From assembly GCA_030596125.1 (NCBI GenBank), contig JAUVKT010000006.1, positions 1 through 53,148 on the forward strand: a stretch of DNA of 53,148 nucleotides, in the 5' to 3' direction. Both the position numbers and the translations under genes were made by a program. Shown here piece by piece: positions 1 to 53,148 of this stretch (positions are counted from its first letter, which is position 1; every line of letters begins with the position of its first letter). Source of the stretch: Bacteroidales bacterium. Lineage in GTDB: Bacteria; Bacteroidota; Bacteroidia; Bacteroidales; VadinHA17. The notes under the pieces are model-generated. The model was not told the origin of the DNA. It searched no databases and was given only the letters and a program-made list of their open reading frames with translations.

Positions 1-120
1 TCCGGCAAAGTCGAGTAAATACTTACGAATTTTATCTTCATTTTTGGATAGTCTCGGAATCTTGCATATCTCTTCAAAATATCTCCAAAGGACATTAGGT
101 TGTAAGTTGTTGATAATCAT
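1..120 (-). CDS. pepD: Aminoacyl-histidine dipeptidase (M20 family), N-terminal fragment
   Basis: This partial gene runs off the left edge; only its first 40 codons are present, starting at the ATG at 118-120 on the minus strand. The visible residues include PNVLWRYFEEICKIPRLSK, which matches the N-terminus of cytosolic non-specific (aminoacyl-histidine) dipeptidases of the PepD type (pattern PxxLWxxFxxICxIPxxS). These are metal-dependent M20 peptidases that cleave Xaa-His and other dipeptides in the cytoplasm. The metal ligands and catalytic domain lie outside the window, so function rests on the N-terminal motif only. It is divergent from the dehydrogenase gene on its right. Confidence 0.72.
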   Translation of the reverse strand, partial: MIINNLQPNVLWRYFEEICKIPRLSKNEDKIRKYLLDFAG

Positions 121-266
121 TATTTAATAAAGAGTATTATAGTATATAAGTTTTATGGGAGATAAAAGTAGTAAATTCTAATAATTAACTTGATTAAGTT
201 GGTAAATAGTTCTTTTCTGTCTCCAAAAAAGTTCTATTTTTACCCTTCCTAATATGAACCGAGCAT

Positions 267-315
267 GACAAAATTTTATCTATTATGACACACAGTGGTA
301 TGATTAAATTTTGTC
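267..315. promoter_or_regulatory. Inverted repeat upstream of the dehydrogenase gene (operator-like dyad)
   Basis: A perfect 10-bp inverted repeat (gacaaaattt at 267-276, aaattttgtc at 306-315) lies in the 266-bp gap between divergent pepD and the dehydrogenase gene. The arms are about 30 bp apart, so it could be a two-site operator or a weak hairpin. The right arm overlaps a degenerate TAnn(T)TTTG promoter-like string. The role is inferred only from position. Confidence 0.3.
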
Positions 316-386
316 TTGCGAGCTGCATCTGACCATTGAAAATAAATTATAAACAGATGAATATTAACTCAAACGAAATATTTATT

Positions 387-1589
387 ATGGAAAAGAGAAA
401 AATTGTTACTCTACCGGGTGATGGCATAGGTGAAGTAGTTCTCGAACAGGCTGTTCGTGTTATTTCTGCTGCCGGATTTGAAGCAGAATATATTCACGGG
501 GATATTGGATGGGAGTTCTGGTGCAAGGAAGGTAATCCACTTCCACAGCGAACTATTGACCTGATAGATGAGCATAAAATTGCACTTTTCGGGGCAATCA
601 CATCCAAGCCAAAGGATGATGCTGCTATAGAACTGGATCCTTCCTTAAGGGACAAAGGCCTTGTTTATGCCAGTCCGATCGTGGGTCTCAGACAGCATTT
701 CAATCTTGATATATGTCTGCGTCCCTGTCGCACATATAAAGATAATCCGCTTAATTTCATTCGAAGGAGCAAGGATGGGGGAGTTGAGGAGCCTTATGTT
801 GACGTAGCTATTTTCAGACAGAATACAGAAGGTCTGTATGGCGGGGTTGAGTGGACTAATCCTCCTGACCAGGTTTACGATGCATTGATGACACATCCTA
901 AATTCAGAAAAAATTTTGGTTCAGCTCCTGTTGAGGATATCTCTGTTTCTACCAGAATATTTACCAGAAAGGCAACTGAAAGAATTCTGAGAGCTGCTTT
1001 TGAACACGCCGAAAAGTATGGATACAGGTCGGTAACTGTTTGCGAAAAACCTAATGTTATCAGGGAAACATCAGGAATGATGTTGCTTATGGCCAAGGAG
1101 ATACAGAAAAATGAATACCCGCAGATAGAGTTATGGAACACAAATATTGATGCCCAGATGATGTGGCTGACGAAAAATCCTGAAAATTACGGAGTTATTG
1201 TTGCTGGTAACATGTTTGGAGATATTGTATCGGATGCGTTTGCCGGTTTAATAGGTGGTCTGGGATTTGCCTGTTCAGCACAATTTTCCGAAGATGGAAT
1301 AGCCGTATTTGAACCAACTCATGGATCAGCTCCAAAATATGCAGATTTTAAGACATCAATTGTTAATCCGGTTGCTATGATCGAATCGGCCTGCATGATG
1401 CTTGACTATATCGGTGAGCGTGAGATCGCCGGAAAGGTACGGAAGGCGGTTGCTGAGGTTATTGAGGAGGGTAGTGTACGAACTTATGATATAATGAAGA
1501 TGTCGGGCCGGGAAGATGTTACTGGCAGGGGTGCCGCTTCAACGGTTGAGATGGCTAATGCGATTATTGCACGGTTACAAAAACAATAA
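387..1589 (+). CDS. Isocitrate/isopropylmalate dehydrogenase family protein (probable NAD-dependent IDH)
   Basis: This is a cytoplasmic beta-decarboxylating dehydrogenase of the IDH/IPMDH superfamily, about 400 residues from the ATG at 387. In-frame ATGs at 336 and 357 would add up to 17 residues with no family resemblance; LPGDGIG normally starts a few residues from the N-terminus. Visible motifs are GDGIG (11-15), the substrate-loop RQNTEGLYGG (144-153), GNMFGDIVSDAFAGLIGGLG (274-293) with the metal-binding Asp residues, and EPTHGSAPKYA (309-319). No leu genes are nearby, so an isocitrate dehydrogenase role (isocitrate to 2-oxoglutarate) is more likely than leucine synthesis, but sequence alone cannot settle the substrate. 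The HD-domain gene follows after 10 bp and is probably co-transcribed. Confidence 0.82.
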   Translation: MEKRKIVTLPGDGIGEVVLEQAVRVISAAGFEAEYIHGDIGWEFWCKEGNPLPQRTIDLIDEHKIALFGAITSKPKDDAAIELDPSLRDKGLVYASPIVGLRQHFNLDICLRPCRTYKDNPLNFIRRSKDGGVEEPYVDVAIFRQNTEGLYGGVEWTNPPDQVYDALMTHPKFRKNFGSAPVEDISVSTRIFTRKATERILRAAFEHAEKYGYRSVTVCEKPNVIRETSGMMLLMAKEIQKNEYPQIELWNTNIDAQMMWLTKNPENYGVIVAGNMFGDIVSDAFAGLIGGLGFACSAQFSEDGIAVFEPTHGSAPKYADFKTSIVNPVAMIESACMMLDYIGEREIAGKVRKAVAEVIEEGSVRTYDIMKMSGREDVTGRGAASTVEMANAIIARLQKQ

Positions 1590-1599
1590 GAATCAGGTT

Positions 1600-2151
1600 A
1601 TGACAGAAGAGATATTAAAATTATGGCCGGAGCTGGAATGGATTTCTGATCCTGAGCTTCGTGAGAATAGTGCCCGGACATGGGAATTAGCTCTCAAGAG
1701 GAGTGTGCTTACACCTGCCGATCTGGAGCGTATTCCGTTTACACTCTTGTGCGGCCCCGATCTTAAGGTCAGTTTTATGGCTCATAAGAGATGTGTGGTG
1801 CATGTGGCAAAGGAGAGTGGTGAAAAGATGAACTCCTTCTTTGGAAATGAACTGCCGGTAAATATGGATATCCTGATTTCAGGAGCTATCCTTGCTGATG
1901 TTGGAAAATTGCTCGAATATGTACTTGATGAGGATGGTAATGCCGTTCAGGGTAGCTATGGGAAGTATCTGCGTCACCCCTTTTCAGGGGTCTCGCTTGC
2001 TGAAGAGTGTGGCTTGCCTCCCGAGGTATGCCATATTATTGCTGCTCATGCAGGTGAGGGTGACCATATTAAAAGAACAACTGAAGCATACGTGGTGCAT
2101 CACGCTGATTTTATGACCTTTCTGCCCTTCAAAAGCAGGCTAATCGTGTGA
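1600..2151 (+). CDS. HD-domain protein with a substituted HD dyad
   Basis: A 183-residue soluble protein. The ATG at 1600 is preferred because an upstream in-frame start at 1516 would overlap the dehydrogenase and adds unrelated residues. The layout resembles an HD phosphohydrolase: His62 in AHKRCVVH, then GAILADVGKLLEY (95-107), HPFSG (126-130), CHIIAAHAGEGD (144-155) and VVHHADFM (165-172). In the canonical signature the second element is HD(I/V)GK; here it reads AD(V)GK, so the metal-ligand His is Ala99 while Asp100 remains. It may be inactive or use different ligands, binding a nucleotide as a regulator. It directly follows the dehydrogenase gene and may modulate it. The substrate is unknown. 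Confidence 0.68.
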   Translation: MTEEILKLWPELEWISDPELRENSARTWELALKRSVLTPADLERIPFTLLCGPDLKVSFMAHKRCVVHVAKESGEKMNSFFGNELPVNMDILISGAILADVGKLLEYVLDEDGNAVQGSYGKYLRHPFSGVSLAEECGLPPEVCHIIAAHAGEGDHIKRTTEAYVVHHADFMTFLPFKSRLIV

Positions 2152-2168
2152 GACTAAAAATGAAATTA

Positions 2169-2281
2169 GCCACAGATTACTCACAATAATATCTATTTTC
2201 AAAGGTGTTCGTGATATCACTTTGTTAAGTTCACAGATTTACATAAGAATTAAATCAGTGATAATCAGTGCAATCTGTGGC
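2169..2281. repeat. Long-spaced inverted repeat with AATCTGTGG-type ends
   Basis: gccacagatt (2169-2178) and aatctgtggc (2272-2281) are perfect inverse complements and bound about 110 bp. Inside are related words (cacagattta, aatcagtg twice) at roughly 9-10 bp spacing. The layout looks like a small dispersed repeat rather than a terminator because the loop is long. The right arm is followed by a T-run. Confidence 0.45.
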
Positions 2282-2484
2282 AGCTTTTTTTTTAATTTCA
2301 AATAAATGTATTTTCGGAGGGGACTCAACAATTAATACACAATGGCAATTGAATTTAGGAACTTAACTGTATATAAAAGAAAGATTTGATGATTTTATTA
2401 AACAATCTGAAGGAATCAGACGATTGCATAATCATATTCCCGATAAATCGGGACTGAAAAGTGTATATAGCCTTATCTTCAGAT

Positions 2485-2645
2485 TGCTGACTGCTAACTG
2501 CTGACTGCTGACTGCTGACTGCTGACTGCTGACTGCTGACTGCTGACTGCTGACTGCTGACTGCTGACTGCCGACTGCTGACTGCTGACTGCTGACTGCC
2601 GACTGCTGACTGCCGACTGAAGATTGCCGACTGAAGATTGCCGAC
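2485..2645. repeat. Tandem array of 23 heptamers (TGCTGAC and variants)
   Basis: Exactly 161 bp made of 23 consecutive 7-bp units in unbroken register. Most are TGCTGAC; variants are TGCTAAC, TGCCGAC and, near the right end, TGAAGAT. A minus-strand reading frame through it would give a Gln/Ser/Ala/Val repeat peptide, but with no gene context, so it is treated as non-coding. It lies 85 bp from the end of the polyferredoxin gene. Confidence 0.95.
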
Positions 2646-2730
2646 TTAAAGATGTAAAGGATAATGAGATTTACCATTTTAAGCAATTCAAACTTAAGAC
2701 ACTGAATAGTTACTATTTCTTTAATGAGTA

Positions 2731-4314
2731 TCAGAAAGGAAATTCTTTCAGTTCCTTTACATTTAACTCTTCGATTTTTGGTTTTTCAGCATCCTGGTGC
2801 ACTGAATTGCCATCAACAAAAATAGCTTTAAAAGGTACGGTTGGACAAGCATACTCACAGGCGCCGCATCCTATACATATCTTATCGTTTGTTTCAGGTA
2901 TAACAAGATTCCCTTCGAACGGAACCATATAGACTGCTTTGGTAGGACAATGCTCTGAACATGCACCACATTCGGTCTTTTCTGTCTGAACGATACAGTT
3001 ATCCTTTATAAAATGCACCTTCCCAATCTGTGTCAGTTTCTTTGCCTCAAGAGTTAATGGCAGAAGGGCTCCTGTTGGACATACATCGGTGCACCTCGTA
3101 CACTCATAATTGCAGAATGATTTATGATAATCCATTCTTGGCTGCATAATTCCGGAGAGACCATATTCCCTGAATGATGGTACAATAACATTTTCAGGAC
3201 ATACATTAACACAAAGAGAGCATGCAGTACAGTAGTCGTTAAAGTGTCCCAGACTAACTCCTCCGGGTGGACATACAGCATATGTTCTATTCTCCTTTAC
3301 AGTTGATTCCCTGGTTGGAACAGGAGCTCCTTTGACCGCAGGAGACTGATTCTGAGCCTTGATCAATCCTGTAGCAGATGCTATTGCTACAACCGATCCT
3401 GCAATAAACCTTCTTTTTCCATTATCAATTTCATCAATCGTAACCGGTTTAAAAATGTTATGTGGTAATCCATAAGAGATTGCATTATCAGGACATACTT
3501 CCAGACAGTTAAAGCAGGTAACGCAACGCGAAACATCTACATCCTCCTTAATAAAATCAATACAAGATGCCTTACAATTGGCTGCACACCTTCCGCAATG
3601 GGTGCAACTTGCATGGTTGATTGATATCCTGAATATCGATACTTTTGACAGTAATCCAAGCAGTGTGCCAACAGGGCAAACAGTGTTACAGTATAACCGG
3701 CCTCGTGTAAACGACAAATAACCGATAAGAGATAAAAATATTACCGGTAGTATATAGATAACCAGGGGTATTTTAATTATATCGACCCTGAAAACTGCAT
3801 AGTTATGGAACAGGGCAAATATTTTAGCAAGGAGATTATTTACAACAATGATAACCGGCTCAAAAAAATAGGTCATAAACCTGCCGAAGATACTATAAGG
3901 ATCCAGCAACGATACCAGAAAAATGCTACCGCTGAGCATAACGATCAGTGTTACAGCAAGGATCGAGTATCTCAATATAGTATATGGAGTAGAAAAACTA
4001 AAGCGGCTGAATTTACGTTTATATTTACCCCCTATCCTGCTCATTATATCCTGGTAAATTCCGAGCGGACAAAGAAAGGAGCAATATGACCTTCCGGTAA
4101 AAACTGTCAGGGCAATAACTACAATAAAACCGGTGGCAACCAATGCCGGTGTCTCCATAAATTTCAGGAATGACGGGGCAAACTGTATATAATGAATCAC
4201 GGTAAACCACGTCTCCGGAATTACATACCTGAAATCCAGAAATGAGATAATAAGTAAGAGAAAAAACAGGGAGGCAAATAGTAATCTGAATTTCTTAAGA
4301 AACGGGACAGGCAT
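2731..4314 (-). CDS. Membrane polyferredoxin, NapH-like part fused to a ferredoxin part
   Basis: An integral-membrane electron-transfer protein. Counting from the longest frame (539 aa, ATG at 4350), hydrophobic segments lie near residues 21-39, 68-85, 124-149, 163-180 and 191-213, with NapH/NosR/FixG-type CPLG (94-97) and CPVG (225-228) motifs. Two 4Fe-4S-type Cys groups follow at 249-263 and 276-286. A second short hydrophobic stretch with a twin-Arg-like KRRFIAGSVV (312-321) then leads into four more Cys groups (374-384, 413-424, 461-468, 492-502). This looks like a NapH-type membrane part joined to a NapG-type ferredoxin. The start was set at Met13 (4314) because the longer form overlaps the upstream gene; either is possible. 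It is co-oriented with and directly downstream of the DUF362 gene. The electron donor and acceptor are unknown. Confidence 0.82.
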   Translation of the reverse strand: MPVPFLKKFRLLFASLFFLLLIISFLDFRYVIPETWFTVIHYIQFAPSFLKFMETPALVATGFIVVIALTVFTGRSYCSFLCPLGIYQDIMSRIGGKYKRKFSRFSFSTPYTILRYSILAVTLIVMLSGSIFLVSLLDPYSIFGRFMTYFFEPVIIVVNNLLAKIFALFHNYAVFRVDIIKIPLVIYILPVIFLSLIGYLSFTRGRLYCNTVCPVGTLLGLLSKVSIFRISINHASCTHCGRCAANCKASCIDFIKEDVDVSRCVTCFNCLEVCPDNAISYGLPHNIFKPVTIDEIDNGKRRFIAGSVVAIASATGLIKAQNQSPAVKGAPVPTRESTVKENRTYAVCPPGGVSLGHFNDYCTACSLCVNVCPENVIVPSFREYGLSGIMQPRMDYHKSFCNYECTRCTDVCPTGALLPLTLEAKKLTQIGKVHFIKDNCIVQTEKTECGACSEHCPTKAVYMVPFEGNLVIPETNDKICIGCGACEYACPTVPFKAIFVDGNSVHQDAEKPKIEELNVKELKEFPF

Positions 4315-4324
4315 CTGATAAGTT

Positions 4325-5245
4325 TTACATTGATATTCGCTTAATCTCAATCTTTGTCAGATCCATAACCCCAACACCCATCTGATCAGCAATTGGAATA
4401 TGGTCGATCTGTGCAGGTTCCATACCAAGCATTCGTGAGGCAGCGCTATCGGCTGCTACCATATCAGTTGAAATAATCTGGGCTTTCATATTCACAACAT
4501 CTGCGACGCTAACACCCTGAGGTCCGTTTCGCATCATAACGTTATAACAATCAACAATATTCAGCGCCGGTTTCTTCTCAAAAAGACCAAAATCTGCAAT
4601 ACACTGATGCAGGTCATTAGAATGCCACCATTTTCTGTCCCACACAGCGCCCATCAGGTTCTTAAGTGAACAGGTCATTTTAGTTGATGAATGATGTTTT
4701 AGTACCGGAACATTAATGAAAACATCAGATTCAAACAGGAGCTCATGTACCTTGGTAGTTTTAAGGCTTATCCCCCCAGGGACAGACACTTCCTGATAAT
4801 AACTCTCTGCATCACCAGGAACCAGAGTTGCTCCTGCTGATTTGGCCGCTTTTTCAATACCTGAATTCTTATATGCCTTTACCCGGTTATGGGTAGAATT
4901 ATCAAAAACATAAACTCTTTTTGCTCCGGCTTTCAGGCAGTGCTCTACAATTCTCTTAACAAGAACAGGGTTGGTATTTGCACCCATCTCGGGTGTCCTG
5001 TCCCATGCCATATTTGGTTTAATAACCACGATCTGCCCTCTTTTAACAAAATTGGTCATACCTCCTAAGGCACTCATTCCCTTATCGAACATAGAATCAG
5101 GTTCTCCACCCTTTATCGCAACAAGATCAGGAAAGGCCTGAGGTACTCCTGCTGCCCACAACTTATCGTATCCTCCAACCGAATAAGCGGCTCCTGCAAC
5201 CAGTCCGGCACTAACCGACTTTCTGAGAAAATCTCTTCTTTTCAT
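4325..5245 (-). CDS. DUF362-family protein with Tat-type signal
   Basis: A 306-residue protein starting at the ATG at 5243-5245, chosen because it places a textbook twin-arginine leader at the N-terminus (KRRDFLRKS, residues 2-10, followed by an Ala/Gly-rich hydrophobic stretch). A longer frame from 5293 adds 16 unrelated residues. The mature part has features of DUF362 proteins, such as VIKPNMAWDRTPE, NVPVLKHHSSTKMTCSLKN and DMVAADSAASRMLGM. DUF362 domains often occur beside or fused to 4Fe-4S domains, and here the polyferredoxin gene follows directly, so export with a bound redox cofactor is plausible. The biochemical function of the family is not established. It is divergent from larC across a 110-bp gap. 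Confidence 0.82.
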   Translation of the reverse strand: MKRRDFLRKSVSAGLVAGAAYSVGGYDKLWAAGVPQAFPDLVAIKGGEPDSMFDKGMSALGGMTNFVKRGQIVVIKPNMAWDRTPEMGANTNPVLVKRIVEHCLKAGAKRVYVFDNSTHNRVKAYKNSGIEKAAKSAGATLVPGDAESYYQEVSVPGGISLKTTKVHELLFESDVFINVPVLKHHSSTKMTCSLKNLMGAVWDRKWWHSNDLHQCIADFGLFEKKPALNIVDCYNVMMRNGPQGVSVADVVNMKAQIISTDMVAADSAASRMLGMEPAQIDHIPIADQMGVGVMDLTKIEIKRISM

Positions 5246-5355
5246 GTGCTTTCTAAATTGTTTGCCTTGTCGCAAATTACAATTTTTTTGCACAAAATAG
5301 TCGGCTTAGTGTTATATTAGCACCAGGTTATATAACATATAAGTAATAAACAATC

Positions 5356-6540
5356 ATGAACATATTATTCTATGACTGCTTTTCAGGCATAAGCGGAGAT
5401 ATGAATCTGGGAGCTATGTTAGATTTGGGAATCGGGGAAGATTATCTCCGGGAAGAGTTAAATAAATTAAATCTGAATGGGTGGAAGCTCGATGTTACGA
5501 ATGATCAGAGGCATGGTATATTCGGGACCAAAGTAACTGTTGTGCAAACTATTCACGAACATGTTCACCGTCATCTGTCAGATATTAATAAAATTATTAG
5601 TGAGAGTACTCTAAGTAAAGAGACTAAAAAAGTGGCATTAAAAATATTTACCGAGGTAGCAGAAGCCGAAGCTTCTGTACACCGGATGCCTGTGGAGAAG
5701 GTCCATTTTCATGAGGTGGGAGCTATTGACTCAATTATAGATATAGTGGGTGCTGCCATCTGTTTCAATAAACTGAAAATAGATAAGGTTATAGTATCAA
5801 ATATTGAGCTGGGGGGTGGGTTTGTGCAATGTGCTCACGGGAATCTGCCTGTTCCTGCTCCTGCCACTGCCGAAATAATTAAGGACCTGCCTGTTTCTGT
5901 GGGAGGAGTAAACTTCGAGGCTACAACGCCAACAGGAGCTGCCATATTAAAAACACTTGGAACCGAATTCCGGGATCAGACAAGTTTCAAAATCATGAGA
6001 ACAGGGTATGGTATTGGACAGAAAGAGAACCCCGATAAACCGAATATACTCAGGGTACATCTTGGTGAAGCAGATGATTCAGCGGCCGGAGGACACACTT
6101 CTTACATGGTTGAGTGTAATATGGATGATATGAACCCAGAACTTTATGATAATCTTGTAACCAAACTTTTTGAGGCGGGAGCAGCCGATGTTTACCTTTC
6201 CTCCGTGATAATGAAGAAAAACAGACCCGGAACAAAGATCAATATTATTACTCATTTCGACCATGTTGAGAAAATTAAAGAGGTGGTCTTTAAGGAATCA
6301 ACTACGCTTGGGTTAAGACTTTTTCCCTTTGAAAAACATACCCTCGAAAGAAAGTTTGAGATTATTGAAACTAACCTTGGAAAAGTAACTGTTAAATACT
6401 CTTATTATAAAGGTGAACTGGTTTCTGTAAAACCTGAAAATACAGAATGTCTTAAAATAGCCAGGAAAACAAAAATACCATTAAAAGAGGTTTACAGGAT
6501 AATAATGCAAAGTATAAATGGAGAGGACGATAAAAAATAA
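5356..6540 (+). CDS. larC: Nickel-pincer cofactor biosynthesis protein LarC
   Basis: A 394-residue cytoplasmic protein of the LarC (DUF111/TIGR00299) family. LarC inserts nickel into the pyridinium bis-thiocarboxylate mononucleotide in a CTP-dependent step, making the NPN cofactor used by lactate racemase and relatives. Diagnostic segments are FYDCFSGISGDM at the N-terminus, EKVHFHEVGAIDSIIDI, NIELGGGFVQCAHG and TPTGAAILKT, then the C-terminal domain beginning near VECNMDDMNPE. In Lactiplantibacillus plantarum the two halves are joined by a programmed frameshift; here the frame is continuous. It overlaps larE by 23 bp and starts a larC-larE-larB-wbqC cluster. Confidence 0.93.
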   Translation: MNILFYDCFSGISGDMNLGAMLDLGIGEDYLREELNKLNLNGWKLDVTNDQRHGIFGTKVTVVQTIHEHVHRHLSDINKIISESTLSKETKKVALKIFTEVAEAEASVHRMPVEKVHFHEVGAIDSIIDIVGAAICFNKLKIDKVIVSNIELGGGFVQCAHGNLPVPAPATAEIIKDLPVSVGGVNFEATTPTGAAILKTLGTEFRDQTSFKIMRTGYGIGQKENPDKPNILRVHLGEADDSAAGGHTSYMVECNMDDMNPELYDNLVTKLFEAGAADVYLSSVIMKKNRPGTKINIITHFDHVEKIKEVVFKESTTLGLRLFPFEKHTLERKFEIIETNLGKVTVKYSYYKGELVSVKPENTECLKIARKTKIPLKEVYRIIMQSINGEDDKK

Positions 6541-7324
6541 GATTGAGCTTCTCAGAGGTATGTTCACACAGTCTGACCGGATTATGGTGGCATTCTCCGG
6601 AGGCGTCGACAGTTCTTTTCTTATTTATGCTCTTTCATTGTTTAAAGGACCGGAGATATGTGCAGTTACAATTAAAACACCATATATTCCTCAATGGGAG
6701 GTCTATGAAGCAGTAAATTTCTGTAAATCAATAAACGTCAATCATGAAATAGTTTCCCTTCCAATTCCCGGCAATATCATTAATAACCCGGGAGACAGAT
6801 GCTACAAATGTAAGCTGCACCTCTTCTCTCACCTCACAGAGTATGCCCACGATACGGGCTGTAATATTATTGCTGACGGAACCAATAGTGATGATGCATC
6901 AGATTACCGGCCGGGAATGAAAGCCCTCTCAGAACTGAAAATTCGCAGTCCGCTTCTTGAAGCAGGATTTACAAAAACAGATATACGCAGCGCCCTTAAG
7001 AAGTATGGATTGGAGATATGGAACAAACCTGCATATGCCTGCCTGCTTACAAGACTTCCTCATGATATACCTGTAAAAGAAGAGAGGCTCAGAACTGTGG
7101 AAAAAGCAGAGCAATATTTAGCTGAAAAAGGCTTTCCGGGCACAAGGGTACGACTTCATAATGATATCGCCAGGCTTGAATGTCAGCCCGGATTTATTGA
7201 TATTTTTTTTAATAATCCAATCAGGGATGATATTGTCAGTTACCTTAAAAGCATTGGTGTAAAATATGTTACACTCGATCTCGAGGGTTATAAGACCGGC
7301 AGTATGAACAAAAATGAACAGTAA
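6518..7324 (+). CDS. larE: ATP-dependent sulfur transferase LarE
   Basis: A 268-residue PP-loop ATPase that converts the bis-carboxylate intermediate into the thiocarboxylate form during nickel-pincer cofactor synthesis. The PP-loop SGGVDSS is at residues 27-33, followed by DGTNSDDASDYRPGMKA and KPAYACLLTRLP. Three cysteines stand out: Cys95 and Cys98 (RCYKCK) and Cys175 (ACL). The Lactiplantibacillus enzyme sacrifices a single Cys, whereas some LarE proteins use three Cys residues to hold a 4Fe-4S cluster that carries the sulfur; the pattern here suits the cluster type (inference). Its start codon lies within the end of larC, implying translational coupling; larB follows after 12 bp. Confidence 0.92.
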   Translation: MERTIKNKIELLRGMFTQSDRIMVAFSGGVDSSFLIYALSLFKGPEICAVTIKTPYIPQWEVYEAVNFCKSINVNHEIVSLPIPGNIINNPGDRCYKCKLHLFSHLTEYAHDTGCNIIADGTNSDDASDYRPGMKALSELKIRSPLLEAGFTKTDIRSALKKYGLEIWNKPAYACLLTRLPHDIPVKEERLRTVEKAEQYLAEKGFPGTRVRLHNDIARLECQPGFIDIFFNNPIRDDIVSYLKSIGVKYVTLDLEGYKTGSMNKNEQ

Positions 7325-7336
7325 AAAACAGCTGTG

Positions 7337-8083
7337 ATGAATAGAGATACACTTGAAAAATTATTAGCAGATGTGCAATCCGGGAAACGATCCGTTGATG
7401 ATGCACTTGAGGAATTGAAATATTTTCCTTACAGCGATCTTGGTTTTGCAAGAATTGATCACCAGAGAGAGATACGAACAGGCTATCCTGAGATTATCTT
7501 TTGTGCAGGTAAGAGTATCAGCCATGTTAAAGATATTTTCTCTCATATTGCAGCTACAGGTCAAAACGTGTTTGGAACAAGAGCCGATAAAGAAAAGTAT
7601 GAGGCAGTTAAGTCGGCAGTAAATGATGCAGTATGGCATGAAGAGGCAAAAATAATTAGTGTAACAAGGAAAGAGATAATTAAGGCAGATAATCCTGTTG
7701 CTGTAATAACAGCAGGAACATCTGATATACCGGTAGCCGAGGAGGCAGCAGTTACTGCCGAGTTACTCGGGAGTAATGTTGTAAGAATTTATGATGCAGG
7801 TGTTGCAGGGATACACAGACTTGTCGATAAATTGCCCGAGATAAGAAAATGCAGGGTTGTAGTTGTGATTGCAGGTATGGAGGGAGCACTTGCCAGCGTA
7901 GTAGGCGGACTGGTTGATGTTCCCGTGATAGCGGTACCAACCAGCGTAGGATATGGTGCCAGCTTTAATGGTGTGTCAGCCCTGCTTGCCATGCTTACAA
8001 GTTGTGCTTCAGGGGTTAGCGTAGTAAATATCGATAATGGATTCGGTGCCGGGTTTAACGCAAACATGATAAACAAGCTTTAA
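7337..8083 (+). CDS. larB: Nicotinate adenine dinucleotide carboxylase/hydrolase LarB
   Basis: A 248-residue PurE-like enzyme that carboxylates nicotinic acid adenine dinucleotide and releases AMP, the first step of nickel-pincer cofactor synthesis. The AIR-carboxylase-like C-terminal half carries TAGTSDIPVAEEAA, RIYDAGVAGIHRL, VIAGMEGALASVVGGL and AVPTSVGYGASFNGVSALL. The ATG at 7337 is preferred over the adjoining GTG at 7334. It is the third lar gene in a tight plus-strand cluster, 6 bp before the WbqC-family gene. No larA-type apoenzyme gene is in the window. Confidence 0.93.
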   Translation: MNRDTLEKLLADVQSGKRSVDDALEELKYFPYSDLGFARIDHQREIRTGYPEIIFCAGKSISHVKDIFSHIAATGQNVFGTRADKEKYEAVKSAVNDAVWHEEAKIISVTRKEIIKADNPVAVITAGTSDIPVAEEAAVTAELLGSNVVRIYDAGVAGIHRLVDKLPEIRKCRVVVVIAGMEGALASVVGGLVDVPVIAVPTSVGYGASFNGVSALLAMLTSCASGVSVVNIDNGFGAGFNANMINKL

Positions 8084-8089
8084 CACCGG

Positions 8090-8719
8090 ATGGGTATAAA
8101 TAATCCAATAATTTTGTCGACAGCATATTTCCCTCCTATCGAATACTTTGCCAGGGTATTAAAGAGTGATTCAGTCAGAATTGAAACCCATGAGAATTAT
8201 CGCAAGCAATCGTACAGGAACCGGTGCCATATATACAGCCCGAACGGACTACATCCCCTGGTTGTTCCGGTTGAAAGAGGTAGCTTTCACAAGGTGCCTA
8301 TTATGGATCTCCGAATTGATTATTCAAGTCCATGGCAACAGCTTCATCTAAAAAGCTTGCAGGCAGCATACAGATCTTCAGCCTTTTACGAGTTTTATAT
8401 AGATGAAATTGAAGAGGTGATCAGTAACAACTTCAAACTTCTTACCGACCTGAACCAGGCAATCATTGTAAAGATGCTTGACCTCCTGGAGTTTGAAAAA
8501 AAAATCCTGTTTACTGATACCTATTTAAAGGATTATGGTGATGAAATTGATTTCAGGGATAAAATAGATCCAAAATGTAAAACAATAATGCCGGGATTTA
8601 ATCCCGGCAATTACTTTCAGGTCTTTATTTCAAAGTATGAATTTATTCCTAACCTTAGTATCCTTGATCTTATCTTTAACATGGGTACTGAATCGTACAA
8701 CTATCTTAACAACTGCTAA
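8090..8719 (+). CDS. WbqC-family protein
   Basis: A 209-residue soluble protein of the WbqC-like family. Recognisable parts are the N-terminal STAYFPPIEYFARV, an RCHIYSPNGLHPLVVPVER segment and SSPWQQLHLKSLQAAYRSSAFYEFY. Family members often sit in surface-polysaccharide or nucleotide-sugar gene clusters, and their enzymatic activity is not settled. Here it follows larB by 6 bp, so it is probably co-transcribed with the lar genes, although a functional link is not obvious. Its 3' end is 5 bp from the 3' end of the convergent outer-membrane protein gene. Confidence 0.83.
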   Translation: MGINNPIILSTAYFPPIEYFARVLKSDSVRIETHENYRKQSYRNRCHIYSPNGLHPLVVPVERGSFHKVPIMDLRIDYSSPWQQLHLKSLQAAYRSSAFYEFYIDEIEEVISNNFKLLTDLNQAIIVKMLDLLEFEKKILFTDTYLKDYGDEIDFRDKIDPKCKTIMPGFNPGNYFQVFISKYEFIPNLSILDLIFNMGTESYNYLNNC

Positions 8720-8724
8720 GATTA

Positions 8725-10200
8725 TCACATTCTGAAACCAAGGGTTGCAGTTATCATATTTCTTTCGTAGGTTATCGTTGCCGGGTCAAGATTGGGATGT
8801 CCATACATGAAATAAGACTGGGAATTGCTTCTCAGTGAGTAAGAAATGTCAAAGAAAAAATTACTTTGTCTCATACCGATACCGGCAGAATAGACCGAGT
8901 AGTTGTTATCCTGATTGTCCTCACCTTCTGCAAAACCACTGCCATACAGACTATACCCTCCTCTCAGATAGAGTGATGAGGTCAGCCTGTACTCAGCTCC
9001 CATCCGTATGTTATGTGCTACATTAAATATCTCCTTAATATCCTGGTTCTCCTCATAGTAATTGTAATTATCTGATGCTTTTGAGAACCTTGCCATTGTA
9101 TAATCAATAAATTCATAGTCTGCGCTTATTACCCCTTTCTTACCAAGCTGCAGAGCTGCTCCTGTTGTAATCCTCATAGGTGTTGTAAGTGTGTAGGAGA
9201 AAACATACCTGTTATTTACAAAGGAATAAGTAAGACCATCATCAAATCCCGATTCAGCAGAATCAAAATAATTTTCATTCACGCGAAAAATAACCGGAGA
9301 GTGAAAAGCAAATCCTATTCTCAGAAGATCCATAGGTTTAACAATTGCCCCGAGTTTAAATGAGTAACCCCGGCCATTAGTAACCACTTCATCATGATAG
9401 GAATAATAGTTAAAATCAAATATTGACCCATCATTGTCGGACTCAAGATGATCATATACATTCTTTGAATATATCTTACTTATGGCAAATGTAAAACCGA
9501 TATAAATTTTATCACTGAAATTTGTAGCTGCACTGAAAGCATGTTCACCAGCGTAACCTTCAGATGAAATTATTCTTCTTACACTCTGACCATATGTTGA
9601 ATTGGCATTATCTCCATACTGTGAAAACACTGTTCCATATTGAGTGCCCCCCGATCCTGTAATTGTATCAATCATCCACACATCAAATGCCAGAGCTTCA
9701 CCTCCCATTAGATCAGCAGGAAAATAGCCATCAGCCATTGAAGCCCAGAAATCGGCCATTGAGCTGTTCTCGAGGGTACCTTTTATAATAGCGTTATCAT
9801 AATAGTTATTTGTCCGGTTAAATGAATATCCAAAGTTAAGCGATACCAACCCACTATTATCATTCTTCTGTATCAGAGGAAATACAAGGCCTGCCTGGTT
9901 CATGTTTATTTTATAAACATTATCATGACTGGTATTTCCAAAATCAGTTGTCGAGTTATTAAAGTACATCTGAGGTGAAAAAGAAAACTCCCTGGATCTG
10001 AAGACTCCTAACCCTGCCGGATTCTGACTCAGCACAGAAAGATCACCACCTAATGATGTAAATGCTCCACCCATAGCCTGAAACCTGGCTGTGCCACCGT
10101 AAAAAAGCTGAGAATATCTAAATGCCTCATCTATTGTTTGTGACTTAACCGAAAACAATGTCCCGGTAAGAATTATTGCTATTATTACTATCTTTTTCAT
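8725..10200 (-). CDS. OMPP1/FadL-type outer-membrane protein
   Basis: A 491-residue protein with a cleavable signal peptide (about 20 residues, ending near SVKSQ). The N-terminal conserved region GGTARFQAMGGAFTSLGGD followed by LSQNPAGLGVF is characteristic of the OMPP1/FadL/TodX family of 14-stranded barrels that pass hydrophobic compounds across the outer membrane. The rest is rich in alternating aromatic/polar strands, and the chain ends in a strand (TATLGFRM). No ligand can be inferred. It stands alone on the minus strand upstream of the wbqC 3' end; the lipoprotein gene above it is separated by 78 bp. Confidence 0.82.
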   Translation of the reverse strand: MKKIVIIAIILTGTLFSVKSQTIDEAFRYSQLFYGGTARFQAMGGAFTSLGGDLSVLSQNPAGLGVFRSREFSFSPQMYFNNSTTDFGNTSHDNVYKINMNQAGLVFPLIQKNDNSGLVSLNFGYSFNRTNNYYDNAIIKGTLENSSMADFWASMADGYFPADLMGGEALAFDVWMIDTITGSGGTQYGTVFSQYGDNANSTYGQSVRRIISSEGYAGEHAFSAATNFSDKIYIGFTFAISKIYSKNVYDHLESDNDGSIFDFNYYSYHDEVVTNGRGYSFKLGAIVKPMDLLRIGFAFHSPVIFRVNENYFDSAESGFDDGLTYSFVNNRYVFSYTLTTPMRITTGAALQLGKKGVISADYEFIDYTMARFSKASDNYNYYEENQDIKEIFNVAHNIRMGAEYRLTSSLYLRGGYSLYGSGFAEGEDNQDNNYSVYSAGIGMRQSNFFFDISYSLRSNSQSYFMYGHPNLDPATITYERNMITATLGFRM

Positions 10201-10278
10201 TTTCTATTATGTATTTATCCCTTACATTCTTCTGATAAGAACGACATCAATGATTATAACTATCTGTAATTAAGTATA

Positions 10279-11505
10279 CTACCTTCTTCCGCCACTACGG
10301 GAGCCACTGCTTGAACTACTTGATCTTGATGAGCTTGATGAACTTGACGAAGAAGATCTGCCGGATGAACTGCTACCTGACGAGTAAGATCTTGAACTAC
10401 CAGACGAAGAACTCCCTACAGACCTTGAAGAAGATGACCTGCTACTGCTACGTGCAGGTGACGAGTAACTCGGACGGCTGTTTGAGATACTTCTGTTTCT
10501 ACTGCTACTTGAAGAATTCGTACTCTTATTAACCGAACTGCCAGACCTGTTAACGGTAGTACTACGGGTAGTATTACTGCTATTATATGAAGGCCGTGTT
10601 GTCATTCTCGGATTTGTATATGTAGGAGTGTATGTCCGGTTCGTTGAGTTATAAGAAGGCCGGTTTGTTGCTCTTGTATTAGTGGTATTACTACTCTGTA
10701 CCCTTCTTGTCTGACCTTGTTGTTCAGTTATAGATTTATCTCTACTGTTTATACTCGCCGTACTCCTGCTGTTACCGGCACTTTGGGTAAGGGTTGACTG
10801 CCCGGCACTTCTCCTGGAAACAGTACTGCTTCTGCTATCAGTAGTAGCTGCATTACTTCTTCTTGATGAATAGTTTGTAACACCCGATACCTTTGAAGAG
10901 GGAATGGCTCCTGTATAATTGCGTGAAAGAGTACTGTATGACCGCCTTCTGCTTACAGTCGGATTATAATAACCTATATCGTTTGAAGGATAATACCCTG
11001 AAGAATAGTAATAGTGAGAATAATAAGGATAACATGGAGAATAGCACCATGATGACCTGTAAAACGGATGGTAGTAAGACAGTCCCAGTCCGTATCCAAA
11101 TCCAAATCCAAATGAAAATGACGGGTACCCGTACCCATAGTAGAATGGATCTCTCCAGTAGGGATCAAAATAGTTGCCGTAGAACCTGTTAAGTGATGAA
11201 GTGTAAGATGTTCCGTTGTAATAATCAAAGGCACTACCTTTGTCGCCATCATAATAGACTATATCGTCGCCGTAACTACCGGGTTCAACATAATCTTCAG
11301 CTACCAGTGTATCCAGTGAATATTCATCCTCAATAGAAGAAATTGAAGAATAAGCATCGGCCGGCGCTACTGCTGACTGTACGTAAATCTCTCTGTCTGA
11401 AGGAGTATAATAAAGGTCATCATACTCTCCACTCATATATATACTTGAAGAACAAGAGCTTAGTATAAAAAGAGCTAAAACTGCTATGTATAGGTATGTT
11501 TTCAT
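10279..11505 (-). CDS. Predicted lipoprotein with Tyr-rich middle and Ser/Arg-rich tail
   Basis: A 408-residue protein with a lipoprotein signal: a hydrophobic leader ending in LSSC, making Cys18 the lipidated residue. Residues about 20-90 are acidic, about 90-180 are rich in Tyr, Gly and Phe, and the last 200 residues are low complexity with Ser, Arg, Thr and Asn, ending in long Ser/Arg runs. Similar basic, low-complexity secreted proteins are common in Bacteroidota and usually lack a known role; surface or matrix binding through the basic tail is speculation. The next gene upstream encodes a second protein of similar style. No enzymatic motif is visible. Confidence 0.7.
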   Translation of the reverse strand: MKTYLYIAVLALFILSSCSSSIYMSGEYDDLYYTPSDREIYVQSAVAPADAYSSISSIEDEYSLDTLVAEDYVEPGSYGDDIVYYDGDKGSAFDYYNGTSYTSSLNRFYGNYFDPYWRDPFYYGYGYPSFSFGFGFGYGLGLSYYHPFYRSSWCYSPCYPYYSHYYYSSGYYPSNDIGYYNPTVSRRRSYSTLSRNYTGAIPSSKVSGVTNYSSRRSNAATTDSRSSTVSRRSAGQSTLTQSAGNSRSTASINSRDKSITEQQGQTRRVQSSNTTNTRATNRPSYNSTNRTYTPTYTNPRMTTRPSYNSSNTTRSTTVNRSGSSVNKSTNSSSSSRNRSISNSRPSYSSPARSSSRSSSSRSVGSSSSGSSRSYSSGSSSSGRSSSSSSSSSSRSSSSSSGSRSGGRR

Positions 11506-11617
11506 TATTACCTCCGATTAATTATATCCAACAATTATAAAACAAATATCATACCAAATTAATCTTTTATTCCACGTCTTCTGTTAACCGCAAACAAATT
11601 TAAACTTTTTTTTAATT

Positions 11618-11643
11618 AAAAAAAGGCAGGCTTAACGCCTGCC
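11618..11643 (-). terminator. Intrinsic terminator overlapping a stop codon
   Basis: On the minus strand GGCAGGC-GTTAA-GCCTGCC forms a 7-bp GC-rich stem followed by seven T residues. The TAA in the loop (11632-11634) is the stop codon of the gene it terminates, so the last codons form one arm. Confidence 0.88.
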
Positions 11644-12732
11644 GCTTTCTTTGTTGGTTCTTGATTTACTGTCTGAGCTTCTGCTTTTACTCTTATTACT
11701 CTTTTTACTCTTAACCGAACTGCTTTTAGCAGCTTTAGAACGGGATAAGCTTCCGGAGCTGTTTTTCTTTGCCGCAGTCGATCTTGTCGAACTGCCTGAT
11801 CTTTTCACCGTAGTGGTACGGGTCGGGGCTTTAGCTTTATGGCTAACTGTTGTTCTCCTGGAATTAGCAGGTGCTACCACTTTGGTGCCGGACTGGTTGT
11901 TACCCCTGTTAGGGTTGCGATCGTGATACCTGTTATTGTTGTTATTGGTATTTCCTGTATTGGGATTCCTATCGTGATACCTGTTATTTCCACTGTTATT
12001 ATGGTTATTATTCCGAACCTCGTTTGCCTGGTTCCGGCTGTTACGATTCTGTTCCTGTGCCTGATCTGCAATAGCAGTTCTTCTTCTTGCATTGTTTACA
12101 GCACTAGCTCTTGTTTCACCATTAACATTGGTAGCCCTGGTTACAGTTGAATTACCTCTCCTGCCGGTAGCCGGTGTTCCATATACTGGGGTCTTTGAAG
12201 ATGCATACCTGTAATAAGAGTCATTCCTGTAATAACTGTTGTCATACCTGGCATTCCGGTTATGACCATAATAATAGTTATTACTATAATAGTTTCTCTG
12301 TTTTATTCTCACATTGTACCTGTGCGGAGTGTACCAGTAACTATATGTTGGATAATAATCCCCGTAGTACATATCACCATAATAGCCATAAGGAACGTTC
12401 CATGCTCCATACCAGGCAGGGTAACCAAAACTGTAACCTATCCCAAATCCGGTATTGCCACTATATATGCTCATTCCCCAGGTAGCAGGCTGGTATGTAT
12501 ACCAGTACCAGTCAGTATAAACAGGAGAGTAGAAGTTAAAAGTCGCGTAAGAGTTATGGAATCTTTTTATCCGCGATGAGAAATGGCAGTCATAATCTCT
12601 ATAATACTCTTTAACAACTACCTTTGTCTTATATCTTTGCGGAAATGAGTTAGCAGGCATCTCTGCTCCCTGCAGTGTGAATGTCGCTGTTAACAATCCT
12701 GCTAATAATCCGGGTAAAAATTTTGCTTTCAT
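11632..12732 (-). CDS. Secreted low-complexity Tyr/Asn/Arg/Ser-rich protein
   Basis: A 366-residue protein with a Sec-type signal peptide (MKAKFLPGLLAGLLTATFTL, cleavage near LQGA). The first half contains many Tyr/Trp/Gly residues (YGDMYYGDYYPTYSYWY), then an Asn/Arg/His-rich zone with a repeated RYHDRNPN unit (twice), and finally a strongly basic Lys/Arg/Ser tail. The composition parallels the lipoprotein gene downstream, so the pair may be distant relatives or work together at the cell surface. No domain is recognised. It is divergent from proS, and its terminator is built into the 3' end of the gene. Confidence 0.68.
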   Translation of the reverse strand: MKAKFLPGLLAGLLTATFTLQGAEMPANSFPQRYKTKVVVKEYYRDYDCHFSSRIKRFHNSYATFNFYSPVYTDWYWYTYQPATWGMSIYSGNTGFGIGYSFGYPAWYGAWNVPYGYYGDMYYGDYYPTYSYWYTPHRYNVRIKQRNYYSNNYYYGHNRNARYDNSYYRNDSYYRYASSKTPVYGTPATGRRGNSTVTRATNVNGETRASAVNNARRRTAIADQAQEQNRNSRNQANEVRNNNHNNSGNNRYHDRNPNTGNTNNNNNRYHDRNPNRGNNQSGTKVVAPANSRRTTVSHKAKAPTRTTTVKRSGSSTRSTAAKKNSSGSLSRSKAAKSSSVKSKKSNKSKSRSSDSKSRTNKESGRR

Positions 12733-12834
12733 GATATCCTCCCGTTTTTAATTTGTCACTAAGTTTATTTACTTTGCGCAATATATAAAATTGCCCTTTC
12801 AGTTTACTAATTTACAAAATCCATACCAAAGACT

Positions 12835-14307
12835 ATGGCAGATTTTTTAACAAAGAAGGAAGATAATTACTCGCAATGGTATAACGACCTGGTAATCAAG
12901 GCTGATCTGGCTGAAAACTCAGCTGTAAGAGGTTGTATGGTTATTAAACCCTATGGCTATGCTATATGGGAGAAGGTTCAATCTGAACTGGATAAACTTT
13001 TCAAACAAACCGGTCATGTTAACGCATATTTTCCTCTATTCATACCAAAATCATTTTTCAGTAAAGAGGCTGCCCACGTTGAAGGTTTTGCAAAAGAGTG
13101 TGCTGTTGTAACCCACTACAGGTTAAAAAATGATCCCGATGGTAATGGGGTTATAGTGGATCCGGATGCAAAACTTGAAGAGGAGCTTATTGTTCGTCCC
13201 ACATCTGAAACAATAATATGGAACACATATAAAAACTGGATTCAGTCATACCGTGATCTGCCATTGTTAATTAACCAGTGGGCTAATGTTGTAAGGTGGG
13301 AGATGAGAACAAGATTATTCCTCAGAACTACCGAATTTCTGTGGCAGGAGGGACACACTGCCCATGCGACTAAAGATGAGGCAGAAGAAGAGACAAGGAA
13401 AATAACTGACCTCTACACTCACTTTGTTCAGGACTTTATGGGAATACCTGTTTTAAGAGGTATTAAATCTGAATCAGAAAAATTTGCCGGAGCAGTGGAG
13501 ACTCAGGCTATAGAAGCCCTTATGCAGGACGGAAAATCATTACAGGCAGGCACATCTCACTTTCTTGGTCAGAATTTCGCCAAAGCCTTTGATGTCCGGT
13601 TTACAGACAAGAGTGGCAAGCAGAAATATGTATGGTCAACATCATGGGGTGTGTCAACAAGGTTAATGGGAGCATTGGTAATGGCTCACGGCGATAATAA
13701 CGGGTTAGTATTACCCCCGAACCTTGCCCCGATACAGGTAGTAATCATTCCAATTTATAAGGGAGACAGCCAGCTTGACCAATTATCTGAAACTGCCATA
13801 AGGATAAAGAATGAATTAGAGAATCTTGGGATACACGTTAAGTATGACGACCGTGATACACATAAGCCCGGTTTCAAATTCGCCGAATATGAGCTTAAAG
13901 GTGTACCGGTACGACTTGCTATTGGACCCAGAGATATTGAGAATGGTACTGTTGAGGTAGCCAGGCGGGATACTCTGACTAAAGAGATTGTAAATCAGGA
14001 AGGCATTTCACTTTATATAAAAGATCTGCTCGAAGAGATACAAAAAAGCATTTTTTCCAAATCTCTGAAATTCAGGGATGAAAACATTTTCAGTGTAGAT
14101 ACATGGGACCAATTCAAAGAGACACTTGAAACCGGAGGATTTATTCTCGCACACTGGGACGGTACAGCCGAAACCGAGGAAAAAATAAAAAAGGAAACCA
14201 AAGCTACTATCAGGATTATCCCTTTTGACTCTGTTGAAGAGATCGGCAAATGTATCTATTCCGGAGAACCCTCCAAAAAGAGGGTGGTATTTGCCAGAGC
14301 GTACTAA
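12835..14307 (+). CDS. proS: Prolyl-tRNA synthetase, archaeal/eukaryotic-type
   Basis: A 490-residue class II aminoacyl-tRNA synthetase that charges tRNA-Pro in the cytoplasm. Length and the absence of an internal editing insertion fit the short ProS type. Class II landmarks include the [14 protein letters not shown] segment (motif 2 region), [26 protein letters not shown], and [18 protein letters not shown]. An anticodon-binding domain follows ([10 protein letters not shown]), then a C-terminal zinc-domain-like region ending in the family-typical VVFARAY. Transcribed divergently from the secreted-protein gene. Confidence 0.96.
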
Positions 14308-14397
14308 AATTTCAGAACATATCTTTTTATGGGGCCTACCCAGTCCCTGTTATATTTTTTTTCATTACATTGTCGCCTCTCTTATAGTATATTGAAT

Positions 14398-15093
14398 ATG
14401 GATATCAGCGAAAAGAAGGTTCAGATAATTCACACTCTGCAGGAAAAATCTGTACTTAAGCAAAAAACGTACGACAATACTCATAAGGCTTTTATCAGAT
14501 TGAAAAAAATATTGGCTGCAATTACCCGTGAAATTAATAGTGAAATAGGTGATACCGACAAAAGGGTAAGATTGGTTTATAAAGAGAATGGAAAATTCGA
14601 TGTGTCTATTAAGATAGCCGGAGATATACTGGTTTTCAGCATGCACTCAAACGTATTTGAGTTTGACAGGAATCATCCCATCTGGAAGACTGAATATATT
14701 AAAAAGGATAAAAACAATTCCTTCTCCGGAATTATTAATATCTACAACTTTCTTTCTGATTCGTTTAAATACACCCGGTTGGATGACCTTGGCTATCTCA
14801 TTGCCCGCGTTTTCATCAACCGGGAAAATCAATATTTTGTTGAAGGGAAGAGACAGATGGGAATGCTTTTCTCGAACTATGGTAACGAAGAACTGTCAAG
14901 AGACGCGATTAAAAAGATATGTTTTACCGCGATGCAATATTCTCTCGAATTCGATCTGCTGGTCCCTCCATATGACAAAGTGAAAATTGCTACGGTCGGA
15001 CAACTTGAGGCAAAGATCCAGCATTCAAAGATGGTTACGGGTAAAAGGGTTGGCTTCCAGTTCAATTCTGATGATGTATTGTCTGAAGAGTAG
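14398..15093 (+). CDS. Conserved hypothetical protein
   Basis: A 231-residue soluble protein that I do not recognise. The ATG at 14398 is preferred; an in-frame start at 14329 adds an unconvincing hydrophobic stretch. The N-terminal 45 residues are charged and look helical (EKKVQIIHTLQEKSVLKQ), and the remainder is mixed alpha/beta without signal peptide, membrane segment or metal-binding motif. It lies between proS and the outer-membrane POTRA-barrel gene, 12 bp upstream of the latter, so co-transcription is likely. Confidence 0.6.
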   Translation: MDISEKKVQIIHTLQEKSVLKQKTYDNTHKAFIRLKKILAAITREINSEIGDTDKRVRLVYKENGKFDVSIKIAGDILVFSMHSNVFEFDRNHPIWKTEYIKKDKNNSFSGIINIYNFLSDSFKYTRLDDLGYLIARVFINRENQYFVEGKRQMGMLFSNYGNEELSRDAIKKICFTAMQYSLEFDLLVPPYDKVKIATVGQLEAKIQHSKMVTGKRVGFQFNSDDVLSEE

Positions 15094-15105
15094 TAAAAAA
15101 AAGTG

Positions 15106-17052
15106 ATGCAAAGCCGGGAAATAAAAGCAGGGTGGCTAAATAAATTATTTTTAGCTATAATCCTTCTGTCTATTACCGGTTCATATGTGATCTCCCAGAC
15201 CCCAGTCACACGGCTTATCCCTCTGAAAGTAAGAAAAGGTTCATATATATGGTTAAATGATTCACTGAACTACTTTAGTCATGACACTGTATTATACCTG
15301 TCTAATGCACTTATACCCGCTGATCAGGAAACAATCAACCGGAATACACAGTTTTTCGACTCGCTGAAGGTAAAATCCTCACGGAATGTGTTTACCAAAG
15401 CGTTATATGATATTGCCATTGTGCTTCCACCAAACCGGTCGAACCAGGATATATCCAAAAATGTGAACGAAAACTTCGAAACAAACAGGGGGAAGATTAT
15501 CAGAGATATAAAATATACCCGCCTGCCTCCTTTTGGAACCAATATAAATGATCCTGAACAGACCTCAGCTACAGGATTCTCAAGTGTATTAAATAAAACG
15601 CACGCCACAACCCGTGAATTTATCATCAGAAAATATATGCTTTTTGAGAAAGGAGACTCCCTCTCCCCATTCACTCTCACTGAATCGGAAAGGATAATCA
15701 GAAGATTAAAATATATCGACGATATACAAATAATAGTTACCCCCGTTGATGATGAGATGGTCGATATAATGATTATTACAAAAGATATTTATTCGCTTGG
15801 TTTAACGTACGAGATAAGAGGACTAAAATCGGGAACAGTAGAACTGTTCGAAAGAAGTCTGCTTGGTTTTGGCAACGACCTGACAATAAAGTTTCCATAC
15901 GACTATTACAAAGATTATTATGGTTTGGGATTTGGTGTATCGTATAGTATGAGAAATATTAATCACTCTCTTATTGATGCATCGGCAAGCTATTCTAATG
16001 CCCTGGGTCAGGAATATTATGATCTTAACATCTCAAGAGAGTTCATTACCCCTTCAATAAAGTATGCAGGTGGCTTTAATATCAGGGAGACATATACAAC
16101 TGATGATCTCGACACCCTTGTAACACGGGCAAAAGTTGAATATAACGTTATTGATCTATGGCTGGGAAGATCATTTATTTTAGATAAACAATCTTTGACA
16201 AGAGCAGTATTCTCAGCAAGATTTATAAATAATAATGTATTTACACGTCCGGAGATTACCCCAACATCATTTCATCACCTTCAAAATTTCAAATTATACC
16301 TGGGGTCATTATCCCTGGTAAACCAAAGGTACTTTAAGACCAACCTGATATATAATTTCGGCCGTACTGAGGATATTCCCTATGGAGGTAAAATAGAGCT
16401 CACTTACGGAAAGGAGTTCAACGAATTTTTCGACCGCGATTATTTTGGTTTTGAAGCCGCCTTAGGCGATCAGTTCGAAAAACTGGGATACCTATACGGC
16501 AGTGCCAAATTTGGGGTATTTACCAGTGAAGGATCTTACGACCAGGGAATGATAAATTTTGATTTCAGATATATTTCTAACCTTAACGCGATCGGTCGTA
16601 ACAGGCTGAGGTTTATCGCCAATCTTAACTACACCAGGGGTCTCCACAGGTTTGATGATGAATATCTCAGGATAAAGGATGAGTATGGGATCAGGGGTTT
16701 CCGTAATGATTCAATTTTCCCCGATCAGAGACTTTATCTGAATCTTGAAGCCATTGCCTTCAGTCCTATATACGTATGGGGGTTTAGAATGGCATTCAGC
16801 TGTTATGCCGACCTTGCATTAATCTCAAGTGATAAGCTTTTTTATCAGTACGACAACCTGATATCAGCGATTGGTATAGGTGTTAGCCTTCGTAATGAAA
16901 ATCTCCTTTTTAAAACCATACATATAAGACTGGGATACTTCCCAAATCCTCCTCCTTATTCAGAATTAGTGTATTTCAGGACAATAAATGAAAAGTTGCT
17001 TGAACCGCCGGGCTTTGATCCTGTCGCTCCCAGTGTAATATGTTACAGGTAA
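15106..17052 (+). CDS. BamA/TamA-like outer-membrane protein with POTRA-like region
   Basis: A 648-residue exported protein. The ATG at 15106 is used because the frame otherwise starts with a GTG directly in front. An N-terminal hydrophobic segment (NKLFLAIILLSITG) acts as signal peptide. A POTRA-like stretch includes TREFIIRKYMLFEKGDSL and ESERIIRRLKYIDDIQIIV, which resembles the conserved POTRA beta-alpha-alpha-beta layout. The remaining 400 residues are beta-strand-rich (LSLVNQRYFKTNLIYNFGR, GIGVSLRNENLLFKTIHIRL) and suit an Omp85-type barrel. It is too divergent to be the main BamA; a specialised assembly or translocation role is inferred. Confidence 0.65.
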   Translation: MQSREIKAGWLNKLFLAIILLSITGSYVISQTPVTRLIPLKVRKGSYIWLNDSLNYFSHDTVLYLSNALIPADQETINRNTQFFDSLKVKSSRNVFTKALYDIAIVLPPNRSNQDISKNVNENFETNRGKIIRDIKYTRLPPFGTNINDPEQTSATGFSSVLNKTHATTREFIIRKYMLFEKGDSLSPFTLTESERIIRRLKYIDDIQIIVTPVDDEMVDIMIITKDIYSLGLTYEIRGLKSGTVELFERSLLGFGNDLTIKFPYDYYKDYYGLGFGVSYSMRNINHSLIDASASYSNALGQEYYDLNISREFITPSIKYAGGFNIRETYTTDDLDTLVTRAKVEYNVIDLWLGRSFILDKQSLTRAVFSARFINNNVFTRPEITPTSFHHLQNFKLYLGSLSLVNQRYFKTNLIYNFGRTEDIPYGGKIELTYGKEFNEFFDRDYFGFEAALGDQFEKLGYLYGSAKFGVFTSEGSYDQGMINFDFRYISNLNAIGRNRLRFIANLNYTRGLHRFDDEYLRIKDEYGIRGFRNDSIFPDQRLYLNLEAIAFSPIYVWGFRMAFSCYADLALISSDKLFYQYDNLISAIGIGVSLRNENLLFKTIHIRLGYFPNPPPYSELVYFRTINEKLLEPPGFDPVAPSVICYR

Positions 17053-17091
17053 AAATATCATAAAAAGAGATTCTTATCGATTCCCTTTTCC

Positions 17092-17099
17092 TATTTTTG
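17092..17099 (+). promoter_or_regulatory. Candidate -7 box upstream of tilS
   Basis: TATTTTTG matches the Bacteroidota TAnnTTTG -7 element, 35 bp before the tilS ATG. No good TTTG -33 partner is seen. Confidence 0.35.
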
Positions 17100-17134
17100 T
17101 CTGGTAATCAGAAGTATTCGGAAGAATCAAGCTT

Positions 17135-18457
17135 ATGTACGACAGGTTCGCAACTTACAGTAATGACAATAATATTTTTAAACAGGGTGACAAGATCCTT
17201 CTGGCTGTAAGTGGTGGTATTGATTCAATGGTTATGACTGAGCTCTTTATCAGGGTTAAGGCAGATATTGCTATTGCCCATTGCAATTTCAGCCTGAGAG
17301 ATAGAGAATCAGATGGTGATGAGGAGTTTGTCACTGAATTCTGCACTGAAAACAATATTCCCATATTTGTAAAAAAATTCGATACTATTACTTTTGCCAG
17401 CAGGGAAGGTATATCAATTCAGATGGCAGCAAGGAAACTGAGACATAAGTGGTTTGAGGAGATCAGACAATCATCATCATTTAACCTTATTGCCCTTGGA
17501 CACAATAGCGATGATAATATTGAAACATTTCTTATTAACCTATCAAGGGGAACGGGATTAAAAGGACTTACCGGGATCAGTCCGGTTAGCGGAAATATCA
17601 TCAGACCAATTCTTTTTGCACCCAGGGAAGAAATCACCTCTTTTGCCACAGAAAACAGGGTTACCTTCAGAGAAGATTCTTCAAATCGTGAATCAAAATA
17701 CTTAAGAAATAAGATCAGGCACAGGATACTTCCCGTTTTAAGGGAAATTAATCCTTCCTTAAATGATTCATTTGACGAAACAGTTAAACGGCTGCAAGAG
17801 AGTTATTTGATTATGGAAGAGTGGGTCAATAAAGTTAGCTCTGAAGTAACTGAACTTAAAAACGGCGATTATATCATTGACATTAAGAAACTTAACGATT
17901 TTGAACCTGTTAACACCCTCCTTTTTGAACTTTTCAGACAGTTTGATATTGGAACTAACCAGATAGATGACCTGAGATCCTTGATTACAGCAGATTCCGG
18001 GAAATATATATTAACACGGACGCACCGTATCATTAAAGACCGGAACAAGATAATTATTGAGAAGAGCCGGGAAACTCCGGAACTCTGTATTAAAATAGAT
18101 AACAGAGACGAGATCCTTAACATAGAAGGCTTTAACAGTTCTCTGATACCAATAGAAGAGTATGAACTGATCAAGGATCCGGGAACAGCATCAATAGATA
18201 TCGACATGCTCTCTTACCCATTAATCCTCAGGTACTGGAGAGAGGGTGATTTCTTTATCCCTTTGGGAATGGAGGGCAAAAAGAAGATAAGTGACTTTTT
18301 GATTGACATGAAGACACCGGTTAACCGGAAGCCATTCATCAGGGTACTCGAATCGGCAAATAACATAGTATGGATTATTGGGTATCGCCTGGACAACAGG
18401 TTCAGGATTACATCCGCAACCAGGAGTGTACTGGTATTAACAGAAAAAAAACGTTAA
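17135..18457 (+). CDS. tilS: tRNA(Ile)-lysidine synthase
   Basis: A 440-residue cytoplasmic N-type ATP pyrophosphatase that puts lysine on C34 of tRNA-Ile(CAU), converting it from Met to Ile decoding. The PP-loop SGGIDS is at residues 26-31. The HCNFSLRDRESDGDEEFV and GHNSDDNIETFLINLSRGTGLKGLTGI segments are classical TilS signatures. The C-terminal region with LILRYWREGDFFIPLGMEG is the TilS C-terminal substrate-binding domain. Its stop overlaps by 4 bp the stop of the convergent tyrA gene. Confidence 0.95.
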   Translation: MYDRFATYSNDNNIFKQGDKILLAVSGGIDSMVMTELFIRVKADIAIAHCNFSLRDRESDGDEEFVTEFCTENNIPIFVKKFDTITFASREGISIQMAARKLRHKWFEEIRQSSSFNLIALGHNSDDNIETFLINLSRGTGLKGLTGISPVSGNIIRPILFAPREEITSFATENRVTFREDSSNRESKYLRNKIRHRILPVLREINPSLNDSFDETVKRLQESYLIMEEWVNKVSSEVTELKNGDYIIDIKKLNDFEPVNTLLFELFRQFDIGTNQIDDLRSLITADSGKYILTRTHRIIKDRNKIIIEKSRETPELCIKIDNRDEILNIEGFNSSLIPIEEYELIKDPGTASIDIDMLSYPLILRYWREGDFFIPLGMEGKKKISDFLIDMKTPVNRKPFIRVLESANNIVWIIGYRLDNRFRITSATRSVLVLTEKKR

Positions 18458-19251
18458 CTACCGGCTGTTCTTACTCCGATGTTTGATCTTAACCTGTTAA
18501 AGAGGTGATGCAGAGCCTCCTCATCCTCCCGGTCGAGTATCGAGATCAGATCTTCCAGCCTTTTCATTATCTCAGTCAGTTTACCTATAGAATATCTGTT
18601 TAGCAATATCCCGCTAAGCAGATCATCATCTTCAGAAAGTAACCCCTGAGCTATATCGAGATGATGTTTAAAGGTTGTTCCGGGAACCTCCAGTTTTTTC
18701 ATACACGCAGAAAATACTATAGAGGAGGTAAAGGGGACAGAAAGAGAATATGCAATAATCTGATCATGCTCAACAAAAGAATAATCGTACAATTTCAGGT
18801 TTAGAGACCCGTAGAATTCTCTGAAAAATTCCTTACCAACCTCATCCGATTCAGAAATAATAATAGCATTCTGACCCGACAGATCCCTTATATTACCAAA
18901 TGTAGGACCAAACATAGGGTGTGTAGAGACAAAACGTCTTTCGCAACCCTTATAAAACTCATCCAGTCCGTTTTTCACCGATGTTATATCAGCCAGGATG
19001 ATATTTTCGGGCAAATAGGGTATAATCTCTTTGAACAGAGGCTCAGTCTGTTTTAATCCAACAGCATTAATAAAGAGGTCTGGGTTAAAATCTGCCAACT
19101 CTTCGTAAGATCTGAACCTGTATGTATTAAAGAGATATTTTAACTTTTCCGGATCAATATCGTATACTGCCACCTCGTAATCGAGACAAAGTGTCTCTGC
19201 CAACCACGATCCCATCTTACCAGCTCCTGCAATTAAAATCTTTTTTATCAT
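18454..19251 (-). CDS. tyrA: Prephenate dehydrogenase
   Basis: A 265-residue NAD(P)-dependent dehydrogenase that oxidatively decarboxylates prephenate to 4-hydroxyphenylpyruvate on the way to tyrosine. The Rossmann motif GAGKMG is at residues 9-14, followed by SVKNGLDEF and the family's HPMFGPTFGNIRDLSGQNAI segment containing the catalytic His. There is no fused chorismate mutase or ACT domain; the mutase is supplied by the DAHP synthase fusion in the same operon. It is the last gene of the operon, sharing one base with the aroC stop. Confidence 0.92.
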   Translation of the reverse strand: MIKKILIAGAGKMGSWLAETLCLDYEVAVYDIDPEKLKYLFNTYRFRSYEELADFNPDLFINAVGLKQTEPLFKEIIPYLPENIILADITSVKNGLDEFYKGCERRFVSTHPMFGPTFGNIRDLSGQNAIIISESDEVGKEFFREFYGSLNLKLYDYSFVEHDQIIAYSLSVPFTSSIVFSACMKKLEVPGTTFKHHLDIAQGLLSEDDDLLSGILLNRYSIGKLTEIMKRLEDLISILDREDEEALHHLFNRLRSNIGVRTAGS

Positions 19252-20249
19252 TACCGGTTTTCCCTTTCTCCGAATACACCCCTGTCAATAAGTTTAAGAT
19301 CTGCAAGAGCAATAGCTGCCGCAGATTCAACAATCACCGGCATCCTTAATGCAATTGAAACATCGTGTCTTCCCTCAATAATAAGATCAGCTAACCTGTT
19401 TTTTGAAATATCTATTGTCTCCTGTGGTTTGGAGATACTTGATGTCGGTTTAACAGCTACCCTGAAAAATATCTCATTACCATTGGATATTCCCCCGTTA
19501 ATACCACCTGCGTTATTTGTTAATGTAGTACCAGATGATGATAATATAAGATCGTTATGTTCCGAACCCCTCATGGCAGCAGATTTGAAACCCGCGCCAA
19601 ATTCAATTCCCTTAATCGCAGGTATTGAAAAAACAATATGAGAAATTTTCGATTCTACAGAATCAAAAAACGGCTCTCCTAACCCAGGATAGAGCCCGGT
19701 CACTCTGCATTCAATTATTCCTCCAACCGAATCGTCCTCCTTAATTGCATCATCAATAGCCCTGTCTGTTTCCGTAGTTCCGCCAATCTCAGTCACCTCT
19801 GCACTTACACCAGCCGGGGATAATATCTTTTTTGCAAGTGTGCCAGCTGCAACCATACCCCATGTCAGGCGTCCCGAAAAATGACCTCCACCCCTTGGGT
19901 CAGCAAACCCGGAATATTTTACCAGCGATGTCATATCAGCATGTCCCGGTCTGGGGATATTCTTCAGAGTGTCATAGTCTGCCGATATTTTATTGGTATT
20001 ACGGGTCACTATTACTATTGGTGCACCGGTGGTAACTCCATTATACAAACCGCTTAAGATCTCGGGGTTATCATGCTCTACCCGTGATGTTGTTCCCCTT
20101 GCTCCTGACCTTCTTCTGTCAAGATCAGTCATCAATTCCTCCTCTGTAAGCTTCATGCCAGTGGGACAACCATCGATAGTAACTCCAACTACCGGTCCGT
20201 GAGATTCGCCGAACAATGAGACCCTGAATATGGTTCCGAATGTATTCAT
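19251..20249 (-). CDS. aroC: Chorismate synthase
   Basis: A 332-residue FMN-dependent enzyme that converts EPSP to chorismate. The N-terminus FGTIFRVSLFGESHGPVVG and the RPGHADM and RGGGHFSGRLTWGMVAAG segments are AroC signatures, as is EFGAGF. It is somewhat shorter than the common 350-390 residues, and the C-terminal signature reads GRHDVSIALRMPVIVE instead of the usual RHDP form, a divergence that may be lineage-specific. Stop and start overlap with tyrA, and the aroA gene ends 6 bp upstream, indicating one transcript. Confidence 0.95.
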   Translation of the reverse strand: MNTFGTIFRVSLFGESHGPVVGVTIDGCPTGMKLTEEELMTDLDRRRSGARGTTSRVEHDNPEILSGLYNGVTTGAPIVIVTRNTNKISADYDTLKNIPRPGHADMTSLVKYSGFADPRGGGHFSGRLTWGMVAAGTLAKKILSPAGVSAEVTEIGGTTETDRAIDDAIKEDDSVGGIIECRVTGLYPGLGEPFFDSVESKISHIVFSIPAIKGIEFGAGFKSAAMRGSEHNDLILSSSGTTLTNNAGGINGGISNGNEIFFRVAVKPTSSISKPQETIDISKNRLADLIIEGRHDVSIALRMPVIVESAAAIALADLKLIDRGVFGERENR

Positions 20250-20254
20250 ACAAT

Positions 20255-21514
20255 TTAATTTACAAATTCAACCTGTGCCCCCAGCCTGGTTAACTCATCA
20301 TAAAAACCGGGAAATGATTTATTTACTACTTCACCATCATTTATTGTTATTGGATCATCTGCCATTAAACCTGCAATTCCCATTGCCATTGCTATCCGGT
20401 GATCACCGTGAGATGAAACAACACCTCCCCTAAATGAAGCAGATCCTTCAATAATTATATGATCGCTGTTATTTATAACCTTAACACCCAATATAGACAA
20501 TTCTTTTGTCAGCGCCTCCCCCCTGTCACTCTCCTTTACCTTAAGGCGCGAAGTTCCACGTATATAAGATTTACCACTACATAGTGCAGCAAGTATAGCT
20601 ACCGGCGGAGCAAGATCCGGCGATTCGCTAATATCAAAGTCGAAACTCTTTAGCTTACCCGGGGTAATCGTAATTTCCCTGTCCGATTCATTAACAGTTG
20701 CCCCGGCCATCTTTACCACCTCTATTATTCTTCTGTCGGGTTGAGTAGACAATCTGCTTATTCCATGTATATTTACCCTGCCGGCAATAGCACCAAGTAC
20801 TGCGAAAAATGCAGCCCCGCTCCAGTCGCCCTCAACATGGAAAGCTGTGGGTCTGTATAATTGCCCCGACGGAATAAAGAACTCCGAATAACTCTTATTG
20901 ATAATCTCAATTCCAAAATTATTGAGAACATCTATTGTAAGATCGATATACGACCTGCTTGCCAGTGAATTAATTATCAGACGACTATCATTATCAGCCA
21001 GCGGCAGAGCCATCAACAATCCTGTAAGCAATTGTGAACTCACTGAGCCATCTATATATGCCAGCCCCCCTTTTAACGGCCCCTTCAGGGTTACCGGAAG
21101 ACGATCTCCGTTTAAGGACAGATCAACACCCATTGGGATCAGTGAATCGCTTATCATATTCATTGGTCGTGAAAGGAGTGATCCTCGTCCTGTAATTGTC
21201 AGCTTACTGTTGCCAAGTGCCGCAATAGGTGCAAACATTCTAACTCCAAGACCCGACTCTCCGCAGTCCAACTCACTGCATACCGGATTTAATCCTCCCT
21301 TTATTATTACATTGCCCTGATCATTTTCTATTCCGGCACCGAGACATTCTGCCACCCTCATAACTGCTACTGAATCATCACAAAATGAAGGATTAGAAAT
21401 AACAGTAGTACCGTCGGCAAGCAACCCTGCTGCGACAGCCCTCAGCATGGAACTCTTGGACGGGGGGGCACTTACACTACCGCTAATGATTGATGGAGAG
21501 GTAATTACATCCAT
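20255..21514 (-). CDS. aroA: 3-phosphoshikimate 1-carboxyvinyltransferase (EPSP synthase)
   Basis: A 419-residue two-domain enzyme that transfers the enolpyruvyl group of PEP to shikimate-3-phosphate. Visible parts include the N-terminal SAPPSKSSMLRAVAAGLLADG with the substrate-binding Lys, CGESGLGVRMFAPI, and near the C-terminus RLKVKESDRGEAL and SHGDHRIAMAMGIAGL. The PEP loop usually reads LGNAGTA or similar; here it is CGESGLG, as in a divergent class. It lies between aroB (4 bp gap) and aroC in the aromatic operon. Confidence 0.94.
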   Translation of the reverse strand: MDVITSPSIISGSVSAPPSKSSMLRAVAAGLLADGTTVISNPSFCDDSVAVMRVAECLGAGIENDQGNVIIKGGLNPVCSELDCGESGLGVRMFAPIAALGNSKLTITGRGSLLSRPMNMISDSLIPMGVDLSLNGDRLPVTLKGPLKGGLAYIDGSVSSQLLTGLLMALPLADNDSRLIINSLASRSYIDLTIDVLNNFGIEIINKSYSEFFIPSGQLYRPTAFHVEGDWSGAAFFAVLGAIAGRVNIHGISRLSTQPDRRIIEVVKMAGATVNESDREITITPGKLKSFDFDISESPDLAPPVAILAALCSGKSYIRGTSRLKVKESDRGEALTKELSILGVKVINNSDHIIIEGSASFRGGVVSSHGDHRIAMAMGIAGLMADDPITINDGEVVNKSFPGFYDELTRLGAQVEFVN

Positions 21515-21518
21515 ACAG

Positions 21519-22547
21519 CTACTTTTTGTTTTTTATTATCCCGACAAGGTCATCAGTCCTTATCTCCCTTATCACACCATTTCCTATTCCTTCGAGGAGA
21601 ACAAAAAATATTTTATTCTTCTCTACTTTTTTATCTTTTAATATAGCCTCAGTTACATCAGGTAACTCCTGCGGTATATCTGTTAGTAATTTGAGTTTAT
21701 TAAGAACCGTCTCAATCCTTCCAAGCTCATTCCTGTCAAGCAAACCCATTTCAACCGATATTTGTGCAGCCATAAGCATTCCATATGATACTGCGAAACC
21801 ATGTTTCATTCCCAATTCTATCTCAACAGCATGTCCGATTGTATGTCCGAAATTCAGCAATCGCCTGATCCCTCTCTCCTTTTCATCACTGGTAACTATA
21901 TCAATCTTAATCTTAACAGAAGCAGAAATAAGTGTCGTTAGCAGGTTATGGTCCCTGTTAAGAATCGATCCAATATTCTCTTCGATAAAACCCAGCAGAC
22001 CGGCATCCCTGATAAATGCATGTTTAACAAGCTCTCCCAATCCCGATATATATTCCTCTTCAGGTAAGCTCTTCAGCATCTCAGGATCGCATATTACAAA
22101 AGAGGGTTGGTTTATACAACCAATTATATTTTTATTAACCCCTGAATTAACCCCGTTTTTACCTCCGGTGCTTGCATCTACCTGGGATAGAAGGGTTGTT
22201 GATATAAAGCCAAAATTTACTCCACGCATATATACCGAAGCTACAAAGCCGGTAATATCACAAATCACACCTCCGCCAATACCAAGAAGAAATGAGGTTC
22301 TGTCACAACCTTTTTCAAGCAGTTGTTCTACTATTGATTCAACTGTTGTAATTGATTTGGTCTGTTCTCCGGGATCAATAGTTATTACCGGGCATGAAGG
22401 GAAATTGTCACCATATATAGAGTGAATATTGCTGTCGGTAATAATTATGGTATTTGATATATCAATATGATCACCGATCTCATACCATGGTTTACCGATA
22501 AACAGTTCAGTTTCACTATTTTCTGTGCAATAAACCAGTTTCTCCAT
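21519..22547 (-). CDS. aroB: 3-dehydroquinate synthase
   Basis: A 342-residue NAD- and metal-dependent enzyme that cyclises DAHP to 3-dehydroquinate. The nucleotide-binding GIGGGVICDITGFVASVYMRG and QVDASTGGKNGVN segments are diagnostic; GELVKHAFI and LNFGHTIGHAVE supply the metal-ligand Glu and His residues. It follows the DAHP synthase/chorismate mutase gene after a 69-bp gap, the largest inside the operon; no terminator is seen there. Confidence 0.95.
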   Translation of the reverse strand: MEKLVYCTENSETELFIGKPWYEIGDHIDISNTIIITDSNIHSIYGDNFPSCPVITIDPGEQTKSITTVESIVEQLLEKGCDRTSFLLGIGGGVICDITGFVASVYMRGVNFGFISTTLLSQVDASTGGKNGVNSGVNKNIIGCINQPSFVICDPEMLKSLPEEEYISGLGELVKHAFIRDAGLLGFIEENIGSILNRDHNLLTTLISASVKIKIDIVTSDEKERGIRRLLNFGHTIGHAVEIELGMKHGFAVSYGMLMAAQISVEMGLLDRNELGRIETVLNKLKLLTDIPQELPDVTEAILKDKKVEKNKIFFVLLEGIGNGVIREIRTDDLVGIIKNKK

Positions 22548-22616
22548 ATTATGAAATAAAATTATTCATAAAGTTAATAAAAGCTGATAAACAGGTAACA
22601 GAAACGACCATAAAAG

Positions 22617-23696
22617 TTAATTCATCACATTATTCTGGAATCTGATGGATTCCTGATGTATCTGTTTAAATATCTGCACAATAAACTGATCACTCAATCC
22701 TGCTTTTCTTGCTTTTATCAGCCTGTCTTCCAGAATTTCTGACCATCGGTTAGTTTGCAGTATTGTTATATTCTCCTGTTTTTTATAGTCGCCTATCTGC
22801 TCCGAGATATACATTCTGCTTCGCAGTATCCGTAAAAGTTCATCATCCCACTGATCAATCTGTCTTCTTAATCCCTCGAGGCTCTCAAGCTGCCCGGCAG
22901 ATCTTACATCATGATTTCTGTGAATCAGCCCTTCTAACAGATCAGACAGTTGCTGAGGTGTCACCTGTTGATCCTTATCACTCAATGCTGCATCAGGATC
23001 ACGGTGAGATTCTATAAACAGGCCGTCAAAATCAAGGTCCATAGCTGTCTGGGATACACTGAACAACAGATTCCTGTTACCACAAATATGGCTTGGATCG
23101 GTTATTATTGGCAGGTCCGGGAATCGTCTTTTTAGCTCTATCGGAATTTCCCATTGTGGCACATTCCGATATGGAGATTCACCGTAATAACCGAATCCCC
23201 TGTGCACAGCAACCAGTTTGGTAATTCCTGCATTATTAACTCTCTCCAGTGCACCTATCCACAGTTCGATATCCGGATTTACCGGATTTTTTACAAAAAC
23301 AGGTATATCATAACCTCTTATTGCATCTGCGATCTCCTGAACTGCAAATGGGTTTGCTGTTGTTCTTGCTCCAATCCATAATATATCAATACCATACTTA
23401 AAAGCCTCTTTGACATGCCACATATTAGCCACCTCTGTGGCAACCAGCATTCCTGTCTCCTCCTTAACCTTTTTTAGCCATGGAAGAGCTACTGATCCCA
23501 TGCCATCAAAAGTATCGGGACGGGTACGAGGTTTCCAGATACCGGCCCTGTATATCTTTATCCCCAGTTTTGATAACTGGTGTGCCGTTTCAACAACCTG
23601 CTCTTCTGATTCTGCGCTACAGGGTCCTGATATGATCAGAGGACTGTTTTGCCTGCAATAGATCCCTTCTTTATCAAGTATCAAATTATCACTCAT
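22617..23696 (-). CDS. DAHP synthase fused to type II chorismate mutase
   Basis: A 359-residue bifunctional enzyme. Residues about 1-255 form a type I-beta DAHP synthase (PEP plus erythrose-4-phosphate), with ISGPCSAES, AGIWKPRTRPDTFDGMG, IGARTTANPFAVQEIADAIRG and ITDPSHICGNRNL. Residues about 265-355 form an AroQ-type chorismate mutase (LRRQIDQWDDELLRILRSRM, IGDYKKQ). Such fusions can be feedback-controlled, with the mutase domain sensing prephenate or chorismate; that is known of some relatives, not shown here. The start shares one base with the stop of the aminotransferase gene. Confidence 0.94.
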   Translation of the reverse strand: MSDNLILDKEGIYCRQNSPLIISGPCSAESEEQVVETAHQLSKLGIKIYRAGIWKPRTRPDTFDGMGSVALPWLKKVKEETGMLVATEVANMWHVKEAFKYGIDILWIGARTTANPFAVQEIADAIRGYDIPVFVKNPVNPDIELWIGALERVNNAGITKLVAVHRGFGYYGESPYRNVPQWEIPIELKRRFPDLPIITDPSHICGNRNLLFSVSQTAMDLDFDGLFIESHRDPDAALSDKDQQVTPQQLSDLLEGLIHRNHDVRSAGQLESLEGLRRQIDQWDDELLRILRSRMYISEQIGDYKKQENITILQTNRWSEILEDRLIKARKAGLSDQFIVQIFKQIHQESIRFQNNVMN

Positions 23697-24886
23697 TATA
23701 CAATATTTACCTGTTTACTACTAAATTCATTCTTTTTATCAATTCTGGCAAGGCTCTCCCTAAGCCTTTCTGCCGGGACAGTCAATGATATTCGTACATA
23801 ACTCCTGCCATTTGCACCAAATACCGATCCCGGGGTAATAAAGAGATTAATCCTGTTAAGCAGATGCTCAGAGAATTCAATGGATGAATCCCATTCATCC
23901 GGTAGACTTGCCCAGATAAAAAGCCCGGTCTGATCTTTATCAAACCGGCAATTTAACGAGTTCAATATTTCATAAGCTATCTCCCTTCTCTCCCTGTAAA
24001 TAATATTAATTGATTCATACCAGTTATCACCCAGCGAAAGAGCTGTAATTGCCGCATTCTGTACAGGCAGGAACATTCCCGAATCCATATTGCTTTTTAT
24101 TTTAAGAACAGCATCAATATGGTCGCTGCTGCCTGCTACCATTCCAATACGCCATCCGGCCATATTGTGAGATTTACTTAACGAATTGAGTTCAAGAGCG
24201 ATCTCTTTAGCCCCATCCACGGAAAGAATGCTCAAGGGTCGTTGATTAAGAATAAAACTATAAGGATTATCGTTAATTATCAGAATATTATGTTTCAAAC
24301 CAAACTCGATCAGGTTCTCAAATAATTTAGCTGACCCTCTGCTTCCGGTTGGCATATTAGGATAATTAACCCACATCAACTTAACACCGGCAAGACCTTC
24401 ATTTTCAATCTCACTGAAATTCGGGCACCATGAATTTTTATGATCGAGATTATAAAATATGCATCTGGCTCCGGAGATCCTTGCTGTTGATTCATATGCC
24501 GGATATCCCGGATCAGGAATCAGAACTCCGTCTCCCTTGTTTAGAAAGGCCAGACTGATATGTGTAATTCCCTCCTTCGACCCCATAAGCGGAAGTATCT
24601 CATTATCAGGTGAGAGATCAACCCCGAATTTTGTTTTATACCATTCACTAAATGCTACCCGCAGGGGTCTGATTCCCCTGTAAGGCTGATAACCATGTGA
24701 ATATGAATTATTCGCAGCGCTCACTACCGAAGCAATAACTTCTGGCGATGGAGGACCGTCGGGATTACCAATTCCCAGATTAATGACATCTATTCCTTTT
24801 GATTCCATCTCCCTGATCTGTGACAACTTTCTTGAGAAATAGTATTCATTAATAAAATTTAGCCGATCAGCTGTTTGTACTCTCAT
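23696..24886 (-). CDS. PLP-dependent class I/II aminotransferase of the aromatic operon
   Basis: A 396-residue fold-type I aminotransferase. Motifs include VINLGIGNPDGPPSPEV, NYPNMPTGSRGS (the conserved N-x-P-x-G region), NDNPYSFI and LNSLSKSHNMAGWRIG, whose Lys is the PLP-binding residue. From its place between pheA and the DAHP synthase/mutase gene it probably transaminates phenylpyruvate, 4-hydroxyphenylpyruvate or prephenate; an aspartate or diaminopimelate aminotransferase role is an alternative. Its 5' end overlaps the pheA 3' end by 20 bp, suggesting translational coupling. Confidence 0.88.
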   Translation of the reverse strand: MRVQTADRLNFINEYYFSRKLSQIREMESKGIDVINLGIGNPDGPPSPEVIASVVSAANNSYSHGYQPYRGIRPLRVAFSEWYKTKFGVDLSPDNEILPLMGSKEGITHISLAFLNKGDGVLIPDPGYPAYESTARISGARCIFYNLDHKNSWCPNFSEIENEGLAGVKLMWVNYPNMPTGSRGSAKLFENLIEFGLKHNILIINDNPYSFILNQRPLSILSVDGAKEIALELNSLSKSHNMAGWRIGMVAGSSDHIDAVLKIKSNMDSGMFLPVQNAAITALSLGDNWYESINIIYRERREIAYEILNSLNCRFDKDQTGLFIWASLPDEWDSSIEFSEHLLNRINLFITPGSVFGANGRSYVRISLTVPAERLRESLARIDKKNEFSSKQVNIV

Positions 24887-25706
24887 AAAGCTTATTCCCT
24901 TTTTTATATATTCCTAAAATTTCAAGATCATTACTGTTTCTTTCCAGAACATTTACCAGGCCATTTGCATCAACCGATTCATCGAATTCCAGATCGAGAT
25001 AAAACAGATATTCCCATCCGCCATTAATCTTTGGAACTGATTGAATCTTAGAAAGGTTAATGTTCATATCAGCCAGGAGCATAAGTAGTGATGCAAGTGA
25101 TCCTGGTTTGTGTCCAAGTGAAAAACATACAGAGGCTTTATCTGCCCCACTCCATTCCCCTTTGTCTTTGCCAACCACAAGAAACCTGGTATAATTCTTT
25201 TTATAAGTCTCAATACCTTGAGCCAGTATCTCCATGCTATACATTGAAGCAGCTATATCAGCACCAATAGCGGCTACTCCTGTTATCTGGTTTTCACTGA
25301 TTTTTCGAGCACTTGCAGCCGTATCGGCGCTCTCAATCAAAGATATTTCCGGATATCTGTTCAGGAAATTCATACATTGAGAAAGTGCAACCGGATGAGA
25401 CCAGACTTCCCTTATAAGATCTATTGATTGCCCCGGAAGCGCCATCAGGTTTTGTTTAATACGCAAATTACATTCCCCTAATACCTTCAAACCCGATTCC
25501 CTGATAAGGGAATAGTTATATAATATACTGCCCGACCTTGCATTCTCAATGGCGATTAAAGCGAGGTCTGCTTTGTGCTTCGTGACAGATTCGATTGTTA
25601 CATCAAATGTTGTACAGGGAAAAATCTGAAAACTGATACCATTAAAGTATCGGTTAGCTGCAACCTCATGAAAACTACCCCTGTCACCTTGTATTGCTAT
25701 TCTCAT
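24867..25706 (-). CDS. pheA: Prephenate dehydratase
   Basis: A 279-residue monofunctional enzyme that converts prephenate to phenylpyruvate. The periplasmic-binding-like catalytic part shows QGDRGSFHEVAANRYF, ENARSGSILYNYSLI, SADTAASARKI and the catalytic NYTRFLVVGK segment. The C-terminal ACT domain (about 190-265) binds Phe for feedback inhibition; the GSLASLLMLLADMNINLSKI helix is present, while the usual ESRP motif reads IQSVP. It is the first structural gene of the operon. Its ATG lies only 3 bp after the T-tract of the second leader terminator, so expression depends on terminator readthrough. Confidence 0.94.
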   Translation of the reverse strand: MRIAIQGDRGSFHEVAANRYFNGISFQIFPCTTFDVTIESVTKHKADLALIAIENARSGSILYNYSLIRESGLKVLGECNLRIKQNLMALPGQSIDLIREVWSHPVALSQCMNFLNRYPEISLIESADTAASARKISENQITGVAAIGADIAASMYSMEILAQGIETYKKNYTRFLVVGKDKGEWSGADKASVCFSLGHKPGSLASLLMLLADMNINLSKIQSVPKINGGWEYLFYLDLEFDESVDANGLVNVLERNSNDLEILGIYKKGNKLYESTNS

Positions 25707-25709
25707 AAT

Positions 25710-25736
25710 AAAAAAAATCCCGGTTTATGCCGGGAT
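25710..25736 (-). terminator. Attenuator terminator 2 of the phe/tyr operon
   Basis: Minus-strand ATCCCGG-CATAAA-CCGGGAT (7-bp stem) followed by eight T residues, ending three bases before the pheA start codon. The 5' arm region GGTGATCCC (25732-25740) is complementary (one G-U pair) to GGGATTACC (25762-25770) inside leader peptide 2, giving a mutually exclusive antiterminator. Confidence 0.92.
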
Positions 25737-25753
25737 CACCAATATTAATATAA

Positions 25754-25819
25754 TTAACTATGGTAATCCCTGATGGTAATAAAAAAATAGTAGTAATAAA
25801 ATGTGTTTAATCTTCTCAT
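25754..25819 (-). CDS. Leader peptide 2 of the phe/tyr operon
   Basis: A 21-codon open frame beginning MRRLNTFYYYYFF and ending in TAA at 25754. It contains five Tyr and three Phe, with seven aromatic codons in a row (TTT TAT TAC TAC TAT TTT TTT). It starts three bases after the T-tract of terminator 1, so it is made only when terminator 1 is read through. A ribosome stalled on the aromatic run would leave GGGATTACC at 25762-25770 free to pair with the 5' arm of terminator 2, allowing transcription into pheA; a ribosome reaching the stop codon would cover it. It shares the NTFY start of the aromatic block with leader 1, suggesting duplication. Confidence 0.85.
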   Translation of the reverse strand: MRRLNTFYYYYFFITIRDYHS

Positions 25820-25822
25820 ATC

Positions 25823-25848
25823 AAAAAAAAAGTCCCTTTTCAGGGACT
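25823..25848 (-). terminator. Attenuator terminator 1 of the phe/tyr operon
   Basis: Minus-strand AGTCCCT-GAAA-AGGGACT (7-bp stem, GAAA tetraloop) followed by nine T residues. It lies 32 bp after the stop codon of leader peptide 1. A competing antiterminator is possible: GGGGAT (25876-25881) with GTCCCT, plus GTTA (25870-25873) with TAAC (25851-25854). Confidence 0.92.
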
Positions 25849-25880
25849 CCGTTAATATTCTTAAAAACATAACCTATCCC

Positions 25881-25934
25881 CTACTCTCCTCTTGAAAAGT
25901 AAAAAAAGTAAAAGGTATTATAGATATATGCCAT
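25881..25934 (-). CDS. Leader peptide 1 of the phe/tyr operon
   Basis: A 17-codon open frame encoding MAYIYNTFYFFYFSRGE, with four Tyr and four Phe, six of them consecutive (FYFFYF). The start codon lies about 20 bp after the predicted transcription start from the promoter at 25958-25988, and terminator 1 follows. This is the classical arrangement of a translating-ribosome attenuator: scarcity of charged tRNA-Phe or tRNA-Tyr stalls the ribosome on the aromatic run and changes the folding of downstream RNA. The mixed Phe and Tyr content matches an operon carrying both pheA and tyrA. Confidence 0.85.
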   Translation of the reverse strand: MAYIYNTFYFFYFSRGE

Positions 25935-25957
25935 AGTTTTTTTCAAATTTTATTAAG

Positions 25958-25988
25958 CAAATGTATGGTTAATTCTCAAATTTCCAAA
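25958..25988 (-). promoter_or_regulatory. Promoter of the phe/tyr operon
   Basis: TTTG (25985-25988) and TACATTTG (25958-25965) are separated by exactly 19 bp, a perfect fit to the Bacteroidota primary-sigma consensus (-33 TTTG, -7 TAnnTTTG). Transcription would begin near 25951-25953. Confidence 0.75.
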
Positions 25989-26057
25989 GTTTATCTTGAT
26001 TTATCTTAAAATTCTTAAAATCTTGCCATCTCTTATTTGCACTTAACAATATGACTT

Positions 26058-26711
26058 ATGTTAAAAAAGGAGATCTATAAGAAAACTATTGAATATTTTA
26101 CAGCTAACAGGCCTGTAGCTGAAACAGAACTGGATTACAAAAATCCATTTGAACTAATAGTAGCTGTGATACTTTCGGCTCAATGTACCGACAAGAGGGT
26201 TAATTTAATCACTCCTGCGCTATTCCAAAGGTTTCCGGATGCAGAGCATATGTCAATAGCAACACAGCCTGAGATACTGGAATATATCAAATCCTGCTCC
26301 TATCCAAATAACAAAGCAAATCATTTACTTGGTATGTCATTAATGCTGACTGAAAAGTTCAACAGTATTGTTCCGTCGGATGTTGAGGAACTTCAGAAAC
26401 TACCAGGGGTTGGAAGAAAAACTGCCAATGTTATTGCATCAGTAGTTTATCAGAAACCAACTTTTGCCGTCGACACCCATGTTTTCAGGGTTGCAGCCCG
26501 TATCGGCCTCACATCAAATGCAAAAACGCCACTGGCAGCAGAGAAACAGTTAACAGGTAATTTTCCTGAGAAGCTGATCCCTCTTGCTCATCATTGGTTG
26601 ATACTTCACGGAAGGTATATTTGTAAAGCAAGAGCTCCCGATTGTGATAATTGCGGAATGACCAATTTCTGTAAATATTTTAATCGTATAATTAAAGATA
26701 AAAGTTTATAA
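26058..26711 (+). CDS. nth: Endonuclease III
   Basis: A 217-residue DNA glycosylase/AP lyase that removes oxidised pyrimidines in base-excision repair. The helix-hairpin-helix LPGVGRKTANVI (115-126) carries the catalytic Lys121, and VDTHV supplies the catalytic Asp139. A C-terminal 4Fe-4S cluster motif C-x6-C-x2-C-x5-C is formed by Cys189, Cys196, Cys199 and Cys205. It is divergent from the aromatic operon and shares its upstream region. Confidence 0.97.
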   Translation: MLKKEIYKKTIEYFTANRPVAETELDYKNPFELIVAVILSAQCTDKRVNLITPALFQRFPDAEHMSIATQPEILEYIKSCSYPNNKANHLLGMSLMLTEKFNSIVPSDVEELQKLPGVGRKTANVIASVVYQKPTFAVDTHVFRVAARIGLTSNAKTPLAAEKQLTGNFPEKLIPLAHHWLILHGRYICKARAPDCDNCGMTNFCKYFNRIIKDKSL

Positions 26712-26727
26712 CTTTTTAATGTATTTT

Positions 26728-26821
26728 TAACCTGAATAATTCATAGGCAATTTGTGAACCGGAGCGCCTGCCGGGCGAACAGGCAGGAAACGGAGCTCAC
26801 CGAAGGTAATTATTCAGGTTA
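26728..26821. repeat. 94-bp palindromic (REP/MITE-like) element
   Basis: Perfect 14-bp terminal inverted repeats (taacctgaataatt at 26728-26741 and its complement at 26808-26821) enclose a GC-richer core with an inner stem cctgcc (26767-26772)/ggcagg (26782-26787) and a gtga/tcac pair. It contains no gene and fills most of the gap between nth and the kinase gene. A 14-bp copy of one arm recurs at 36510-36523. Confidence 0.8.
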
Positions 26822-26848
26822 GATTCAATAAATAATAATAGGTAACTG

Positions 26849-29800
26849 ATGGATAAAAATCTCAATCTGGAAGAGGCAATCAGGCAAAATTCAATATTGA
26901 ACCATAAAATCCTTGGGCTTGAAAAGAAAATTAAAGAACACGAGGCAGGGGAAGATATTAAAAACAGGCTTATTGAAGTGTTCAGGTCAACCCCTCAGCT
27001 AATGGCGATCAGTAATCTTATTGATGGCACATACATCGATGTCAATAAAAATTTTCTTAAGACACTGGGATATAAAAGAGGTGAAATAATCAACAAAAAC
27101 TCCGGTGAAATTCAACTCTTTGCCGATATAGTACAGAGCGATAAATTTATCAGGAAGCTCTCAAAACTAAAGAAAGTTGAAAAATTTCCGGTAACGCTCA
27201 GAACAAAATCCGGAGAAACCAGGGATTTTCTCTTTTCTGCAGAAACAATGTTTTTCGGCGAAGAAAAGTATCTGCTTACTACATATTCTGAAGTATATGA
27301 TGATGATAAAGCATCTGTGAAGTTAAATGAAACACTCGAAAATTTAAGATACCTGTTTGCGTCACTTAGTAATTTTGTAATGATAATCTCAAGTGATACT
27401 AACGGACGAAATATTATTGAATCAATTAACCCCCTTTCAAAAGAGTTTAATGGTGTACAGGAAAATAAGATCATTTTAAAAGACCTGGGTGAGACCAATA
27501 TTGAAAACAAAAATATCTTCCTGGAGCTGATAAGTAAAATAAACCTTACCGGAATTCCTCATAAACAGACACTTGTTGCAGATGGAATTGAAGATGAAGG
27601 ATATTATTTTGGCATTAAGCTTACCTCAGGTGAAATTGCCATTTTATGGGAACCCGGAAAAAGTTATAAGCTGAAAGAGAAAGAGCTTTTGATGCAGGGA
27701 GATATTTTTGAGAGGTTTGCAGATTTACTGCCCGATATGATCTTCGAGATTAACACCAGGGGAGAATTAGTTTATGCCAACTCACAAGGGCTCAAAAAAT
27801 TCGGATATACTCAGAAAGATGTTGCAAAGGGAATTACAATCAGAACAATCTTCGGAGATGAGCATCTAAAAAAAATGTATTCGAACCTTAAAAAAATAAA
27901 AGAACCTGCTGATACGATGCATAATGAATACGAAGCTCGCAGGAAAGATGGTGCAAAAATATTTGTTCAAACTCATGTGTTCGGACTATTCGATAACAAG
28001 AATAAACTTACCGGGTTCAGGGGCGTACTGACAGACATAACAGAGAAACAAAAGATTAAGGATGAGATTGAACGGGAGAAGACACATCTGGCAGTACTTA
28101 TTGAATCGGCCCCTGAAAGTATTATACAGACCTCAACAGACGGTATTATTCTGTTTGCTAACCATGAGTTTTTAAGAGAATTCCAATTTACGAAAGAGGA
28201 GGTAATAGGTAAAAATATTGATGAACTGATAGTTCCACCAGGAATTAGGGATGAAGGAGTGGATCTGACCCTAAAAGCTTCCGGTAATGAAACGGTTTCC
28301 ATAGAAACTATACGGCAAAAGAAAAACGGTGAAAAAATATTTGTTTCACTGTTGATTAACCCAATTATTATAAATGAAAAAGTTACCGGTCTTTTTGCAA
28401 TATACCGGAACATCACTGATAAAAAACAAATCAGCGAAACACGAAACGTTATCTATAATATCTCCAATGCTGCACTTACGATAACCGAATTTACCGATAT
28501 CTATTCTATTATTAAAAATGAGATTAGTAAAATATGGGACACAAAAAACTTCTATATAGTTCTTTATGACAAAGACACCCAGACCCTTAGTCTGCCGTTT
28601 TATTCCGATGAAAAAGACAAATTTGATAAAGTTCCTATAAAAGGAACACTTACCGGTTGGCTGATTAAAAACAAAAAACCCAATCTGCTGACTGAATCTG
28701 ATATTGAAGTATTGGAAAAAAGCGGAGAGACAATCCTTGTTGGCACTCCCTGTAAAGTATGGTTAGGTGTTCCGCTTATTATTGATAATGATATAATCGG
28801 TGCAATGGTCTTACAGGATTATGAAGATAAAGATGCTTTCAACATGGAAGACCTGAGACTTCTTACTCTTATCGGGAACCAGATAGCCCTGGTAATTCAG
28901 CGCAAAAAACTGATGGCCAACCTGATAGAAGAAAAACGCAAAGCAGAAGAAGCGGTCCTTCTTAAACAGCAGTTTATGTCAACACTCAGTCATGAGATCA
29001 GGACCCCTTTAAACGAAGTAATCGGTATTACTAACCTCCTTCTGCAGGGGAAACCAAGGGATGATCAGATGGAGTTTATTAAAACATTAAGGTTCTCGGG
29101 TAATCACCTGTTAACATTGGTAAACGATGTTCTTGATTATAGCAAAATGGAATCAGGAATGATCGTCTTTGAAAAAACTCCCTTTAATATTTTCGATTTC
29201 ATAAATGATCTGAAACGATCCTACTCCTTTAAAGCTGATGATAAAAAAGTAGAATTCAGAGTTGTCCCGGATAAAAACCTTCCGATTGAGATCATAGGAG
29301 ATCCTATCAGGTTAAACCAGGTTCTTTCCAACCTGCTTTCCAATGCCTTTAAATTTACTCATAAAGGATTTGTGACATTATCAGCTAATCAGGTTTTACG
29401 TAATGCAAAATCGATTGAAATTGAGTTCTCAGTTGAAGATACAGGTATTGGCATTCCGGCTGAAAAACAAAAGATTATCTTCGATAGTTACACCCAGGCA
29501 GCCGATGACACTACCAGAAAATACGGTGGTACAGGATTGGGGTTGTCGATTTGCAAAAGACTCATTGAACTCCAGAATGGTTCCATCAAGATTGAAAGTA
29601 AACTCGGGAAGGGCTCAAGATTCTCTTTCGTTCTGAGGTATATAATCTCAGAAGAAGAGCGAATTATAAAGAAGAGAATAGATACAGATGAAGAACTTTT
29701 TGATAAACTCACAGGGAAAAAGTTATTAATAGCCGAAGATAACAAGATCAACTTTTTTGTAGCCAACAAGTTTCTTATTAAATGGGGCATTGTCGTTACT

Positions 29801-30082
29801 CATGCCGAGAATGGTGAGATTGCTCTTGAATTATTAAATAAGAACAATTATGACATAGTGCTAATGGATCTTCATATGCCTGTAATGGATGGTATTGAAG
29901 CTACGGAAATAATCAGGGCATCTGATGTTGAAAAGATAAAAAATATGCCTATTGTAGCTCTTACCGCTGCAATAATGTCGGAACACCAGGATAAAATTGA
30001 AGGCCTGAACATAAATGATTATATTCTGAAACCTTTCAAGCCAAAAGAGCTGTACGATAAGATACTTAAGCATTGCAGGTAG
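26849..30082 (+). CDS. Soluble multi-PAS/GAF hybrid histidine kinase
   Basis: A 1077-residue sensor with no membrane segment or signal peptide, so it senses a cytoplasmic cue. Approximate order: short coiled N-terminus, PAS (40-150), a second PAS-like region (165-270), PAS (288-400), PAS (413-525), GAF (535-685), HisKA (705-770) with phospho-acceptor His715 in STLSHEIRTP, HATPase (815-932) with SVEDTGIGIP and GGTGLGLSICKRL boxes, and a receiver domain (958-1074) with Asp1007 (MDLHMPVMDG) and Lys1061. Phosphate would go from His715 to Asp1007; no HPt or output regulator gene is adjacent, so the downstream partner is unknown. Confidence 0.95.
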   Translation: MDKNLNLEEAIRQNSILNHKILGLEKKIKEHEAGEDIKNRLIEVFRSTPQLMAISNLIDGTYIDVNKNFLKTLGYKRGEIINKNSGEIQLFADIVQSDKFIRKLSKLKKVEKFPVTLRTKSGETRDFLFSAETMFFGEEKYLLTTYSEVYDDDKASVKLNETLENLRYLFASLSNFVMIISSDTNGRNIIESINPLSKEFNGVQENKIILKDLGETNIENKNIFLELISKINLTGIPHKQTLVADGIEDEGYYFGIKLTSGEIAILWEPGKSYKLKEKELLMQGDIFERFADLLPDMIFEINTRGELVYANSQGLKKFGYTQKDVAKGITIRTIFGDEHLKKMYSNLKKIKEPADTMHNEYEARRKDGAKIFVQTHVFGLFDNKNKLTGFRGVLTDITEKQKIKDEIEREKTHLAVLIESAPESIIQTSTDGIILFANHEFLREFQFTKEEVIGKNIDELIVPPGIRDEGVDLTLKASGNETVSIETIRQKKNGEKIFVSLLINPIIINEKVTGLFAIYRNITDKKQISETRNVIYNISNAALTITEFTDIYSIIKNEISKIWDTKNFYIVLYDKDTQTLSLPFYSDEKDKFDKVPIKGTLTGWLIKNKKPNLLTESDIEVLEKSGETILVGTPCKVWLGVPLIIDNDIIGAMVLQDYEDKDAFNMEDLRLLTLIGNQIALVIQRKKLMANLIEEKRKAEEAVLLKQQFMSTLSHEIRTPLNEVIGITNLLLQGKPRDDQMEFIKTLRFSGNHLLTLVNDVLDYSKMESGMIVFEKTPFNIFDFINDLKRSYSFKADDKKVEFRVVPDKNLPIEIIGDPIRLNQVLSNLLSNAFKFTHKGFVTLSANQVLRNAKSIEIEFSVEDTGIGIPAEKQKIIFDSYTQAADDTTRKYGGTGLGLSICKRLIELQNGSIKIESKLGKGSRFSFVLRYIISEEERIIKKRIDTDEELFDKLTGKKLLIAEDNKINFFVANKFLIKWGIVVTHAENGEIALELLNKNNYDIVLMDLHMPVMDGIEATEIIRASDVEKIKNMPIVALTAAIMSEHQDKIEGLNINDYILKPFKPKELYDKILKHCR

Positions 30083-30087
30083 CAGGG

Positions 30088-30167
30088 GTCCGGGTACCGG
30101 ATTTCAGGTGCCGGGTACCGGGTTTCACCCCAACGATTAAACAATTACACGATTCAACGATTCAACC
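30088..30167. repeat. Short periodic repeats between kinase and TPR genes
   Basis: Two copies of a 21-bp unit (30088-30108 and 30109-30129), each divisible into three heptads (g/t-ccggg, taccgg, tttca types), are followed by four 8-bp units of the type caacgatt (30131-30162). They sit at the converging 3' ends of two genes. Confidence 0.7.
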
Positions 30168-30198
30168 TTTTTTAACTTTAGTCACTTCTTCTTCCCAC

Positions 30199-31404
30199 CT
30201 ATTTAATACAATTTCTGCTAATCTCAGCCGAAGCCTTTTTGAATCCATACTTAAGGGCCATCTTAAGATCTCTGCAACCTTCCCTGTTTCTACCCATTTT
30301 CAATAACGTAAGACCCTTAAGGTACCATATTTCACCATTGACCGGATCCAGGTCAAGGGACATTGAATAATCTGATACGGCAAATTCCCAGCTACCTGTA
30401 GCATAATAAACCCTTGCTCTTTCATTAAAACATTCGGGATTCCCGGGGTGATTTGCTATGTTGCGCGAGAAATATCTTAATGATTCCGGATAGGCCTTTA
30501 TTTCATATGAAACTTGTCCTGCAAGCTTAATAGCCTCCTCATCATCAGGAAAAATATCAAGGAAATAATCAATTGTTTCAACAGCCTTACTTCTGTCACC
30601 CATTAAACGAAGAGCTTCAGCTCTCCTGATTAATAATGATGGCTCTTCCGGGAAAGACGAAATTGCATCAATAGCAGTAACCGCTGCTGATGAAAAATTA
30701 CCTGAAGTCATTAAACAATCAATATAATCTGACCAGAGATCAATACTGTTAAATCCCTCATCAATTGATCTTTTAAAAAAGAATATAGCATCCTTTTCAT
30801 TTCCCTCAGCCATCCTTACTATGCCCTGAATGTAATACAGTCCGGGCTTATCAGAATAAACCGACCTTAACCTCTCTTCAACCTCCCTGGCCTCAGAAAG
30901 ACGTCCGTTTTCAACCAAATATTCAACTTCACTTAAACCCTTTTCAAGCTGCGTATACCAATTTTTTTTCCATAAACGCTTCCATGGGTCAGATGTCTCA
31001 ATATTATTAAAAGCCGGATCGAGAAGAATATCTCTTTCACTTTTCTTAAATGGCGATTGCAGGTGTCTCTCAAGACAGGCAACAGCCAAATCACTATTCC
31101 CTGTTACAGAATAACAGGTTGCCATGCCATAATCACCTGAAAAGGGGACAATCTGGTTTGCCCCGGCAAAATCGGACAGGGCATTTTTTACCTCCCCTGA
31201 TCCCAGGAAAGCTTCAGCACGTAATAGCAGGTAGCGATAATCACTACCTGAAGCAAGAGCTTCATTGCATATCTGAATTGCAAGACCATATTTACCATTT
31301 TCAATAGATGTCCGGGCCCTTAGAAAATCACCACCAGTATAATTCTGCGCCCTGAGCGTTACAGAAAGAGTAATTATTGCCAAAAATATGATTAACCTCT
31401 TCAT
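30199..31404 (-). CDS. Secreted tetratricopeptide-repeat protein
   Basis: A 401-residue protein from the ATG at 31402-31404. The longer frame from 31425 adds seven residues in front of the signal peptide and overlaps the upstream gene, so it was not used. The signal peptide KRLIIFLAIITLSVTLRAQ is followed by TPR helices over most of the length, e.g. IENGKYGLAIQICNEAL, YLLLRAEAFLGSGEVKNALSDF and ERARVYYATGSWEFAVSDYSMSLDLDP. It probably acts as a periplasmic or outer-membrane-associated scaffold. It lies 10 bp after the T9SS cargo gene and may help process or anchor it (inference). Confidence 0.82.
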   Translation of the reverse strand: MKRLIIFLAIITLSVTLRAQNYTGGDFLRARTSIENGKYGLAIQICNEALASGSDYRYLLLRAEAFLGSGEVKNALSDFAGANQIVPFSGDYGMATCYSVTGNSDLAVACLERHLQSPFKKSERDILLDPAFNNIETSDPWKRLWKKNWYTQLEKGLSEVEYLVENGRLSEAREVEERLRSVYSDKPGLYYIQGIVRMAEGNEKDAIFFFKRSIDEGFNSIDLWSDYIDCLMTSGNFSSAAVTAIDAISSFPEEPSLLIRRAEALRLMGDRSKAVETIDYFLDIFPDDEEAIKLAGQVSYEIKAYPESLRYFSRNIANHPGNPECFNERARVYYATGSWEFAVSDYSMSLDLDPVNGEIWYLKGLTLLKMGRNREGCRDLKMALKYGFKKASAEISRNCIK

Positions 31405-31414
31405 CCCTATTCTA

Positions 31415-34024
31415 TTAATACTCAAACTTAACCGGTGTTGCCCCTTTTTCTGTTATCACATGAATAAATCCCGATAAATGAAATAATTCAAGACCGGTAA
31501 TCCTTCTTTCATAAACATCACACTGGTAAAAATATACACCAGGTGAGACAAGTGATCCCTTATATGTTCCGTTCCACCTTAACCGTGGTTCATCAGTTTC
31601 AAATATCAATATCCCTGTACGGTTGAAAAGTTTAAAATCAACACCCTCTACCAGACCCGAGGTATTTGCCAGCAGGATATCATTTTTACCGTCACCGTTT
31701 GGTGTAAAAACATTGGGTATCTCATAAAAATTGCAGGAGTCAACACACACGATAAACGACTGATCACTCTCATTACCTTCCTGATCAAATGCAGATACCG
31801 AATAGCATCCTGCAACAACCCCTTCATGTTTGTATGTAAATATGTCTTTGTTGTTAATTGTCTCAAAAAGTACCAGGCTCTCCCCAAAATTTTCATTGAA
31901 AAAAATATTGTAACCCACAACATCCTCATAACATTCATTACTCTCAAGTGACCAGAAAAGTAAATTATAAAGGCTGTCACAGTTTGTTGAAACAGTAAGA
32001 TCGGGAACACAGGGGGGCTCATTATCGTAGGGTGTTACACAACGCTCCTGCGAAAGGTTAATAAGACCCGAAGGTAAACCGGCACTCATATATTCACCGG
32101 TGGATCGTACCAGGTAACAATACTCCTGGCCATTCACAAGGCCTGCATCGACAAACTCTATCAATGCTGTGGTTCCAATTGAATCAAATACGGAAGTAAA
32201 ATCATTCCACCTGAAAATATCATACCTGGAATTCACCCATGGAACATTTAGATCGACACCTAACAATGCTTTCCTGTCACCAGGCGACAAGGTAAGAAAT
32301 GGTGAAGATGCAATCCCCGGATCACCGATCAGGAACCTGTTGCCTGCCCCGTTATTGTATAACTCTATCCTGTAAATAAATCCATTATCTGAAGTTGCAA
32401 TAAGACTATCAACAAAAGTTGTATCATTTAAGTCACTTGTTTGTATGCTTTCAATAAATTGATAATCGCCACCAATTATGTCATCGGATCTGTATACCAG
32501 GTATTCATAGGGACCTGTAGCCCCCGGAATAGTATCAAGCTGACCGGGCTTCATCCATGATACAAATATCTTTCCGTTTACCGGATCAGTCTCAGTCACA
32601 CTGACATGGGTTATCAGAGGCACTCCGGATATCAGGGATGATATAAGCTCATTGGAAGCCTTACTCTCTGCACCTGAGGGGTATAGAGCAACAATTATAT
32701 AAGAATATTGTACTCCATTCTCAAGACCTTCACCATCGTTGGTGTCAACATAATAATTTGAAGAGGCACCTTCAACAAAATCAATTAATTCATAGCCCAG
32801 GAATTCCGGTACTCCATTTGTGCAGGTATCCGGAATAAATCCGGAAGGATTCTCCCGCCTGTAAATGTTAAACCCTGTAATAACAAAAGTGGGATAATTA
32901 TCCCAATGTAATCTTATGTACTTGCCTTCGGGAGTTACGGATGTTAACACCGGAGAAGGACCTAACACCTTAATCCTCATGTTATCAAGATCAAACAGCT
33001 CAAGTTCAGGGTTATTGTCCTCAGCCTTAAATAGTACATCATAAGGCTGGTCTCTTACACTTTCATGGCAGGTAATCCAACTGAAATGTGAAACCGACTC
33101 ACCGGGAGATGCAGATACGCTATCAAAAGATGCCAGGCAATGAGTCATGGTAAAAATACCCGATGTTGCTATAAGTGAGACTATATCACCATCTACATCT
33201 GTAGCCCTGACATTAAACTCTACAGTATCTCCTGCTTCCACACAATAGGCTCCGAGAGTATCAATAACAGGGGGATTATTATCTGTTTCATATACTTCAA
33301 GCTGCATATCCCTTACAACAGTACCGATCTTATAACCTTTTCTCCATTCGTTTATCTCCATTGCCACATTGTATTTCCCAAGCTGTGTAGGTGAATCCCA
33401 CACAAAATCTCCTGATACCGGATCGACATAGATCTCATTACTGGCAGGTGGCAATGTGTAATTTTCTATTGGGAGACCATCCTCTTTGGTACAAACTGTA
33501 AGGTTATATGAGAGGCTATCTCCATCAGGGTCAAAGGCTCCCGGGTTGTGAATGAATTTATGCCCCAGAGCTGCGTTATCATAAGGTGGATTAAGGAGGA
33601 TCGGTGTATCATTACTCCCAAGGGCAGGGTTAACCATCAGGATAGTTGAAATTGAAAATACAACATTTACCGAATTGGGAATGTTAAGTATTCCAAAATT
33701 CCGGTTCGGATCCTGAACTACAATCTTATAGATACCAGGACCGGGATAAGCATGTGTTTTGATGTAAACATTTTTCTTATAATAATTTGGGAGATAGACA
33801 GTCTGATTCGGATCACGAGGAGCAATTGACACAGAGTTATCTCCCCAATCAACTTCAAGCTGGTCCCTGTCTGCCATGCTAAGTACATATGTAAATGTCG
33901 TTATGGTAATTTCAAAAGTGTTATTTGATATCTGTTTGTATGTAATCTCCCCTGCACGATTATGTGTCGGATAAGCCCTGAGAACAGACAAAAAGAGTAC
34001 TAATATAAAAGCAAAATATCGCAT
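31415..34024 (-). CDS. Type IX secretion cargo protein with CHU_C sorting domain
   Basis: An 869-residue exported protein with signal peptide (about 1-18). The first 330 residues contain PKD/cadherin-like beta domains (FDPDGDSLSYNLTV, VEFNVRATDVDGD), followed by several fibronectin-III-like repeats (about 370-700). The last 102 residues (from 768) form the gliding-associated C-terminal domain, signature VFTPNGDGKND, with LFNRTGILIFE and WNGTYKGSLVSPGVYFY. This domain directs secretion through the type IX system (type B sorting signal) and implies that the host has that system. It is likely an adhesin or surface protein. Grouped with the DUF6702-like and TPR genes. Confidence 0.9.
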   Translation of the reverse strand: MRYFAFILVLFLSVLRAYPTHNRAGEITYKQISNNTFEITITTFTYVLSMADRDQLEVDWGDNSVSIAPRDPNQTVYLPNYYKKNVYIKTHAYPGPGIYKIVVQDPNRNFGILNIPNSVNVVFSISTILMVNPALGSNDTPILLNPPYDNAALGHKFIHNPGAFDPDGDSLSYNLTVCTKEDGLPIENYTLPPASNEIYVDPVSGDFVWDSPTQLGKYNVAMEINEWRKGYKIGTVVRDMQLEVYETDNNPPVIDTLGAYCVEAGDTVEFNVRATDVDGDIVSLIATSGIFTMTHCLASFDSVSASPGESVSHFSWITCHESVRDQPYDVLFKAEDNNPELELFDLDNMRIKVLGPSPVLTSVTPEGKYIRLHWDNYPTFVITGFNIYRRENPSGFIPDTCTNGVPEFLGYELIDFVEGASSNYYVDTNDGEGLENGVQYSYIIVALYPSGAESKASNELISSLISGVPLITHVSVTETDPVNGKIFVSWMKPGQLDTIPGATGPYEYLVYRSDDIIGGDYQFIESIQTSDLNDTTFVDSLIATSDNGFIYRIELYNNGAGNRFLIGDPGIASSPFLTLSPGDRKALLGVDLNVPWVNSRYDIFRWNDFTSVFDSIGTTALIEFVDAGLVNGQEYCYLVRSTGEYMSAGLPSGLINLSQERCVTPYDNEPPCVPDLTVSTNCDSLYNLLFWSLESNECYEDVVGYNIFFNENFGESLVLFETINNKDIFTYKHEGVVAGCYSVSAFDQEGNESDQSFIVCVDSCNFYEIPNVFTPNGDGKNDILLANTSGLVEGVDFKLFNRTGILIFETDEPRLRWNGTYKGSLVSPGVYFYQCDVYERRITGLELFHLSGFIHVITEKGATPVKFEY

Positions 34025-34042
34025 TGATTCTGATCAAATGTT

Positions 34043-34534
34043 TTAATCCGGTTTAAATCTCTTTTTGGTATCAGATAATGTATATCTCACACCCTCTTCA
34101 ATCTCCCCATTTTTATAGATAAACAGATTTACCTGATCGGGATACAATCCGGTAAGAATCTTGTTCTCTACCTCAAGGCTCTTTATTCTACTCTTCAGGG
34201 GAATACTGAACCTTAGAATGGTCTCCATATCCAGCAACTCTTTGTGAATAAGCCTTGCCTCCAGAACTTCACCATTAACAATTATTTTAATATGATCATT
34301 TACATACTTTTCATAAAAAAGATCCGGACCTGTAAATTTAAAAAAGTGATTATCTTCAATAACCCCCTCAACATCATACAACCTGAACATATCGAGGTCA
34401 AGGTCATCAGAATAGGCCCTCAGATTATATATAAATACATCTTCACTCTCATTTATTGTCAGGCTCGACATAGTAACATGGACAGGATGGATGAGCAGTG
34501 AAAATATAAATAATATTAATGGTTTAATCATCAT
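34043..34534 (-). CDS. DUF6702-like small exported protein
   Basis: A 163-residue protein with a signal peptide (IKPLILFIFSLLIHPVH). The HPVHVTMSSLTINE segment right after the signal and the overall length resemble small exported proteins of the DUF6702 type in Bacteroidota; I am not certain of the family. No catalytic motif is visible. It lies 18 bp upstream of the T9SS cargo gene and 51 bp downstream of pyk on the same strand. Confidence 0.55.
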   Translation of the reverse strand: MMIKPLILFIFSLLIHPVHVTMSSLTINESEDVFIYNLRAYSDDLDLDMFRLYDVEGVIEDNHFFKFTGPDLFYEKYVNDHIKIIVNGEVLEARLIHKELLDMETILRFSIPLKSRIKSLEVENKILTGLYPDQVNLFIYKNGEIEEGVRYTLSDTKKRFKPD

Positions 34535-34585
34535 TCTATAAATATGCTTTCTTATAACCGCAAAAATCAGACCATATAGAACGTT

Positions 34586-36013
34586 TTACAGGTGAGCAAC
34601 CCTCTCTTTAAGATATTCAACCGATCCTACTTCAATATATGAGGATCCGGCCCCCCTTGAAAAGTTTCCGGCAAGGACCACAATCATATCATTATCATCC
34701 AGTTCATGGTTATTGGTAAGGTTACCCAGTGCTACCTTCATAAACATATCAGACGAATTATGCTTCTCCTGTAGTGATGCATAAACACCGTATGACAATG
34801 ACATCTCCCGCATTGTTCGCTCTGAATAACACTGAGCCATTATATGACTGATGCCTCTGAATGATGCCATATTCCTGATAGTACGACCTCTCACGGTATC
34901 GGCAATAATTAATTTAGCCCCCACCCTTGATGCAGTTTTTACAGCCACCTTGGTAAGATATGCCGATACCTCCCCGGTCAGATCGCCGGAGGGTAATTCC
35001 AGGAACTTAACCTTGTTTTTCTCAACCTCACAGGCCACCCTCGACATAATACTTACAGCCTCGACAGGAAACTTACCATATGCAGTTTCTCCGCTTAACA
35101 TTATTGCGTCTGTCTGGGAATCGATAGCGTTCGCTATATCACTTACTTCAGCCCTTGTTGGTCTGGGATTATGAATCATCGAATGGAGCATTTGAGTCGC
35201 AACAATTACAGGTTTACGTTTCTTAATACATTTGTTAATTATTTTTCGCTGAATACCGGGAATTTTTTCATAGGGTATTTCAATTGCAAGATCACCGCGA
35301 GCAACCATTATACCGTAAGAACAATCAAGAATTTCATTCAGGTTATCAACCCCCTCCTGGTTCTCAATCTTTGCAATTATTTTAATCTTGCTATTATGCT
35401 TATCAAGTATCGCCTGAATATCTTTTATATCCTGAGCCGTCCTTACAAAAGAATGGGCTATGAAATCAATATCATACTCAATGGCAAACTGTATATAGCT
35501 TCTGTCCTTATCATTGAGAGAAGGGAGGTTCATCCTGATATTAGGCACATTCACACTCTTCCTTGAACCAAGAACTGCATCATTCATCACCTCGCAAATA
35601 AGTCTGTTACCATCCTTACTTTTAACTGAGAGTTCAAGATCGCCATCGTCTATCATTATAGAAGAGCCAACCGGTACATCCCTGGCAAAATTCTCATAGG
35701 AAACAACAATGCATGCATCTGTTGTGCGGATTCCCGGGTCACCAGCTATTGCAACCTCCTGCCCTTCAATAAATGATATATCTCCATCACAAACAGTTGT
35801 TCTTACTTCAGGCCCTTTAGTATCGAGCATTAAGGAAATCTTGTCAGATACTTTCCTGATATTTTCCATTACCCTCAGAGTACCTTCAATTTCCTGATGT
35901 GCAGTATTAATCCTTACAACATCCATTCCTGCTTCGTATAATGCTCTCAGAAACTCGGGTTCAGCGCGTTTGTCTGATATAGTAGCTACAATTTTGGTAC
36001 GCTTTCTATCCAT
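34586..36013 (-). CDS. pyk: Pyruvate kinase
   Basis: A 475-residue glycolytic enzyme that makes pyruvate and ATP from PEP and ADP. Signatures are KIVATISDKRAEPEFLRAL at the N-terminus, MLDTKGPEVRT, the catalytic IIAKIENQEGVDNL, GIMVARGDLAIEIP and the MLSGETAYGKFPVEAV segment. The C-terminal allosteric domain is present. The aroQ gene lies 13 bp upstream on the same strand, so both are likely transcribed together. With ppdK and pckA it controls the PEP pool. Confidence 0.96.
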   Translation of the reverse strand: MDRKRTKIVATISDKRAEPEFLRALYEAGMDVVRINTAHQEIEGTLRVMENIRKVSDKISLMLDTKGPEVRTTVCDGDISFIEGQEVAIAGDPGIRTTDACIVVSYENFARDVPVGSSIMIDDGDLELSVKSKDGNRLICEVMNDAVLGSRKSVNVPNIRMNLPSLNDKDRSYIQFAIEYDIDFIAHSFVRTAQDIKDIQAILDKHNSKIKIIAKIENQEGVDNLNEILDCSYGIMVARGDLAIEIPYEKIPGIQRKIINKCIKKRKPVIVATQMLHSMIHNPRPTRAEVSDIANAIDSQTDAIMLSGETAYGKFPVEAVSIMSRVACEVEKNKVKFLELPSGDLTGEVSAYLTKVAVKTASRVGAKLIIADTVRGRTIRNMASFRGISHIMAQCYSERTMREMSLSYGVYASLQEKHNSSDMFMKVALGNLTNNHELDDNDMIVVLAGNFSRGAGSSYIEVGSVEYLKERVAHL

Positions 36014-36026
36014 TACAGTTTTAATA

Positions 36027-36452
36027 TTAAATTAAACTTTTCACAAAAGCCTCTATAGCCAGCCTGTATCCGTTTAGTCCGAATCCAAAGAGTGAACCGG
36101 CACATCCCGAAGCAATTAGTGAGGTATGTCTGAACTCCTCCCTTGCCAGGATATTGGATATATGTACCTCAATTACAGGGGTTGAGATACCAGCCACTGC
36201 ATCCGCTATTGATACCGAAGTGTGAGTGTATCCTGCAGCATTCAGAATTATACCGTCACTCATCAGATCTGCCTCATGCAATAAGTTCACTATCTCTCCT
36301 TCGACATTCGACTGCATATAGGAAAAATTATGATCAGGATAGATTTTTACGATCTCATCAAAAAAATCTTCAAAACTAATATCTCCGTAAATATCTTTTT
36401 CCCGTTTACCAAGAAGGTTAAGATTCGGCCCGTTAACAATTGCTATTCTCAT
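36027..36452 (-). CDS. aroQ: Type II 3-dehydroquinate dehydratase
   Basis: A 141-residue dodecameric-type dehydratase that converts 3-dehydroquinate to 3-dehydroshikimate. Diagnostic segments are VNGPNLNLLGKREKDIYG with the catalytic Tyr, QSNVEGEIV, INAAGYTHTSVSI equivalent (LNAAGYTHTSVSIADA), and VEVHISN-like EVHISNILAREEFRHTS with the catalytic His. It supplies the shikimate step missing from the aromatic operon, yet is placed with pyk. A TATCTTTG -7 box lies 28 bp upstream of its start. Confidence 0.96.
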   Translation of the reverse strand: MRIAIVNGPNLNLLGKREKDIYGDISFEDFFDEIVKIYPDHNFSYMQSNVEGEIVNLLHEADLMSDGIILNAAGYTHTSVSIADAVAGISTPVIEVHISNILAREEFRHTSLIASGCAGSLFGFGLNGYRLAIEAFVKSLI

Positions 36453-36479
36453 TTATATACCATTTTATCTAATTGTTTA

Positions 36480-36487
36480 CAAAGATA
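36480..36487 (-). promoter_or_regulatory. Candidate -7 box for aroQ-pyk
   Basis: TATCTTTG on the minus strand fits TAnnTTTG, 28-35 bp upstream of the aroQ ATG. A clear -33 TTTG at 19-21 bp is not seen. Confidence 0.4.
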
Positions 36488-36509
36488 AAAAATTAACTCT
36501 GACTGCCCT

Positions 36510-36523
36510 TAACCTGAATAATT
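36510..36523. repeat. Solo arm of the palindromic element
   Basis: taacctgaataatt is identical to the left terminal repeat of the element at 26728-26821, but no second arm or core is found near it. It lies between divergent aroQ and xerD. Confidence 0.6.
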
Positions 36524-36610
36524 GTTGAATTAGTTGGGAATAAACAGGCGAAAGGATTAATTTGGCAAAGATGTGAAGGCCGTACTCCGTTAAATCGCAC
36601 ACCGTATACT

Positions 36611-37510
36611 ATGACTGATTCATGGCAGGAGGTAATAAAAGAGTTTGAATTATTCTTAAAGATCGAACGCTCGTTATCGGAAAACAGTATTGAGGCATAT
36701 CTTAACGATGTTGCCAAACTCGAATCATATACAATTGATAAAGAACCCGTTAAAAAACCAGCTGAAATTACCTATAACGACCTCAGGGATTTTATTAAAT
36801 GGCTTAATATCGAAAATACCAGAACCCAGTCAAGGATACTTTCGGGTATCAGAGCATTTTTCAGGTATATGATTATTGAAGGCAAGATTGAAGATAATCC
36901 TGCCACACTGATAGAATCGCCAAGGCTCGGAATTATCTTACCGGAGGTCTTATCTGTTGAGGATATTGATAAGATGATCAGTTGTATTGATCTGAGCAAG
37001 CCTGAAGGACAAAGAAATAAAGCCATCATTGAAACGCTGTACGGATGCGGACTAAGAGTTTCTGAGCTGGTTAACCTCAGACTAACCGACACTCATTTTA
37101 CTGAAGGATTTATTTCCGTAACTGGCAAGGGAGATAAGCAGAGACTGGTGCCGGTAAACGAAAAAACTATCGAAGAGATTAATTATTATCTCACCGACAG
37201 GAACCGGTTAAATCGTATTATTGATGAGAATATACTTTTTTTGAATCGCAGGGGTAAAAAACTTACCAGGGCAATGATTTTTACTATTGTTAAAGATCTC
37301 GCTTCCTGTGCAGGCATCAAAAAGAGAGTTAGTCCGCATACTTTTCGCCATTCCTTTGCAACTCATCTTGTGCAGGCAGGCGCAGACCTGAGAGCAGTGC
37401 AGGAGATGCTTGGGCACGAATCTATTCTCACTACAGAAGTTTACACTCATATTGACCGGATATTCCTTCAAAAAACAATCCTTAAATACCACCCCCGAAG
37501 GAACAAATAA
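36611..37510 (+). CDS. xerD: Tyrosine recombinase XerD
   Basis: A 299-residue site-specific recombinase, probably resolving chromosome dimers at dif. It has an N-terminal SAM-like core-binding domain (1-100) and a catalytic domain with Arg149 (GLRVSEL), Lys173 (TGKGDKQR), His243 and Arg246 (HTFRHSFATHL), His269 (LGHESI) and nucleophile Tyr278 (EVYTHID). Length and sequence suit the housekeeping XerD rather than an integrase: no mobile-element genes, att sites or tRNA are adjacent. It is divergent from aroQ. Confidence 0.92.
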   Translation: MTDSWQEVIKEFELFLKIERSLSENSIEAYLNDVAKLESYTIDKEPVKKPAEITYNDLRDFIKWLNIENTRTQSRILSGIRAFFRYMIIEGKIEDNPATLIESPRLGIILPEVLSVEDIDKMISCIDLSKPEGQRNKAIIETLYGCGLRVSELVNLRLTDTHFTEGFISVTGKGDKQRLVPVNEKTIEEINYYLTDRNRLNRIIDENILFLNRRGKKLTRAMIFTIVKDLASCAGIKKRVSPHTFRHSFATHLVQAGADLRAVQEMLGHESILTTEVYTHIDRIFLQKTILKYHPRRNK

Positions 37511-37638
37511 GCAATTCTCAACCGGTAAATATTCATATATCAGACATATTAAGCCTAAAAGCAGGTTTTTAGCAAAACAATTGAACAAATTCCCCCCGAC
37601 AACTATTTACATATAGCCGGCATATAACAATTATAGAT

Positions 37639-38901
37639 ATGGAATATATTTATAGATTTTTAAATGAAATGATCTATATCCTGACGGAGATGTCTCCCTA
37701 TTTATTACTGGGATTTTTCATTGCAGGTTTATTGTTCCTTATTTTTCCAAAACGAAAAGTAAAACAATATATGGGTCGTGAAAAAAGAGGCGCCGTTATT
37801 AATGCCTCTCTTCTCGGAATACCTCTCCCCTTATGTTCGTGCGGGGTAATCCCCACCGGCATCTCTTTTTATAAAAATGGAGCATCAAAAGGTTCAACAG
37901 TCTCATTTCTTATATCGACCCCTCAGACCGGAATCGATTCGGTTCTTGTAACCTATTCTCTCCTTGGACTGCCATTTGCCCTGTTAAGGCCTGTTATTGC
38001 ACTTATTACAGGCATTGCAGGAGGATTTATTACTGATAAAGTGGATTCTGAGACACCCGGTGAAAACAGTGTGTCGGACCAGCCCAATAATCTGCCTGCC
38101 GGATTCTTTCCAAAACTCAAAGCTATGTTTAGATATGCTTTCGTAGAGTTTTTACAGGATATATCAGCATGGCTAATGGCCGGTTTAGCAATTGCAGCTC
38201 TTATATCAGTAATTATTCCGGATGATTTTTTCACAAGTCTAACATCTGACAATTTTCTTGAATTGGTTATAATACTAATTGCAGCCATTCCTGTATATAT
38301 ATGTGCTACCGCATCTGTACCTATTGCTGCAGTGCTAATGCTCAAAGGTCTCTCTCCCGGGGCGGCCCTGGTTCTGTTAATGGCCGGACCAGCGACTAAT
38401 GCAGCAACCATTACAATGATTGCCAGAGTTCTGGGTAAAAAATCATTAATAGCGTACCTCGGATCAATAATCACCGGGGCCCTGCTTTTCGGAACCTTAA
38501 TAAATAACTTTATGCCTCCTGAGTGGTTTGATCTTTCAGGCATATACAATTTGGAGGGACATTCGCATCACCTGATCCCTGCATGGATACGTTACAGTTC
38601 AGCAATATTACTTCTGGTCTTAATTATAAACGGATATATACAAAAACGTAAACCACAAAATATAATCAAAACGTCACAATATAAATTTACTGAAATGAAT
38701 AACCAGACTATAATAAAGGTAAGCGGAATGACATGCAACCATTGTAAAGAAAGTGTTGAAAATAGCATTGAGTCTGTTAAAGGTGTTAAAACAGCCGTTG
38801 CCGATATCTCCTCAGGTAATGTAATTATTGATGGAACAGGATTCAATTTAACAGTAATAGCTGAAAGAATTGAAGCAATGGGATACAAGTTCAAAAAGTA
38901 A
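37639..38901 (+). CDS. Metal-efflux permease (SO_0444 type) with fused HMA domain
   Basis: A 420-residue inner-membrane protein. Residues 1-345 form a DUF318/ArsP-type permease of about eight to ten helices with the family motif PLCSCGVIPTGISFYKNGAS and STPQTGIDS. Residues 353-420 form a heavy-metal-associated domain with GMTCNHC (363-369), as in copper chaperones. Related SO_0444-type proteins are described as Cu/Zn efflux transporters. The HMA domain would deliver or sense the metal, probably Cu(I) or Zn(II). Met353 starts exactly at the HMA boundary, so internal initiation could release a free chaperone (speculative). It stands alone between xerD and ppdK. Confidence 0.87.
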   Translation: MEYIYRFLNEMIYILTEMSPYLLLGFFIAGLLFLIFPKRKVKQYMGREKRGAVINASLLGIPLPLCSCGVIPTGISFYKNGASKGSTVSFLISTPQTGIDSVLVTYSLLGLPFALLRPVIALITGIAGGFITDKVDSETPGENSVSDQPNNLPAGFFPKLKAMFRYAFVEFLQDISAWLMAGLAIAALISVIIPDDFFTSLTSDNFLELVIILIAAIPVYICATASVPIAAVLMLKGLSPGAALVLLMAGPATNAATITMIARVLGKKSLIAYLGSIITGALLFGTLINNFMPPEWFDLSGIYNLEGHSHHLIPAWIRYSSAILLLVLIINGYIQKRKPQNIIKTSQYKFTEMNNQTIIKVSGMTCNHCKESVENSIESVKGVKTAVADISSGNVIIDGTGFNLTVIAERIEAMGYKFKK

Positions 38902-38983
38902 AGAGCTATCAGTATGTCTATACTTTTGATATTCTGTTCTTTATAAATATGACATAAGTCGTTTATTTATCCTCTCATTTTAC

Positions 38984-38991
38984 TATCTTTG
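38984..38991 (+). promoter_or_regulatory. Candidate promoter of ppdK
   Basis: TATCTTTG is a perfect -7 box, 49 bp before the ppdK ATG. About 20 bp upstream the sequence is GTTTAT, a weak -33 match. Confidence 0.5.
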
Positions 38992-39040
38992 CGACTTGGT
39001 AAAAATTGAATTAAACTACTAATTATCAAAAAATAAAATT

Positions 39041-41755
39041 ATGTCTAAGGTGAAACGAGTTTATACATTTGGTGACAAAAAAGCTGAAGGTAACACAAGT
39101 ATGAAAAATCTGCTGGGTGGAAAGGGAGCCAATCTGGCTGAGATGAATCTTATAGATGTTCCGGTACCTCCTGGTTTTACAATTACAACAGATGTTTGCA
39201 CTGAGTATAACAATTTAGGAAAGGATGAAGTGGTAAAGCTTCTCAAAGAAGAGGTAGAGGCTGCAATTGCAAATATTGAAAAGATAATGGGAACAAGCTT
39301 TGGAAGCAAAGACAATCCTTGTCTTGTTTCTGTAAGATCAGGTGCAAGAGTTTCTATGCCTGGGATGATGGATACCGTTTTGAACCTCGGAATGAATGAT
39401 GATGCTGTTGAGGGAATTGTTAAACGTACAGGTAATGAAAGATTTGCATGGGATTCATACCGCCGGTTTGTACAAATGTATGGCGATGTGGTATTGGGAA
39501 TGAAACCTGAATCGAAAGAGGATATGGATCCTTTTGAGGAGATAATTGAAGAGGTTAAGTCTGTACAAAATATTATTAATGACAATGATCTGACAGTTGA
39601 TGATCTGAAAAACCTTGTACTTAAATTCAAGTCTGCGGTAAAGGAAAAAACCGGGCATAACTTTCCTGCCGACCCGTGGGAGCAGCTTTGGGGTGCAGTA
39701 TGTGCCGTTTTCGACAGTTGGATGAATGACAGGGCAATTTACTACCGCCAGTTAAACCAGATACCTGAGGAATGGGGAACAGCCATTAATGTACAGGCTA
39801 TGGTATTTGGTAATATGGGTAGCAACTCAGGTACAGGCGTAGCTTTTACACGTGATGCCGGAACAGGTGAAAACCTTTTTAACGGTGAATATCTTATTGA
39901 TGCACAGGGTGAGGATGTTGTTGCCGGTGTAAGAACACCTCAGCAGATAACTCTTGAAGGATCTAAACGCTGGGCTACTCTTGCCGGTGTAACCGAAGAG
40001 GAGCGCAAAGAGGAATTTCCATCACTTGAGGAAGTCATGCCTGAAGTATACCACGAGCTATTCGAAACACAAAAGAAACTTGAAAATCATTACAAAGACA
40101 TGCAGGATATTGAGTTTACTATGCAGGATGGTAAACTATGGCTTCTGCAGACAAGAGGAGGAAAACGAACCGGGGCAGCAATGGTTAAGATTGCCATAGA
40201 TCTGTTAAATGAAGGTACAATTGATGAAAAAACAGCACTCCTTCGCCAGGAACCAAATAAACTGGATGAACTTCTGCACCCTGTATTTGATAAAGAAGCG
40301 CTTAGGAAAGGAAACGTGATTGCAAAGGGACTTCCTGCCTCCCCTGGAGCAGCCACAGGCAGAATAGTGTTTTTTGCTGATGAAGCAAAAAAATATCCCG
40401 AAGCAATTCTTGTCAGGACAGAAACATCTCCTGAAGATCTTGAAGGAATGAATATTGCCAAAGGGATTCTTACTGCAAGAGGAGGAATGACATCACATGC
40501 AGCAGTAGTAGCACGTGGAATGGGTAAATGTTGTATTTCCGGTGCAGGCGGACTCCATATCGATTATAAATCACGAACACTTAATGCAGGCGGCAAAGAA
40601 TTCAAGGAGGGCGACTGGATATCTCTGAACGGAACAACCGGAGATGTTTATGAAGACAAGATCGCAACTATAGATTCTGAAGTAAGCGGTGATTTTGGCA
40701 TAATAATGAATCTTGCCGAGAAATATACCCGTATGAATGTAAGAACCAATGCCGATACTCCTCATGATTCAAGAGTTGCAAGAAACTTCGGTGCACAAGG
40801 TATTGGCCTTTGCCGTACCGAACATATGTTCTTTGAAGGAGAACGTATCAAAGCAATGAGAGAGATGATCCTTGCTGACAGTGAAGATAAGAGACGTAAA
40901 GCACTTGATAAACTATTGCCTTACCAGAGAGAAGATTTTGAAGGCATACTTGAAGCTATGGAGGGTTATGGTGTAACTATCCGTCTGCTTGATCCCCCAC
41001 TCCATGAATTTGTTCCACACGAAGATGAAAACCAGGCTGAAATGGCAAAAGAGATGGGAATTTCGGTAAGCCAGGTAAAAGCCAAGGTTAATTCACTTCA
41101 TGAATTTAACCCAATGCTGGGTCACCGTGGTTGTCGTTTAGGAAATACATATCCTGAGATTACAGAAATGCAGGCAAGAGCAATAATTGAAGCAGCCTGT
41201 AATCTTAAGTTAAAGGGTGTTGATGCCAAACCTGAAATTATGGTACCACTTATCGGAACAGTTGAAGAACTTAAACTTCAGAAGGATATTATCAGTAGTA
41301 CTGCCGAAAAGGTTTTTGAGGAAAAAGGTATGCATGTTGATTTCCAAATTGGTACGATGATTGAGATCCCGAGGGCAGCCCTTACAGCTGATAAAATTGC
41401 TGAGATAGCTGACTTCTTCTCATTCGGTACAAATGACCTTACCCAGATGGCTTTTGGTTATTCCCGTGATGACGCAGGTACATTCCTTCCAATTTATATC
41501 GAAAAAGGAATTCTTAAGAATGATCCTTTCCAGATACTTGACCAGGAAGGGGTTGGACAACTTGTAAAAATGGCAACAGAAAAAGGGCGCTCTGTAAAAT
41601 CTGATCTGAAGGTTGGAATATGTGGTGAGCATGGCGGCGAACCAAATTCTGTCGAATTTTGCGACTCAGTAGGAATGGACTATGTAAGCTGCTCACCATT
41701 CAGGGTTCCTATTGCCCGGCTGGCTGCAGCTCAGGCTAATATCAAACAGGGATAA
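39041..41755 (+). CDS. ppdK: Pyruvate, phosphate dikinase
   Basis: A 904-residue three-domain enzyme that interconverts pyruvate, ATP and phosphate with PEP, AMP and pyrophosphate. The ATP-grasp nucleotide domain begins at the N-terminus (NLLGGKGANLAEM, SVRSGARVSMPGMMDT). The swivelling phosphohistidine domain has GGMTSHAAVVARG with catalytic His486. The PEP/pyruvate TIM barrel (about 520-904) includes GLCRTEHMFF, MVPLIGTVEEL, FFSFGTNDLTQM and GICGEHGGEPNSV with its catalytic Cys. In anaerobes it often works in the glycolytic direction with pyrophosphate economy. An intrinsic terminator follows; pckA is next. Confidence 0.97.
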   Translation: MSKVKRVYTFGDKKAEGNTSMKNLLGGKGANLAEMNLIDVPVPPGFTITTDVCTEYNNLGKDEVVKLLKEEVEAAIANIEKIMGTSFGSKDNPCLVSVRSGARVSMPGMMDTVLNLGMNDDAVEGIVKRTGNERFAWDSYRRFVQMYGDVVLGMKPESKEDMDPFEEIIEEVKSVQNIINDNDLTVDDLKNLVLKFKSAVKEKTGHNFPADPWEQLWGAVCAVFDSWMNDRAIYYRQLNQIPEEWGTAINVQAMVFGNMGSNSGTGVAFTRDAGTGENLFNGEYLIDAQGEDVVAGVRTPQQITLEGSKRWATLAGVTEEERKEEFPSLEEVMPEVYHELFETQKKLENHYKDMQDIEFTMQDGKLWLLQTRGGKRTGAAMVKIAIDLLNEGTIDEKTALLRQEPNKLDELLHPVFDKEALRKGNVIAKGLPASPGAATGRIVFFADEAKKYPEAILVRTETSPEDLEGMNIAKGILTARGGMTSHAAVVARGMGKCCISGAGGLHIDYKSRTLNAGGKEFKEGDWISLNGTTGDVYEDKIATIDSEVSGDFGIIMNLAEKYTRMNVRTNADTPHDSRVARNFGAQGIGLCRTEHMFFEGERIKAMREMILADSEDKRRKALDKLLPYQREDFEGILEAMEGYGVTIRLLDPPLHEFVPHEDENQAEMAKEMGISVSQVKAKVNSLHEFNPMLGHRGCRLGNTYPEITEMQARAIIEAACNLKLKGVDAKPEIMVPLIGTVEELKLQKDIISSTAEKVFEEKGMHVDFQIGTMIEIPRAALTADKIAEIADFFSFGTNDLTQMAFGYSRDDAGTFLPIYIEKGILKNDPFQILDQEGVGQLVKMATEKGRSVKSDLKVGICGEHGGEPNSVEFCDSVGMDYVSCSPFRVPIARLAAAQANIKQG

Positions 41756-41776
41756 ATTTTATTTTCATCTTATATA

Positions 41777-41809
41777 AGCCCGGTGTCAAATCCGGGCTTT
41801 TTCTTTTTT
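41777..41809 (+). terminator. Terminator of ppdK
   Basis: AGCCCGG (41777-41783), 8-nt loop, CCGGGCT (41792-41798) and a T-rich tract to 41809. It sits 21 bp after the ppdK stop. Confidence 0.93.
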
Positions 41810-41854
41810 AACCCTATTAGCCAGAGGATCATCTTGTCCTATTGCAATATTTAC

Positions 41855-41862
41855 TAACTTTG
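41855..41862 (+). promoter_or_regulatory. Candidate promoter of pckA
   Basis: TAACTTTG matches the TAnnTTTG -7 box 31 bp before the pckA ATG. The upstream -33 region has only a partial match (CTTGT). Confidence 0.45.
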
Positions 41863-41893
41863 ATATTCTCAAAAGAACTCAAACACACACGCA

Positions 41894-43513
41894 ATGATAA
41901 CAAATGATAATCTTGCCGAATATGGCATTTTAAGCCCTAAAGAGATCGTATACAATCCTTCCTATGAACAACTGTATGAAGAGGAAACCCATTCCGATCT
42001 GATAGGTTTTGAAAGAGGCGTTCTAACCGTAAACGGTGCAATTAATGTAGATACTGGGATATATACCGGAAGATCTCCAAAAGATAAGTATATCGTTTAC
42101 GACGAAAATACAAAGGATACTGTATGGTGGAAGTCGGAAAAATCTGAAGTATCTGACAATAAACCTATTGACAATAAAACATGGGAACACTGTCATACAC
42201 TGGCAAGTAAACAACTTTCTGAAAAAAAGCTATTTGTTGTCGACAGCTATAGTGGAGCGAATGAAAACACACGGCTTAAGGTAAGGTTTATTATGGAGGT
42301 AGCCTGGCAGGCACATTTCGTAAAAAATATGTTTATCAGACCAACAGAGGAGGAATTAAAAGATTTCACCCCTGATTTTGTATTTCTTACTGCTTCAAAA
42401 ACTACCAATCCCGACTGGAAAGAGATGGGACTTCATTCAAAAACATTTGTATTCTTTAACCTTACTAAAGGGATGGCTGTTGTGGGTGGATCATGGTATG
42501 GTGGTGAAATGAAGAAAGGTATATTCTCAGTAATGAATTATCACCTTCCGCTCAAGGGTATTGCAGCGATGCATTGTTCTGCCAATATAGGAAAAAAAGG
42601 TGATGTTGCTATTTTCTTCGGTTTGTCAGGAACAGGAAAAACTACCCTTTCAACAGAACCCGGCAGGGCACTGATTGGAGATGATGAGCACGGTTGGGAT
42701 GATGATGGAATATTCAATTTTGAAGGAGGCTGTTATGCTAAATGTATCCGTCTGAGCAAAGAGAAGGAGCCCGACATTTACAGTGCTATAAGAAAAGATG
42801 CACTCCTCGAAAATGTCGTTGTCAAAGAAAATGGAGTAATTGATTTTGATAACGACTCAAAGACTGAGAACACCAGGGTATCCTACCCTATATACCATAT
42901 TGATAATATCGTTAAACCAATATCACGGGGAGGTCATGCCAGTAAAGTGATCTTTCTTACTGCTGACGCTTTCGGGGTACTACCCCCGGTATCAAAACTC
43001 ACAAAGGGTCAAACAGGTTATTATTTTGTTAGCGGTTATACTGCCAAAGTTGCAGGAACCGAGCTGGGAATAATCGAACCTGTACCTTCATTCTCTGCAT
43101 GTTTTGGCGCTGCATTTCTGCTGCTTGATCCGGGCATCTATGCTCATGAACTTATAAGAAAAATGGAACAACATGGTGCTGATGCATGGCTGGTAAATAC
43201 CGGATGGATGGGAGGTCCGTATGGTGTCGGAAACAGGATCGATATTCATCCTACGAGAAAAATTATCAATTCAATACTTGACGGGTCAATTAACAGTTCA
43301 GATTTTAACAAGATACCTATCTTCAATCTGGCTGTTCCAACTTCACTTGAAGGTGTTGATCCCAATCTGCTTGACCCGAGGAAATCATGGAAAAAAGAGG
43401 AAGAGTGGCTGATAGCAGCCGGTAATCTTGCTGAGAAATTTACCAATAACTTCAGGAAATTTACTTACAAAAAAGAACTTGAAGAGATGATGAAATACGG
43501 ACCGGTAAAATGA
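41894..43513 (+). CDS. pckA: Phosphoenolpyruvate carboxykinase (ATP)
   Basis: A 539-residue enzyme that interconverts oxaloacetate plus ATP with PEP, CO2 and ADP. The P-loop GLSGTGKTT is at residues 243-251, followed by the kinase-2 element [11 protein letters not shown] with the metal-binding Asp residues; RSPKDKYIV and the WYGGEMKKG segment bind substrate and Mn2+. In fermentative Bacteroidota it can run toward oxaloacetate to make succinate; the direction cannot be read from sequence. Its stop codon overlaps the plsY start (ATGA), so the two are translationally coupled. Confidence 0.97.
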
Positions 43514-44151
43514 CCTTTACAAATATTTTATTAGTGAGCCTGGCCGCTTACGGCCTCGGATCTATTGCCACAGCAGTATGGGCAGGAAAAATATTTCATG
43601 GCGTTGATGTAAGAAAGCATGGTAGCGGAAATGCCGGGGCTACAAATACTATACGGGTACTGGGATGGGCAACCGGCCTGCCGGTACTGTTTCTCGATAA
43701 TGCCAAAGGCTGGCTTGCAGCTTCATTGCCATTGCTTTTCGGACTGGCGCCGGAAGGATCAGCAGAATTGATAAATATTCAGATCCTGACAGGGTCAATA
43801 GCCATAATCGGACATGTATTCCCCATTTTTGCCGGGTTTAAAGGTGGCAAAGGAGTAGCAACCACCTTCGGAGTTTTTCTTGCCCTTCACCCCATGGTAA
43901 CCCTTTCCTGCCTCTCTGTTTTCCTTGTTATTATTCTTATTACAGGGTATGTATCGGCAAGTTCAATAGTTGCCGGAATTTCATTCCCGATTCAATTGTT
44001 CCTGTTTTTCGAGACACCCTCACTCATTTTTCAACTATTCTCTGTTCTTATTGGTGTAGCAATAATTATAACTCACAAAAATAATATCAAACGACTGTTA
44101 AACGGAGAAGAAAAAAGATTTATCTGGAAGAACCGGGGAAAACAGAGTTGA
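43510..44151 (+). CDS. plsY: Glycerol-3-phosphate acyltransferase PlsY
   Basis: A 213-residue inner-membrane enzyme with five predicted helices that transfers an acyl group from acyl-phosphate to glycerol-3-phosphate, the first step of phospholipid synthesis. The three cytoplasmic signatures are present: [27 protein letters not shown], and [21 protein letters not shown]. The start overlaps the pckA stop by 4 bp. Confidence 0.95.
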
Positions 44152-44259
44152 TCAATGACGTTGAGGCTAAGGCTTGGAAAAAAATCAAAATTAGTTGTAT
44201 AATCCCAATCATTACATTTTTTTATTAATTTGCGAAGGTATGTTCTTAAATAAACCAAT

Positions 44260-44811
44260 ATGATTTCCGGAGAAAAAATGCTGGCTCATATAAACACCCG
44301 GCAAAGCGACAGGGGATATAGTGATCAGCCAGTTGAAAAAGAGAAGCTTGAAAGGATACTTGAAGCCGGGAGGCTGGCACCATCAGCATGTAATTCCCAA
44401 CCATGGAAGTTTATTGTCGTGGATGATCACGACCTGAGAAAAGAGATAGCTGCTGCATCATCGGCAAAAGCTTTGGGTTTTAATAAATTTACTGATCAGG
44501 TTCCCGTGTTTATTGTAATTATCCGGGAGAAATCAAATCCTGTCGCGCAGATCGGCGGAACAATTAAGGATAAGGATTATTCCCTTATTGATATCGGGAT
44601 TGCTGCAGAAAATATCTGTCTGCAGGCTACTGCAGAAGGCCTGGGCACCTGCATCCTCGGATGGTTTAATGAGAAACTGGTAAAAAAACTCCTGAAAGTA
44701 CCGGAAGGTAAAAGAGCTGAATTAATAATTACCCTGGGATATCCTTCAAAACCTCACAGGGAAAAGAAGAGAAAAGACCCAGGAGAAGTAATCTCGTATA
44801 ATCGCTATTAA
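44260..44811 (+). CDS. Nitroreductase-family flavoprotein
   Basis: A 183-residue FMN-dependent oxidoreductase of the nitroreductase superfamily. The N-terminal RQSDRGYSDQPVEKEKLERI, then GRLAPSACNSQPWKFIVV, the central IDIGIAAENICLQATAEGLGTC segment and the C-terminal ITLGYPSKPHREKKRKDP are typical. Members reduce nitro groups, quinones or flavins with NAD(P)H; the native substrate cannot be predicted. It appears to be a single gene 108 bp after plsY. Confidence 0.9.
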   Translation: MISGEKMLAHINTRQSDRGYSDQPVEKEKLERILEAGRLAPSACNSQPWKFIVVDDHDLRKEIAAASSAKALGFNKFTDQVPVFIVIIREKSNPVAQIGGTIKDKDYSLIDIGIAAENICLQATAEGLGTCILGWFNEKLVKKLLKVPEGKRAELIITLGYPSKPHREKKRKDPGEVISYNRY

Positions 44812-44849
44812 TCTTATGTGATTATTGCAGGGGTTGAATCGTGTAATTT

Positions 44850-44877
44850 GCCGTTCGTCGTTCGTCGTTCGTCGTTT
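44850..44877. repeat. Heptamer array (CGTTCGT x3-4)
   Basis: Consecutive 7-bp units cgttcgt at 44852-44858, 44859-44865 and 44866-44872 plus a partial unit. The array touches the stop codon of the minus-strand aminotransferase gene and lies at converging gene ends. Confidence 0.85.
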
Positions 44878-46069
44878 ATTTAAGCTTCCCAAGCACTTCT
44901 TTGATTCGCTTAACAGCTTCAATAAGCTCTTTATCTGACGCAGCATAAGATAACCTTATGCAATTGGGTGATCCAAAGCCTGCGCCACCGACAACCGCAA
45001 CATGAGCCTTTTCAAGAAGGTACATTGAAAGGTCAGTAGAATCATTAATAACATTTTCACCATCTTTTTTACCAAAGTAGTAACTGATCTCCGGGAAAAC
45101 ATAAAAAGCTCCCTGGGGAACCCTTATCTTGAATCCATCAATATCTTCAAGTAATCTGCATACAAGGTCACGCCTCTTAAGAAAAGCATCTCTCATAACT
45201 TCACGAGAATTACCGGTAGATGTTACAGCTGCAAGGGCTGCCCTCTGGGCTATGGATGACACACCTGATGTGAACTGACCCTGCAATTTATTAACACCCT
45301 TCGCAAGCCACAGAGGAGCCCCGATATAACCTATTCTCCATCCTGTCATGGCATAACCCTTTGAAACGCCATTAACAGTAATTACACGATCATAAACAGA
45401 GTCGAATGAAGCCATGCTGACATGTTCACCCGTGAATGTAATATGTTCATATATTTCATCGGATATAATGAAAACCCCCTCATGTTTTTCAACTATCCTG
45501 GCTATACTTTCCATCTCTTCCCTGGTATAAACCATTCCTGTCGGATTGGATGGCGAATTAAAAATAATGGCCCTTGTTTTTGGTGTAATGGCCTCTTCAA
45601 GTTGAGATGGCGTAACCTTAAAATCATTATCAATAGTAGTATTTATCACTACAGGTTTGCCCTGGGCAAGAATGATCTGGTCGTAATAACTAACCCAATA
45701 AGGAGCAAATATAATTACCTCATCGTCAGGATTAACAATAGTAAGCATCACATTTATAAGAGAGTGCTTCCCCCCTGCTGATACAATTATCTGATCGGGA
45801 GAATAATCGAGCCCGTTTTCTCTATTAAATTTTTCTGAAATTGCCTCCCTTAAATCTGCATAACCTGGCACAGGTGGATATGAAGTAAAATTATCATCAA
45901 TAGCCTTTTTAGCTGCCTCTTTGATATCATCCGGTGTATGAAAATCGGGTTCGCCAATACTTAAATTGATGACATCTATGCCCATAGCTTTCATCTCCCT
46001 GCTCTTTTGAGCCATTGCAAGAGTTTGTGAGACCGAGAGAGCCTTCAATCTTTCTGACAGGTATTCCAT
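44876..46069 (-). CDS. Class I aspartate-type aminotransferase
   Basis: A 397-residue PLP enzyme resembling subgroup I-gamma aspartate aminotransferases. Motifs are VINLSIGEPDFHTPDDI, SAGGKHSLINVM, NSPSNPTGMVYTREEM, ISDEIYEHI and NGVSKGYAMTGWRIGY, with the PLP-binding Lys in SKGYAMTG. It probably interconverts aspartate/2-oxoglutarate and oxaloacetate/glutamate; prephenate activity, known in some relatives, is an alternative. Monocistronic in appearance. Distinct from the class I/II enzyme in the aromatic operon. Confidence 0.93.
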   Translation of the reverse strand: MEYLSERLKALSVSQTLAMAQKSREMKAMGIDVINLSIGEPDFHTPDDIKEAAKKAIDDNFTSYPPVPGYADLREAISEKFNRENGLDYSPDQIIVSAGGKHSLINVMLTIVNPDDEVIIFAPYWVSYYDQIILAQGKPVVINTTIDNDFKVTPSQLEEAITPKTRAIIFNSPSNPTGMVYTREEMESIARIVEKHEGVFIISDEIYEHITFTGEHVSMASFDSVYDRVITVNGVSKGYAMTGWRIGYIGAPLWLAKGVNKLQGQFTSGVSSIAQRAALAAVTSTGNSREVMRDAFLKRRDLVCRLLEDIDGFKIRVPQGAFYVFPEISYYFGKKDGENVINDSTDLSMYLLEKAHVAVVGGAGFGSPNCIRLSYAASDKELIEAVKRIKEVLGKLK

Positions 46070-46189
46070 AATTATTGAGTTTGCTAATTAAAAGACCAAA
46101 ATTAGTTTAATAGTTTCAAATAATAAAGAAATATCAATCTTCGTTTTTGGTTTCTGCAACACATATTTGTACACTCATTAAAAATAGAT

Positions 46190-46211
46190 TAGGTTTGTAT
46201 AGGTAAACCTA
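46190..46211. promoter_or_regulatory. Short inverted repeat upstream of a hypothetical gene
   Basis: taggttt (46190-46196) and aaaccta (46205-46211) form a 7-bp dyad separated by 8 bp, directly upstream of the next gene's start at 46224. It could be an operator or a translation-blocking hairpin; the role is inferred from position only. Confidence 0.3.
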
Positions 46212-46223
46212 TTTTACAATAAA

Positions 46224-46745
46224 ATGGAAATTGCAAAAGATATCTTACTGGCAACCATACCTGCTCTGCTGGTACTTATCACCACTTACATCATTATTAA
46301 AAAAATGATCGAAAACGACCGTGATAAAAGAAGGAGTGAAATAATTCTTCAGAATTCCAGCACAATTACTCCCATCAGGCTTCAGGCTTATGAGCGTTTA
46401 ATTCTGCTTCTGGAACGGATCTCTATCGAAGCTCTAATTATGCGAACCAATAAAGCAGGTCTGACCACTAAAGAGTTACAATCGTCCATGCTGAATAGTA
46501 TACGATCTGAATTCGATCATAATCTTTCACAGCAAATCTATATCACTCCTCAGGCATGGGAAGTTCTGAAAAATGCAAAGACCAATACAATTAAGATCAT
46601 TAACACGAGTGCAGAAAAGTTGCCACCCAATGCAACCGGGTCAGATTTCAGCAGGTATCTTCTCGAAGCTTTAATGGAAATTGACAAAGAACCATCAAAA
46701 GTAGCCATTGATTATCTGAAAAGCGAAGTAGCCGGAATGATGTGA
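46224..46745 (+). CDS. Membrane-anchored hypothetical protein
   Basis: A 173-residue protein that I recognise only as a type conserved in Bacteroidota (possibly DUF7935). One N-terminal membrane helix (about 8-26, LLATIPALLVLITTYIIIK) is followed by a charged, helical cytoplasmic part (NDRDKRRSEIILQN; RLQAYERLILLLERI). The sequence SEFDHNLSQQIYITPQAWE near the middle looks conserved-type. No catalytic motif is visible. It lies between the divergent aminotransferase and convergent htpG. Confidence 0.62.
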   Translation: MEIAKDILLATIPALLVLITTYIIIKKMIENDRDKRRSEIILQNSSTITPIRLQAYERLILLLERISIEALIMRTNKAGLTTKELQSSMLNSIRSEFDHNLSQQIYITPQAWEVLKNAKTNTIKIINTSAEKLPPNATGSDFSRYLLEALMEIDKEPSKVAIDYLKSEVAGMM

Positions 46746-46752
46746 GAAGAGA

Positions 46753-46834
46753 GTTGCAGGTTACAGGTTACAGGTTACAGGTAGACAATGCCTTACGCCA
46801 TTCGTCGTTGGTCGTTAGTCGTTTGCCGTTAGTC
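46753..46834. repeat. Two adjacent heptamer arrays between converging genes
   Basis: gttgcag followed by three gttacag units and a degenerate unit (46753-46787), then attcgtc, gttggtc, gttagtc, gtttgcc, gttagtc (46800-46834), all 7 bp long. The second array stops one base before the htpG stop codon. Confidence 0.85.
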
Positions 46835-48883
46835 TCACAAAAGATCTATACTCCTCTTTACAAAATTGGTGAGTTTTTCACCCTTCAGCATATTATTTGA
46901 AAGCAGGGCAAGATCAATAAGCTGTTTTACAAGAGGTTGTTTTTCAGCATAAGCTGTCAGTTCCGACTTATGTACAGCTTCATATTTATCAAGACTTTTA
47001 CGTAGTTTTTCAAGTTTATCCTTCTCTGCCTGAGTTATCTCTTCTTCCTTCTTACCCTCCTGTGACTTCTCCTCTGTTGCAACCTCTTTACGGGCACGAT
47101 CAATTTTAGTCTTATGCTCCTTAAGGGTTTTGCCCAGTTCCTTATCAAGCTGCTCACTAATCCCGGATACTACAGAATGGTTATTATTAATTACAACATT
47201 ATATGAATCAGGAAGGTCTCCATAAAAATTCATACCTCCTCCTCCAAGTTGAGACATATCCTTCATCCTTCTCATAAACTCCGACTGGGTTATGATAACA
47301 GGTGCATCGGTTTCGTTCATAGCTTCTGCTACAACTACAAAATTCTCTTTTTTATCTATCTGGCTTTCAAAGAGTGTTGTGATATTGGTCTGCTGATCAT
47401 CTGTCAGTTTCGACTCAAGAGTAACATCCTTCTCAATTATCTTCTCTACCACATCAGAATCGACCCTTACAAACCTGCTATCCTTAAACTTGGTCTCAAG
47501 ATGATTGATAATATGAGTATCGAGTTGACCATCCATTAAAAGAACATCATAACCTTTGTTTTTAGCTTTTTCGATATAACTGAACTGATTCTCTTTATCG
47601 GTAGTATAGAGATAGATAAGTGATTTATTCTTATCTGTCTGGTTTTCCCTGATAACCTTTTCATACTCTTCATATGTAAAGTATTTACCGTCAGTATTCT
47701 TAAACAATGCAAACTTCGAAGCTCGCTCATAGAATTTCTCATCGGTGATCATTCCATAATCAATAAAGAGTTTAAGGTCATCCCATTTCTTCTCGAAATC
47801 ATCCCTGTTACTCATAAAAATATCATTTAACCTCTCTGCCACCTTCTTATTTATATGACCTGATATCTTTTTAACATTTGAATCGCTTTGAAGGAAGCTT
47901 CTCGATACATTAAGAGGAATATCGGGTGAATCTAACACACCATGGAGCAGTGTAAGAAATTCCGGCACAATACCCTCAACCGAATCGGTAACAAAAACCT
48001 GGTTACAATAAAGCCGGATCTTATTTTTTTGAATTTCTATATTACTCTTGATCTTTGGAAAGTAGAGGATACCTGTAAGGTTAAAAGGATAATCAACATT
48101 CAGATGTATGTTAAACAGTGGCTCATCACCGGTTGGATAAAGCTCCCTGTAAAAAGAGGAGTAATCTTCATCTTTCAGATCAGCCGGCTTCTTTGTCCAT
48201 GCAGGCTGGGTGTTATTAATTATCTTATCCTTTTTAGTATCTACATATTTATCCTTTTTCCACTCCTGCTCCTTGCCGAATGCTATCTCAACAGGGAGAA
48301 ACTTACAATACTTATTGAGTAACTCCTCTACCCTGCTCTTTTCGAGAAAATCTTTTGAATCATCATCAATATGTAAAATAACATCTGTTCCAACTCTCTT
48401 TTTCTCTACCTCTTCAATAGAAAATTCAGGACTTCCGTCACATGTCCACTTCACCCCTTTTGAATCTTTCTGCCACGATCTGGTAATCACCTCCACCTTG
48501 TCTGACACCATAAACGAGGAATAAAACCCAAGACCAAAATGACCAATGATGGCATTTGCCTGATCTTTATATTTATCAAGGAATTCGTTGGCACTTGAAA
48601 ATGCTATCTGGTTCAGGAATTTATCAATCTCCTCCGCTGTCATTCCAATACCCCTGTCGGAAACCGTAATAGTTTTCTTCTTTTTATTGAGATTTACCCT
48701 TATAGTAGTATCTCCCATCTCCTCCTTATAATCTCCGACTGATGCAAGAGTCTTCAGTTTTTGTGTAGCATCGACTGCATTCGACACCAGTTCTCTCAAG
48801 AAGATTTCATGATCAGAGTAGAGAAACTTTTTAATTATCGGAAAGATATTCTCTGTAGTAACGCCTATTTTTCCCTTCTGCAT
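46835..48883 (-). CDS. htpG: Molecular chaperone HtpG (Hsp90)
   Basis: A 682-residue cytoplasmic Hsp90 homodimer. The GHKL ATP-binding domain has FLRELVSNAVDATQKL, VSDRGIGMTAEEIDKFL and the IGHFGLGFYSSFMV lid region. The middle domain follows with LYFPKIKSNIEIQK and GVLDSPDIPLNVSRSFLQ. It is somewhat longer than the E. coli protein, with a charged Lys/Glu-rich insertion near residue 600 (EEKSQEGKKEEEITQAEKDK). A sigma-54-like site lies about 47 bp upstream. Confidence 0.97.
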   Translation of the reverse strand: MQKGKIGVTTENIFPIIKKFLYSDHEIFLRELVSNAVDATQKLKTLASVGDYKEEMGDTTIRVNLNKKKKTITVSDRGIGMTAEEIDKFLNQIAFSSANEFLDKYKDQANAIIGHFGLGFYSSFMVSDKVEVITRSWQKDSKGVKWTCDGSPEFSIEEVEKKRVGTDVILHIDDDSKDFLEKSRVEELLNKYCKFLPVEIAFGKEQEWKKDKYVDTKKDKIINNTQPAWTKKPADLKDEDYSSFYRELYPTGDEPLFNIHLNVDYPFNLTGILYFPKIKSNIEIQKNKIRLYCNQVFVTDSVEGIVPEFLTLLHGVLDSPDIPLNVSRSFLQSDSNVKKISGHINKKVAERLNDIFMSNRDDFEKKWDDLKLFIDYGMITDEKFYERASKFALFKNTDGKYFTYEEYEKVIRENQTDKNKSLIYLYTTDKENQFSYIEKAKNKGYDVLLMDGQLDTHIINHLETKFKDSRFVRVDSDVVEKIIEKDVTLESKLTDDQQTNITTLFESQIDKKENFVVVAEAMNETDAPVIITQSEFMRRMKDMSQLGGGGMNFYGDLPDSYNVVINNNHSVVSGISEQLDKELGKTLKEHKTKIDRARKEVATEEKSQEGKKEEEITQAEKDKLEKLRKSLDKYEAVHKSELTAYAEKQPLVKQLIDLALLSNNMLKGEKLTNFVKRSIDLL

Positions 48884-48929
48884 TTTTATTATGAATTAAA
48901 TTAAACATCTTATTTACCAACCCTCTTTT

Positions 48930-48944
48930 TCAAAGTATGTGCCA
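48930..48944 (-). promoter_or_regulatory. Possible sigma-54-type site upstream of htpG
   Basis: Minus-strand TGGCACATACTTTGA has the -24 element TGGCAC and a TTG at the correct 12-bp offset, but the usual C at -12 is A. It lies 47-61 bp before the htpG ATG. It may be chance, or the TACTTTG part may act as a degenerate -7 box. Confidence 0.3.
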
Positions 48945-49078
48945 AGTTGAAATAACTGCCAAATAGTCACAAAAATCAATCAAACCGCAGCAACATGGTT
49001 ACATTCGATGAGTATCTGAATAACATCCTCCTGAGCAATTTATCTGAGTTAACAATTAGCGGCAGAGATAACCGCATT

Positions 49079-50269
49079 TTATGAAATAATTTTATCCAGG
49101 AGACTAAGGATTTTATCACACGCATAATCAATCTCCTCATTAGTAATAGTTAACGGAGGTGCAATTCTGAAAGCATCATTGCAAAAAAGAAACTTATCAA
49201 GAATCAGTCCGTTGCCGGGTCCGCTTTCAATAAATTTATTTAACAAACCGGGAGAAGCAAGTTTCACGGCAAGAAAAAGTCCTGACCCCCTGATACTTAA
49301 TATAGACTCATGTTTCAGGTTAACAATAAAACGATTACCCTTTTTATTTGCTTTAACTGCCAGTTCTCCCTTTATTATCTCTTCAAAAGCTGCAAGACCG
49401 GTTGCACAACTCACGGGGTGCCCCCCGAAAGTTGTAATATGGCCAAGTGCAGGTTTGTTTGATAAGGTCATCATCATATCACGCGGAGCGATAAAAGCAC
49501 CCAGAGGAAGGCCTCCTCCCATTGCTTTAGCCAGTGCAAGTATATCGGGTACCACGTTAAAATGTTCCATTGCAAACAATCTGCCTGTGCGCCCGAAACC
49601 TGTCTGTATCTCATCAAATATCAGAAGGGCTCCGGTTTGATCGCACCTATTCCTGATTTTCAGCAGGTAATCATTCTCAGGTTGAATTATTCCGGCCTCT
49701 GCCTGAATAGGTTCCACAATTACAGCTGCAGTTTCATTATCAATAATATCAAGGGCTTCTGCATTATTAAAATCGATTTGCCAGGTATCAGGAAGAAGAG
49801 GCCTGTAAGCATTCCTGTAAAACTCGGTTCCCTGGATACTGAGGGCACCGTGTGTGCTTCCATGGTAAGCCTTATTGAAAGAGACAAATTTACTTCTGCC
49901 TGTATACCTCTTGGCAAGTTTCATTGCACCTTCAATAGCTTCACTACCTGAATTAACGAAGTAAACCGACTCGAGTGGTGCAGGTAGCATATCAGTTAAC
50001 CTTTTTGCATATTTAACTTGTGGGCTTTGCACTATCTCTCCGTATACCATCAGGTGCATATACCTGTCGAGTTGTTCTTTACCGGCTGCCACTACTGCAG
50101 GGTTGGAATGACCGACATTACTTACCGATACTCCTGAGACAAGATCAATGTACTTTTTGCCATCAGGACCATAGAGCCAAATACCTTCAGCTCTTTCTAT
50201 TTCGATCATCAGGGGCTCAGGTGAGGTTTGCCCCACATGGAGCAAAAAAAGATTTTTTTCAGATAACAT
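49079..50269 (-). CDS. Class III aminotransferase (acetylornithine-aminotransferase-like)
   Basis: A 396-residue fold-type I, class III PLP aminotransferase. Signatures include NSGSEAIEGAMKLAKRYTGR, FNKAYHGSTHGALS, VEPIQAEAGI, LLIFDEIQTGFGRTG and ALAKAMGGGLPLGAF with the PLP Lys, then TTFGGHPVSCA. The substrate is not predictable: acetylornithine, ornithine, putrescine or a beta-amino acid are options. No arg genes are adjacent. It starts 10 bp after the LytTR regulator gene on the same strand, so the two are probably co-transcribed. Confidence 0.88.
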   Translation of the reverse strand: MLSEKNLFLLHVGQTSPEPLMIEIERAEGIWLYGPDGKKYIDLVSGVSVSNVGHSNPAVVAAGKEQLDRYMHLMVYGEIVQSPQVKYAKRLTDMLPAPLESVYFVNSGSEAIEGAMKLAKRYTGRSKFVSFNKAYHGSTHGALSIQGTEFYRNAYRPLLPDTWQIDFNNAEALDIIDNETAAVIVEPIQAEAGIIQPENDYLLKIRNRCDQTGALLIFDEIQTGFGRTGRLFAMEHFNVVPDILALAKAMGGGLPLGAFIAPRDMMMTLSNKPALGHITTFGGHPVSCATGLAAFEEIIKGELAVKANKKGNRFIVNLKHESILSIRGSGLFLAVKLASPGLLNKFIESGPGNGLILDKFLFCNDAFRIAPPLTITNEEIDYACDKILSLLDKIIS

Positions 50270-50279
50270 AACAGGATTG

Positions 50280-50987
50280 TTATCGCATCATCACATTAAT
50301 TTCCTTAAGGAGAAAATCACGATAAGATTTTCCAATCGGGATACTCTCCTTTTCACGGTATCCACTAATTTCCAGGCTACTGTCACGAATCAAATTTATC
50401 CTGCTCTTATTAACAATATAAGACCTGTGGACTCTGATAAAGAGAAAAGAGGGAAGTTGCTGTTCAATAGCCTTCATTGTGAAATGAATAGTATATTTCT
50501 CCAGATCGGTATGCAGAACTACATAATTCTCAAGAGCCTCAATAAATACAATATCATTTAGTTTGATCTTTACCAGTGAAGATCCTTTTTTTATGAATAT
50601 TTCCTGCTGACCAATATTATCACCGAAACCTTTATCCTGATATCTGATGACTTTATCAACCGCTTTGCAAAATCTCGAATAGTCCACCGGTTTAATGAGG
50701 TAATCGACCACATCAAAATCGTAAGCCTTAACAGCATAATTATCACTGCTTGTTACCATAATTATTGAAGGAGGTTTTTCCAGGCTTCCAATAAAATCAA
50801 AACCATCCATTTCGGGCATTTGAATATCGAGAAAAATAAGATCTATATCAGACCTTTTCATCATTTCATTCCGTGCATCTATTGCGCTATCAAAGACCCC
50901 CGAAAGATTAAGGAATGATGACCTCTTAACAAGTTCAGCTAAAACTTTACATGACAGTTTATCATCATCTATGATAATGCAATTCAT
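50280..50987 (-). CDS. LytTR-family response regulator
   Basis: A 235-residue transcription regulator. The receiver domain (1-118) has acidic Asp7/Asp8, phospho-acceptor Asp54 (FLDIQMPEMDG) and Lys99 (LIKP). A LytTR DNA-binding domain (about 130-233) has IFIKKGSSLVKIKLNDIVFIEA, FIRVHRSYIVNKSRI and IPIGKSYRDFL. No partner sensor kinase (usually a His_kinase-domain membrane protein) is adjacent. The gene leads the aminotransferase gene. Confidence 0.94.
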   Translation of the reverse strand: MNCIIIDDDKLSCKVLAELVKRSSFLNLSGVFDSAIDARNEMMKRSDIDLIFLDIQMPEMDGFDFIGSLEKPPSIIMVTSSDNYAVKAYDFDVVDYLIKPVDYSRFCKAVDKVIRYQDKGFGDNIGQQEIFIKKGSSLVKIKLNDIVFIEALENYVVLHTDLEKYTIHFTMKAIEQQLPSFLFIRVHRSYIVNKSRINLIRDSSLEISGYREKESIPIGKSYRDFLLKEINVMMR

Positions 50988-51053
50988 AATTTAGGTTTGG
51001 TAACAGTCCCTAGTCCCGTATCAAAAATAGGAAAAATATATTACAAACTACTC

Positions 51054-51728
51054 TCAAATATTATTCCCGGATAAATATTTCTTCTCCAGCAGGTCTGAAC
51101 TCTTAATGCTCCTTTTGAGCCATTCAAGTTTTATGATCGTTTTTGCATCATCTGTCAGCTTCCAATTCATCGATGATTCTCTTAGAATACCTGTCAGATG
51201 ATTCAATATTATTGCAGCTGAAACTGAGATATTAAAACTTTCGGTAAAACCAAACATTGGAATTTTAAGATACTCATCGGCATTTCCAATAGCAACAGAA
51301 GAGAGTCCTTTCAGTTCGGTTCCAAAGACAAGTGCGACCTTCCCTTTTTCAAGGTCAAACTCATCAAGAGTTGTATCATTTGCATGAGGAGTAGTTGCAA
51401 CAATCCTGTAACCCTCCTTGCGCAGGCATTCATAAGCCTCAGGGGTGTTAAAATCTTTTTTATTAAACTTCCTCATGCTAAGCCACTTGTCTGAGCCAAG
51501 GGCTACATCCGGGTTAACATCGTATGTATTCAGGTTCTCTATTATATTGACATTCTGTATGCCAAAACAGTCACAGGTTCTGAGAACGGCACTTGCATTA
51601 TGCGACTGAAAAATATCTTCCAGAACAACAGAAATATAATCAGTCCGGTTATCGAGTATGCTATCGAACAGTTTACGTCTCCGGTCGGAGATAAAATTCT
51701 CAAGAAATTTGATTAATTCTCTTTGCAT
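51054..51728 (-). CDS. trmH: SpoU-type tRNA 2'-O-methyltransferase
   Basis: A 224-residue SPOUT-class methyltransferase, probably the TrmH enzyme that methylates Gm18 in tRNA. The ATG at 51726-51728 is preferred because the longer frame (from 51758) runs back through the upstream terminator. Family motifs are DIFQSHNASAVLRTCDCFGI (motif 1), KVALVFGTELKGLSSVA (motif 2) and FNISVSAAIILNHLTG (motif 3) forming the trefoil knot. The start lies 6 bp after the T-tract of the HU-gene terminator, so transcription depends on readthrough or an unseen promoter. Confidence 0.9.
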   Translation of the reverse strand: MQRELIKFLENFISDRRRKLFDSILDNRTDYISVVLEDIFQSHNASAVLRTCDCFGIQNVNIIENLNTYDVNPDVALGSDKWLSMRKFNKKDFNTPEAYECLRKEGYRIVATTPHANDTTLDEFDLEKGKVALVFGTELKGLSSVAIGNADEYLKIPMFGFTESFNISVSAAIILNHLTGILRESSMNWKLTDDAKTIIKLEWLKRSIKSSDLLEKKYLSGNNI

Positions 51729-51734
51729 AATAAC

Positions 51735-51763
51735 AAAAAAAAAGGGGGTGCAACCCACCCCCT
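51735..51763 (-). terminator. Terminator between the HU-family gene and trmH
   Basis: Minus-strand AGGGGGTG-GGTTG-CACCCCCT (8-bp stem) followed by nine T residues, 25 bp after the HU-family stop and only 6 bp before the trmH ATG. Confidence 0.93.
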
Positions 51764-51788
51764 CATTAGTAATTAAAATTAAAAGATC

Positions 51789-52058
51789 TTAAAGCTTAGT
51801 GCTGAGGCCAGGAGCAGCTTTGAATTTTACTACCTTCTTAGCCGGTACATTTAGTTTCTCACCAGTCTGTGGATTGCGAACAACCCTTGCACTTCTTGTA
51901 GTAACTTTAAAAGTACCCATACCCGGAAGTTGGATTCTTTCACCTTTTTTCATTGCTCCGCCAAAAGCATCCACAAATGAGTTAAGAGCATTGTTAGCAT
52001 CCTTCATAGAAAGTTCTGCATTCTCAGCAATTGCATTTACTAATTCCTTTTTCGTCAT
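51789..52058 (-). CDS. HU/IHF-family DNA-binding protein
   Basis: An 89-residue nucleoid-associated protein. It has the HU fold: N-terminal TKKELVNAIAENAELSMKDA helices, the dimer region FVDAFGGAMKKGERIQLPGMG, and the beta-arm RNPQTGEKLNVPAKKVVKF whose conserved RNPxTG tip with Pro inserts into DNA. Expressed from its own strong promoter (TTTG-N19-TATATTTG). It bends and packs DNA as a homodimer or with another HU. Confidence 0.96.
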   Translation of the reverse strand: MTKKELVNAIAENAELSMKDANNALNSFVDAFGGAMKKGERIQLPGMGTFKVTTRSARVVRNPQTGEKLNVPAKKVVKFKAAPGLSTKL

Positions 52059-52102
52059 GGTAAATAGTTTTATGGTTAGTGAAAATTTTATTAATTTGAA
52101 TA

Positions 52103-52133
52103 CAAATATATTTTTTTTTCGGTCAAAAGCAAA
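52103..52133 (-). promoter_or_regulatory. Promoter of the HU-family gene
   Basis: TTTG (52130-52133) and TATATTTG (52103-52110) are spaced by exactly 19 bp, a perfect Bacteroidota promoter match, 45 bp upstream of the HU-family ATG. Confidence 0.75.
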
Positions 52134-52227
52134 CTTTTATGCCCATTTTTCCACGAACAGCGCATTTTTTAACAAAAATCTGCATATACTTATTAATAAA
52201 AAGAGAATCCCGGGATTACATCACTAT

Positions 52228-52266
52228 TATCTTTGATTTTGCAAAATAAAAAAAATGCTATCTTTG
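52228..52266 (+). promoter_or_regulatory. Two tandem -7 boxes upstream of tRNA-Ser
   Basis: TATCTTTG occurs twice, at 52228-52235 and 52259-52266, 31 bp apart. The second would place the transcription start at or next to the first base of the tRNA; the first would give a leader of about 30 nt. TTTG at 52238-52241 is 17 bp from the second box. Confidence 0.5.
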
Positions 52267-52270
52267 CGGC

Positions 52271-52358
52271 GGAGAAATGGCAGAGTGGTCGAATGCGGCG
52301 GTCTTGAAAACCGTTGTACCGCAAGGTACCGGGGGTTCGAATCCCTCTTTCTCCGCCA
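52271..52358 (+). tRNA. tRNA-Ser (anticodon TGA)
   Basis: An 88-nt class II tRNA with encoded CCA (52356-52358). The acceptor stem pairs GGAGAAA with TTTCTCC (52348-52354), and the discriminator is G. The anticodon loop CTTGAAA gives anticodon TGA within the stem CGGT/ACCG. A long variable arm (TTGTACCGCAAGGTACC) and the T-arm GGGGGTTCGAATCCCTC are present. A long T-rich hairpin follows. Confidence 0.97.
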
Positions 52359-52362
52359 AAGC

Positions 52363-52401
52363 AAAACAAAAGCCATTCGCAAAAGCGAATGGTTTTGTTT
52401 T
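52363..52401. terminator. Long terminator hairpin after tRNA-Ser
   Basis: aaaacaaaagccattcgc (52363-52380), loop aaaa, gcgaatggttttgtttt (52385-52401) form a stem of 17 bp with a single bulged base and T-rich 3' side. The A/T symmetry would let it work in both directions. Confidence 0.9.
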
Positions 52402-52503
52402 TAGGTACATACGAACCGAGTTTACTCGTGTGAGTATGTGCATGAAAACAAAAACAATACCTCCCGGTATTGCTTTTATTTTGCTTTGAAGCTACCCCCA
52501 TCA

Positions 52504-52713
52504 AGGGATCACGACTGAGTGAAACGAAGGAGTAATCCTTTTAGGTCCTAACCACCTCCCCACGCTTACTGCGTGGGACTCCTCCTTTCCTAAAAGGAGG
52601 AGAAATAGTTTATCTGCAGATGCTTCGAAGCTACCCCCTTCAGGGAAAAGCTGACCGAAGGGAAGCTAATCCCCCTTTAGGGATCACGACTGAGTGAAAC
52701 GAAGGAGTAATCC
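52504..52713. repeat. Two copies of a 35-bp repeat
   Basis: The 35 bases at 52504-52538 recur identically at 52679-52713 (start agggatcacg, end gagtaatcc). Each has near-palindromic ends (agggat ... aatcc). Companion copies of gaagctaccccc lie at 52488-52499 and 52627-52638, with a variant gaagctaatccccc at 52662-52675, so a composite module appears duplicated. Confidence 0.9.
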
Positions 52714-52873
52714 CTGAGGTTTGAGCAAAAAGTATGGCACAAGAGGCCGTTTCATCTATTAGTGCACTATACCTTAAAATAAAGCACTCAGCGATCCAAT
52801 TAAAACCTGCTTTTTGTATAATTTAAATGGTGGGCAATAATTTCAATATGCCTCAATCGTTAGGGATTAGTGA

Positions 52874-52962
52874 TTACGCACCTTTGGCGCTTATCGGATG
52901 AGACGTATCATTAACCCTGAGCTACGCACAGGGCTAATGATTTACGCACCTTTGGCGCTTAT
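52874..52962. repeat. Two direct repeats of 21 bp flanking a hairpin
   Basis: ttacgcacctttggcgctta(t) occurs at 52874-52894 and 52942-52962. The 47-bp spacer holds an 11-bp stem (cattaaccctg/cagggctaatg). Only two copies exist. Confidence 0.85.
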
Positions 52963-53081
52963 ACATTTTAGATTGAGATTGACGTTTTCTTTTTGGGTGT
53001 CCCATTGCGGAAAACAGGGAGAAGCTCTGGATTCTGAAAAATCAAAAAAAGGGGTTGTGCATCAGCTACTAATGTGTGGCG

Positions 53082-53147
53082 TTATTTTTCCTTCTTTTTC
53101 ATTTTCCTTTTCTTATTATCTTGATCAAGTATTTTGAACTGATTCCC
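53082..53147 (-). CDS. Possible C-terminal end of a gene entering from the right
   Basis: On the minus strand an open frame enters from beyond the window edge and ends at TAA (53082-53084) with 21 codons visible. The visible tail is very basic (NKKRKMKKKEK). This is compatible with a real C-terminus but too short to identify; it could be an unrelated open frame. Confidence 0.25.
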   Translation of the reverse strand, partial: GNQFKILDQDNKKRKMKKKEK

Positions 53148-53148
53148 T

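Follow-up and report, generated by a model that had tools for sequence, protein, structure and literature searches.

The region upstream of pheA in the analysed stretch of Bacteroidales DNA (53,148 nucleotides of contig JAUVKT010000006.1, hereafter the window) harbours two leader-peptide modules one behind the other, each made up of a short reading frame rich in Phe and Tyr codons and an intrinsic terminator. This arrangement is a real and recurrent doubling of a classical regulator which, as judged from sequence, is probably functional. The evidence consists in the anatomy of the region, its recurrence in other genomes, a promoter motif found before the first leader only and a base pairing which co-varies across the family. 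An earlier note on this DNA had interpreted the region upstream of pheA as a series of two complete attenuation modules, a reading supported by the comparative, promoter and pairing evidence given below. The positions it had assigned to the promoter, both leaders, both terminators and pheA proved exact on the minus strand, and the 17-residue leader with FYFFYF as well as the 21-residue leader with seven aromatic codons in a row are both present (Table 1).

Table 1. Elements of the doubled leader region, the genes behind it and two tandem hisG leader regions. Positions refer to the window unless a locus is named.
Feature	Position	Strand	Basis
Promoter, taken to be of the Bacteroidota type: TTTG, 19 nt, TACATTTG	TTTG 25988-25985; TACATTTG 25965-25958	-	sequence; TAnnTTTG survey
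Leader 1, 17 aa, MAYIYNTFYFFYFSRGE, block FYFFYF	ATG 25934 to TAG 25881	-	sequence
Candidate antiterminator 1 (weak): AGGGGAT at leader 1 stop with 5' arm of terminator 1	25842..25882	-	fold, shuffles
Terminator 1, AGTCCCTGAAAAGGGACT then eight T	25848-25823	-	sequence; fold, z -3.9
Leader 2, 21 aa, MRRLNTFYYYYFFITIRDYHS, block FYYYYFF (seven consecutive aromatics)	ATG 25819 to TAA 25754	-	sequence
Module 2 region 2, GGGATTACCA, within leader 2 past the aromatic block	25761..25770	-	sequence, fold
Module 2 region 3, TGGTGATCCC, overlapping the 5' arm of terminator 2; predicted antiterminator with region 2	25732..25741	-	fold
Terminator 2, ATCCCGGCATAAACCGGGAT then seven T	25736-25710	-	sequence; fold, z -4.1
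pheA, prephenate dehydratase	24867..25706	-	best NCBIfam model NF008865 (PRK11898), E 2.1e-57, 194 bits, below cut-off 219
Remaining presumed operon (six genes after pheA)	18454..24886	-	profile matches, gene order
Aminotransferase	23696-24886	-	match under curated cut-off
DAHP synthase/chorismate mutase	22617-23696	-	match under curated cut-off
aroB	21519-22547	-	match over curated cut-off
aroA	20255-21514	-	match over curated cut-off
aroC	19251-20249	-	match over curated cut-off
Prephenate dehydrogenase-like gene	18454-19251	-	match under curated cut-off
Tandem His-rich leaders, each with terminator, before hisG	L363, from 1060	+	sequence
Tandem His-rich leaders, each with terminator, before hisG	L366, from 1060 counted on that strand	-	sequence

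On the minus strand the elements follow one another from 25988 to 25706 in the order promoter, leader 1, terminator 1, leader 2, terminator 2 and start codon of pheA, the latter being separated from terminator 2 by three bases. The promoter is placed upstream of the leaders by motif only, and we assign it to the Bacteroidota type via the TAnnTTTG consensus, which we take to be the -7 element of this phylum. Leader 1 comprises four Phe and four Tyr residues, leader 2 three Phe and five Tyr. The start of leader 2 is uncertain because its frame is open upstream as far as an in-frame ATG at 25870 and thereby crosses terminator 1; if the leader began there (38 residues), its translation would disturb this terminator. 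Downstream, pheA is the first in a run of seven genes of Phe/Tyr synthesis, which are presumably co-transcribed. The neighbouring gene on the upstream side, nth (at 26058), is oriented divergently from pheA, and therefore neither terminator belongs to the end of another gene.

For a survey of pheA upstream regions a module was defined as a leader with at least five F/Y/W within eight residues followed by a terminator 5-120 nt past the leader stop. Regions were drawn from the window's own family, order and phylum and from named genome contigs, the phylum draw comprising 68 genomes besides the window's own, mostly the best-scoring of at least 258 with a match. One locus with a broken match (L060), 49 loci mostly from other phyla (L062-L110, with L105 titled Bacteroidota) and a handful of partial or truncated matches from the family and order were left out. 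The 259 regions used comprise 232 distinct ones. One module is present in 172 of these, two in 19 and none in 41. The opposite strand yielded six singles and zero doubles and block shuffles 0/696, and with the stricter threshold of six aromatics in eight residues 152 singles and 18 doubles face one single on the opposite strand.

The 17 doubles which stem from coded genomes span 11 family codes including the window's own (f1, f15, f31, f35, f84, f110, f111, f129, f140, f142 and f152); two further doubles lie on Saprospiraceae contigs whose family may coincide with one of these codes. Two members with a pheA match were sampled from each of f15, f110, f140 and f152, and in each case both are double. 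In a tree of pheA built from 101 of 118 full-length rows (17 module-less rows were omitted, and six of the 19 tandem loci lack a full pheA) the double state requires nine changes, at least six of which are forced by well-supported branches, with either direction being possible. The window's nearest relatives by pheA, whose full-length matches are at most 65% identical, are single in the tree and never double in the sample. The conservation in relatives that the earlier note had considered decisive is hence found in one sense and missed in another, since doubles recur in 11 family codes but the nearest relatives carry one module or none. As a side observation, no aromatic leader was detected in L008, L009, L048, L049, L051, L052 and L054, although their pheA is 57-59% identical to that of the window.

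A corresponding look at hisG, for which 30 out of the 58 matching genomes were sampled, yielded 22 upstream regions with one His-rich leader plus terminator, two with two such modules and six with none (opposite strand 0/30). As recognised by sequence, leader-peptide modules are the usual arrangement both before pheA (191 of 232 regions with at least one) and before hisG (24 of 30) in the sampled Bacteroidota. The window's own genome (G000, estimated to be 96% complete) gave no hisG match at E 0.001 and is thus possibly unable to make histidine.

That the two modules belong together is indicated by the placement of the promoter. When TAnnTTTG was sought within 60 nt before the leader ATG, it turned up before 124 of 172 single leaders (9.5 expected) and before 13 of 19 distal leaders of tandem loci (0.5 expected), yet before none of the 19 proximal ones (0.6 expected). 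Since the element precedes distal leaders and never proximal ones, the modules, as judged by this motif, stand in series on one transcript. In 17 of the 19 tandem loci, 105-175 nt separate the starts of the two leaders, the exceptions being L300 (231 nt) and L273 (260 nt).

Nearly all tandem modules possess a G-rich segment, at the stop codon of the leader or upstream of it, which is able to base-pair with the 5' arm of their own terminator. Compared to shuffles, the median z of the best pairing is -3.0 across the 210 modules, 78% of which are at or under 5 in 100. Pairing with the own arm amounts to -11.80 kcal/mol on average versus -8.10 kcal/mol for permuted arms (sd 0.14, minimum -8.62 in 2000 permutations), and the difference persists if only the 165 distinct arms are permuted (-12.19 versus -8.25). 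Within the tandem loci the own arm beats that of the sister module for 31 of 38 segments and fails to do so for seven. The pairing segment starts at a median of 13-14 nt past the first base of the last aromatic codon, the search having begun at +10, which is about the edge of a stalled ribosome. In position, distal and proximal modules differ: the segment begins at least 8 nt ahead of the stop codon's end in 5/19 distal, 14/19 proximal and 93/172 single modules (Mann-Whitney, distal versus proximal p 0.01; single versus either not significant). Going by this co-varying pairing we infer that the family on average functions by classical ribosome-mediated attenuation.

The spacer past the G-rich segment contains TATG in 110 of 210 modules as compared to 67.4 expected, often 11-13 nt from the start of the pairing segment; in the window such a site lies at 25866-25882 on the minus strand. 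TATG resembles the pause consensus of RNA polymerase. We did not adopt it as a pause signal, as a G at -10 accompanies just 49 of 116 sites, which makes the likeness suggestive at best.

It is probable that the region constitutes two ribosome-mediated transcription attenuators of the same specificity, arranged serially within one leader RNA. The RNA polymerase would start at the single promoter, and in each module a ribosome would translate the leader rich in Phe and Tyr codons. Given enough charged tRNA, it would get to the stop codon and cover the G-rich segment, upon which the terminator would fold and transcription end. If Phe- or Tyr-tRNA were short, the ribosome would stall on the aromatic block and leave the G-rich segment free, which would then base-pair with the terminator's 5' arm and let the polymerase pass. 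Transcripts reaching pheA would have to clear both gates, by which the leak would be multiplied down and the response to aromatic shortage become steeper. For the window we thus infer that the leaders are translated, that ribosomes stall on them, that transcription terminates, that module 1 works and that the response gains in steepness, the last because the response would be the product of two gates, as argued for tandem same-ligand riboswitches in the available text of PMC9481103.

Predicted folding of the window modules accords with this mechanism to a different degree. Both terminator hairpins are better than 200 of 200 dinucleotide shuffles. Antiterminator 2 (fold of 25729-25775) reaches -19.2 kcal/mol with a z of -5.2 and 0/200 shuffles as good, antiterminator 1 -10.6 kcal/mol with a z of -2.0 and 6/200 shuffles as good. 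If solely the terminator arm is considered, 7/100 (module 1) and 13/100 (module 2) shuffles pair as well, neither being individually significant; region 2 of module 2 even scores -9.0 with the arm of module 1 versus -7.0 with its own 7-nt arm, its predicted own partner being longer. The earlier note had proposed to fold the leader RNA with and without ribosome masking. In an equilibrium model, module 2 responds to it: the antiterminator comes out as the best fold while the ribosome occupies the aromatic block, and with the ribosome at codon 15 or later the terminator share rises to 0.83-0.96. Yet, this share is still 0.30-0.49 under the block stall (0.78 without ribosome), so that module 2 is predicted to fold as a switch, though not an all-or-none one. 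Module 1 does not respond, its terminator share remaining at 0.98-0.99 at every ribosome position tested. With terminator 1 dominating at equilibrium, module 1 must act co-transcriptionally, i.e. kinetically, or else mainly as a damper or hardly at all.

This behaviour of terminator 1, the low significance of antiterminator 1 and the single module kept in the nearest relatives are what would be expected if only module 2 sensed aromatics, module 1 being a near-constitutive terminator or a decaying remnant which lowers expression. We regard this as unlikely, though as the most serious of the alternatives, since leader 1 retains promoter, start, aromatic block, stop, complementary segment and strong terminator, and since its segment directly follows the stop, a position shared by many single modules of relatives. 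Moreover, across the family the pairing of distal modules is almost as good as that of proximal ones (median -11.2 versus -12.0; 12/19 versus 15/19 at or under 5 in 100 shuffles), which argues against this alternative.

As to the signal, the earlier note had envisaged an AND-type gate responding to both charged tRNAs. In its strict form, such a two-input gate would have module 1 tuned to Phe and module 2 to Tyr, both of which would have to be short, and the four Tyr in a row within the block of leader 2 as well as the block of leader 1, which is richer in Phe, may be taken as hints of it. Both codons, however, occur in both window leaders and indeed in all 38 leaders of tandem loci; therefore shortage of either amino acid should open both gates. 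The 154 changed aromatic sites in 53 leader pairs divide into 40 synonymous changes, 66 exchanges among F/Y/W and 48 losses, and this excess of exchanges over synonymous changes likewise speaks against separate tuning, albeit in a sample biased by picking leaders for aromatic content. As a test of leader translation, the kinds of change in these pairs carry little weight for the same reason. Ten tandem leader pairs show 25 synonymous among 106 changes, near the 16.5% expected of random single changes. Thus, as far as codon content reveals specificity, the arrangement is one of two equal gates in series and not of Phe-AND-Tyr; we consider the two-input gate quite improbable.

Even less probable is an action of the leaders via ribosome re-initiation or translational coupling to pheA instead of transcription termination. 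According to the available text of PMC4833913, re-initiation has been proposed at close leader genes in many bacteria, and leader 2 could start at 25870 across terminator 1. On the other hand, a terminator with a U-run stands behind each leader, and the stop of leader 2 lies 47 nt before pheA, outside the 11-14 bp peak given for Bacteroidetes in that text.

Aromatic runs alone prove nothing because runs of six consecutive F/Y codons are common in this genome, occupying 31 partly overlapping places as opposed to 36 for the reversed control pattern. When 30 of the 31 places were examined, a leader with terminator was found for the window leaders (three overlapping places) and otherwise at L327 alone, where a weak, GTG-started frame of 45 residues has a terminator behind it. 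The leader-terminator combination at pheA is more than chance. That T-rich codon runs merely happen to stand beside unrelated hairpins is consequently a negligible prospect, for although the runs are no commoner than their reversed control, the opposite-strand and shuffle controls, this genome check, the promoter placement and the pairing permutation all oppose it.

Attenuation through leader peptides belongs to the textbook mechanisms and is mostly presented with one gate, pheL, trpL and hisL being enterobacterial transcription attenuators of this kind. The window modules resemble them in end-product codons within the leader, a predicted alternative antiterminator (weak in module 1), an intrinsic terminator and a biosynthetic operon behind. 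The Rfam family Phe_leader (RF01859) nevertheless scores 18.1 bits in the window versus a cut-off of 55 (E 1.8) and exceeds it in none of 20 related loci; in the window and these loci tRNA alone was over cut-off, and no T-box was found. While the search turned up little on leader-peptide attenuation in Bacteroidota in the open literature, the available part of PMC9723704 describes, for Flavobacterium psychrophilum and relatives, structured 5' elements before pheA and hisG, i.e. the same genes, together with signs of attenuation by leader peptides. From these and from the pheL/trpL/hisL type our case differs by two complete modules in series, a doubling which that part of PMC9723704 does not mention. 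The available text of PMC7366714 reports several sORFs within one 5' UTR of B. thetaiotaomicron.

Riboswitches and T-boxes are already known to occur doubled for the same signal. Pseudo-cooperative tandem riboswitches, from whose two same-ligand sensors a steeper response is expected, likewise combine two complete modules for the same signal (here by codon content), each with its own expression platform; their sensor, however, is an RNA aptamer instead of a translating ribosome, and the term "leader peptide" is absent from the available text (PMC9481103). Adjacent T-boxes before thrZ and trpE in bacilli put two or three sensors for the same amino acid in a row before one gene, but bind tRNA directly, and the accessible part of PMC2494555, which covers them, lists no T-box in seven Bacteroidetes/Chlorobi genomes. 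The leader RNA of Salmonella mgtCBR has two attenuators, each of them including a short translated ORF, and is described as a singular case of tandem attenuators which serve different signals; there, ATP and proline are sensed additively and the stem-loops are unlike intrinsic terminators, whereas here both leaders hold the same codons and each module ends in an intrinsic terminator (PMC3641672, as far as available). In some Gammaproteobacteria the rimP-leader has a second terminator in tandem, hence two intrinsic terminators before one gene and a potential antiterminator, yet the portion of PMC2965389 at hand names no leader peptides. Finally, two leader peptides, ermBL and ermBL2, act on one gene in the induction of ermB, in that case by erythromycin-induced translational attenuation and not by transcription attenuation through amino-acid supply (PMC8274638, available text). 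The phrase "tandem leader peptides" gave no match in the open literature, where doubled leader-peptide attenuators with intrinsic terminators were not found either, in line with the earlier note, which knew of none; single or doubled Bacteroidota leaders may have been noticed elsewhere, e.g. in the 2010 survey by Lopatovskaya and colleagues.

Taken broadly, we find it fairly likely that the leader-peptide attenuator of Bacteroidota is a plug-in cassette which has been doubled repeatedly, for phe/tyr and at least occasionally for his, to give a sensor of low leak and steep response. If so, two equal ribosome gates would be the translated counterpart of the pseudo-cooperative tandem riboswitches. 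The recurrence of doubling with the same specificity suggests that one gate may be too leaky or too shallow in some lineages, with a second gate as the answer.

For the window the earlier note had deduced a duplication from the NTFY common to both leaders, for which we find no support: the best DNA match of module 1 with module 2 spans eight bases of a T-run and takes rank 200 among 209 comparisons, a similarity which 79 of 100 shuffles attain as well. Duplication was accordingly set aside as the origin here, the modules sharing no more than this T-run. In L056, L210, L217, L221, L273, L300 and L302 the similarity of the modules within the locus exceeds that of all 100 shuffles, so that a duplication is possible, although modules of unrelated loci often score as high as these pairs. 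The distal module of L010 finds its best match in the single modules of congeners, while the distal modules of L277 and L293 are most similar to one another, followed by single modules from other loci; in these three loci it is the proximal module that looks like the newcomer, with gain and loss equally compatible with the data. A clean block of about 140 nt distinguishes the leader regions of the congeners G033 and G021: G021 possesses the distal module alone, G033 an extra module between U-run and pheA. The two would thereby offer a ready natural experiment on the benefit of a second gate. In the comparison of L010:1150-1560 with L012:1290-1560, two loci from congeners, the block of about 140 nt comprises the whole second module and has U-runs at its borders.
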